A stretch of 36,716 bases of DNA from a virus. The translations under genes were made by a program, and so were the position numbers. Location: the IMG/VR virus record IMGVR_UViG_3300009428_002742, positions 1 through 36,716 of that record. The stretch is one strand, 5' to 3'. Shown here one piece after another: positions 1 through 36,716 of the stretch. Within the stretch, counting starts at the first letter, position 1. Every line of letters starts with the position of its first letter. The notes under the pieces are model-generated. The model was given only the letters and a program-made list of their open reading frames with translations, was not told the origin of the DNA and made no database searches.

Positions 1-85
1 CAACTAGTAATACAGTTTCAGTTATTTCTGCATAAAATGCTGTTCGGTCAGTATTGTAGCTTTTTTTAAAAAAATTAATAAGCAT
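1..85 (-). CDS. partial hypothetical protein, 5' end only
   Basis: An open frame starts at the ATG at 85-83 and runs off the window edge, giving 28 visible residues that begin MLINFFKKSYNTDRTAFYAE. The ATG shares an A with the TAA stop of the upstream phosphoribosyltransferase gene (TAATG junction), an arrangement repeated at many junctions here, so translational coupling is likely and no separate Shine-Dalgarno sequence is visible. The T7A7 run at 61-74 lies inside its codons. I do not recognise the family; the rest of the gene lies outside the window. Confidence 0.5.
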   Translation of the reverse strand, partial: MLINFFKKSYNTDRTAFYAEITETVLLV

Positions 86-603
86 TATAGATACTGACCT
101 ACACATTCCCAAGGATACACTAGCCATACATCCTCTTCGGTTTTGTTAATCTCGTGACACGTATATGCACAATGCTCAGTAAAATCACTTGCTAAATTAT
201 CTGTTAGTGTTGCAAAACGCACATTGTTATTCCATACGGCATCCCAACGATTATCACTAGGTAAACAACCTGATCGCCAGTCTTGCATAATCCAATTAAA
301 TGTAGCACCTGTGTCATTGATATCGTCTATAATAAGAATGTTCATTGGTTCTTTATTGTGACCAAATGCATCTTCGGCCATCCATAAGTTGCTTTCGTTT
401 TCGCTAGTATCATCACGCAGACTTACTTTTAGTGCCTCACAACGAATGCCGGTCATGTTACTAATAATAGTAGCAGGTACATTGCCGCCGCGTGTAAGCC
501 CTATGATATAGTCTGGACGCCAGTTGTCAGCATACATTTGATGAACAATGCTTGTACACATTGTTTCAATATCAGACCAACTATAATAATGTTTCTTAAT
601 CAT
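85..603 (-). CDS. type I phosphoribosyltransferase
   Basis: This 172-residue protein has the type I phosphoribosyltransferase PRPP-binding loop at residues 92-101 (IDDINDTGAT, two acidic residues then D-T-G-A-T), preceded by a hydrophobic strand. An upstream IIGLTRGGNVPA segment (33-44) matches the loop that binds pyrophosphate in hypoxanthine/xanthine-type enzymes. Such enzymes join a base to PRPP or reverse that reaction, and in phages they usually suggest purine salvage or nucleotide scavenging. The substrate cannot be read from the sequence. The ATG overlaps the TGA stop of the preceding gene (ATGA), so it is coupled to the 74-residue gene. It could also be a phosphoribosyltransferase of a base-modification pathway, since a DpdA-like and a QueD-like gene lie a few kilobases upstream in the same orientation; that link is only inference. 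Confidence 0.8.
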   Translation of the reverse strand: MIKKHYYSWSDIETMCTSIVHQMYADNWRPDYIIGLTRGGNVPATIISNMTGIRCEALKVSLRDDTSENESNLWMAEDAFGHNKEPMNILIIDDINDTGATFNWIMQDWRSGCLPSDNRWDAVWNNNVRFATLTDNLASDFTEHCAYTCHEINKTEEDVWLVYPWECVGQYL

Positions 604-824
604 AGTTTTTTATACTCCATTTCAGTTTTAATTTCATCGCCTTGTTTGTCAACGGCAATACTTACCGCTAGTGTTTGTATATCGTCTATTAATCGTTTAC
701 AAGTTTCGTGATCGTAATCTTTACCAGATATCTCTGCAAATTCATTTCTTAATCGATGTACTAGTATAGCTTTGTCTTTCATAACTTCAATTCTTCGTAT
801 AAGGTCTTCAACTGTATGAAGCAT
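600..824 (-). CDS. small hypothetical protein
   Basis: A 74-residue charged protein, mostly predicted helical (LHTVEDLIRRIEVMKDKAIL near the N-terminus). It has no signal peptide or membrane segment. It is packed between the 120-residue hypothetical gene, 1 bp away, and the phosphoribosyltransferase gene, which it overlaps by 4 bp; this places it in the same transcript. I do not recognise the family. The tight junctions and sensible composition support it as real. Confidence 0.6.
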   Translation of the reverse strand: MLHTVEDLIRRIEVMKDKAILVHRLRNEFAEISGKDYDHETCKRLIDDIQTLAVSIAVDKQGDEIKTEMEYKKL

Positions 825-825
825 A

Positions 826-1188
826 TTAATTATCTCTTTCTTTTAATTTTCCATTCCAGTCTTGTTTAACCATTTTATATATCATTTGAAAATTTTCATA
901 TGACTTTTCTAAGGCAGGATATTCCTTTTTCATTTCTAATACATCATCTAAGAATGGAAATCTATCAATCCACTCAGTGCCTAAACTATCAATAGTTATA
1001 TTATAGTCAGGCAATACTGTAGTCGACGTATCACTTGTAATTGTTATAGTATTATCGTGATCAATTAATGAATTTGCATAATCAATAGACACTGTTACGT
1101 CATCTTTAACACTATCAAAAAATTCAACATCAATAGTATTATTAGTAAGTGTGTGCGTATCGATAATAAAATTGTCTTTAGAACGCAT
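826..1188 (-). CDS. hypothetical protein
   Basis: A 120-residue protein beginning MRSKDNFIIDTH. The frame is open further upstream to 1233, but I chose the ATG at 1188-1186 because a GGAAAGG Shine-Dalgarno sequence lies about seven bases before it; the longer version would run deep into the epimerase gene. With this start it overlaps the epimerase stop by 11 bp. The N-terminal half is rich in Asp, Thr and Ser with beta-like alternation, and the C-terminal half looks helical (LEMKKEYPALEKSYENFQM). No known family is recognised, and it has no membrane segment. Confidence 0.6.
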   Translation of the reverse strand: MRSKDNFIIDTHTLTNNTIDVEFFDSVKDDVTVSIDYANSLIDHDNTITITSDTSTTVLPDYNITIDSLGTEWIDRFPFLDDVLEMKKEYPALEKSYENFQMIYKMVKQDWNGKLKERDN

Positions 1189-2047
1189 TTTTATACCTTT
1201 CCAGTTTGTATTGATCAAGGCACATGTCTTCAATAGTTTTAGTTAGTGTAATGTGCTTTGATAAGTTATCAACTATACTTATAACTGCATCTCCTTTGCG
1301 TCTAGATGTTTCGATTATTTTAAATTCTTTGCCTGTAACAATCTGCATTGTATCAAGCACTTCTTTAACACTGTATCCTACATTACTTCCTAAGCATTCA
1401 TACGGAGTATTAACTGGTCCATTGTTAACAGCATTTAATATTGCATTTGCTAAATCAACTATATGAACATAGTCTCTTATACATGTTCCGTCACGAGTCT
1501 CATAGTCAGTTCCGTAAATTTCTACATAGTCTCTTTTTCGTGCAGCACATTCGGCAGCAATACGTATAAGATGGGTTGGACTTCCAAGTTGTCTATTAAC
1601 TCCGTCTGTACCGCTAACATTAAAGAATCTAAAAATAGTATAACCTTTGGCTTTTTCTTTAATTACATCTTCGGCGCCTACTTTACTAATTGCATATGGT
1701 GAGGCCATTTCCCATGCACTGCTTGTACTTGCAAATAGCACATGATCAGTATCGACATGATCTATAAGATTTGCTGTACCCATTATATTAACACGATAGT
1801 ATTCTGTAGGATTTAACAAACTATATGGAACAATACTCATTCCTGCAAGATGAATAATAGCATCATATGATCCCCAGCAATACTCGGTTACATCAGCTTT
1901 ATAGAATTCATCACAGTATGCATTTATATTATTGTATTCTCCATGAATGTTAATATCCCAGCCAGTAACATAATGACCATATTCTTTTAGTAGCCTGCAT
2001 ACATGACTACCAATATAACCTGTTGCTCCTGTAACTAATACTTTCAT
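1178..2047 (-). CDS. NAD-dependent epimerase/dehydratase, GalE-like
   Basis: A 289-residue extended short-chain dehydrogenase. The Rossmann motif GATGYIG is at residues 7-13, an acidic residue ends the second strand (D31, NAD preference), and the catalytic Tyr-x3-Lys is Y118-K122 (YAISK) with Ser at 109-110. The overall pattern (GSHVCRLL, HLAG, FRFFNVSG, RDYVHIVDL) is that of UDP-glucose/UDP-N-acetylglucosamine 4-epimerases. It is about 40-50 residues shorter than bacterial GalE (about 338), with the C-terminal substrate domain trimmed. It would interconvert nucleotide sugars in the cytoplasm, and a glycosyltransferase gene lies just upstream in the transcript, so the pair may glycosylate DNA, virion protein or host surface. 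The start has a TGGAG Shine-Dalgarno sequence. The exact sugar specificity is not determinable. Confidence 0.85.
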   Translation of the reverse strand: MKVLVTGATGYIGSHVCRLLKEYGHYVTGWDINIHGEYNNINAYCDEFYKADVTEYCWGSYDAIIHLAGMSIVPYSLLNPTEYYRVNIMGTANLIDHVDTDHVLFASTSSAWEMASPYAISKVGAEDVIKEKAKGYTIFRFFNVSGTDGVNRQLGSPTHLIRIAAECAARKRDYVEIYGTDYETRDGTCIRDYVHIVDLANAILNAVNNGPVNTPYECLGSNVGYSVKEVLDTMQIVTGKEFKIIETSRRKGDAVISIVDNLSKHITLTKTIEDMCLDQYKLERYKNAF

Positions 2048-2080
2048 TTTAACTCCAATATAGCAGGTTAAGTTGACTAC

Positions 2081-2596
2081 TTATGTGTCATCTACTTCAA
2101 ATAATGATGAATACGATTTCATATGTCCTCTGTTTCTTAATGACTGGATATTTCCAGGCGGCAACGATTTATATTTCTTTTCATACTTTTGTAATAAATC
2201 AAGTTCTTCAGATTCAAGTATCAACTTCCTTGTTGTAGCATCGTTCTTTAAGAACTGCGGAGTAGCTACATCAAATATAGAAACTATAATATCGTTCTTG
2301 GTTATATTTGGAAAATGTATTTCCAAAAGGTTAGCAAACTCTTTTGCACTAGAATCACCGTTGCAGTTTCTATTAGGCCATCCAGGTGCTCCTAGTGCTT
2401 GTTTATATATCCTATTACCAAAAGTACCATATCTCCATTCTCTGTCAGATGATATTCCGTACTTTATTGTTTCGCCAAATGTAGTGCTAAACATATAAAC
2501 ATAGTGTGTTGTATTCTTAGCTTTAAAGTTGTGGGTTATATCAATGGCTCTATTGAACCCTGCTAACCCGAATGAAAACTGATCGATATGATTCAT
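2081..2596 (-). CDS. putative GIY-YIG-like protein
   Basis: A 171-residue protein. Residues about 32-60 read YVYMFS...IKYGISSD...GNRIYK, resembling the Tyr/Tyr-Gly core and following Arg of the GIY-YIG nuclease fold. A later Glu-rich helix followed by LPPGN (about 130-150) fits the catalytic Glu and Asn positions. If correct it would be a small endonuclease, like the Seg-type or GIY-YIG homing proteins common in T4-like phages, but there is no obvious DNA-binding tail. It ends in the 33 bp gap before the epimerase gene, and its start is next to the glycosyltransferase stop. It could instead be an unrelated phage-specific protein; the match is by eye and weak. Confidence 0.45.
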   Translation of the reverse strand: MNHIDQFSFGLAGFNRAIDITHNFKAKNTTHYVYMFSTTFGETIKYGISSDREWRYGTFGNRIYKQALGAPGWPNRNCNGDSSAKEFANLLEIHFPNITKNDIIVSIFDVATPQFLKNDATTRKLILESEELDLLQKYEKKYKSLPPGNIQSLRNRGHMKSYSSLFEVDDT

Positions 2597-2597
2597 C

Positions 2598-3761
2598 TCA
2601 ATACTTTTCCTCTGCTACCTTATCTCTATAACGATTGCTATCACGATTCCATTCTTCGCCGTTGCCTTGCATAATATCTATATAACGATCGATAGTAGAA
2701 CTAGTCCAATTACTAATTTTGCCCATATCTTTATGTGGTGCATCTAGTAACGGACCTAGTTTATTAATTGCATCTTCTTTACTCCAAGGAACATACATAC
2801 GTGTATAATCGTTTGCAAAGATTTCTGGAAAACTTCTGTATGCCGGAAACAACACATTAGCACCTAATGCATCTGCTTCACTTACAGTATTACTAGTCCA
2901 GTCTTGTAACGCACAATTAAATAGTACTCTGCTATCATTTACAATGTTGTAATATTCATTCTTTTTAAGATTTTCGTAAATCTTAAGAACACCTTGGGCT
3001 TCTAGATCTCTTGCACGTTTGATATACTTTGGGTTATTACTACGTAACGGCCCGCCTTGCAATATAGCAAACTCTACGCCTTTTGATTTGCTTAACTGTT
3101 CTGCAATATCCATATAGAAGTCGGGTTGTTTTTCTTGATCAAACCTTGCAGTAAATACAACACGCCTTTTACGACTAGCAAATGTCATTCTACTTACACG
3201 CTCTTGCACTTCTTGTTTGTCAAATGCAAGTCCGCTAATATTATAGATTGGTGCTTTCCAGTTTGCAATTTTCATGTTAGCAACCATTTCTTCGTTGCTT
3301 GCTAATACACCAGTAACAAACTCGTTACACATTTCTTCATATAAGCTCATCCATTTACTCATACCCCAAACATGTACAAAGTCATCTGGATCAACAGTTT
3401 GTGCTAAACAACGTATCCATACTTGTGGACGATCGCCAATTGGAATTTGGTCCATAATATAAGGAAGGCTTTCCATTCCGGGTTGAAACATATCTTCAAA
3501 GAAAATAACATCGTTGCCAGTTACTTCGCCGTTACGCATCATTTGTACTAGGTTCATCATTTGCGACATTGCAAAGTACGAACGACCATGTGCATCTAGT
3601 ACCTGTCCTACTTGTATACTTTTAGTATTATCTATAGTAGTACCGGGTACTATAACGTAATCAATATTACGTTTTTTAAAAGCACGTTCGCTCCATTCTT
3701 GTAATTGTAATGTATATCTACCTTCATAAGGTTCTAGACCCATGTAAAATAGTTTTTTCAT
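2598..3761 (-). CDS. GT-B fold glycosyltransferase
   Basis: A 387-residue protein. The C-terminal half has the order expected of GT4-like retaining glycosyltransferases: a strand-loop RRVVFTARFDQEKQPD (about 198-213), then AILQGG, then a donor-sugar segment with VSEADALGANVLFPAYRSFPEI (about 300-325) equivalent to the E-x7-E region. The N-terminal half begins MKKLFYMGLEPYEGRYT like the acceptor Rossmann domain. It would transfer a sugar from a nucleotide-sugar donor. With the GalE-like gene two genes downstream, it may decorate phage DNA or a structural protein, as T4-like phages do with modified bases, or act on host polysaccharide. The acceptor is unknown. The start shares a base with the stop of the 62-residue gene upstream. 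Confidence 0.7.
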   Translation of the reverse strand: MKKLFYMGLEPYEGRYTLQLQEWSERAFKKRNIDYVIVPGTTIDNTKSIQVGQVLDAHGRSYFAMSQMMNLVQMMRNGEVTGNDVIFFEDMFQPGMESLPYIMDQIPIGDRPQVWIRCLAQTVDPDDFVHVWGMSKWMSLYEEMCNEFVTGVLASNEEMVANMKIANWKAPIYNISGLAFDKQEVQERVSRMTFASRKRRVVFTARFDQEKQPDFYMDIAEQLSKSKGVEFAILQGGPLRSNNPKYIKRARDLEAQGVLKIYENLKKNEYYNIVNDSRVLFNCALQDWTSNTVSEADALGANVLFPAYRSFPEIFANDYTRMYVPWSKEDAINKLGPLLDAPHKDMGKISNWTSSTIDRYIDIMQGNGEEWNRDSNRYRDKVAEEKY

Positions 3762-3949
3762 TATCTTTTGCCTTTGTTACGATTCTTAGCTCGTACCCAA
3801 TTTTTATATTTTTGATACGCTTGCCACACACGAGCATCGCTTTTATAAAGGTCTGCTTCATTAAACGGATAACCTTCAGTTCGACAAAAATTATGAAGAT
3901 CTTCGAGATCATTAAAAACTTTATTTACTACCGGATTGGTGATAGTCAT
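3761..3949 (-). CDS. small conserved phage hypothetical protein
   Basis: A 62-residue protein with an acidic N-terminal half (FNDLEDLHNFCRTEGYPFNEAD) and a very basic tail (NWVRAKNRNKGKR), possibly a nucleic-acid contact. Its TAA stop overlaps the glycosyltransferase ATG (TAATG), indicating coupling. The type looks familiar from marine T4-like phages, but no function is known to me. There is no membrane segment or zinc motif. Confidence 0.6.
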   Translation of the reverse strand: MTITNPVVNKVFNDLEDLHNFCRTEGYPFNEADLYKSDARVWQAYQKYKNWVRAKNRNKGKR

Positions 3950-3967
3950 TGTAACTTATTCCTTGTA

Positions 3968-4417
3968 TTATTGGTATTCAATATGACAGCCGTTTTCATT
4001 GTCTTCAGCGACATTAATAACAACAAATCGGCCAGGATATTTGTTGTTAATCTGTAAGTACAAGTCGTCAGCAATCATTTCGCATGACTTGTAATCAAGT
4101 TGTAATAGGTCTTCTTTGTATAAATTTTCTAACCAACGTTTAAATTGAATAAATTCAATATCACGATCGTTGTGTGTTACTTGTATTTGCACTTTAAAAT
4201 AAAATGTATGTCTATGCGGATATCCTAAGAAACTTACATCATACTCGTCACCTGTTGCTAGTTCAGGATCATCAAGTGCTGCTGGATATTTGTGTATACC
4301 TTCTTTGGTAAAGGTAACCCAAATACTACGTTTTGCATTATCGAGTGCATTTGTCATTTTAGCGTTTTCCTCTCTAGTACGCCGCTTCATATAGTTATAA
4401 TACGATTCTTGTGTCAT
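3968..4417 (-). CDS. QueD-like (6-pyruvoyltetrahydropterin synthase fold) protein
   Basis: With the ATG at 4417 the protein has 149 residues. Residues 64-80 (LGYPHRHTFYFKVQIQV) contain the His-x-His on a beta strand typical of the zinc site in 6-pyruvoyltetrahydropterin synthase/QueD proteins. It is followed by an acidic-helix stretch (IEFIQFKRWLENLY), a Cys at 112 (SCEMIADDL) and a C-terminal VAEDNENGCHIEY equivalent to the ET-x-x-G-x-x-Y end of the fold. QueD makes 6-carboxy-tetrahydropterin in the preQ0 pathway. Its neighbour two genes upstream is a DpdA-like transglycosylase, which strengthens this reading. A longer frame uses a GTG at 4441; neither start has a good Shine-Dalgarno sequence, but the ATG lies 4 bp after the upstream TGA, suggesting coupling. 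The first 40 residues are not typical of QueD. Confidence 0.6.
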   Translation of the reverse strand: MTQESYYNYMKRRTREENAKMTNALDNAKRSIWVTFTKEGIHKYPAALDDPELATGDEYDVSFLGYPHRHTFYFKVQIQVTHNDRDIEFIQFKRWLENLYKEDLLQLDYKSCEMIADDLYLQINNKYPGRFVVINVAEDNENGCHIEYQ

Positions 4418-4425
4418 TTTGTCAA
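4397..4425 (-). promoter_or_regulatory. possible internal sigma70 promoter (TTGACA-N17-TATTAT)
   Basis: On the minus strand TTGACA (4425-4420) is followed after 17 bases by TATTAT (4402-4397), a 5/6 match to the -10 consensus. It overlaps the start of the QueD-like gene and would drive the glycosyltransferase and later genes. In AT-rich coding DNA this can arise by chance, so the call is weak. Confidence 0.25.
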
Positions 4426-4964
4426 GTAATAATTGTATCACTAGTGTATTTAGACCAATCTGTAAAAACAGCTTTTTCTTTTAGGTCGTGCATTCTATGC
4501 ACCCATACACCAGGATTGCTTGCATCAAAGTCTTTGTCGTCAATTTTAACACATGCATTGTATCCAAGTTGACTTGCATATGGTATTTTAACACTAATCA
4601 TAGGAATAAACCGATTGTGTTCTGTTAGTCCACTTTCAAGAAGACCTTCAACTTGAGCTACATCAACATCAAGTGTAACCCAATATTTTTTATTAAGTAA
4701 TGGAAATGCCATTTCTTCCCAAGGTTTCCATTGTTCCTGAGTATTATCTATAACATTAAAACTCATGTTAGCACCTAAATATATATGCTTACATCCTTGG
4801 TCTTCTGCTGTAGATATTATTTCATCTGTGTCTTTAATACCTACTACAAATAATGTACGTTTTCCAAATTGTGGAGTATGTTCTACTTCGTTGCCAACAA
4901 AGTATTGTACATCTTTTTGTAAGCCTTGATCATATATTCGTTCCATACTACTAGTGATATCCAT
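4422..4964 (-). CDS. conserved hypothetical protein next to QueD-like gene
   Basis: A 180-residue soluble protein with alternating beta/alpha segments (TLFVVGIKDTDEIISTA, HIYLGANMSF, YWVTLDVDVAQVEGLL) that suggest an alpha/beta fold. A C-terminal part is rich in Trp and His (NPGVWVHRMHDL). No known motif is recognised: there is no radical-SAM CxxxCxxC and no P-loop. Its stop lies 4 bp before the QueD-like start, and its own 5' end overlaps the DUF465-like gene by 14 bp, so it is in one operon with the DpdA-like and QueD-like genes. A role in base modification is a guess from position alone. Confidence 0.6.
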   Translation of the reverse strand: MDITSSMERIYDQGLQKDVQYFVGNEVEHTPQFGKRTLFVVGIKDTDEIISTAEDQGCKHIYLGANMSFNVIDNTQEQWKPWEEMAFPLLNKKYWVTLDVDVAQVEGLLESGLTEHNRFIPMISVKIPYASQLGYNACVKIDDKDFDASNPGVWVHRMHDLKEKAVFTDWSKYTSDTIIT

Positions 4965-5157
4965 TAACTTTCATTCCATCATTAATTAATTGTTTTTCAA
5001 TTCTGTAAATTTCATCTTTAAGCCATAGTTTTTCAGTTTTTAATCTTCTAACTTCTTCGGTAATACTAGTTAATTCAATATTTTTTATTTCATTATCTAG
5101 TATTCTATGTTTTTTACGCAGTTCCTCTAAATGAGCTAATAGTTTTTTTTGGTCCAA
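4951..5157 (-). CDS. DUF465/YdcH-like small coiled-coil protein
   Basis: A 68-residue, entirely helical charged protein. The pattern LLAHLEELRKKHRILDNEI then LKTEKLWLKDEIYRIEKQL matches the DUF465/YdcH family (HRxLDxEI and the LKxEKLxLKDEI signature), a small coiled-coil protein of proteobacteria with no established role. The start is a TTG at 5157-5155, supported by an AGGAG Shine-Dalgarno sequence eight bases upstream and by the absence of any nearby ATG. It overlaps the next gene by 14 bp. The family is especially common in alphaproteobacteria, which fits an alphaproteobacterial host. Acquisition from a host is possible. Confidence 0.6.
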   Translation of the reverse strand: MDQKKLLAHLEELRKKHRILDNEIKNIELTSITEEVRRLKTEKLWLKDEIYRIEKQLINDGMKVNGYH

Positions 5158-5168
5158 ACTGGTGTCTC

Positions 5169-6725
5169 CTAATCAAATAGTTCATCAAATTTTGCTTCAG
5201 CGTTAATTGTTTTCTTGCCAATTTTTAATCTAGTTCCGATAATATGTGTCCAAATACTGTTTGATTGCGTATCAGTTCCGTACTTATTAATGACATCAAG
5301 ACTTTTTTGTCTATCATTTTGTGCAAAAATTTCATCAGCTATGTCTCTGAACTTGTGTTGAGCAAGTGGAGTATCGTAAACCATCATATAAGGATATTCA
5401 CCTTTGTCGTATAATTCGTTAGCACGTTGAGTACTTTCAATGTGCATCCATACATTATGGCCCATTTGTAGTGCATAGCTAAATGAATCCCAACTTGTAG
5501 AATCTTTCTTGCGTACAACAGGATTACCTCTGTTATCTAGTATTTGATTGCCGTGTTTATCAATATCAATATCGCCAGCCTTAACTTTAGGATGACCAAT
5601 TTTATTTTTATCACCTTCAGCATAGAAACAAATATCATTCATTTTACAATGTTGACTAATTGGCGATTCTTCAAATGCTGCAAGTATACCTTCTTGTACA
5701 ATAGCATTACCAAATTGTCTTGTGTCTGAAGAATATTTTAATGCATCAGCACCTGGTGCCATCATATAACTCCATTTACCTTTATGTTCTGCCCGAATAG
5801 TATGATAAATTTGTCCATTAGCAGTTGCTAAGAAAGGACTAGCACAATCGTATGTAATCATAAAATTCTTATTATGATATTTACGTACTGCACGTTGTAT
5901 ATCAGTAAGCAAAGTAGCCCACTCAAGTTTACTTGTACCTAAGAAGTGCATTACATCATGTAATCCTTCTTCAAGTAATCCATCGTGTATCATGTGTACA
6001 AGTCGTTTTAAAATAAGATGAACATCACACATATTTTGTCCGCCCATTGCCCATCCATCAAAATGCGTATCAGGATATACCCTAGGATCACAATAGTCTT
6101 TAAACTCTTGATACCAACTTTCTGCATTAGTATGATTACTACCTTGCAGTACATTTAACACTTTAAAGTTGCCACGTCTATTATCCATGTAATATCTTGC
6201 ATTAATATGAGTTGCTGTAACAGCATCGTCATAACTCTTAATATTACTTGCTTCTGAAGCTTTAGGATCTTGGAATGTCCAAGTTGGAATATCCAACATC
6301 ATTCCATAATCCATATATTCTTCCATCCAATTAACAACTAGTTCACGCTTCTTCATTGCCTTCGGGCATGTTTCGCTGGTCCAGTCGCCTTCCCAAAGTC
6401 CTTTAGCAATTTGGAAACCACCTGAGTCGCCCAGCAACCAAGTGTTTTCTCTATCACGATTTCGAACCATATCTTCTTTTTCGCTAAACTTATTTGTATC
6501 TAATTCAGCATGACCTGCTGAATAGAGCGCCCACTTATAGTGGAACGCTCCTTCTTTAGAATTTAGGAAGTTCATTCCTTCCATTCCGTTTAATCCGCTA
6601 GGAATACGTATAGGATCAACATAATCACTAAATCGTTGCTTGCCTATAAATGTAGCATAAAATCCACTTATACTAGGTAAGAATACAGCATAATCGTTTT
6701 GTGTTTGTGTTAAGTTTGTTTTCAT
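5169..6725 (-). CDS. DpdA-like tRNA-guanine transglycosylase paralogue
   Basis: A 518-residue protein with the tRNA-guanine transglycosylase (TGT) core. The base-binding DSGGFQ is at residues 100-105, a glycine loop WAMGGQ at 225-230, and the nucleophile region YDCASP at 292-297, with D293 at the position of the catalytic Asp. Downstream, C360, C366 and H378 could form a variant metal site replacing the usual CxCxxC...H. Phage TGT paralogues of the DpdA type swap guanine in DNA for a 7-deazaguanine such as preQ0, protecting against restriction. The long C-terminal part and the phage context favour DpdA over a tRNA enzyme, and a QueD-like protein lies in the same operon. The TAATG junction with the clamp stop indicates coupled translation. 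FolE, QueE and QueC are not in this window, so the precursor may come from the host or from elsewhere in the genome. Confidence 0.75.
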   Translation of the reverse strand: MKTNLTQTQNDYAVFLPSISGFYATFIGKQRFSDYVDPIRIPSGLNGMEGMNFLNSKEGAFHYKWALYSAGHAELDTNKFSEKEDMVRNRDRENTWLLGDSGGFQIAKGLWEGDWTSETCPKAMKKRELVVNWMEEYMDYGMMLDIPTWTFQDPKASEASNIKSYDDAVTATHINARYYMDNRRGNFKVLNVLQGSNHTNAESWYQEFKDYCDPRVYPDTHFDGWAMGGQNMCDVHLILKRLVHMIHDGLLEEGLHDVMHFLGTSKLEWATLLTDIQRAVRKYHNKNFMITYDCASPFLATANGQIYHTIRAEHKGKWSYMMAPGADALKYSSDTRQFGNAIVQEGILAAFEESPISQHCKMNDICFYAEGDKNKIGHPKVKAGDIDIDKHGNQILDNRGNPVVRKKDSTSWDSFSYALQMGHNVWMHIESTQRANELYDKGEYPYMMVYDTPLAQHKFRDIADEIFAQNDRQKSLDVINKYGTDTQSNSIWTHIIGTRLKIGKKTINAEAKFDELFD

Positions 6726-7453
6726 TATTTTTGTTGCGCCGGCAAAATATAATCGTACTTTGCCATACCGCTATCAACACTAATAGTCATAGCACCTTGA
6801 TCAGTAATACTTAACTTTTTATTACCATCTAGATTAAGAATAGCTAGTGTTTGCGATACAGGCCAAGACCATGTGTGTGTTAATTTACCTTTAATATCAT
6901 GTTGGAACGTAAATGTACCTGCATGTGTGTTTAAGTCACCAAAGTAAAAATTTAGATTGTTATCTTCTGTTTTTACTTGAAATACGGTTTCTTCAGCATG
7001 TGCGCCGGCCATTAGTTTCATTCTAGCAATAGAACTTACACTTGGCTCAATTTCAACATCGTATGTGTTTACTTTAAATTTAACACTTTTAAGTTTTTCG
7101 TCAATTACAGTTTTACTCATAAATCTATAATCATTTTGAAAGTCGCCACTTTTGTTTTCAAAGTGGATGTGTGTTGGAATAACTTCTCCATTGCGAGAGT
7201 CTTCAACTACTTCAATATTAGAATCTGTTTCGTATTCAGGATTCTTTAGATGATATGATAGCTTTCCTAAGTCAGGCATTCCAAATGTGCCACTAAACTC
7301 GGCTACATTATTATGTGCAATTGCAGATAAAATTACACTTCTATCATCTGCCATTGATTCAATATTAGTATCTTTGTCAGTAGTTACTTTTAAAGTTGTA
7401 ATAAATCCTAAAGAATGCGTATGTGCTACAATATCTTTTAGTATGTCGATCAT
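6725..7453 (-). CDS. probable sliding clamp, gp45-like
   Basis: A 242-residue protein of almost continuous beta strands. Its layout fits the two-domain clamp fold: an N-terminal half with DLGKLSYHLKNPE at about 80 resembling the helix-strand of gp45, an acidic surface, and a C-terminal end DYILPAQQK resembling the polymerase/loader-contact tail. Length is close to T4 gp45 (228). Clamps encircle DNA and hold gp43 polymerase on the template. The polymerase gene is two genes upstream in the same orientation, and a strong sigma70-like promoter lies directly in front. No catalytic motif is present, as expected. The call rests on fold-like pattern and context, not on a short diagnostic motif. Confidence 0.6.
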   Translation of the reverse strand: MIDILKDIVAHTHSLGFITTLKVTTDKDTNIESMADDRSVILSAIAHNNVAEFSGTFGMPDLGKLSYHLKNPEYETDSNIEVVEDSRNGEVIPTHIHFENKSGDFQNDYRFMSKTVIDEKLKSVKFKVNTYDVEIEPSVSSIARMKLMAGAHAEETVFQVKTEDNNLNFYFGDLNTHAGTFTFQHDIKGKLTHTWSWPVSQTLAILNLDGNKKLSITDQGAMTISVDSGMAKYDYILPAQQK

Positions 7454-7475
7454 GTTGTTCTCCTATATCTCTTTT

Positions 7476-7504
7476 ATTATATTATACATTTTATGTAAAG
7501 TCAA
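7476..7504 (-). promoter_or_regulatory. sigma70-type promoter (TTGACT-N17-TATAAT)
   Basis: On the minus strand TTGACT (7504-7499), a 17-base spacer and a perfect TATAAT (7481-7476) lie 23 bases before the clamp ATG at 7453. A second overlapping TATAAT is at 7486-7481. The spacer contains the inverted repeat TACAT-AAA-ATGTA (7485-7497). It should let host RNA polymerase transcribe the clamp, DpdA-like and QueD-like operon early. The -35 box overlaps the stop region of the preceding cytidylyltransferase gene. Confidence 0.7.
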
Positions 7505-7914
7505 GTGTTTTTCTTACAAACTCGGTCTCTTAAATCAGTTGACGAAAATCGATGATTACGATGATTAAAATACAATTCTATTCCTAATTTTTGACAAGCA
7601 TCTTTACCAGTAAAATCTTTATTTTTATATTCATCACCAAGAATACGAATATTAATTGGATACATTTGTAAAATATCAATTAAGTCTGATTCTGTAGCAT
7701 AGCATATAATTTCATCAACGTATCTTACAGCAGCAAGTTGGGTGTAGCGTTCTACTACAGTTTGTATAGGTGCATTTTTTTCTTTTCTGTCAACGGATGG
7801 ATCTATTTGTAATCCGCATATCAAGTGTTCACATTGTGCTTTAGCTTCACGTAACATACTAATATGTCCAGCGTGAAGTAAATCAAATGTCGAGGCTGTA
7901 AATCCTACCTTCAT
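7501..7914 (-). CDS. TagD-like cytidylyltransferase
   Basis: A 137-residue nucleotidyltransferase. It has the N-terminal motif GFTASTFDLLHAGH with the HxGH signature, the central ILGDEYKNKDFTG strand-loop (equivalent to RTEGISTT-family middle motifs), and a C-terminal FSSTDLRDRV in place of ISSTxIR. This is the glycerol-3-phosphate/ethanolamine-phosphate cytidylyltransferase family, which activates a phosphorylated alcohol or sugar with CTP. I chose the ATG at 7914 because a GGAG Shine-Dalgarno sequence lies seven bases upstream; the frame extends six codons further. It starts one base after the DNA polymerase stop, so the two are co-transcribed. The substrate is unknown: phospholipid head groups, a sugar for the nearby glycosyltransferase, or a nucleotide cofactor are all possible. 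Confidence 0.8.
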   Translation of the reverse strand: MKVGFTASTFDLLHAGHISMLREAKAQCEHLICGLQIDPSVDRKEKNAPIQTVVERYTQLAAVRYVDEIICYATESDLIDILQMYPINIRILGDEYKNKDFTGKDACQKLGIELYFNHRNHRFSSTDLRDRVCKKNT

Positions 7915-7915
7915 T

Positions 7916-10585
7916 TTAATCTCCAAAATCAAATAAGCTTGAAAAAGTATTATGTCTTTTAGTATCTTCTAGAGGATAATTAAGCACTCCAATTAAATTA
8001 TCTAGTTTATTATCGATAATTACTTCAGCCATTGCTGAATCATCAAATGGAAGTTCTTTAAACCATTCTGGCATACGTAATTCATCTGTTGGATATGCAA
8101 CACTTGTATAACCTAGTGGATTAGCTTTTAGTTTACAAACAATAACTTTCATACCGTCAACAATCTCTTGTGAGTACTTGTCTCCGTTCATACGCTTGAG
8201 TGTATTCCAGTTAATACTTGCTCGAACGTGTCCGGGCATGTTAGCTCTGCCTTGCTTTTCTTCTAAGCGTCGGTAGTGACCGACTTTGTTTGCACGTTTA
8301 GGCGATCCTTTCTCCCAACCTGGTCTTTCGTTAAACTCCAATCGAAACTGAGTAATTCTTTCAAGAACATTAGCTTGTTCGGCATCAGTAAGTACCATAA
8401 GTAATAGTTCGCTTAAAAATTCTTGCATAAACACAGGCGTGTCTGATCTACGCAAGTCTAACCCCATTGCTTTTACTTTGCCTTGTTTTCCGTCTGTATC
8501 GCTGCGAAATCCTTCAATGTCGTATACTAATGCTGCATAACGTTTCTTAGTAATATACAATCCACTTTGTGCAACAATTTCTCTAGCTGCTGCAATAACA
8601 TCGCTACGACTTTTTGGACAGTGAAATGCTTGTAGCATAAAACTTGGAAAAGTAGTATTAGCAGCTTCGCATACTTGATCATATAATGTAATTACATTGT
8701 CTTTAGACCAAGGAATCTTTCCAGCATCAATATCATCTTTGAGTGTAGGGTATGCACTAAAGTAACAAGAGTCAGTATCGCCATATATCATTGCTTTACC
8801 TACATGGTCATATTCACCTGTAATAGTCTTATTAACTTCTGCACTCATATGCTTAACAATAGTACGACCAGTTAGTGTTGTACTTTGTCCAATACGTTTG
8901 TCAAAGAATCTACAACCTGGATTAAGGATAGCACCATACAAACTGTTTAAATTAATCTTCTTAACTAGTTGTCGTTTGTCCCAATACTCGGTCTCTGCTG
9001 CATTACCTGCATCTTTTGCTTTTTTTAGCATCTTCTGCAAGTCTTTACGTTCGCTATACCAACGTTTTAGTAGTCCTGGAATAACACCTTCGAACTCTGT
9101 TGTAAATATTGTTCCATTTGCACTTAGCATCCACGGTCGGTTGCTGTCAAATATTGCATTATATATTTCTGCACCACTTAATACTTCAGTATTACCATTT
9201 TCAAACTCAACAGTAAGTGCAATGTCCTTACGCTTTTCCATAACTGCTTCGTATTCCTCAGTAGCAAAGCGTCCTTCCCAACTACCTGCAAACGATTTTT
9301 TCTTAAGAGTCATGTCTTCGTGTACGCGAGCATTACTTATTTCTGGACGTATTTGTCCTATAACTGTTTCGGGCGCCATATTTAATGCACGAATTACACT
9401 AGGATATAGTGAGTTCAAATCCATAGACGCGACCCATTTGTGCAAGCCCTTCTTTGGAAATGCAACATATGCGCCCGCTGCCTGAGTAGCTTCATCGTCA
9501 CGTTTCTTACGATTAGGAACTTGCAATCCACGATAATGCGACTCATTAACAATAGCCTGTTCTGTAACAGCCACTGCACCCATAGTTGTTTGCAGCAACA
9601 CAGTATTTGCATGAGCAAGTTCATTACTTAAATCAATAAAACGTAGCTTCTTATCTAGTTTGTCAAGTAATGCAGTATCTTGGATGTTATATTCAATAAA
9701 CTTTCTAAAGTCATTGTTGTATAATGAATCTAACGTACCTTCGTATGGTACTTTATTTTCGCCAACTTCAACTTCGCCAATAGCATCAAGTCTATATGTA
9801 TGACGCTCTTCGTATGTGTATTTACGATACAAGTTCAAACTGTCTAAGTGTACACGCCCAACTAAATCAAATGTTTGACTGGTCTTACCGTATTTTTCGT
9901 ATTCTCTTTTTCTAGGCAATTGTCCCCATAGACAAAATCGTCTTGTATCATCTTTACTAAGTACACGACTAGTTCTATTTACAGTGTACGGAATATCGTA
10001 ACCTTCGCTGTTCCAACCTGATAAAATGTCGGCATCTTCAATTAATGTTAAAAAAGTGTCAATCATTTCACTTTCTTTTTCAAACAACATTACATTATCA
10101 ATGCCTTCAAGTTCGTCTTTAGCTTGATCCATTGTAAGGGTCTTTGGCGGCACAGCCAAGCATATCATTGTTTCTAACCATTGTAGATAAACTGATATTG
10201 ATGTAATTGGCATAAACGGATCACTAGGATCAGCAAAGCCTCGCTCTGGATCAAAATCAGTTTCAATATCAAAAAAACAAATAATTAATTTTGGTGCATC
10301 TTGATTAAGATAGTTTTCACTTAAACATTGAAATATAGGATTAATATCGCTTTCAAATAATTCTTTATCTCTATTAATTGCAACTTCTTTACGAAAGTCT
10401 TTAGTGTTCTTACACACTATCCGTGTTAGAGGATCGCCATAGATACTCTTATACTTTCCTTTAACATCTTTATAGTAAAATGTATATTTAGATTGATATT
10501 CTCGGTACAATCTCTTACCGTCTTTACGTTCAACTACTCTAATAATATCAGAGTCTCTGTCGAAATAACCATCGACGTATGCCAT
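7916..10585 (-). CDS. family B DNA polymerase, gp43-type
   Basis: An 889-residue replicative polymerase. The 3'-5' exonuclease motifs are FDIET (about 105-109, Exo I), GWNSEGYDIPY (Exo II) and YNIQDTALLDKL (Exo III). The polymerase motifs are DLNSLYPS (motif A, about 390), KINLNSLYGA (motif B) and YGDTDS (motif C, about 600). Length is close to T4 gp43 (898) with no intein or split. All catalytic acidic residues are visible, so it should be active with proofreading. It starts at ATG 10585 with a TAGGAGAG Shine-Dalgarno sequence, 23 bp after the DsbA-like gene, and both probably use the sigma70-type promoter at 10901-10929. No polymerase-clamp loader genes other than the probable clamp are in the window. 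Confidence 0.97.
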   Translation of the reverse strand: MAYVDGYFDRDSDIIRVVERKDGKRLYREYQSKYTFYYKDVKGKYKSIYGDPLTRIVCKNTKDFRKEVAINRDKELFESDINPIFQCLSENYLNQDAPKLIICFFDIETDFDPERGFADPSDPFMPITSISVYLQWLETMICLAVPPKTLTMDQAKDELEGIDNVMLFEKESEMIDTFLTLIEDADILSGWNSEGYDIPYTVNRTSRVLSKDDTRRFCLWGQLPRKREYEKYGKTSQTFDLVGRVHLDSLNLYRKYTYEERHTYRLDAIGEVEVGENKVPYEGTLDSLYNNDFRKFIEYNIQDTALLDKLDKKLRFIDLSNELAHANTVLLQTTMGAVAVTEQAIVNESHYRGLQVPNRKKRDDEATQAAGAYVAFPKKGLHKWVASMDLNSLYPSVIRALNMAPETVIGQIRPEISNARVHEDMTLKKKSFAGSWEGRFATEEYEAVMEKRKDIALTVEFENGNTEVLSGAEIYNAIFDSNRPWMLSANGTIFTTEFEGVIPGLLKRWYSERKDLQKMLKKAKDAGNAAETEYWDKRQLVKKINLNSLYGAILNPGCRFFDKRIGQSTTLTGRTIVKHMSAEVNKTITGEYDHVGKAMIYGDTDSCYFSAYPTLKDDIDAGKIPWSKDNVITLYDQVCEAANTTFPSFMLQAFHCPKSRSDVIAAAREIVAQSGLYITKKRYAALVYDIEGFRSDTDGKQGKVKAMGLDLRRSDTPVFMQEFLSELLLMVLTDAEQANVLERITQFRLEFNERPGWEKGSPKRANKVGHYRRLEEKQGRANMPGHVRASINWNTLKRMNGDKYSQEIVDGMKVIVCKLKANPLGYTSVAYPTDELRMPEWFKELPFDDSAMAEVIIDNKLDNLIGVLNYPLEDTKRHNTFSSLFDFGD

Positions 10586-10608
10586 TTACTCTCCTAAATA
10601 CTTATTAA

Positions 10609-10875
10609 TTATGCGTCAGAATCGTAACCGACTGTTGCAACAATAGTTTCAAGATCGTCAAATTCGTCTTTTACTCTATTCCAGTCACGTTTTTGTGCAA
10701 CTTTAATTGCTTTGTTGATCAAACTAGGTTTAATATTTAGTTCTTCGGCTACAGCCTTAACAGTATCTTTTAAAGAAGATTGTAAATCTTCTACTTCTTG
10801 CATCACGCTAACTGCTTCGCTTACAAGTCTTTCAAGTTTTGCCTTTTCGTCGACGCCATATACACGGTCGCTCAT
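10609..10875 (-). CDS. DsbA-like dsDNA-binding late transcription protein
   Basis: An 88-residue helical, charged protein: SEAVSVMQEVEDLQSSLKDTVKAVAEEL, then NIKPSLINKAIKVAQKRDW, then an acidic tail. Size and pattern match T4 DsbA, a small double-stranded DNA-binding protein acting at late promoters, and its marine homologues; the NIKPSLINKAIKVAQK segment is the conserved part. It has a GGAGG Shine-Dalgarno sequence and a near-perfect host-type promoter just upstream, so it would be made early and could help switch on the NATAAATA late promoters. The assignment is from overall similarity of a short protein. Confidence 0.65.
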   Translation of the reverse strand: MSDRVYGVDEKAKLERLVSEAVSVMQEVEDLQSSLKDTVKAVAEELNIKPSLINKAIKVAQKRDWNRVKDEFDDLETIVATVGYDSDA

Positions 10876-10900
10876 ATAGTTCCTCCATTAGTTTAAATTA

Positions 10901-10929
10901 ATTATATAACATAGTTTATTAAATGTCAA
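10901..10929 (-). promoter_or_regulatory. perfect sigma70 promoter (TTGACA-N17-TATAAT)
   Basis: On the minus strand TTGACA (10929-10924), exactly 17 bases, then TATAAT (10906-10901). Both hexamers match consensus perfectly. The predicted transcript starts near 10894, about 20 bases before the DsbA-like ATG and its GGAGG ribosome site. It would drive dsbA, the DNA polymerase and the cytidylyltransferase. Confidence 0.85.
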
Positions 10930-10934
10930 TGTTT

Positions 10935-11531
10935 TTATTTAACAAACGCACCAATACGTCCGTGTATGTCTGGATAATCTCTATATGTATATCCGGAAGG
11001 AGGAATTATACATTCTCCTTCCCATACTGGTATAAATTCATCAATGTTGCCATCAAAGTCTTCATTATGTCTAAAGTGAATTTCTATTACTTTGTTATCT
11101 ATGTATTCAACATTAATCCATTTATGATGTGCAAATGTACGCAGTTCAAATGGTAATGGAATATCGTCATTGGTGCGTACCCATTTATCCCAATGAATAA
11201 ATGTATCTGATTCTTTGTGGCCTTCGACACACAACTGCTGTACGCCGTAACGATAATCAACACTTAGGTGTATTCCTTCAAACCATTCACACCAAAAATG
11301 TCCAATAGGCAGATGCATTGTTTCTTTATCTAGCCATACCTGCTGTGCGCCTAGACCTAATCCTAGCATGTTAACACACGGTCGTACAATATAAACACCA
11401 GCTACTGGAACATCTAACCCAGTAGGTCCACAATTGTATCCTAATTTACGAGACAGTATTAGTTTGTCTAACGCCCACAATTCGTTAGCATTAATATTAC
11501 GCCATACATAATCTTCAGCACTATCGTCCAT
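10935..11531 (-). CDS. conserved hypothetical protein
   Basis: A 198-residue soluble protein rich in Trp, His and Gly, with a conserved-looking core LGYNCGPTGLDVPVAGVYIVRP and MLGLGLGAQQVWLD, followed by an acidic, beta-rich half ending PSGYTYRDYPDIHGRIGAF. The YIVRP...GLGLGA arrangement faintly recalls an ATP-grasp nucleotide loop, but the remaining signature residues are not apparent. I do not assign a function. There is no Shine-Dalgarno sequence; a TATAAATA octamer ends five bases before the ATG. It lies between the small 71-residue gene and the early promoter of dsbA. Confidence 0.65.
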   Translation of the reverse strand: MDDSAEDYVWRNINANELWALDKLILSRKLGYNCGPTGLDVPVAGVYIVRPCVNMLGLGLGAQQVWLDKETMHLPIGHFWCEWFEGIHLSVDYRYGVQQLCVEGHKESDTFIHWDKWVRTNDDIPLPFELRTFAHHKWINVEYIDNKVIEIHFRHNEDFDGNIDEFIPVWEGECIIPPSGYTYRDYPDIHGRIGAFVK

Positions 11532-11535
11532 GCAT

Positions 11536-11543
11536 TATTTATA
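11536..11543 (-). promoter_or_regulatory. late promoter -10 motif TATAAATA
   Basis: A perfect TATAAATA on the minus strand, overlapping the end of the 71-residue gene and ending five bases before the ATG at 11531. This is the T4 late consensus. Because the transcript would begin at or within the start codon, it might yield a leaderless message or serve a later start, so function is less certain than at 25641. Confidence 0.45.
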
Positions 11544-11759
11544 CTACCATTTTTCGGTTGCAGTTATTACAGATCGTTTTTGACTGTCGACTGCATCTTT
11601 TATGCGTCTTAATTGATTAAGTTTTGCATGTCTTGGTGACTTTACTGACTTAACACTATTAAATGTTGAACTATTATATTCTTGGTTAAACGCTGCAACA
11701 ATTAATTTATCTAATACTGACAAATCATGCAGACTCAAATCACTTATCTTACTTACCAT
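11544..11759 (-). CDS. small hypothetical protein
   Basis: A 71-residue helical basic protein (LSLHDLSVLDKLIVAAFNQE; LNQLRRIKDAVDSQKR). It has an AAGGAGCAT Shine-Dalgarno sequence and an ATG at 11759. It is the first gene downstream of the 17 bp inverted repeat that separates the virion gene block from the replication block. No family is recognised. Confidence 0.6.
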   Translation of the reverse strand: MVSKISDLSLHDLSVLDKLIVAAFNQEYNSSTFNSVKSVKSPRHAKLNQLRRIKDAVDSQKRSVITATEKW

Positions 11760-11800
11760 TATATGCTCCTTAATACTTGACGTATTTACATAATAGTTAC

Positions 11801-11817
11801 ATGTTAGGCGCTAACAT
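11801..11817. promoter_or_regulatory. inverted repeat at virion/replication block boundary
   Basis: ATGTTAG-GCG-CTAACAT is a perfect 7 bp inverted repeat with a 3 base centre, in the 64 bp gap between the 218-codon frame and the 71-residue gene. No T-run follows on the minus strand, so it is not a classical terminator. It could be an operator or an RNA processing hairpin. Confidence 0.4.
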
Positions 11818-11823
11818 TGACAG

Positions 11824-12480
11824 TTATTGCAGTTTTTTTAATTTTTTAGATAACTTGGTTTTATATGCAGTTATAGCCGATTCACTCATAGTAACCATTG
11901 GCACATCAGCCTCGGACATACTAGACTGATCATAATCTATGCTATGATAAACTGAACTAATATAATCAGCTGATTTGGTAATTTTAGCCTGTTGCCAGCC
12001 TTCAATGCCTTCGGCTTCACTTACATGCTTCAACATTTCGTGTAGCTTAATAGCATATTTTGCAAGTTTGTACAAGTCGGCTCTTGCCATTTGTACTTCA
12101 TGATCACGTTCCACAATATCAGCCATACTACCAAGGCCTTCGTTTGTTAGTTCTGTTTCTGTAAATGATTTACTTTTATCTAACATTACAAGTGTTGGGC
12201 CAAATTTTTGTGTGCTGCTTTCACTTTCTACCCAGTTACGGAACTTGCGATATAAGTCAGGTTCCATAACAAATTGTTTTAGCGCAGGACGATATGCTTG
12301 TAACATTTTTTTAGCAAGTTTGTTTCTTGGTGCCGTGTCATTTAAAAAATTCATTATATTTCGATTATCAACTGAAAAGTACTTTATAGTTTTTTCAGGA
12401 TCTTGACGACCTTTGCCTGTTAACGCACTTGCAGCATGTCCTGCCGGAAGACGGTTTTTTACCCGGGCCGTCGCTATCAA
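11824..12480 (-). CDS. 3' part of a split virion-associated protein
   Basis: An open frame whose nominal start is a TTG with no ribosome site. It begins inside the preceding gene and overlaps it by 86 bp. The sequence from NRLPAGHAASALTGKG onward looks like the natural continuation of the upstream frame: removing one base from the six-T run at 12455-12460 (six A on the coding strand) joins them into about 350 residues. The visible part is helical and contains VQMARADLYKLAKYAIKLHEM followed by WQQAKITKSADYISSVYHSIDY, a module I associate with marine T4-like phage virion proteins. It may be broken by a sequencing or assembly indel, a real mutation, or recoding. Function is unknown. Confidence 0.55.
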   Translation of the reverse strand: MIATARVKNRLPAGHAASALTGKGRQDPEKTIKYFSVDNRNIMNFLNDTAPRNKLAKKMLQAYRPALKQFVMEPDLYRKFRNWVESESSTQKFGPTLVMLDKSKSFTETELTNEGLGSMADIVERDHEVQMARADLYKLAKYAIKLHEMLKHVSEAEGIEGWQQAKITKSADYISSVYHSIDYDQSSMSEADVPMVTMSESAITAYKTKLSKKLKKLQ

Positions 12481-12877
12481 ATGGATTTTCAGGCTTTTCG
12501 TCTTCGGGTCTATATTTTACTTCAACTTTTTCAGCATATGCTTTGCTACTTAAAGTATCTAGAGCTTTGTCAAGATGGGGAAATACTTTCTCGGCAATTC
12601 TAGGATTTTCAATATATAAAACTAATTTTTTAGGTATTCTAGTACCTTTAAATAATGATCGAACAGCATCTACAATAGCTTTATCAGTATTCAAATTCAT
12701 AAATCTTACAGTTTCTTTGTCACCATCTTTTACATCCATTGGATTTTGTCTAAATCCTGCATAGGCCATTAGTTTGCCTTTGCCTTTGTCCATAGTCTGT
12801 ATTTTTTTAGCTTTGAATCGCATGTACATTATGCTATCGTTGTCTTCATCTAGGGTTGTGTGTATTTCGCTGCTCAT
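12395..12877 (-). CDS. 5' part of a split virion-associated protein
   Basis: A 160-residue frame from the ATG at 12877, chosen because its AGGAG Shine-Dalgarno sequence is eight bases upstream; another ATG at 12883 is only two bases from it. The protein reads sensibly up to PENPFDSDGPGK. The last 20-odd residues (KPSSGRTCCKCVNRQ...) then become Cys/Arg-rich and unlike the rest, as expected after a frameshift at the A6 run (12455-12460). The true product is probably the fusion with the 11824-12480 frame. A GATAAATA late motif lies 18 bases upstream of the start. No function is recognised. Confidence 0.55.
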   Translation of the reverse strand: MSSEIHTTLDEDNDSIMYMRFKAKKIQTMDKGKGKLMAYAGFRQNPMDVKDGDKETVRFMNLNTDKAIVDAVRSLFKGTRIPKKLVLYIENPRIAEKVFPHLDKALDTLSSKAYAEKVEVKYRPEDEKPENPFDSDGPGKKPSSGRTCCKCVNRQRSSRS

Positions 12878-12895
12878 AATCATTACTCCTACAGT

Positions 12896-12903
12896 TATTT
12901 ATC
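12896..12903 (-). promoter_or_regulatory. late promoter -10 motif GATAAATA
   Basis: GATAAATA on the minus strand, overlapping the TAA stop of the 60-residue gene and ending 18 bases before the ATG at 12877. It fits the NATAAATA late motif described for T4-like cyanophages and would drive the split virion gene. Confidence 0.5.
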
Positions 12904-13081
12904 TTTTTAGAGTTGCACCAGTGAATAAATTTGTATTCTTATTTAATGCATTATCAGTTGGTTTTTGCATTTTAGGTTTCTTTTTACTCCTTGCTACTAT
13001 AGGATTAGCAACACTAGCAACAGCACCTGCTGAAGTTCCGCCTGATGTAGCAGTTTCGTTTGTAATTTCGTGTATCTTCAT
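12899..13081 (-). CDS. small protein with capsid-targeting-like leader
   Basis: A 60-residue protein beginning MKIHEITNETATSGGTSAGA. A stretch of small residues (SAGAVASVANPIVA) follows, then a basic tail (RSKKKPKMQKP...LKR). The MKIxEI leader matches the leaders of the neighbouring cluster. A strict (I/L)-x-E site is absent; T-N-E follows the leader instead. The short, basic, low-complexity make-up is like small phage internal or core proteins. It lies 4 bp from the ADP-ribosyltransferase-like gene. I infer a structural or packaged role from leader and position only. Confidence 0.6.
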   Translation of the reverse strand: MKIHEITNETATSGGTSAGAVASVANPIVARSKKKPKMQKPTDNALNKNTNLFTGATLKR

Positions 13082-13085
13082 TAGA

Positions 13086-13970
13086 TTAACCTTTGTTTTG
13101 CTTAGGATAGTATATTTCGCCTGTGTTTATATTTTCAATCTTAGTTATTCTTGTTTTACCTTTGAATTTAACATCTCGATTAATTCTTCTTGCTGCTGAA
13201 CCTGATTCTTTTCGTGAATCGGTTGTATCAGGACTAACCTGTGGCATCAACTTAGCTAGTAAGTCTTCCATAGTTTCTCTAAATGTATGATATGCATCAA
13301 AACTAACTGCATTCCAACGGTCCCTAGCATCTTTGTACGTACTAGCATTTTGTAATAACTTTAGTGCCATTTGTTTTATTAACGGGCCTGCAGCTTTTCT
13401 AGGCTGCGCATTATTACGTAATATTTTTATAGTTTGATTCATAATCATATCTGCAGATTTGTCAGCATTTTTAATCATCCAATCAGTAGCCCACCCTTGA
13501 TTAGGATAACTTAGATCTGAATATTGATCTTTTTCTTCAGGTTCTAACGGATCGTCGGTTGCCCAACTAATAGGAGGGTCTTGTGGCCTAGTTGGTGCTT
13601 TTAATGATATTTTACTCATAACCTGTTGTGCAGCATCACTAATACTAGAAACTATTTCGTCTTCGTCGAGATCTGACGAACCTTTTGCATATTGTAGTGT
13701 AACTAGTGCTTTTTCGCCGCCGTGTGATCCAACTGCTTCGTCTGCAATAGTTTCTGCAAATTCTTTATTATGAGCAACATATACTCCGCCCATACTAGCT
13801 GTGCTTGCACCATACGTGTCAACATCATATGTTTTCTTAGGAGGAGTTGCTAATAATCCATTTTTTAGTATACTACGCACTAGGTTGGTACTAGTACCGT
13901 GATACATTATTTCTGTACGCTGCTGTTGACGTTCATTTAAATGTACAAATATTATTTCTGAAAATCGCAT
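13086..13970 (-). CDS. ADP-ribosyltransferase-fold protein with capsid-targeting-like leader
   Basis: A 294-residue protein. The leader MRFSEIIFVHLNE ends in L-N-E, a T4 gp21-type cleavage pattern. Residues 21-45 (IMYHGTSTNLVRSILKNGLL) are the HGTS...IL..GL start of the ADP-ribosyltransferase/KptA fold, with H24 as first catalytic residue. GGVYVA at 61-66 supplies the Tyr motif, and DLDEDE at 100-105 a candidate acidic catalytic site. Such enzymes move ADP-ribose from NAD to protein or nucleic acid. T4 Alt is the classical example: packaged in the head, injected, and modifying host RNA polymerase. The C-terminal half is basic and helical. A TAATG junction couples it to the 174-residue gene. 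It could instead be an RNA 2'-phosphotransferase relative. Confidence 0.7.
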   Translation of the reverse strand: MRFSEIIFVHLNERQQQRTEIMYHGTSTNLVRSILKNGLLATPPKKTYDVDTYGASTASMGGVYVAHNKEFAETIADEAVGSHGGEKALVTLQYAKGSSDLDEDEIVSSISDAAQQVMSKISLKAPTRPQDPPISWATDDPLEPEEKDQYSDLSYPNQGWATDWMIKNADKSADMIMNQTIKILRNNAQPRKAAGPLIKQMALKLLQNASTYKDARDRWNAVSFDAYHTFRETMEDLLAKLMPQVSPDTTDSRKESGSAARRINRDVKFKGKTRITKIENINTGEIYYPKQNKG

Positions 13971-14494
13971 TAGGAAGCGCCTACTAATTTACCACGTAGA
14001 GGATGTTTGGTTTCGCCACTTCTACTAACCTTTGATTTCTTAGGCATAGGATCAGATCCTTTTGCATGATCGGCATGTTTATATTCACTTTCGGCGTGCA
14101 TAGCTGCCATATGCTTTTTGTATTTTGCAGTACCTTTTTTATGCGGACTTTTACCTTCGTCGACTTTGTTCCACATTCTATCGCCAACTTTTTCAAAGTA
14201 TCTTTTTATTACAACTCCGCCAAGAATGAGGGCAACTGCCATTCCAATTTCAAATTTATTTTCAATTAACATCTGAGCCATTTCTTCACCAATTTGGCCT
14301 TTAACCCATTCCCACCCTTGATCAATTGCTGCAAGTGCAGCAGCACCTGTTGCTAGTTTTGTACCAAATTTACGCAATACCCATTTAAGAAACGGCCACG
14401 CTCCTTTTGCAATTACCCACCGTAATACCCAAATAGCTGCCACAACTGGTAATGCTTCGTCAACTCGTTGTTCGGTAATTTCTTTAATTTTCAT
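13970..14494 (-). CDS. hydrophobic protein with capsid-targeting-like leader
   Basis: A 174-residue protein. The leader MKIKEITEQRVDE contains I-T-E and ends V-D-E, immediately followed by a hydrophobic, Trp-rich stretch (ALPVVAAIWVLRWVIAKGAW, residues 14-33). A second hydrophobic helix is near 82-97 (EIGMAVALILGGVVI). The C-terminal third is Lys/His-rich (KSPHKKGTAKYKKHMAAMHAE). Exposure of a membrane-active N-terminus after leader cleavage would fit an internal virion protein released at infection, but that is inference. It overlaps the 63-residue gene by 4 bp and the next gene by one base. Confidence 0.65.
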   Translation of the reverse strand: MKIKEITEQRVDEALPVVAAIWVLRWVIAKGAWPFLKWVLRKFGTKLATGAAALAAIDQGWEWVKGQIGEEMAQMLIENKFEIGMAVALILGGVVIKRYFEKVGDRMWNKVDEGKSPHKKGTAKYKKHMAAMHAESEYKHADHAKGSDPMPKKSKVSRSGETKHPLRGKLVGAS

Positions 14495-14682
14495 CTTTGC
14501 CTCCGCAAGCCAGTGATAACAGTTGATCTTCCGTATTGTGCTATTAGTATTGCTCTTGCTGATTGTATTGTTCTTGCACTAACCTGTACAGGAATTGTTT
14601 GAGAATAAAACTTCTGTTTAACCTTTACATATGCTGTAAAGATATCAAACCCACTATTAACTTTAATTTCTCTTAATAACAT
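14491..14682 (-). CDS. small conserved phage protein
   Basis: A 63-residue basic protein beginning MLLREIKVNSGFDIFTAYVK. It has a beta-rich middle and a helix rich in small residues (ARTIQSARAILIAQYG), ending in RRQR. It is coupled by ATGA to the next gene. The leader resembles the cluster leaders only partly and has no (I/L)-x-E site. The type is familiar from marine T4-like phages, without a known role. Confidence 0.6.
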   Translation of the reverse strand: MLLREIKVNSGFDIFTAYVKVKQKFYSQTIPVQVSARTIQSARAILIAQYGRSTVITGLRRQR

Positions 14683-14952
14683 CTAGTATTTATTCCAATC
14701 AAAGAGTTTATGTTTTTCTTTTGCAACTTCGTCTAATGTGTGACCACCTTCGATTATTGCCCATTCGCTAGCAGTATAACGTGCTTCTTTTACTTTACCG
14801 TTTGTGCGTAGGAAAGGAGGAACTCCGTTTTTTGTTACTTTATGTCCAAGTTTGTTTGCTTCAATTGAAGTTTGATTAACACCTACGTCAACTGTAGTAT
14901 TAACACCCTTTACAATACGTCCAACAGCTTCATCTAAGTCGTTTATTTTCAT
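14683..14952 (-). CDS. small protein with capsid-targeting-like leader
   Basis: An 89-residue protein whose leader MKINDLDE ends in L-D-E before AVGRIVKG. The middle reads VNTTVDVGVNQTSIEANKLGHKV, then GVPPFLRTNGKV, a combination I associate with small conserved marine T4-like phage proteins. It has no membrane segment, catalytic motif or Cys. Placed between two tightly overlapping small genes of the same block, it is probably a structural or packaged protein, but its function is unknown. Confidence 0.65.
   Translation of the reverse strand: MKINDLDEAVGRIVKGVNTTVDVGVNQTSIEANKLGHKVTKNGVPPFLRTNGKVKEARYTASEWAIIEGGHTLDEVAKEKHKLFDWNKY
14687..14694 (-). promoter_or_regulatory. possible late motif AATAAATA
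   Basis: AATAAATA on the minus strand, ending four bases before the ATG at 14682, but it lies within the last codons (N-K-Y-stop) of the upstream gene. Matching the late motif here may be a coincidence of codon use. Confidence 0.25.
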
Positions 14953-15149
14953 ATCGGTTTTTCACCTGTTAAATGAGGCTGACTAAACCAAAGCTTAAAC
15001 CATTCGTTAGTGCCGGGTTTGATATTTTTTTTACGTTGTATCTGTGCCTTTTCAGTGCCAGTAACACTCATGTTTTCAGGAACATAAGTTGTGAACCCTG
15101 TAAACTTATTTTTAATACCAGCAAGGTGTTGTAAGTCTTCTATATTCAT
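14949..15149 (-). CDS. small conserved phage protein
   Basis: A 66-residue protein starting MNIEDLQHLAGIKNK, with a basic middle (KAQIQRKKNIKPGTNEWFKLW) and the C-terminal FSQPHLTGEKPI, which looks conserved in marine T4-like phages. It overlaps its neighbours by 4 bp on each side (15146-15149, 14949-14952). There is no (I/L)-x-E site in the leader. Function is unknown. Confidence 0.6.
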   Translation of the reverse strand: MNIEDLQHLAGIKNKFTGFTTYVPENMSVTGTEKAQIQRKKNIKPGTNEWFKLWFSQPHLTGEKPI

Positions 15150-16300
15150 TTTATTCTAGGTTCTACTGGACGCGGATGTTTTGATATCATTGGTCTTGGA
15201 CGAAGATCCAAATTTGGCTTTAGTTTGTTAGCTTGTCTTATTTTTCCCGGAGTAGGCTTACCAGCAATAGGACCAGGCTCAACAGGAGGTTTTTCTTTAG
15301 TCATCGGCGGTTCAGGTCGTTTTGCATTTGGATCAATGCCTTTGAATTTTCTATAAGCCTTTTTAAATACATTATATGTTAGTTTTGCACCTTTAAGACC
15401 AGCTAATGTCATAAGACCGTTTGCAGCATCGGCACCTAGTTTGTCTATAAGTTGGTCTTTGGTGATTTCTTTTTTCTCAAACTTTTTAAGAGCTTTGTAC
15501 ATTTGATAAGCTGTGTAAGTTACATTTGCTACTTCAAATACTCCTATTATCATAGGAATAATTGCTGGACCTACTTCATTAAGTTTTGCTTCATTAATTT
15601 TATAACATTCACAATGTTTACAATCTTTACCACATGTACATTCTGTAACAGGTTCGCCGCAACATTTCTTGCTGCACATTTCAACACCATCTTTTGTCCA
15701 TGTTTTTTTATCTTCTGCAATAATTTCAAATATTTTCATGTTATTATGCACCCCAGTGATACTTTCGTAAAATGGGTTCTTAGGATCTGCGTCATTTGAT
15801 TCATCGCTCCACCAATCTAATTCATATCGTTTGCCGTCTTCAAACTGTTTCTTCATTGCAAGTATGCGGCGTTCGTATTCTTCTTTAACTGGTTCTACTC
15901 TACCTGCTACAACATCCATAACAAAATTTAGTGTAGTTGCATTAGCTGTTAAACTTCCACATCTTGCGCCTACTTCATTCTTTAAGTGGTCAATTAATAT
16001 ACTGCCACTACATTTCGCTAGTTCGTCACTTAGCTCTTCAGGAACTTCTAAGTCAACATAACAATAAACAAAGTCATAGTGCGGCGCCGGCGATCCGTGT
16101 AGTATGTACTCGTCTCTCACAACTACTCTTTTAAATCCATCAATATTTTGCCATACAGTTTGCTCATTTGTAAACTGTTCAGGTTTACCAAATGTTTTTT
16201 CCAGGTACTGACTGTACTCAACTGGATATTCATGATCCCAATTATCATAACTTACTTCTTGTTCTTCTTTAATTGACTGTTTAAATTCTACGAATCTCAT
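15146..16300 (-). CDS. two-part protein with two capsid-targeting-like leaders
   Basis: A 384-residue protein. Part one (1-187) begins MRFVEFKQSIKE (I-K-E site) and looks globular. At residue 188 a second leader MKIFEIIAE (I-A-E site) appears, followed by a Cys-rich segment (C209-C232, with CSKKCCG, CTCGKDCKHCEC) that may bind zinc. A further N-E site (KLNE, 239-242) directly precedes a hydrophobic region (VGPAIIPMIIGVFEVANVTY) and a Pro-rich basic tail. The order leader-body-leader-Cys knot-hydrophobic domain suggests a fusion of two genes, or translation re-initiating at the internal ATG (15739). ATGA couples it to the small gene upstream. Cellular role unknown; capsid cargo is inferred. 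Confidence 0.7.
   Translation of the reverse strand: MRFVEFKQSIKEEQEVSYDNWDHEYPVEYSQYLEKTFGKPEQFTNEQTVWQNIDGFKRVVVRDEYILHGSPAPHYDFVYCYVDLEVPEELSDELAKCSGSILIDHLKNEVGARCGSLTANATTLNFVMDVVAGRVEPVKEEYERRILAMKKQFEDGKRYELDWWSDESNDADPKNPFYESITGVHNNMKIFEIIAEDKKTWTKDGVEMCSKKCCGEPVTECTCGKDCKHCECYKINEAKLNEVGPAIIPMIIGVFEVANVTYTAYQMYKALKKFEKKEITKDQLIDKLGADAANGLMTLAGLKGAKLTYNVFKKAYRKFKGIDPNAKRPEPPMTKEKPPVEPGPIAGKPTPGKIRQANKLKPNLDLRPRPMISKHPRPVEPRIK
15713..15739 (-). other. internal capsid-targeting-like leader / possible internal start
   Basis: Codons for MKIFEIIAE, the best match in the window to the T4-type leader with an I-A-E end, occur inside the 384-residue frame. A GGGGTG lies about 11 bases upstream of this ATG, so separate translation of a 197-residue product is possible. 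Confidence 0.4.
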
Positions 16301-16464
16301 TTTTTACTCCAGTAAGCTAAACGTTCATTAGTACTTAGTCTAGCTTTTTCGTGTTCTTTGTGTTTTTCAACATATTTTTTCATCTCAGCATTTCGCCATT
16401 GCCGGCTGTATCCGTCAGGATATTCTTTGATTATTTCTTTCCACTTTTCATGTTCGCACACCAA
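16297..16464 (-). CDS. small hypothetical protein in the gap, TTG/GTG start
   Basis: The 130 bp between the CCA-type gene and the 384-residue gene is open in one minus frame, giving about 55 residues. It includes CEHEKWKEIIKEYPDGYSR and then a highly charged helix ending ARLSTNERLAYWSKK. It has no ATG; TTG 16464 is preceded by GAGGA at seven bases, and GTG 16461 is next. Its TGA overlaps the next ATG (ATGA), the junction type used all through this block, which supports it. It overlaps the end of the CCA-type gene by 34 bp. Confidence 0.5.
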   Translation of the reverse strand: MVCEHEKWKEIIKEYPDGYSRQWRNAEMKKYVEKHKEHEKARLSTNERLAYWSKK

Positions 16465-19067
16465 TGATACATCCTCGCTTTCTCGCCACTTGCATTTTTA
16501 GCACGTTTGCGTAGTGCTGTAACACTACCATTGCAACTAGCACCTGAACGTTTTACACGTCCTGGTCTGCTTTTGCCTTTTTTCTTACCGTCGGCAAAGT
16601 TTTCAGGTACTGGTTCATATCCAGGCTCGGCTTTTTCCTTTGGATTAACAAGTAAAAAGTTTGTAGTACTTCCGGCATGTATAGATTTCTTTGTAAGTCT
16701 AAATCCTATTGCTGCTGCAAACTGTTTTCCAAATCTCTGATATAGTCGTTCTCGTCCTCCAGCATTTTCTTTACTTGCTGAAAACTCTATAGACTTTACA
16801 GGGTAATAAGTGAAATTATGGCTCATTTCTTTCCACCAGTCTTTAATAATTGCAATTACTGTAGCAAATATCTGATGTGCTCGTCCACCACCTGTTGTAA
16901 TCATTTCACCGTCTACTCTAAATTCAATCTCCCAATCACCATCTTCGTGAAAATCATTAATGGAGACTAGAAGTGTAGGTGCACCACGCACTGCGCTTTT
17001 GCCTTCAAAATTAAATTCACTAGAATGAGTGATAGTATAAGGAAGTACACTATCCAATGACTCAGTAACATCGTCTCTTAATTTTTTCCTACGCCTGCGG
17101 CCTGAAGCTTTTGCTGCTTTATAACTTTTTTTATATTTTTTAGACTTTAATTTTTCGTCAATCTTTTGAGTACTTTCGCCAAGCAGTTGATCTTTTGTAG
17201 CTTTATATCCACTTTGTTTCCATTTTTGTTTTAATAAATTTAATTTTTTACCTAAGTCTGGCCCTTTTTTAAATCCAGCTTGTATAAGATCATTTCCATT
17301 AACTGGAAATACTGGTGCTTCAAAACTTTTAATATGGTTAGCAAAAATTTCGTACTTGCCTAACATTTGAGCCCATCTATATAGTAGTATTTTTGGAGTG
17401 CCATCAACTATCATATCTGACAGTATTTTTTTGTCTATAGGTGAATTCGCATGTTCAACTAAAAATTTAAGTATATTGTTGTCAACATTACTAAGTTTCC
17501 AACGTTTGCCGATACTAGCATCGCCCAGTCTTGCAAGATTTACTAATTCGTAGTCTCCGTCAACCATTGCACTAATATTTTTATTAGATAATCCTATTGT
17601 TTTTAAAATTCCTGTACTAGACATTGCTGTTAGTATTTTTGCAATATTATTTCCAGATAAAATTTTACCCATTTCCATCCACACACGTTCAACACTTACT
17701 TTTGTAAGTCCTGTGGCGTTAGCTTTTATTGCTTGTAGCGTTTCTTTTTCAAATTTAGGATTATCAAGCCTACCTTGGAATCTAAAGTAGCGTAGTATAC
17801 GCAAGTAATCTTCTTGTATACGCCCAGCAGGATCGCCAACAAAACGACTTACTTTATTTTGCAAGTCATCCATGCCGTTGTGGTAATCAAATAAGTTTCC
17901 GTCAAAGTCCATGCTCATAGCATTGTATGTTAGGTCTCTGCGTAGTGCATCTTGTTCCCATGAACGCACAAATTCTACTGTAGCATGTCTGCCATCTGTT
18001 TCGGCATCAGAACGTAACGTAGTTATTTCAAATTCTTCGCCGTTGATTATAGCAGTAATAGTACCATGTTCAATTCCTGAGGGTATGTGCTTAATACCAG
18101 CACTATCAAACATTTTCTGCATTTCTACAGGAGTTGCATCAGTAGCAAGATCGATATCCTTTGGTGCTTTGTTTAGTACAACATCTCTAACAGCACCGCC
18201 TACAATTCTTATTTCAAATTTATTCTTAGTAAACAATTTGTTTAGCTGTTGCATTTCAGAAGTAATAGGTATTTTATACTCTTCGCTTTCGTTAATGCTT
18301 TCTTTAACTTGATTAGGTCTACGTAACATAAATTTATGCATTCTTGCAATAGCTTGGTCTGCATACTCAAAATTGTTTGCAGTAGCAAATTTTTTTACTA
18401 ATTTTTTATATAACTCAATTCTGCTGTCTTTAATATCTTTGCTAGTACGTGCTTCACCTTCGCGGTGTGCATCAAATTGTATACTTTCAACTTCACGATG
18501 TTCGTCCATAAATTGTTTTATAGCTGATATAACACTCGAAAATACTCTGTATTCGTCTCCCATTCCTGTACGCTTTACTTCATTATCTCCGTGTTCGTTT
18601 CTCATTGAGAATGAAGTTTCGTAGTTTTCACTGTCCTTTGACATTGGTTCAAATCTTACCATATATTCATGACCGTTGTCAGTTTGAAACCTAGCTGCAC
18701 TAAGAGCACCTTGGGTTTGCCAGCTTAATGCATACGGTCTATCAAATAATTCGTTAAGTTGCGATTCACTTGTGACTTTGTTTGCTGCTTTTTCGGCATT
18801 AGGACCTTGTGGATGTTTAGGATTAATGTGTACAACATCTCCGTTCATCATATCACTTACACTAGCACTGCGTCCTACTTTATCTAATAACTGGTGTAGT
18901 GGATCTTTGTCATCATACCCATCAGTTTCGTACCCTAATTTACCTCTAACTTCGCTGCGCCTACCTGTTTTAGTATCTTTAACATGTAATACCAGCATGT
19001 CAGCACTGCGGTCACGCTCGAGGCGAAGCATATATCCTTCTTGTAGGGTAACATCGTTAATCTTCAT
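16431..19067 (-). CDS. CCA-adding/poly(A) polymerase-type enzyme embedded in a repeat-flanked virion protein
   Basis: An 878-residue multi-domain protein. The leader MKINDVTLQE ends in L-Q-E. Repeat A is about 110-240 (VFSSVISAIKQFMD...IQFDAHREG...RIELYKKLVKKFA). A class II tRNA nucleotidyltransferase spans about 270-630: GGAVRD 290-295, DIDLAT with catalytic D304/D306, RRDLTYNAM 376-384 and the nucleotide-templating EDYLR 419-423, all intact. A basic linker follows, then repeat B (about 680-795, IFATVIAIIKDWWK...IEFSASKEN...RERLYQRFGKQFA), clearly related to repeat A. The C-terminus has C845 and C870 around KARMYHW. Candidate (I/L)-x-E sites fall at domain borders: 104-106, 258-260, 636-638. 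It would add CCA or A to RNA 3' ends. The leader suggests packaging and processing in the prohead; that is inference. Confidence 0.85.
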   Translation of the reverse strand: MKINDVTLQEGYMLRLERDRSADMLVLHVKDTKTGRRSEVRGKLGYETDGYDDKDPLHQLLDKVGRSASVSDMMNGDVVHINPKHPQGPNAEKAANKVTSESQLNELFDRPYALSWQTQGALSAARFQTDNGHEYMVRFEPMSKDSENYETSFSMRNEHGDNEVKRTGMGDEYRVFSSVISAIKQFMDEHREVESIQFDAHREGEARTSKDIKDSRIELYKKLVKKFATANNFEYADQAIARMHKFMLRRPNQVKESINESEEYKIPITSEMQQLNKLFTKNKFEIRIVGGAVRDVVLNKAPKDIDLATDATPVEMQKMFDSAGIKHIPSGIEHGTITAIINGEEFEITTLRSDAETDGRHATVEFVRSWEQDALRRDLTYNAMSMDFDGNLFDYHNGMDDLQNKVSRFVGDPAGRIQEDYLRILRYFRFQGRLDNPKFEKETLQAIKANATGLTKVSVERVWMEMGKILSGNNIAKILTAMSSTGILKTIGLSNKNISAMVDGDYELVNLARLGDASIGKRWKLSNVDNNILKFLVEHANSPIDKKILSDMIVDGTPKILLYRWAQMLGKYEIFANHIKSFEAPVFPVNGNDLIQAGFKKGPDLGKKLNLLKQKWKQSGYKATKDQLLGESTQKIDEKLKSKKYKKSYKAAKASGRRRRKKLRDDVTESLDSVLPYTITHSSEFNFEGKSAVRGAPTLLVSINDFHEDGDWEIEFRVDGEMITTGGGRAHQIFATVIAIIKDWWKEMSHNFTYYPVKSIEFSASKENAGGRERLYQRFGKQFAAAIGFRLTKKSIHAGSTTNFLLVNPKEKAEPGYEPVPENFADGKKKGKSRPGRVKRSGASCNGSVTALRKRAKNASGEKARMYHWCANMKSGKK

Positions 19068-19071
19068 AATG

Positions 19072-19079
19072 TATTTATT
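19072..19079 (-). promoter_or_regulatory. late motif AATAAATA
   Basis: AATAAATA on the minus strand in the 30 bp gap before the CCA-type gene, ending four bases before its ATG at 19067. No Shine-Dalgarno sequence is present between them, so either the message is leaderless or the gene is read through from upstream. Confidence 0.4.
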
Positions 19080-19097
19080 CAGAAAAGATCTTTGTTG

Positions 19098-19769
19098 TTA
19101 ATTTCTGTTAGGATTGACTCCTAACGCAGGAACACCTAGTTTTAAAGGATCATTTGGTGCTGCTGCAACACTGTGGAATTCTAATGGAAATATATAGTTT
19201 CCATCTTTATCACTTCGTACACTTCCAATTACATAACGTCCATGTCTTACTAAGTCTAACGAAGCTATACTTCTCGATGGCATAGCAAACACTGCACCAG
19301 TAAATGACATTCCTGCATCACTACGCATTTTTTTATACACAACTTTTTTAAATCCTAAATCTTTTGCATCTTCGCCCCATTCTTCGTTGGCTACTATTAA
19401 TGATGGACCTTGATCTAATTTAGCATAAAATGTATCGCCGCTTTCGGTTCTAGTTGATGCCTCAAGTTCTTGACGAACAAAATCAACATTGATATTAATA
19501 GTTGCACTTGAACTAATTCTTTCGGCGCTAGATACAATATCGTCAATTTTTTCTTTACTCATATTAACAGCATCTTGTTTACTGCGAGCTTCGCCTCTAA
19601 GCTCGCTATACTCAACATCGCCTCGCATAGGTGAAGAAGTAAATACGCCACGTTGATTTGGTTTTTTATTAACAAAGATATCATAATGTTGATAAGTTGT
19701 TATTTTTTCATGTGTGCCGCTTCTGCGTACATTAAGTTCGTCTAGTTGGATAATTTCATTAATTTTCAT
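19098..19769 (-). CDS. hypothetical protein with capsid-targeting-like leader
   Basis: A 223-residue protein. The leader MKINEIIQLDE ends in L-D-E, followed by LNVRRSG. The body is mixed alpha/beta with an AVNMSKEKIDDIVSS helix and a C-terminal GRYVIGSVRSDKDGNYIFPLEFHSVA beta region. No catalytic motif is recognised. An AAGGA Shine-Dalgarno sequence precedes the ATG, and the NMNAT-like gene starts on its other side, 1 bp away. The leader is one of the two clearest in the window, so it is probably packaged in or attached to the head. Confidence 0.7.
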   Translation of the reverse strand: MKINEIIQLDELNVRRSGTHEKITTYQHYDIFVNKKPNQRGVFTSSPMRGDVEYSELRGEARSKQDAVNMSKEKIDDIVSSAERISSSATININVDFVRQELEASTRTESGDTFYAKLDQGPSLIVANEEWGEDAKDLGFKKVVYKKMRSDAGMSFTGAVFAMPSRSIASLDLVRHGRYVIGSVRSDKDGNYIFPLEFHSVAAAPNDPLKLGVPALGVNPNRN

Positions 19770-19770
19770 T

Positions 19771-20799
19771 TTATTTTCCTTGTAGTTTTTCTCTTGCAGC
19801 TTGTCTTGCTAGAACTTTTCTTATAATAGCGGCAGACTTAGTACTAACAGTTGACGGAATTTCTACATCATAGTCTGTTGCTGGCTTTATATTGTTTGAT
19901 ATAGGGTTTGATGATATTTTATTTTTTCGATTGCCGCTGTGATATTTACTAGGAGGCTGAGGATTTTTCCATTCACGACTGGAGCCCATGCCACCTAATC
20001 TATCTGTAGCTTGTTCATTAGTATTATGATGATTTGGACTTTTCATTAATCTCTTTGCATCAGCTGAAAGTGAAACATGATCCTGTTGTTTATATCGTGT
20101 TGGAGCAGGTTTAGTCTTTTTCTTATTAGGAAATATTGGATTAGCTTTTCTATCCGAAGTAGGCGATACAGGCTTTACTCTTTTTGTACCAAATATACTT
20201 TCATCCATTGAAGCAACTCCTTTGCCCATCGCAAGATATTTTTTAACTATATCAAAATATAAATTTCCATTAATTTCTGCATCTATATCAACACCTGACA
20301 ATTTGGCAAATTCTTTAGGATTATTATTTTTTACTGCCATACGTAAGTCAGATGCACTGGTAATCCTAGGAGTAGGTATGTGTTGAATTTTAGAAAATTC
20401 ATAATAACCGTGACGACCTTCAGATCCGTTGTATCTTTCAAGAGTGTTTATTACCCATGACTCGTCTGTGTATACTTTTAAATTAACCTGTCCATGATCA
20501 TTGTATAATTTACTAGCTAAAGAAAACCAACTTTCATGTGGCACAATATGACTAGTAACTTCAGGCATTATTAGTTTCATTGCTTGAATTTTAATATTAT
20601 ATGGAAGAGGGTCTTTGTTTTCGCTGCCTTTACCAGTGTGTGTTTTTGGCCCAACCATTTCTGGATTAGTGCCTACATACCATGCATCATTTTTAGCAGC
20701 CATTTGCCATGCTGCTTTATGTCCTTTGTGTGGAGGATTAAACCTTCCAAATATAAGACCTACACTGTTAGTTGATTCAAACAACTGTCTAAGTTTCAT
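19771..20799 (-). CDS. HxGH nucleotidyltransferase (NMNAT/cytidylyltransferase-like) with capsid-targeting-like leader
   Basis: With the ATG at 20799 (SD AGGTGG; ATGA overlap with the preceding stop) the protein has 342 residues; the frame continues four codons upstream to a GTG. The leader MKLRQLFE ends in L-F-E. GLIFGRFNPPHKGH at 14-27 is the nucleotidyltransferase HxGH motif, and ITSASDLR at 146-153 fits the (I/T)SxTxxR motif. This order and spacing match nicotinamide-mononucleotide adenylyltransferase or related cytidylyltransferases. The C-terminal 140 residues are basic and low-complexity (PNKKKTKPAPTRYKQ...), perhaps binding packaged DNA. With an ADP-ribosyltransferase-like protein in the same cluster, NAD supply is one possible role; substrate is not proven. 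Confidence 0.75.
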   Translation of the reverse strand: MKLRQLFESTNSVGLIFGRFNPPHKGHKAAWQMAAKNDAWYVGTNPEMVGPKTHTGKGSENKDPLPYNIKIQAMKLIMPEVTSHIVPHESWFSLASKLYNDHGQVNLKVYTDESWVINTLERYNGSEGRHGYYEFSKIQHIPTPRITSASDLRMAVKNNNPKEFAKLSGVDIDAEINGNLYFDIVKKYLAMGKGVASMDESIFGTKRVKPVSPTSDRKANPIFPNKKKTKPAPTRYKQQDHVSLSADAKRLMKSPNHHNTNEQATDRLGGMGSSREWKNPQPPSKYHSGNRKNKISSNPISNNIKPATDYDVEIPSTVSTKSAAIIRKVLARQAAREKLQGK

Positions 20800-21935
20800 T
20801 GTGGCGTCCACCTTTTTCTTGGGACAAGTTTAATATTGCCAAATTGTTTAGTATTGTCAGCATATCTTACTCGTCCTTCACCATTAGTATCCCAAATATC
20901 ACCTTGTTCGCCTTCTATTTGATCTATGACATTATCTTTAGCATCTTGTATCTGTTTAACTAACGAAAAAATTATAGATAGCGGATCATTGTGTGTTGTA
21001 CTATTTAGCTGTATTATTTTCTCTTGTTTTGGCTTACTAACCTTACTACCGCTTAGCCATTTTAAAAAGTCTTTTGTTCCTAGTCTATCAAGATATTTTA
21101 ACTTTGCAGTTTGATTTACATAGGTATATATAATCTTCTTTAGATCACTTAGTCCTTTTACACCTTCTAGGAATCCATTTATTGCTTGATGATTGGCTTT
21201 TGCATATTGTTCAATGTCTTGTAGTTGACTGGTGTTAATTTCAATAGGTCTACTATTATATATAGGCTCTAACACAATTATTTTACTATTTGTATTAAAT
21301 TCTGAAAAATTGTTTTTTGGTTGTTGTGCTGAATCAGGCAAGCCCCACTGAGAAAATTCAGCATGACCAACTACCATTATTTGTGCTTTGGATATGCGCT
21401 TGCCTAGCTCGCTGGACGACTTTACATGATATGCAGTTTCTGATCTTGGATTAGGAGAAAATGTATATACTCCGTCAACAGCAGCCTGTGGCTGTGTAAA
21501 CAGTCCGTCACCGTATACAAATCCCTGATAATCTTTTGGAGTTGCAGCATCAAACAGTGGATACATGTTTGCAAAATCTTTTGCAAATTTTACACGTTGT
21601 TGTTTTTCTTCTGGAGTCTTTGGATTACCTGATTGGTTTGCTATAAAATCTTTGATAGCATTAGGACTATCGCCTAGTACTCCTCGTGACCATTGGTTGT
21701 GGCCTCCTAGTATTAGTGGACCGCCTGCACGTTCTCTGCCCCAGTATATTTGAGGATTGCCGTCCCATTTCATTCTAATTGAACGTGAACCTTTGCTATC
21801 GGCAAAGTCTGTTAGATGTTCAACAGCTTCAATAGCACCTTGGGCACCATGAAAGAATACAAGATCTTCTAAATGATTAAAAGCTCTGCCTTGTTGTTTC
21901 GATTCCGAAATAATGCTGAATTCGGAGAAGCGCAT
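20796..21935 (-). CDS. ligase-like covalent nucleotidyltransferase fold, with capsid-targeting-like leader
   Basis: A 379-residue protein. The leader MRFSEFSIISE ends in I-S-E. RMKWDGNPQIYWG at 54-66 carries K-x-D-G, the lysine-adenylation motif I of ATP-dependent DNA/RNA ligases and capping enzymes. FVYGDGLF (139-146), DGVYTF (154-159) and YHVKSS (169-174) come in the order expected for motifs III, IV and V. The region after 200 is helical and unlike known ligase C-domains. It could seal or nick-activate nucleic acid, or be an inactive relative with a structural role. It overlaps the NMNAT-like gene by 4 bp and lies 2 bp from the 116-residue gene. Confidence 0.6.
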   Translation of the reverse strand: MRFSEFSIISESKQQGRAFNHLEDLVFFHGAQGAIEAVEHLTDFADSKGSRSIRMKWDGNPQIYWGRERAGGPLILGGHNQWSRGVLGDSPNAIKDFIANQSGNPKTPEEKQQRVKFAKDFANMYPLFDAATPKDYQGFVYGDGLFTQPQAAVDGVYTFSPNPRSETAYHVKSSSELGKRISKAQIMVVGHAEFSQWGLPDSAQQPKNNFSEFNTNSKIIVLEPIYNSRPIEINTSQLQDIEQYAKANHQAINGFLEGVKGLSDLKKIIYTYVNQTAKLKYLDRLGTKDFLKWLSGSKVSKPKQEKIIQLNSTTHNDPLSIIFSLVKQIQDAKDNVIDQIEGEQGDIWDTNGEGRVRYADNTKQFGNIKLVPRKRWTPQ

Positions 21936-21937
21936 AA

Positions 21938-22288
21938 TTAGTATACCTTATTGCGAAAGTTTTCAATTTCATCGTTTAGTATTTTACTTATACACTCTTT
22001 CTTATCAGAGTTCAAGAGAAATTCTTCAGGTAATCTATTAATTTCGTATTTTTTTAAATATGATTCTACAGCAGAATCAACAATTGGAATCATATTTTTT
22101 TTATTATATTTTTTACCATCTTGTACACAATTTTGTACATTTAATAGTTCGGGGTACAATGATTGTCTATAAAAATCTGGATCATTTTTCATATAGATTA
22201 TAAGGTCTTCAACTTCATTAAACGGAAGTTCATCGCCCATTCTTAAGTCGTCAGTTGACCGATTATCAAAAATTTCATTTATTTTCAT
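21938..22288 (-). CDS. small conserved phage protein with MKINEI leader
   Basis: A 116-residue helical, acidic protein. The leader MKINEIFDNRSTDD lacks a clear (I/L)-x-E site. The body (LPFNEVEDLIIYMKNDPDFYRQSLYPEL) has a pattern I have seen in marine T4-like phage proteins of unknown role. The C-terminus reads ECISKILNDEIENFRNKVY. It lies between the ligase-like and the large peptidoglycan-binding genes, with one or two bases separating them. There is no membrane segment or Cys cluster. Confidence 0.65.
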   Translation of the reverse strand: MKINEIFDNRSTDDLRMGDELPFNEVEDLIIYMKNDPDFYRQSLYPELLNVQNCVQDGKKYNKKNMIPIVDSAVESYLKKYEINRLPEEFLLNSDKKECISKILNDEIENFRNKVY

Positions 22289-22289
22289 T

Positions 22290-25019
22290 TTATCTCTTCT
22301 TACCTAATTTAGCAATAGCATTTGCTATTGATCCTGAAAACTTTATTCCTGATTCTTTGTACATACTTTGCCTAACTACAGTACCGGCTTTTGGTTTCCA
22401 GTTTCCACTATTTGTACCTACCCCGGCGCCGGTATCCACATTATCATTGCGTCCTTGTACACTAGATGATGCGCTACTTCTTCTTTGTAAGGCAACCCTT
22501 GCTTGTCGTCTACGTAATTGCTCTGCTTTGCGTTGTTTAGCTGCTTTATTAAGTTCTGCTGTTTTTGCAGCAATAGCAGTATCAACTCCGCCACGGTTAC
22601 CGGCTGTGCCAGCATTGGCAGCTGCGCCACCGGTAGTGGCTACAGTTTGATCAGGTGCATTTTTTAGTTTATCACTAACATCACCTTTGGTTTGTTGAAA
22701 CTGTGCTTGTGCTGCTGCCGAACTTGCATCTTGTTGTGCTTTTAAATCAGCTGCTGCTTTTTCAGCATCACTTTGTACACCAGTTACATTACCTGCTGCC
22801 ATAGATTTGTTTACATTATCAGTTGCAGCATCAACTTCGTCATCAGTTGAATCAACTGGAGCAGTTGTAGTTACAGTTTGATCAGGTTCAGGATCGCCTG
22901 CTGCTGCACCTGCTGCTACACCTGCTGGTGCTTTGCCGCCTTTTATTGATCCTGCCGCAACACCCGCCGCACCCGCTGCACCTACACCGTCGTCTTGATC
23001 TAAATCTGCTTTTGTTTGTGCAGCCATTGCAGCAATTTCTGCATCTTGGTCAATAGGTTCAGGACTAGCTTTATTCATAGATGCTAGTGTATTTGGACCT
23101 GCATCGCCATCAGCTGATAGGCCGTATGCTTGCTGCATTGCTTTTACTGCTCTTGCTGTGCCTTTGCCATACCATCCGTCAGCAGTGCCTGCATCAAAAC
23201 CGTTGTTGTTGAGCCATTGTTGCATTTGTTTAACTGCTGGAAGTTTTCTTTTGCCGCCGCCACTTGCTCTCCACAAGCTAGTAGAAGTATCAAATGTTGC
23301 TTCGTTCATCATATTGATAATATCGTTTGCTAATGATTCAGTGTTCTTATCAATAAATTGTTGCGCTTTACCGCCTAGATTTCCATCGTCTCTCGGCATA
23401 GCACGAGGCGAAAGTTTTTTCTTAACGACACCTGATGTAGCAGCAGGTGTAGCAGCAGGTGCAGCAGCAGTGTTTTGAGAATTAGTGCCAGCACCAGCAG
23501 TGTTTTGAGAATCAGTGCCAGCCCCAGCAGCTTGTCCGGCTGCTTGTGATTTTACCCCTTTAAGCCACGCATCGTACCTGGGGGTAGAATTTTTAAACTG
23601 TATCTTCATTGCTTTAACTGCGTTTGGATTTTTTAATAGTTCCAACACCTTCTTATAATCCTTCTTTTTAAGAAGTTGCTGTATTTGTGTAACTATTGCA
23701 GCCAGTTTAACTGGATCTGTTTCTACTGTCGAAACTACTGGTGCATCGGCCCGCGGCCCTCCGGTCCCGTCCTGTTTTTCACGTTCTCTTTGGGCAGCAG
23801 CTTTTTCTTCTACATCTTTAACCATTTTTTTGTAATTGTTTGGCGCCACTCTTTTCAGCATAGTAACAACTCTTGGATCTTGTAGTAATTCTAATAATGC
23901 TACAAAATTTAGTTCTTTATCTAATTTTGCTATTTGTTTAAGTACTGCATCTTGTTCGGGTTTTTGCATTGGTTCTGGTCCAGGCGCAGGCTCAGGCGCA
24001 GGCTCAGGCTCAGGCCCATCTACAGCAGGTTGAACAGTCTGAGTAGGAAATACTTCTTCATAGCGGGTTAATGCAGACTGGATTTGAGTATCAAGAGCAG
24101 GATCTACTCCTAAGTATTGTTTAATCTTATCATATAATACTTTTATTTCCTGCTTTTCGAGCATAGAAAGTTCTTCTTTTAGTAATGTATTTTCAACTAT
24201 TGAAATTAAATGTCTAAAATCAGTTCCAGCATTTTCAGGACTATTAGTAAGTTTATTTAATAGTTCGTTAAATCGTCTAAGGTCTCCTACTAAAGATTGA
24301 TTTCCTCTACGCTTTGCGTCACCAACTGGATCTGCTGTTGCATCATCTGCTGTATCTGCTGCATCAGGTTGGTCAAGTGGTATTCCTTGATTACTAAACA
24401 AAGGACCGTCTGTATTCGTCGGTAGTGCAGATTTATTTGCTGTCGCTGACGGCATTGGCAAGAGTAACAAATTATCTCTATCCCTGTTACCAAAGTCGCT
24501 AATGAATACAACATCGTGTGTATCTTTAAGCTCTTCTGCTTTTTCTGGAGAATATTTAAAAACATAGTCGTTGAGGCTACCTACTAGTAGTCTTGATACT
24601 TCTCTAGGTTGATTTGCAGTTCCTCTGCCGTCAGTTGGAGCATTAGACATTGCATCTAGACCATCAGTGTCTTGTTGATCTTGTGGGTTTGCTATTTCGT
24701 GCATTTTACTAAGAGTGTTAGTGCCTGCATCTCCGTCGACTTTTAATCCATATTTCTTTTGAAAAGCTTGTATTGCTCGTGCAGTGCCTCTGCCATACCA
24801 TCCATCAACTTTGCCAGCATCAAATCCTTGATCATTAAGAAACTTCTGAACTTCTGCTACATCATCTAATTGTACTGAGCCTTTTTTACTCTTGGCCCAA
24901 AGACTTGGAGTATTAGGATCTACGCCGGTAATTTCTGTTAAACTACGTTTAGGTAACGAGTTAATGGCCGATAAACGATTGCCCATTTCTCTAATTTGTT
25001 CTGCTACTGATTTTACCAT
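22290..25019 (-). CDS. large virion-type protein with two peptidoglycan-binding repeats
   Basis: A 909-residue protein from the ATG at 25019 (AGGAGG, nine bases away); the frame extends ten codons to a GTG without a ribosome site. PG_binding_1-type repeat 1 spans about 35-107 and repeat 2 about 580-650. Both read SLW..S..G then Q.(F/W)LN..GFDAG..DGWYG.GTARA..A.Q..YGL..DGDAG.NTL. Between them are helical repeats at about 355-410 and 435-490 (LELLQDPRVV.MLK versus LELLKNPNAVKAMK) and Pro/Glu- and Ala/Gly-rich linkers; the C-terminal 250 residues are Ala-rich. Repeats 1 and 2 would bind cell-wall peptidoglycan; no lytic domain is visible. (I/L)-x-E sequences (IRE, LTE) occur near the N-terminus. 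It is probably a head- or tail-associated structural protein. Confidence 0.7.
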   Translation of the reverse strand: MVKSVAEQIREMGNRLSAINSLPKRSLTEITGVDPNTPSLWAKSKKGSVQLDDVAEVQKFLNDQGFDAGKVDGWYGRGTARAIQAFQKKYGLKVDGDAGTNTLSKMHEIANPQDQQDTDGLDAMSNAPTDGRGTANQPREVSRLLVGSLNDYVFKYSPEKAEELKDTHDVVFISDFGNRDRDNLLLLPMPSATANKSALPTNTDGPLFSNQGIPLDQPDAADTADDATADPVGDAKRRGNQSLVGDLRRFNELLNKLTNSPENAGTDFRHLISIVENTLLKEELSMLEKQEIKVLYDKIKQYLGVDPALDTQIQSALTRYEEVFPTQTVQPAVDGPEPEPAPEPAPGPEPMQKPEQDAVLKQIAKLDKELNFVALLELLQDPRVVTMLKRVAPNNYKKMVKDVEEKAAAQREREKQDGTGGPRADAPVVSTVETDPVKLAAIVTQIQQLLKKKDYKKVLELLKNPNAVKAMKIQFKNSTPRYDAWLKGVKSQAAGQAAGAGTDSQNTAGAGTNSQNTAAAPAATPAATSGVVKKKLSPRAMPRDDGNLGGKAQQFIDKNTESLANDIINMMNEATFDTSTSLWRASGGGKRKLPAVKQMQQWLNNNGFDAGTADGWYGKGTARAVKAMQQAYGLSADGDAGPNTLASMNKASPEPIDQDAEIAAMAAQTKADLDQDDGVGAAGAAGVAAGSIKGGKAPAGVAAGAAAGDPEPDQTVTTTAPVDSTDDEVDAATDNVNKSMAAGNVTGVQSDAEKAAADLKAQQDASSAAAQAQFQQTKGDVSDKLKNAPDQTVATTGGAAANAGTAGNRGGVDTAIAAKTAELNKAAKQRKAEQLRRRQARVALQRRSSASSSVQGRNDNVDTGAGVGTNSGNWKPKAGTVVRQSMYKESGIKFSGSIANAIAKLGKKR
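23471..23530. repeat. two tandem 30 bp repeats
   Basis: Two adjacent 30-base units (tgttttgaga attagtgcca gcaccagcag, and the same with two changes) encode repeated AGAGTxSQNT residues in the large peptidoglycan-binding protein. A neighbouring gtagcagcag run at 23437-23470 encodes Ala-rich sequence. These look like recent slippage. Confidence 0.75.
23981..24016. repeat. short tandem repeat encoding Pro/Glu linker
   Basis: Repeats of caggcgcaggct/caggct units encode an EPxPAPEPAPGPEP linker between the first peptidoglycan-binding repeat and the helical duplicated segment. Confidence 0.65.
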
Positions 25020-25042
25020 TTTATGCTGCCTCCTTATACATA

Positions 25043-25612
25043 TTACCACTTCCTACACGACCAATAACGTGCTTTATGCCTGGGCCCAGGATTATCGCAA
25101 TTATGTCTAGCACGGAAACTTCTTCGACGTGCTGGGTTTGACTTTTTAATCTTTACGCCTTTTTGTCCAAAATTAACTTTTACTACATTACCATTTGGAT
25201 TCTTTACATATACTTTAAATTTCTTAACATCGCCTGCCATAGGCTTGCCTAGTTTAACATTGCGACCTTGATACTCTGCTTCGTCTATTTGGTCATCTTC
25301 GTTGTACCACATAACACCATAGTCTTCATAAAATTCATCATCATCTTCGTATGTAACTTCATCTGTTTCATCAAGTTCGTCGCCTGCACTTACTTCGATA
25401 TCAAAGTCGCTATAACCAGCTTCAAACATCATATTTGCTAAGTTAGCAGCATACTCATCTGACTCGTGTTCACTTAATTGCTTTGGTAGTTCAATTTGAA
25501 AAACAGTAGCACCCTGTGCCGACTCATAAATTTCTTGACTTTTGAAAATACTTTCGTCAAGCAATTTTGGCTCTTTTTGTTTTTCCATTACTACTCTAAT
25601 AAAATGTTCCAT
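25043..25612 (-). CDS. acidic protein with conserved basic Cys C-terminus
   Basis: A 189-residue protein. A leader with L-L-D-E (17-20) is followed by a very acidic middle (DELDETDEVTYEDDDEFYED) and a basic beta domain (QGRNVKLGKPMAGDVKKFKVYV...VKVNFGQKGVKI). It ends RRRSFRARHNCDNPGPRHKARYWSC, a module I recognise from many large marine phage proteins, with two Cys and His that may bind zinc. It is probably a prohead core or virion protein. A perfect TATAAATA lies 29 bp upstream, with a TTAGGAA ribosome site. Confidence 0.7.
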   Translation of the reverse strand: MEHFIRVVMEKQKEPKLLDESIFKSQEIYESAQGATVFQIELPKQLSEHESDEYAANLANMMFEAGYSDFDIEVSAGDELDETDEVTYEDDDEFYEDYGVMWYNEDDQIDEAEYQGRNVKLGKPMAGDVKKFKVYVKNPNGNVVKVNFGQKGVKIKKSNPARRRSFRARHNCDNPGPRHKARYWSCRKW

Positions 25613-25620
25613 AAAAATTC

Positions 25621-25986
25621 CTAATGATTTAATAATATACTATTTATAGTACCATCTGTCCAGTTAGTAATTTTTATTCTAACCCAAACATAATTTCCAG
25701 TAAAATTATATATAAACGAACCGGTATTGTAAGTACTACTATCGTCAACACTTATCATTTGAGATGTAGTAATATTAAACCAATCTGCTTCAACTGGTGC
25801 ATCGGCTAATGATGCCTGTGCGTCAATAGTTCCAATAAACCCAGTAACGTTATATTGTACTGTGTGGAACCCGTCTGACCGACTATAATAGCCGTCACCT
25901 TTAAACTTGGATCCAGACACTGTTGATACAGTACTATCGCCTGGATGTGTTTGATTTGATAAAATTATTTCACTAGTAGATGCCAT
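25621..25986 (-). CDS. probable virion surface/structural protein
   Basis: A 121-residue protein that is all beta and rich in Ser, Thr, Asn and Gly. It reads SGSKFKGDGYYSRSDGFHTV, then FIGTIDAQASLADAPVEADW and SFIYNFTGNYVWVRIKITNW, like the beta-sandwich structural proteins of T4-like marine phages. It has no signal peptide or Cys. It ends 8 bp from the 189-residue gene; a GATAAATA motif ends five bases before its ATG. The exact virion location is unknown. Confidence 0.6.
   Translation of the reverse strand: MASTSEIILSNQTHPGDSTVSTVSGSKFKGDGYYSRSDGFHTVQYNVTGFIGTIDAQASLADAPVEADWFNITTSQMISVDDSSTYNTGSFIYNFTGNYVWVRIKITNWTDGTINSILLNH
25641..25648 (-). promoter_or_regulatory. late promoter -10 motif TATAAATA
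   Basis: Perfect TATAAATA on the minus strand, 29 bases before the ATG at 25612 and ahead of a TTAGGAA ribosome site. Spacing fits a T4-type late promoter. It would drive the cargo cluster beginning with the 189-residue gene. Confidence 0.65.
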
Positions 25987-25991
25987 AATAC

Positions 25992-25999
25992 TATTTATC
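25992..25999 (-). promoter_or_regulatory. late motif GATAAATA
   Basis: GATAAATA on the minus strand, five bases before the ATG at 25986, overlapping the end of the 233-residue gene. It has the same start-proximal arrangement as at 19072 and 11536. Confidence 0.4.
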
Positions 26000-26696
26000 T
26001 ATTGTCGGCAGTAGATACCAATTTATCAATTCTCTGAATATTATTTCCAATTAACATTTGTAGTAACAGCACAAGTTTTTCATCAGTTACGTATATATAA
26101 TATCCTTTAATCCATGCTGTACTATTAGAATTTAATGTTTTTAAAAGCATATTTCCTATTTTTACTTTGTCTTTGTGGTTTTTGATCCAGTTAAGTAAAT
26201 GACTAGTAGTTTGTTTTTTTCCTGCAAATGTAATTTTATATGGAAACGGAATTATTTCGTTATTTGATAATATAATATTTTTGTTAGTTAATAGTAAATC
26301 AACATTTTCTAGGTTAGGTTTCCATAATTCAATATATGTTGTATCTAGTAATTCAGGATCAATTTCTATCATTTGATCAAGTAATTCGCAATTATTAGTG
26401 TACACTGAAAGAAGATTGTTTTCACATCTAACAATGTAATCATCATACTTCATTAAAATATTATACAGTATTCGACAAAGTTTAATATCATACTTGCTTA
26501 AATGTTTTTTTCGATATGACGAAACAAAAATTGAAACTGTTTCTCCACAGTCAGCAAGCTTTAATACTTCTTCAACTTGTCCAAGTTTTTTATTTGGCGA
26601 CAAGGCTGTTCTAAATCTTGCCGCCAGATATGTACCTATCTGAATTTTGTAAAGATAAGTGTCATAGAAAAGTTTCTTTGTTTCAAACTTTTTCAT
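25995..26696 (-). CDS. hypothetical protein
   Basis: A 233-residue protein from the ATG at 26696 (MKKFETKKLFYDTYLYKIQI); the frame runs two codons further to a TTG. It is lysine- and leucine-rich, with alternating helical and beta segments (CGETVSIFVSSYRKKHLSKYD; WKPNLENVDLLL; WIKGYYIYVTDEKLVLLLQML). There is no known motif, membrane segment or leader of the cargo type. It overlaps the clpA stop by 14 bp, so it is likely co-transcribed with clpA; function unknown. Confidence 0.6.
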   Translation of the reverse strand: MKKFETKKLFYDTYLYKIQIGTYLAARFRTALSPNKKLGQVEEVLKLADCGETVSIFVSSYRKKHLSKYDIKLCRILYNILMKYDDYIVRCENNLLSVYTNNCELLDQMIEIDPELLDTTYIELWKPNLENVDLLLTNKNIILSNNEIIPFPYKITFAGKKQTTSHLLNWIKNHKDKVKIGNMLLKTLNSNSTAWIKGYYIYVTDEKLVLLLQMLIGNNIQRIDKLVSTADNR

Positions 26697-28920
26697 TTTC
26701 AAGTACTTTAGAATTAATTACTATTGCTTTATCTTTAACATCGATATTTACAGTGCCGCCACCTTTTAATTCACCAAACAACATAAGACGACTTAGTGGA
26801 CGTTTAATATCTTTATCAATTACACGCTGTAATGGACGAGCGCCCATCTTAGGATCAAATCCTTTTTCAACAAGTAGATCAAGTGCTTCATTAGATACTG
26901 TAATTTTAATATCTTTGTTGTTCACTTGCTCGCGTAGTTCACCTAAGAACTTACCAACAATCTTCATCATAACTGGTTTACCAAGTTTAGCAAATGTAAT
27001 AACGCTATCTAATCTATTTCTAAATTCTGGAGCAAAAAATTTCTTTACTTCGGTATCTTCGTAATCATTTTCTGCTGCGCCACTAAATCCAATTGTATTC
27101 TTTTCTGCTTCTTTTGCACCTAGATTAGTTGTAAGAATTAATACACAGTTACGTGCATCAGCTTCTTTACCATTTGATCCTGTAACTTTTCCGTTATCCA
27201 TTAACTGTAATAGTACAGAGCTAACATCAGGGTGTGCTTTTTCAATTTCGTCAAGTAGTAGTACACAGTTAGGATTTTCTTGTAGTTTAACAATAAGCTG
27301 ACCAGCATTATCGTCAAACCCAACATATCCCGGAGGTGCACCAATAAACTTAGCTACGCTGTGCTTTTCTTGATATTCACTCATATCAAATCTTACAAGT
27401 TTAACACCAAGATGATGGGCTAACTGTTTTGCAGTCTCAGTTTTACCAGTGCCAGTTGGACCCATGAATACAAATGATCCAATCATTTTGTCGTCTGCTT
27501 TTAGTCCTGCTTGATTAATAAGTATTTTATCAACTACAGATTCAATAGCATTATCTTGCCCATATACACTACCTTTTAAATTAGTTTCAAGATTAACTAA
27601 ATTGTCTGTTTCAGTTTCAGCAACTTGCTCTTCTGGAACCTTAATCATTTTTGAAAGTTCAAATTGAACATTACTAGCTTCTACAATTTTGTTTTCTGTT
27701 TGTTCATTAACTTTGAAACGAGAACATGCTACATCAATTAAATCAATTGCTTTATCAGGTAGTTTTTTATCAGGCTGATATTTAACACTTAGACTTACTG
27801 CTTCTGCAATTGCTTCATCGGTAATTTCAACTTCGTGAAACTCTTCATAATATTTTTTAATACCTTGCAAAATTTCAATACTCATTTGTGTACTAGGTTC
27901 GTCAATGGTTACACGCTGGAACCGGCGCATTAACGCACGATCTTTTTCAAAGTACTTTCTATATTCTTCCCAGGTAGTTGAAGCAACTACTTTAATATTA
28001 CCTTTAGCAAGAGCAGGTTTCAACATATTTGCCAGGTCATTACCACCATTGCCGCCATTACCGGCACCGTTTATCATATGTGCTTCGTCGATAAACATAA
28101 TAGTTTTGCCTTTTTTCTGTAAGGCTTGTAGTACTAGTTTAAATCTTTCTTCAAAGTCGCCGCGGTATTTAGATCCAGCAATCATTGAACCAATGTCAAG
28201 ACTATAAACGTTATATTCTTTTAAAAATTCTGGAACCATTCCATTTACAATTTTCCAAGAAATACCTTCTGCAATTGCAGTTTTGCCAACTCCGGGGTCG
28301 CCAATAATAAGAGCATTAGACTTAGTACGTCTTCCTAATGCTAGTGTAACTTGTTCAATTTCGTCTTCGCGCCCAATTACTGGATCAATTTTTCCGTTTT
28401 TAACATCTTCATTTAAATCACTTGTAAATGCTTTAAGTGCTTTATTAGCATTACCTTGATCTTCTAACTCCATATGGTCTTCGTCATGGTCATCGTTGCC
28501 AACAAACTTAATAAAATTTTCTTTAGAAATTTCTGCTTGCTGTGTGACAAAAAATGCATACGACCGTTTTTCAGATAATATACTAATAAATACGTCTACA
28601 ATTTCAATTGTAGTACGTCCTTGAAATAATACTTGAGCAAATGCTCGATTTAGTACACGCTCAACACTATTAGTTTTTTTTGGTTTGTATTTCTTTTCAT
28701 CTGTTTTAATATCGTCTAGTTTAGTTTTAAGGTGATTCTCCAGATTTACTCTCATTAAATCAGCATCAGCTTCGAAGTTTTGAATTAATTTTTCAAAACT
28801 TTCTTCGCACAACATTGCAAACAAAAGATGTTCTAATGTTACATATTCATGTTTTAGTTTTTTTGCATCATTAATTGCTTTATCAAACACTGTTTGAAGA
28901 GACACACTTGGTTCTACCAT
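26683..28920 (-). CDS. clpA: ClpA-like AAA+ unfoldase
   Basis: A 745-residue Hsp100 protein. It has an N-domain with the Clp N repeat pattern (VFDKAINDAKKLKHEYVTLEHLL), a first AAA+ domain with GDPGVGKT (about 208-215) and Walker B FIDEAH, and a second AAA+ domain with GPTGTGKT (about 483-490), GAPPGYVG and LLDEIEKAH. There is no ClpB-type middle coiled coil, so it belongs to the ClpA/ClpC type. Near residue 610 it has N-T-I-G-F, aligned with the IGL/IGF loop by which ClpA and ClpX bind ClpP. It therefore could load the host ClpP, or remodel virion or host proteins. It is downstream of DnaJ, under a sigma70-like promoter with an inverted repeat in the spacer. No ClpP gene is in the window. 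Confidence 0.9.
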   Translation of the reverse strand: MVEPSVSLQTVFDKAINDAKKLKHEYVTLEHLLFAMLCEESFEKLIQNFEADADLMRVNLENHLKTKLDDIKTDEKKYKPKKTNSVERVLNRAFAQVLFQGRTTIEIVDVFISILSEKRSYAFFVTQQAEISKENFIKFVGNDDHDEDHMELEDQGNANKALKAFTSDLNEDVKNGKIDPVIGREDEIEQVTLALGRRTKSNALIIGDPGVGKTAIAEGISWKIVNGMVPEFLKEYNVYSLDIGSMIAGSKYRGDFEERFKLVLQALQKKGKTIMFIDEAHMINGAGNGGNGGNDLANMLKPALAKGNIKVVASTTWEEYRKYFEKDRALMRRFQRVTIDEPSTQMSIEILQGIKKYYEEFHEVEITDEAIAEAVSLSVKYQPDKKLPDKAIDLIDVACSRFKVNEQTENKIVEASNVQFELSKMIKVPEEQVAETETDNLVNLETNLKGSVYGQDNAIESVVDKILINQAGLKADDKMIGSFVFMGPTGTGKTETAKQLAHHLGVKLVRFDMSEYQEKHSVAKFIGAPPGYVGFDDNAGQLIVKLQENPNCVLLLDEIEKAHPDVSSVLLQLMDNGKVTGSNGKEADARNCVLILTTNLGAKEAEKNTIGFSGAAENDYEDTEVKKFFAPEFRNRLDSVITFAKLGKPVMMKIVGKFLGELREQVNNKDIKITVSNEALDLLVEKGFDPKMGARPLQRVIDKDIKRPLSRLMLFGELKGGGTVNIDVKDKAIVINSKVLENEKV

Positions 28921-28951
28921 TCTTTATCCTTTTAATTTACTAGTTCTATAT

Positions 28952-28980
28952 AATTTAACATAAGTTCTTATGATTGTCAA
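28952..28980 (-). promoter_or_regulatory. sigma70-type promoter (TTGACA-N17-TAAATT) of clpA
   Basis: On the minus strand TTGACA (28980-28975), 17 bases, TAAATT (28957-28952), with TG one base before the -10 (extended -10). It lies in the 61 bp gap 32 bases before the clpA ATG. Confidence 0.6.
28959..28972. promoter_or_regulatory. inverted repeat in the clpA promoter spacer
   Basis: CATAAG-TT-CTTATG is a 6 bp perfect inverted repeat that fills the spacer between the -35 and -10 boxes of the clpA promoter. The position fits an operator that a dimeric regulator could use to block or twist the promoter. Confidence 0.45.
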
Positions 28981-28981
28981 T

Positions 28982-29779
28982 CTATATTTGGAGATGTTGC
29001 TTGATCAGTTGTATTTGGTTAATTAAATTTGGATCAGACGTTGTAGGAACAATTGGATGTATAGCAACGTACAAATTACCAGGTTGTCGGGTATTAGGAT
29101 TAAGCAATCCGTACCCAGTAACTTTTAGCATTTGGTTAGGTTGAAATCCAGGAGGTATGCTAATATTAACAGATTGGTTGTCTAATGTAGTTATTAAAAC
29201 TTCTACACCAATAATAAGATCCAATACTGATATATTTTTAGTAATACGTAAATCACTACCACTTCTTTCAAATTCTCGATGTTTGTTAATTATAATTGTT
29301 ACTAACAGGTCGCCTCTTGGAATACTGCTATGAGAATTATCACCAAGCCCTTTTATTCGAAGAGTGCCGCCGTTGTCCACACCGGGCGGTATAGAAATGT
29401 TTGCCTGTGTCTGACCACCATTAAACGTACTGTATTGTATATTAAGATTTTTACCATTAAGTACATCAATTAAATCAAGTGTTACACTGACTGTAATATC
29501 TCTATTACGCTGAGGCTGGTGTCTTTGTTGAAAAAAAGAATGAAAAACATCATTTACATTACCTGTATTAAAATGAAATTGTTGTTGCATAGGCGGCGCA
29601 TCGTATTCTGCCCGCCTCTGTGTATCTTTTAGTGTTTCGTATGCTTCGTTAACCTGTTGAAGTCTAGCAGCATCCCCGCCGTGGTCAGGATGATGTTCTT
29701 TTGCTAATTTTCTATAAGCTCTTTTTATATCTTGAGCTGTGGCTGCTTTATTAACGCCTAATATATTGTAATAGTCCAT
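28982..29779 (-). CDS. dnaJ: DnaJ/Hsp40 co-chaperone, type II-like
   Basis: A 265-residue protein with a J-domain at 1-60 (YYNILGVNKAATAQDIKRAYRKLAKEHHPD; HPD at 30-32). A short Gln-rich linker follows, then two beta-sandwich client-binding repeats (DITVSVTLDLIDVLNG... to RISIPPG-type segments such as ISIPPGVDNGGTLRIKG and NISIPPGFQPNQML). There is no Cys-rich zinc domain, so it is CbpA/type II-like. It would recruit host DnaK to fold virion or replication proteins. It sits between the holin-like gene and clpA with 23 bp and 61 bp gaps. The J-domain signature makes the call secure; targets are unknown. Confidence 0.92.
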   Translation of the reverse strand: MDYYNILGVNKAATAQDIKRAYRKLAKEHHPDHGGDAARLQQVNEAYETLKDTQRRAEYDAPPMQQQFHFNTGNVNDVFHSFFQQRHQPQRNRDITVSVTLDLIDVLNGKNLNIQYSTFNGGQTQANISIPPGVDNGGTLRIKGLGDNSHSSIPRGDLLVTIIINKHREFERSGSDLRITKNISVLDLIIGVEVLITTLDNQSVNISIPPGFQPNQMLKVTGYGLLNPNTRQPGNLYVAIHPIVPTTSDPNLINQIQLIKQHLQI

Positions 29780-29802
29780 ACTACTACTTATTAATCAAGA
29801 TT

Positions 29803-30189
29803 TTATTTTTTACTAGTTCCGGTATATAATCCAAACCAGGCCGCGCCAGCACCAACAACAATACTAACAAGTCCGCTTTGTTCAAAACTTGGATCAGGTA
29901 AGCTCATAAACCATATTACTACTTTGTATAGTAGTACAATATAAACAGTTAAAAATGCTCTTGGAAAAATTCTCCAAGCGTCAACTGCTCTAGCCATATG
30001 AATAAGTCTTGCATATGGGTTAGGACCCATATCTTTTACGCTAGTGTCTACTTCTAGATCTAGTTTAACTTTTCGAGTAGTTGAATCGTTAGTTGAAACA
30101 ACTGTTGCTTCATATGTTGGCATTTCTTTAGCTACAGGCGCTGCTTCGGCCTTTGGTTTTTCTAAATCTTCAAGTGTTTTACGTGGCAT
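29803..30189 (-). CDS. holin-like membrane protein
   Basis: A 128-residue protein with a long acidic/basic N-terminal cytoplasmic region (1-70). Two membrane helices follow at about 77-95 (RAFLTVYIVLLYKVVIWFM) and 106-123 (GLVSIVVGAGAAWFGLYTG), with a tight loop and a short basic tail. The second helix pattern VGAGAAWFGLYTG resembles putative holins of marine phages. It is next to the lipase gene in the lysis cassette, 1 bp away. Holins time lysis by forming inner-membrane holes. The 102-residue protein of the same cassette is the alternative holin candidate. Confidence 0.6.
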   Translation of the reverse strand: MPRKTLEDLEKPKAEAAPVAKEMPTYEATVVSTNDSTTRKVKLDLEVDTSVKDMGPNPYARLIHMARAVDAWRIFPRAFLTVYIVLLYKVVIWFMSLPDPSFEQSGLVSIVVGAGAAWFGLYTGTSKK

Positions 30190-30190
30190 A

Positions 30191-30943
30191 TTAGCCCTCC
30201 CAATTTTCTATATGCTTAATATATTCTGACATTGAATGGTCGGAAAAATTATCAATTTTTCCTTTTTTAATTCCCATCCACATACCTCTATATTGATCTT
30301 TTATTCTTTGCCATGCTGTTAATGGTCTTAAATTGCCATATGCATTAATATAATGTTCTTCTCCGCAATGTCTAAATCCCATAATACGCAGTGGAACTCT
30401 TGTAACAATATCATTATTGTTTACCCATCTATAGTGTTTGGTGCAAAAACTTTTTACATAAGTTGGCCAGCCAACTCTTGGAGAACCAAATGTATGTAAT
30501 TCAATAGGATTGTTTAAATCAATGTTACATTCGGCTCTATTTGCCATAATTGTAGCCATTGCTGCACCTAATGAATGACCGCATATCCACAAGTCTTTAG
30601 TAACATTTGTTTTACGAATAATATCTTCTTGTACCATTGGCCAGATATCGTCAACTTCTGTTTTAAATCCTTTGTGAACTCGCGAAACTGTTTCGGCCAT
30701 AACTGGAATAGCTCGCAAATCAGCTTTAATATCATTAAATGCAGTAGGTTCTGTGCCTCTACATGCAATTACTAAATCTGTTTTATTTTGGAATCGCCAA
30801 GCTTGAGCACCATCTTTGTTATAAAATTCAATGGTAGTAAACCCTAGTTTTTTTGCTTGTTTAGTAGCATCATTACTATAAGCTAATTCTGCTAATTTTG
30901 CAAATAATAGACTACGTTCCTTTAGTGTCTTTTCTTTTATCAT
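30191..30943 (-). CDS. class 3 lipase
   Basis: A 250-residue alpha/beta-hydrolase with the class 3 lipase signature. The nucleophile elbow G-H-S-L-G is at 122-126 (S124), preceded by VIACRGTEP (58-66, oxyanion region). A TFGSPRVG (151-158) strand, N-D-I (177-179, D178) and H197 (EEHY) are candidate catalytic Asp and His. All three residues appear intact. It has no signal peptide. It stands between a holin-like gene and a membrane-protein gene next to spanins and endolysin, so it may attack phospholipids of host membranes at lysis; that link is inference. It overlaps the 102-residue gene by 32 bp. Confidence 0.85.
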   Translation of the reverse strand: MIKEKTLKERSLLFAKLAELAYSNDATKQAKKLGFTTIEFYNKDGAQAWRFQNKTDLVIACRGTEPTAFNDIKADLRAIPVMAETVSRVHKGFKTEVDDIWPMVQEDIIRKTNVTKDLWICGHSLGAAMATIMANRAECNIDLNNPIELHTFGSPRVGWPTYVKSFCTKHYRWVNNNDIVTRVPLRIMGFRHCGEEHYINAYGNLRPLTAWQRIKDQYRGMWMGIKKGKIDNFSDHSMSEYIKHIENWEG

Positions 30944-31220
30944 TATTGCCCTCTAAATCTTTTAATCGAATTTCAATTTCGTCTATCTTTTTAGTTACAT
31001 GCGGATACTTTTTACGCCATGCATCCTTAGGTTGTTGTAGCCAAGTCCATCCCCATCGACTAACTAAAAAATCAACAGTTAAATCAAACTTAGCATATAA
31101 CCATAACCCTAACCGTGTGCCTTGAAAGTATGTTGAAAATGCAAGACCAAATAACGATCCAATTAACGCTGTATAAATCCATAGACGATCGTCTGTCATT
31201 CTCTCAATCATATCCCACAT
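30912..31220 (-). CDS. membrane protein of lysis cassette
   Basis: A 102-residue protein. It has one long or two short membrane segments near 13-55 (WIYTALIGSLFGLAFSTYF; LGLWLYAKFDLTVDFL), a Trp-rich turn (RWGWTWLQQ), then a charged coiled-coil tail (KKIDEIEIRLKDLEG). No signal peptide. It is read between the o-spanin and the lipase, overlapping the lipase gene by 32 bp. It could be a holin, antiholin or another lysis membrane protein; its pattern is familiar from marine phages with no known function. AATAAATA lies 25 bases upstream. Confidence 0.6.
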   Translation of the reverse strand: MWDMIERMTDDRLWIYTALIGSLFGLAFSTYFQGTRLGLWLYAKFDLTVDFLVSRWGWTWLQQPKDAWRKKYPHVTKKIDEIEIRLKDLEGNNDKRKDTKGT

Positions 31221-31245
31221 AGTAATCCCTCAATTTATCTATCTG

Positions 31246-31253
31246 TATTTATT
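31246..31253 (-). promoter_or_regulatory. late promoter -10 motif AATAAATA
   Basis: AATAAATA on the minus strand, 25 bases before the ATG at 31220 and followed by a TGAGGGA ribosome site. Spacing fits a late promoter for the membrane protein, lipase and holin-like genes. Confidence 0.55.
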
Positions 31254-31638
31254 CTATAGTTTCATTAGATGTAAGTGCATTTTCGTAATACACAATAATT
31301 TTAGATTGTTGATCTAAGTATCTTCGTAGATCGGCAATATTTAGTGCAAGATTTTCGTAATCCTTCATAGAAAGTACAACATAAGCAAGTTCGCCATGCT
31401 CGTCAGTAAAATCTTTTACAAATTTTTCATAATTGTCTTTAGTCACAACGTAAATACGAGTGTCAACTAAGTCAATTGGTTTTGGCCGGCTTGCTATCGG
31501 TACTGATACTTTCTGTATCTGTGTTACTATCTTCACTTCCGGCTCCGGTCTTAGGCTGCAACCAGTTAGGAAGAGGAGTACTGCCGTTCCCGCCAGTACT
31601 AGTTTCAAGTTCTCGCCATAGTTTAGCTGTAGCACCAT
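31249..31638 (-). CDS. lipoprotein, probable o-spanin
   Basis: A 129-residue protein with a short signal sequence (AGTAVLLFLTGC) ending in a lipobox L-T-G-C; C27 would be acylated. It is followed by SLRPEPEVKIVTQIQKVSVP. The C-terminal part is mixed alpha/beta, and longer than Rz1-type o-spanins, which are usually below 100 residues. It begins inside the i-spanin frame and overlaps it by 167 bp, the classical Rz/Rz1 arrangement. Spanins fuse the two membranes at the last step of lysis. An AAGGATGA ribosome site precedes the ATG. It could be another lipoprotein, but context is strong. Confidence 0.65.
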   Translation of the reverse strand: MVLQLNYGENLKLVLAGTAVLLFLTGCSLRPEPEVKIVTQIQKVSVPIASRPKPIDLVDTRIYVVTKDNYEKFVKDFTDEHGELAYVVLSMKDYENLALNIADLRRYLDQQSKIIVYYENALTSNETIE

Positions 31639-31960
31639 TCATCCTTTCTTCTAAATCATCACTATCTTTTATAGCATCTTGTACTAGATCTAATTCACGT
31701 AATCGTTTTCGTAAATTATCGCCATACGCTTCGGCTACTTGTAACTCAGATTGTAGTCTTGCTGTACGCTTTGCATTTTTTACAGCTTCCTCTTGTAGTA
31801 CTTCGATACTAGATTCAGCTGTGTCAAAAGCAACTTCGAGTTTTGCGTTATTACTGTGCAATACAGCAATGCGTTCCTGTGTTTGCTTGTAATACCAAGC
31901 ACCAACACTGCCCATTGCTAATGTTAACATAAAAAATATAATGGCTAACTTTGCACCCAT
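31472..31960 (-). CDS. probable i-spanin (Rz-like)
   Basis: A 162-residue protein. Residues 4-23 form an N-terminal membrane anchor (KLAIIFFMLTLAMGSVGAWY), then a charged coiled coil to about 95 (LEVAFDTAESSIEVLQEEAVK and onward). The rest is a flexible Ser/Thr/Asp-rich tail (SEDSNTDTESISTDSK). This matches the inner-membrane spanin topology with the periplasmic coiled coil. The lipoprotein gene overlaps its 3' part, and the endolysin gene lies 5 bp upstream. Rz-like proteins are diverse, so the call rests on topology and gene order. Confidence 0.65.
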   Translation of the reverse strand: MGAKLAIIFFMLTLAMGSVGAWYYKQTQERIAVLHSNNAKLEVAFDTAESSIEVLQEEAVKNAKRTARLQSELQVAEAYGDNLRKRLRELDLVQDAIKDSDDLEERMNGATAKLWRELETSTGGNGSTPLPNWLQPKTGAGSEDSNTDTESISTDSKPAKTN

Positions 31961-31965
31961 CCTGC

Positions 31966-32814
31966 CTATCCTAGTAACTTTCCCAAAGTTTTTGGTCCAA
32001 CTATTCCGTCAGCAGTTAACCCTTTTGCTTTTTGCCATTTTTTAATAACACGTTCTGTTCCGGGTCCAAAGATACCATCTGCAGGAGAAATATCAAGCTT
32101 TTCTTGTACTTCAGCTACAAGTTGTCCACGTGAACCTTTACGTACAGTTTGATTATAGTCAGTTCCTGGTTCTTCGTATCCGCCACCTAGTACATCGAGT
32201 GCATGAATATAATGTTTTTTACGATCTTCAAGACCAATTGTTCCGCCATTAATTCTTTTGGTCATACCGACAATATCTTGATTATCGCAATATTTGTTTA
32301 TGTTATTAGTATCCCAAAACCAACATGCTGAATCTAACGCACCTTTTTTAGTACGCACATATTCAACTGCATCAGTTGGTGTCATTTCAACTGCTTCGCT
32401 GAATTTTGTATAATTATATCTGCCTGTAAGTTGTAATATGCCGCCACCCCGAAATCTCCAGCCGTCACCAGAAGCGGTGTTGCCGTTGTCCATTCTGCTT
32501 GCGTAAATAACGTTAGCAATTTTTTCAGGTTGTCTATGATAATCATTTGCATCTCTTCCAGCACGTTTAAAATATTTTGGAAAAATAGTATTAAGTGCTT
32601 TTGCACTATAATTTAAGTTTTCGCTTAGTACACGAAATCCAGCAGATTCGTGCCCACATTGTGCTACAAATCCAGCAACACGTTCAATAGTATCTACTTC
32701 CCAGAGTGGCAATATTTCGCACATTGCATGATACCAATCTTTCCAATCATCTCTGTGGATTAACTCTTCAGCCATCCACTCTTCAAATTCAAATTTAAAA
32801 TGTTCTTTTGCCAT
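31966..32814 (-). CDS. endolysin: GH19 chitinase-like/lysozyme plus peptidoglycan-binding domain
   Basis: A 282-residue protein. Its GH19-type catalytic domain (about 30-205) has AQCGHESAGFR with the general acid E55, then SGDGWRFRGGGILQLTGRYNY and FWDTNN. A C-terminal PG_binding_1 domain (about 220-282: VQEKLDISPADGIFGPGTE, then QKAKGLTADGIVGPKTL) anchors it to the wall. It would hydrolyse the glycan backbone of host peptidoglycan. No signal peptide, so holin-dependent export is expected. It starts where the Cys-rich mini-gene ends (TAATG) and precedes the i-spanin. Confidence 0.88.
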   Translation of the reverse strand: MAKEHFKFEFEEWMAEELIHRDDWKDWYHAMCEILPLWEVDTIERVAGFVAQCGHESAGFRVLSENLNYSAKALNTIFPKYFKRAGRDANDYHRQPEKIANVIYASRMDNGNTASGDGWRFRGGGILQLTGRYNYTKFSEAVEMTPTDAVEYVRTKKGALDSACWFWDTNNINKYCDNQDIVGMTKRINGGTIGLEDRKKHYIHALDVLGGGYEEPGTDYNQTVRKGSRGQLVAEVQEKLDISPADGIFGPGTERVIKKWQKAKGLTADGIVGPKTLGKLLG

Positions 32815-32984
32815 TATTTATTTTCCTCTAAGTTGGTGCAATTTTTACAACTGCATTGGTGACAAATCTTAGTTGTTATTGGTGGACTGTCGTAGTTTTG
32901 TAAATCTTGATAATATGGTAGTCCACAATGAGATATTCTTCCGCAATTTTGACAATAAGATATTCTGTTATGTTCTTTCAACAA
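32814..32984 (-). CDS. small Cys-rich, zinc-ribbon-like protein
   Basis: The 152 bp gap between the endolysin and the 238-residue gene is open in one minus frame (about 56 residues, TTG start at 32984 or 32981). It encodes two Cys clusters: Y-C-Q-N-C-G-R-I-S-H-C-G and I-C-H-Q-C-S-C-K-N-C, a zinc-ribbon-like CxxC...CxxCxCxxC pattern. Its TAA overlaps the endolysin ATG (TAATG), the junction type seen throughout. An AAGGA lies 11-14 bases before the TTG. No ATG is present. It is probably missed by ORF finders because of its length and start codon. Function unknown. Confidence 0.5.
   Translation of the reverse strand: MLKEHNRISYCQNCGRISHCGLPYYQDLQNYDSPPITTKICHQCSCKNCTNLEENK
32815..32822 (-). promoter_or_regulatory. 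late motif AATAAATA at endolysin start
   Basis: AATAAATA directly abuts the endolysin ATG on the minus strand, and a GAGGA lies just upstream of the motif. As a promoter it would start within the coding sequence; it may instead be coincidental, since it encodes the last codons (N-K-stop) of the Cys-rich mini-gene. Confidence 0.25.
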
Positions 32985-33684
32985 CTAGGGTATAATCCTT
33001 ATTTTCAAAGGTTAATGTTTTGTTACCATATTTAGTAACATTATAGTCTCCGATATATTTTGTTAAAAACAATATTTCTGCATAATCATTCATGTTTATA
33101 CGATCAGTAATACTTTCGTACATATCGTTATTTTTGCCAAAGTCCTTAATTACTAAGGAAACAGGATTGGCATATGCTTTTTTTAATGTAAGTATATTAT
33201 CATTAAGTGATACTTCATTTAAAAAACTTTTGTTAAAAAAATTATCAGTATTATTTAAGTTTGATTCTGAAACAATTGAATCGTACATTTTTGTATCTGT
33301 TGGAATATGCAATGATAACATTTCAATATTAACTGGAAAACTTTTAAATCCTTTATAGTATCTAAATTTAAATTTATTTCGATTTGTTAATTTTTTAATC
33401 CCATCAACTAGTTCTAATATATTCTCTGGTAGGCTAGCATTTCGTTGCATCTCAACAAATACTTTATACATACCGTCATCTAGTTCGCCAGTACTTTGAC
33501 TAGCATCAAGTACAAAACTATATCCACTTTCAATAAATGAAACAAGATCGTTTGCAGCAGACTCATACGAAACAGTAAAACTTAATACCACAATGTCAGA
33601 ATCGTTGCCCATTTTGCTTTTATAACTGTCTACATGAAATATTTTATAAACGAGATCTTGAAGATCACCTTGACGAAGTGCCAT
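32968..33684 (-). CDS. conserved marine phage protein, possibly structural
   Basis: A 238-residue protein. It starts MALRQGDLQDLVYKIFHVDSYKSK, then VVLSFTVSYESAANDLVSFIE and a KFKFRYYKGFKSFPVNIEML region. The second half is beta-rich (NPVSLVIKDFG; TLTFENKDYTLVVERT). I associate this N-terminal pattern with conserved proteins of T4-like marine phages of unknown role. There is no membrane segment or Cys. It is co-translated with the 181-residue gene upstream (shared base at 33684). A virion role is inferred from late-type control and neighbours. Confidence 0.65.
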   Translation of the reverse strand: MALRQGDLQDLVYKIFHVDSYKSKMGNDSDIVVLSFTVSYESAANDLVSFIESGYSFVLDASQSTGELDDGMYKVFVEMQRNASLPENILELVDGIKKLTNRNKFKFRYYKGFKSFPVNIEMLSLHIPTDTKMYDSIVSESNLNNTDNFFNKSFLNEVSLNDNILTLKKAYANPVSLVIKDFGKNNDMYESITDRINMNDYAEILFLTKYIGDYNVTKYGNKTLTFENKDYTLVVERT

Positions 33685-34229
33685 TATAATTCCGCTCCTT
33701 CAATTCCGCCTGCATCAAGATCGTCTACTGGCTGTTCTGCCTGCATTTGATCTTGCACTTGCATTTGTTTATCTTCAACTTCTTCTTCAGCTTTATCTTG
33801 TGTTGCTAATGTAGAACTATACATATCACTTAATAATTTAATAGGCATTTTGATTTCAACAATCCATATTGGTAATCGTTCTAGTATTCCTTTTTTAGTA
33901 CCAGGTCGAATGTCTGAAGGTTTTTTAATTTTTTTAGGTCTAACTACATGAGACTTTTGATATGATAGTTGACAATCGTAGTCTAATAGTCTTTTACCGC
34001 CCATAGGATCCGGCATTGACTTTCTCGGCCATGATACTTTTATTGATACCCAGTGCCTACTTATAGTTGGACCGGACACAATTTCTCCATCTTTCCAGTT
34101 ATCGTATACGTATAGATCTAGCTCATCAAGAACTCTCTCCATATCTTTTAAGATAGAAAATGAAGTGTTATTATCGTAAATATTTGCAATATTTTTTATG
34201 ATATCAATTTCGTCTAAAATATTTGTCAT
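33684..34229 (-). CDS. conserved marine phage protein, possibly structural
   Basis: A 181-residue protein: MTNILDEIDIIKNIANIYDN, then a core FSILKDMERVLDELDLYVYDNWKDGEIV with the conserved-looking SRHWVSIKVSWP, then a region GKRLLDYDCQLSYQKSHVV. The C-terminal tail is acidic and Gln-rich (EEEVEDKQMQVQDQMQAE). The pattern resembles a conserved marine T4-like phage protein without known role. GATAAATA lies 24 bases upstream with a TTAGGAAAA ribosome site, fitting late expression. No membrane segment. Confidence 0.65.
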   Translation of the reverse strand: MTNILDEIDIIKNIANIYDNNTSFSILKDMERVLDELDLYVYDNWKDGEIVSGPTISRHWVSIKVSWPRKSMPDPMGGKRLLDYDCQLSYQKSHVVRPKKIKKPSDIRPGTKKGILERLPIWIVEIKMPIKLLSDMYSSTLATQDKAEEEVEDKQMQVQDQMQAEQPVDDLDAGGIEGAEL

Positions 34230-34253
34230 GGGTTTTCCTAAGTATTACATACT

Positions 34254-34261
34254 TATTTATC
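34254..34261 (-). promoter_or_regulatory. late promoter -10 motif GATAAATA
   Basis: GATAAATA on the minus strand, 24 bases before the ATG at 34229 and ahead of a TTAGGAAAA ribosome site. It would drive the virion and lysis block leftward, in the divergent region shared with phoH. Confidence 0.6.
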
Positions 34262-34326
34262 ATTATGTGTTTTCAATGTATATAGTTTATTATTATGTCT
34301 TTTGGTTAAATACAAATGCAGGGGAG

Positions 34327-34351
34327 GAGTTTTCCTGTAATAGGAAAATTC
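34327..34351 (+). promoter_or_regulatory. hairpin in the phoH leader
   Basis: GAGTTTTCCT-gtaat-AGGAAAATTC forms a 10 bp stem (one G-U) in the 5' leader of phoH, before the AGAGGAG ribosome site. There is no T-run after it, so it is not a terminator; it may stabilise the mRNA or control translation. The rest of the 150 bp divergent region is AT-rich; I see no convincing plus-strand promoter, only weak matches such as TATAGT near 34281. Confidence 0.5.
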
Positions 34352-34379
34352 ACCCTGAATCCATAAAGAGGAGACATTA

Positions 34380-35114
34380 ATGGGTAAAGCTAGAGCCGCT
34401 AAAAGGCAAGCAACTTTTCAAAAAAAAAGTAACAACAACGTTGTTACTCTAAACACAGTCCTTCCTAAAAAGAATAAAAATGTTCAGATATTACCAAGGA
34501 ATAAAAATCAAGAAACATATGTACTAACCCTAACTGATCCGGAAAAAGATATAGTCTTTGGTATTGGACCAGCAGGAACTGGCAAAACTATGCTGGCGTG
34601 CCAAGTAGCAGTCCAGTCATTTTTTTCAAAAGAAGTTGATAAAATTATAGTTACTCGTCCAGCAGTAAGTACTGATGAAGATCTAGGATTTCTACCCGGT
34701 ACACTAGAAGAAAAAATGGCGCCTTGGACTAGGCCTATTTTTGATGTGTTTCGACAATATTTTTATGCTAATGAAATTGAAAGTATGATAAAAGAAGGAG
34801 TAATAGAAATATCTCCGTTAGCATACATGAGAGGAAGAACATTTAAAGATGCATATATAATTGCAGACGAAATGCAAAATGCAACGCCAAACCAAATGAA
34901 AATGTTATTAACTCGCATTGGTGATAATAGTAAAATGGTTGTTACTGGTGATCTAGCACAAGCAGATCGAATAAAGGATAATGGGTTAGTAGATTTTATT
35001 AATCAATTTCATCGATCATCTAGTTCAAAAATTGCAACAGTTCAATTCCACCAAAAAGATATTGAACGTCATGATGTTGTAAAAGAAGTACTCAAAATTT
35101 ATGGTGATGAGTAG
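34380..35114 (+). CDS. phoH: PhoH-like ATPase
   Basis: A 244-residue protein and the only plus-strand gene in the window. The Walker A GPAGTGKT is at 63-70 and Walker B IIADE with MQNA at about 160-168 (PhoH signature DEMQNA). A basic N-terminal region (MGKARAAKRQATFQKK) precedes it. PhoH proteins are P-loop NTPases common in marine phages, sometimes linked to phosphate stress and RNA metabolism, with an unproven role. An AGAGGAG site lies before the ATG. It is divergent from the late block and convergent with the thyX group, with its own terminator overlapping the neighbour's 3' end. Confidence 0.93.
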   Translation: MGKARAAKRQATFQKKSNNNVVTLNTVLPKKNKNVQILPRNKNQETYVLTLTDPEKDIVFGIGPAGTGKTMLACQVAVQSFFSKEVDKIIVTRPAVSTDEDLGFLPGTLEEKMAPWTRPIFDVFRQYFYANEIESMIKEGVIEISPLAYMRGRTFKDAYIIADEMQNATPNQMKMLLTRIGDNSKMVVTGDLAQADRIKDNGLVDFINQFHRSSSSKIATVQFHQKDIERHDVVKEVLKIYGDE

Positions 35115-35346
35115 AGTATAGGGGGGTTTCCCCTATACCATCTTCTTTTCGTAATTTAGCATCGATTTGTTTCATTGTAGCCGCACTATCGATGCTAAAT
35201 TCATGTATACATGGTTTGTATATTCCTTCCCAACCTGATAGCTCAGTATCGGCTGCAAGATTTGCTAATTTTTTAGTACTGAAAATTCCAGCTAGATATT
35301 TGTGATGATTATCAGTATTTTGAGAAACCATTTCAAGTATATACAT
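35092..35346 (-). CDS. small hypothetical protein
   Basis: An 84-residue protein from the ATG at 35346 (MYILEMVSQNTDNHHKYLAGIF), chosen because the frame upstream would run into thyX. The ATG starts 1 bp after the thyX TAA. It reads YLAGIFSTKKLANLAADTEL, like a small alpha/beta domain, with a basic, His-rich C-terminus. Its 3' end overlaps phoH by 23 bp and contains the terminator hairpin. No family is certain. Confidence 0.5.
   Translation of the reverse strand: MYILEMVSQNTDNHHKYLAGIFSTKKLANLAADTELSGWEGIYKPCIHEFSIDSAATMKQIDAKLRKEDGIGETPLYSTHHHKF
35116..35138 (+). terminator. hairpin terminator of phoH
   Basis: GTATAGGGG-GGTTT-CCCCTATAC forms a perfect 9 bp GC-rich stem directly after the phoH TAG (35114). 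It is followed by a pyrimidine tract CTTCTTTTC on the plus strand. The same stem is read in the last codons of the minus-strand hypothetical gene, so it may also end that convergent transcript, but no T-run follows in that direction. Confidence 0.7.
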
Positions 35347-35347
35347 T

Positions 35348-36025
35348 TTAAATATTATTTGCCAATGGAAAGATTTTTGAAATAACTTTTGCACATGCTA
35401 CAGCAACTTCCATATGTTCTTTTTGTGTTCCGTTAGCACTACGTAAATCAATATAGTGTATCCAGCTACGGATTGTACCATTCATATACAACCGTGTTTT
35501 AGTAAGACCCTCGGGCAATACCTTACGTGCTACTTCTTTTGCTATACCGTTATTAACTGCCCAATCATAAGCCTTGCCTGATGTGTAAATTACATCCTGT
35601 TGCAATTCTTCCCATTTAGTAATTAGTTCAGCCATACCTTCTTGACCAAGATCAATATCAATTGAATTTTGACGATTTTTTGTATCTTGTAATCTAGCTT
35701 CACTTGTAACAAATACTTCGCCCATCTCGCCTGGCTCGGCATATCTTTGTGAAAATTCTTGAAAAGCAAAACTTCTATGTCGTACAATTTGGTGTGCAAT
35801 GTCACGTGTTGTTTCAATTTCAATAACAGCATTAACCATTTCTAATGGTGACCAATGTTGATGTTTAATTAGATACTTAATCAGACGTTCACTTGTCTCT
35901 GTATTAATCTGTGCAGCAGGATTACTTACTTTTGCACAAAATGCAATAAGTTCTTGTAGATCTGTTAATCCTTCTGCTGCAAACTCGTCGGTTGCTTTAC
36001 TGTAGCTAACTAAGCGAACGGCCAT
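35348..36025 (-). CDS. thyX: flavin-dependent thymidylate synthase ThyX
   Basis: A 225-residue protein with the ThyX motif RHR-x7-S at 82-92 (RHRSFAFQEFS), followed by QRYAE and a downstream RKVLPEGLTKTRLYMNGTIRSW that fits the FAD/dUMP-binding region. ThyX makes dTMP from dUMP with methylene-tetrahydrofolate, FAD and NADPH; many phages carry it to raise dTMP for DNA synthesis. Length is usual for the family. It is in one operon with the 59-residue mini-gene and the ferredoxin. An AAAAGGAGAAT ribosome site precedes the ATG. I see no missing catalytic residue. Confidence 0.95.
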   Translation of the reverse strand: MAVRLVSYSKATDEFAAEGLTDLQELIAFCAKVSNPAAQINTETSERLIKYLIKHQHWSPLEMVNAVIEIETTRDIAHQIVRHRSFAFQEFSQRYAEPGEMGEVFVTSEARLQDTKNRQNSIDIDLGQEGMAELITKWEELQQDVIYTSGKAYDWAVNNGIAKEVARKVLPEGLTKTRLYMNGTIRSWIHYIDLRSANGTQKEHMEVAVACAKVISKIFPLANNI

Positions 36026-36189
36026 TCGGTATATTCTCCTTTTAAATTGTCAATTCTATTTTGTAAAAATGTGATTGTAGTATGTATATGTCCAGTGTCG
36101 TGAGGTTGTAGAAGTGTTTTATAGTATCCTAACTCTTCTTCAAGTACATTGACTCTAACAATATCATTTATCAGTGTTTGGTTGTTCAT
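36010..36189 (-). CDS. small hypothetical protein, previously uncalled
   Basis: A 59-residue frame from the ATG at 36189 (MNNQTLINDIVRVNVLEEEL) to a TAG at 36010. It is helical and acidic (VLEEELGYYKTLLQ; IDNLKGEYTEW). An AGGA site lies six bases upstream. It overlaps thyX by 16 bp and the 68-residue gene by 26 bp, filling what would otherwise be a gap. No family is recognised. Confidence 0.6.
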   Translation of the reverse strand: MNNQTLINDIVRVNVLEEELGYYKTLLQPHDTGHIHTTITFLQNRIDNLKGEYTEWPFA

Positions 36190-36370
36190 CTAAGATCCTG
36201 CGCATTGTTTGTGTTGCTGTTGTTTGAAACCATCTTGGTGCTATACTATGTATTATTATAATAGGAACTAATAGTTGCAGGGTTAGTGCAATCTTAACAG
36301 CATGTACCATATGTTTCCACCCGGTCATGTTTACTTCTTGTAAATGGTGTTTACATTGTTTACTTAACAT
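36164..36370 (-). CDS. small membrane protein
   Basis: A 68-residue protein. After a short hydrophilic N-terminus ([20 protein letters not shown]) comes one membrane helix (about 22-41, HAVKIALTLQLLVPIIIIHS), then a polar C-terminus. AAGGTG lies just before the ATG at 36370, which overlaps the ferredoxin TAA (TAATG). The function is unknown; it might be a membrane partner of the ferredoxin, from position only. Confidence 0.5.
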   Translation of the reverse strand: MLSKQCKHHLQEVNMTGWKHMVHAVKIALTLQLLVPIIIIHSIAPRWFQTTATQTMRRILDEQPNTDK

Positions 36371-36716
36371 TAGTCACCTTTTCCTGGGTTCATCGAAAGT
36401 AATTCTCTCTTGTTTGGTACGCCATCCCATTCTGCAGCATCCTTTGGAACGTCTTCTGGTCTTGCTAATGTAATGTTTGGCCATATAGCGGATGTATCGG
36501 TATTAATCTTTAGCCAATATCCAAGTTCATCCCCCTCTAATTCGGTGTCTGCCACAATTGCATCTACTGGACATTCTGGTTCACATACTCCACATTCAAT
36601 ACATTCGTCTGGATTAATTACAAGAAAGTTTTCGCCTTCGTAAAAACAGTCTACTGGACATACTTCGACACAGTCCATGTGCTTACACTTAATGCAATTA
36701 TCAGTTACTAAATACG
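36370..36716 (-). CDS. FdxA-type 7Fe ferredoxin, partial at 5' end
   Basis: The frame continues upstream off the window edge: [15 protein letters not shown] precedes the ATG at 36678 in frame, and lacks a start. The visible 115 residues hold a first cluster motif C-I-K-C...C-V-E-V-C-P and a second [12 protein letters not shown], as in the FdxA [3Fe-4S][4Fe-4S] ferredoxins. The C-terminal extension ([17 protein letters not shown]...LARPEDVP) is also typical. It would carry electrons for a host or phage reductase. Such host-like ferredoxins are uncommon phage accessory genes; their partner is unknown. Confidence 0.9.

Follow-up and report, generated by a model that had tools for sequence, protein, structure and literature searches.

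The gene at positions 20796–21935 (minus strand) of the viral DNA analyzed here encodes a 379-aa protein of the phage family DUF6267. From profile, model and alignment we predict it to be a divergent, RNA-ligase-like (KxDG) covalent nucleotidyltransferase that is paired with the NMNAT-like enzyme of the next gene and packaged with it by means of a leader, a reading to which we assign a probability of roughly 0.6. K56 would first bind a nucleotide covalently, most probably the AMP moiety of ATP, and this would then be transferred to an acceptor, for which the 5'-phosphate end of a nucleic acid is the likeliest candidate. A C-terminal OB domain is lacking, and the protein has instead a helical insert that separates motif III from motif IV. 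The enzyme would work together with the adenylyltransferase encoded next to it. In the lineage of this phage each of the two has a leader of the capsid-targeting kind, after whose Glu the prohead protease probably cuts, so that the head would contain both proteins and deliver them to the cell along with the DNA. DUF6267, with more than 470 phage records and at least 560 confirmed viral-contig stretches, would thereby be assigned an activity that can be tested, namely covalent nucleotidyl transfer at K56.

DUF6267 is a widespread phage protein family

The window, by which we mean the whole stretch of DNA analyzed, is a 36.7-kb virus record whose DNA polymerase has its nearest relatives in jumbo myoviruses, for example Sinorhizobium phage Phosso and Agrobacterium phage Atu_ph07 (45–49% identity). 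The protein encoded at 20796–21935 matches Pfam PF19782 (DUF6267) with an E of 1.7e-18 and 67.6 bits against a curated cut-off of 27, and PF19782 was also matched by all 52 members of relative set A2. With its relatives the protein also belongs to phrog_455, and in cyanophages this gene is annotated as cluster T4-GC 71: all belong to one family by profile and share their gene order with the nucleotidyltransferase described below. The open reading frame is real and belongs to the DUF6267/phrog_455 phage family. The window clade differs from PF19782 at large in its capsid-targeting-like leader, which is absent from many cyanophage members.

At least 600 stretches of viral contigs match the family, at least 560 of them confirmed, and a cyanophage ortholog used as query returned 471 matches in phage records, mainly from T4-like cyanophages; the named phages with the family are myoviruses. 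A cellular origin was looked for: nearly all of the 14 matches in genome contigs fell in phage-fragment-like marine MAG contigs, and no cellular home was found among the 14. The libraries searched assign no function to DUF6267 or phrog_455, and a literature search on DUF6267 found nothing.

Invariant residues mark the candidate active site

Conservation was assessed in an alignment of 230 distinct relatives, which fall into five groups and diverge down to ~20% identity. Identical in 230/230 sequences are K56, D58, G59, P61, D143, Y169, H191, K333, E353, G354, V356 and K369. The invariance of K56, D58, G59, P61 and D143 across these relatives is far above chance. Motif I, K56-W-D-G-N-P61 (21753–21770; all features of this gene lie on the minus strand), contains the predicted nucleophile, K56, and the motif III region FVYGDGLF (residues 139–146; 21498–21521) contains the acidic residue D143. 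The original prediction had read ligase motifs I, III, IV and V in the strings KWDG (56), GDGLF (142), DGVYTF (154) and YHVKSS (169). Its coordinates, strand and strings are all correct, and motifs I (K56) and III (D143) hold in every relative. In contrast, DGVYTF and YHVKSS are unconserved and are not motifs IV and V, because position 154 is E, D, N or a gap across relatives, G155 is variable and K172 is P, R, A or K.

The true motifs IV and V lie instead near the C-terminus. Motif IV is EGRVR (residues 353–357; 20865–20879), in which E353, G354 and V356 are invariant, and it reads EG[YF]V in cyanophages. Motif V is IKLVPR (residues 368–373; 20817–20834), with K369 present in 230/230, V371 in 228/230 and R373 in 229/230 relatives. 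The motif V consensus is therefore K-[LI]-V-x-R: the first lysine is invariant, a valine replaces the second lysine of KxK, and an arginine stands at +4. In sequence, E353-G354-x-V and K369...R373 have the order and spacing of genuine motifs IV and V. The counterpart stretch of T4 Rnl1, with EGYV at 227 and KIK at 240, is EGYVAVMKDGSHFKIKSDW, and the motif IV–V stretch of the P-HM1 ortholog is EGYVLHHNGDMIKLVNR; both have a short spacing between the motifs. Among the features of the KxDG superfamily, a K-x-D-G motif I followed by the motif III acid and then the E-G of motif IV is present in 230/230 relatives.

The window protein ends ten residues after K369 and so has neither an OB domain nor motif VI. 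A C-terminal OB domain with motif VI, following motif V, is a trait of ATP-dependent DNA ligases and capping enzymes. A family-specific helical insert, recognized in the alignment and in the secondary structure of two models, spans residues 235–341 (20913–21233) between motifs III/IIIa and IV; it is shorter in cyanophage orthologs.

Predicted structures resemble KxDG ligases

AF2 modelled the window protein with pLDDT 89.1 and pTM 0.83, poorly only at residues 1–16 and the last five. When the Foldseek candidates for this model were compared by VIA-align, KxDG ligases took all 50 listed rows, at Z 4.4–5.9. Since a VIA-align Z below 8 can reflect merely a common arrangement, we made a second model from a minimal, 298-aa cyanophage ortholog sharing ~20% identity with the window protein; this model has a pLDDT of 90.3 and a pTM of 0.86. 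Naegleria RNA ligase (NgrRnl) was the best match to the ortholog model (Z 8.8, rmsd 3.8, 177 aligned), with T4 Rnl1 at Z 7.6 and both Rnl2 and fungal Trl1 at Z 7.0. Ligases again filled 50/50 listed rows, with 11 chains at a Z of at least 8. The two models have alignments in part in common and are thus not fully independent. Both match a fungal tRNA ligase, and both place the helical insert ahead of motif IV. In Foldseek searches against the PDB neither model gave a significant match (best E 0.65 for the window protein, with T4 Rnl1 second, and 0.14 for the ortholog). An unrelated fold would have weighed against the idea of a ligase; the fold predicted in both models instead resembles KxDG ligases, and we consider a KxDG superfamily fold very likely.

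Sequence searches gave no link to ligases in Pfam, NCBIfam, PHROGs, a PDB sequence search, HMMER or hhalign. None of the 52 relatives had a Pfam ligase match, and hhalign comparison with T4 Rnl1 and Rnl2 (E 0.11 and 0.23, outside the motifs) and with gp30 indicated no relation. The profile search against ligase families that had been suggested as a check thus returned no ligase. NgrRnl shares the KxDG core with DUF6267, but no sequence similarity was found between them, and DUF6267 has the helical insert and a KxV..R motif V. Additionally, NgrRnl carries an N-terminal OB domain, which the DUF6267 protein is without. T4 RNA ligase 1 (gp63) resembles DUF6267 in structure and in its short motif IV–V spacing but differs in having a C-terminal domain past motif V and a Glu, rather than Asp, as the motif III acid; hhalign found no match over the motifs.

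The missing second lysine of motif V, the Foldseek E-values and the null HMMER and hhalign results count against a ligase-type enzyme. The earlier proposal of covalent transfer to K56 draws support from the predicted fold and from the invariance of motifs I, III, IV and V, but from no sequence-profile match. We regard active covalent nucleotidyl transfer as probable, and for a nucleic acid as the acceptor the odds seem about even.

An HxGH nucleotidyltransferase gene accompanies DUF6267

The next gene (19771–20799, minus strand) encodes an HxGH nucleotidyltransferase, NMNAT/NadR-like by profile, with GRFNPPHKGH ... SASDLR and its own leader, MKLRQLFE. By coordinates, its start overlaps the DUF6267 stop as ATGA. 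This conserved partner had gone unnamed in the original prediction. A nucleotidyltransferase gene lies within 1 kb downstream of DUF6267 in 224 of the 231 loci with room for one (67/74 window-type, 64/64 P-HM1-type, 26/26 S-H9-type and 67/67 short-type), and the two genes usually overlap, or are separated, by a few bases. In cyanophages the DUF6267 gene adjoins DNA metabolism genes and the nucleotidyltransferase, not fibre genes. In S-PM2 a single open reading frame, p142, combines half of the ligase-like domain, the C-terminal one with EGFV and VKIVDR, with the HxGH domain, which comes next in the same frame, and a 591-aa S-PM2 protein is a structural relative in BFVD. T4-GC 71 is split in the S-PM2 record NC_006820 (L401, 7026–8805), where p141 ends in another frame than p142, unlike in the 591-aa protein; this split may be a sequencing difference. 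The window also encodes a second, separate HxGH nucleotidyltransferase (7501–7932, minus strand), which resembles RfaE domain II and glycerol-3-phosphate cytidylyltransferase and is without a leader.

Among solved structures the partner profile best matched NadR and NMN adenylyltransferases, and in NCBIfam it matched NMN/NaMN adenylyltransferase models. Because the NadR/NMNAT matches are weak (NadR, at best, E 0.0015), an NMNAT-like substrate is a lead and not a result. These matches and the near-universal pairing would fit an NAD+-linked variant, in which the DUF6267 enzyme, like LigA, uses NAD+ as its AMP donor and the partner remakes NAD+ from NMN and ATP in a closed two-enzyme cycle. The single lysine of DUF6267 motif V recalls the KFP of LigA motif V, and H21, E23 and D24, which precede motif I and are near-invariant (229/230), sit where the NMN-binding domain of LigA would be. 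DUF6267 and LigA also have the KxDG core in common. However, LigA domain Ia is not recognizable in DUF6267, nor are its OB, Zn finger and BRCT domains; LigA gave no profile match, with only 55 residues ahead of K56; the structural lists are topped by RNA ligases, not LigA; and the NMNAT substrate of the partner is itself putative. We therefore consider the NAD+-linked variant unlikely. If true, the cycle would constitute an NAD+-dependent ligase family outside LigA.

A capsid-targeting-like leader and predicted packaging

Residues 1–12 of the window protein (MRFSEFSIISES; 21900–21935, minus strand) form an N-terminal leader that is disordered in the model, poorly conserved and similar to T4 capsid-targeting sequences. 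It has the 10–20-residue CTS-like form, with a Glu as possible cut site. Identity among relatives is 36% in the leader, which varies in length, versus 79% for residues 16–80. The leaders of several relatives (among them MHTFKQFLAEN, MYSFKQYLNEA and MFSFKQFLTEE) closely resemble MKTYQEFIAEA, the T4 capsid-targeting sequence with which IPII/IPIII begin. In T4, propeptides of 10–20 residues direct proteins into the head and are then cut off (PMC5694885). The likeness to the T4 internal proteins (IPI-III, Alt) thus covers the position, length and letters of the targeting sequence. The T4 head cargo includes an ADP-ribosyltransferase and an anti-restriction protein but no ligase.

The leader pattern M[KR]xx[EDQ][FILVY] occurs in 8/9 minus-strand open reading frames between 13086 and 22288 versus 0/33 elsewhere in the window (Fisher p 8e-8, for a pattern picked after the data were seen). 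The ninth is the partner nucleotidyltransferase, whose leader starts from the second Met (MKLRQLFES). The protein had been placed in a cargo cluster at the outset, and these counts bear that out. The cluster includes a leader-bearing 116-aa protein of unassigned function (21938–22288, minus strand), a neighbor in 48/80 relatives. Adjoining it at 22290–25049 (minus strand) is the gene for a 919-aa protein, a long low-complexity chain with two peptidoglycan-binding domains. In an isolated phage, Methylophilales phage Melnitz-3, DUF6267 (leader INFSKYITED) and the nucleotidyltransferase are two of four consecutive genes with capsid-targeting-like leaders.

The partner enzyme has been detected by proteomics in virions of S-SM1 (PMC3037559), S-CREM2 (PMC10665884), S-SCSM1 (PMC9602691) and S-SZBM1 (PMC9146016), with possible carry-over noted by the authors of two of these four papers. 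Its N-terminus, read for S-CREM2, S-SCSM1 and S-SZBM1, has a leader in all three. The DUF6267 ortholog of S-SZBM1, SSZBM1_141, is leaderless and absent from the virion list of that phage (PMC9146016), so that packaging is not taken to be family-wide, although the absence may reflect abundance. Another protein found in those virions and encoded beside the nucleotidyltransferase, S-SZBM1_139, was considered as the ligase-like protein and rejected, as SSZBM1_141 is the ortholog. Since the leadered partner is in virions and the leaderless SSZBM1_141 is unlisted, we suggest that presence of the leader decides packaging. The window protein is predicted to be packaged in the head of its own phage, which we hold to be fairly likely; the few enzymes that phages carry in their heads would then include one of ligase type. 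Together with a near-universal partner and, in some lineages, a packaging tag, the proposed chemistry makes the biochemical question posed by this gene of many T4-like marine phages a defined one. In an extended form of the NAD+ cycle, the two enzymes, sometimes one chain, would be packaged together and act on nucleic acid ends as soon as infection begins, modifying or sealing them; we judge this quite improbable.

Neighboring genes and alternative functions

Two further leader-bearing proteins of the cluster are an 878-aa CCA/poly(A)-polymerase-type enzyme (16431–19067, minus strand; PF01743, 9e-36) and an ART/PARP-like protein (13086–13970, minus strand; PF00644, E 2e-4, below cut-off). They had been read, together with the ligase-like protein, as a repair kit in which ligase, CCA enzyme and KptA-like ART would act sequentially on broken tRNA or other RNA ends after injection. 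The leaders and clustering of all three proteins, the strong CCA head domain and the fungal tRNA ligase among the structural matches are consistent with such a kit. As a conserved unit, however, it fails, with a CCA domain near DUF6267 in 1/80 relatives (solely the near-identical sister contig) and an ART domain in 2/80. The CCA enzyme and the ART-like protein are local additions. Moreover, no kinase/phosphatase partner was seen and the ART match is to PARP, leaving a packaged repair kit doubtful. Apparent CCA matches in 44 loci were traced to other domains of the long 878-aa protein and rejected. That protein is extended by additional domains at both termini. Segments of these extensions, but not the CCA domain, recur in many relatives, and the CCA domain may for this reason have been inserted into a widespread cargo protein.

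The KxDG motifs define only the first step of the reaction, and the adenylyl group could instead be passed to a protein or small molecule in an AMPylation-like modification of a host target. The helical insert is specific to the family, and T4 Alt provides a precedent for a virion-delivered modifier of host proteins. The structural matches, however, are all nucleic acid ligases, and no KxDG enzyme is known to us to modify proteins like this, making such a target improbable as well. A role in assembly like that of T4 gp63 (Rnl1), which promotes tail-fibre attachment, with catalysis secondary, would suit the double annotation of T4 Rnl1 and a family of myoviruses but is very unlikely given strictly invariant active-site residues and a cyanophage gene set apart from fibre genes.

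T4 gene 57B (L420, 11953–12411) is labelled 'RNA ligase' in NC_000866 yet encodes only 152 aa, and the label is possibly wrong. Lastly, the window encodes a 518-aa protein (5169–6725, minus strand) with no Pfam hit, whose LGDSGGFQ recalls tRNA-guanine transglycosylase and DpdA-type enzymes, the latter of which put 7-deazaguanine into DNA.
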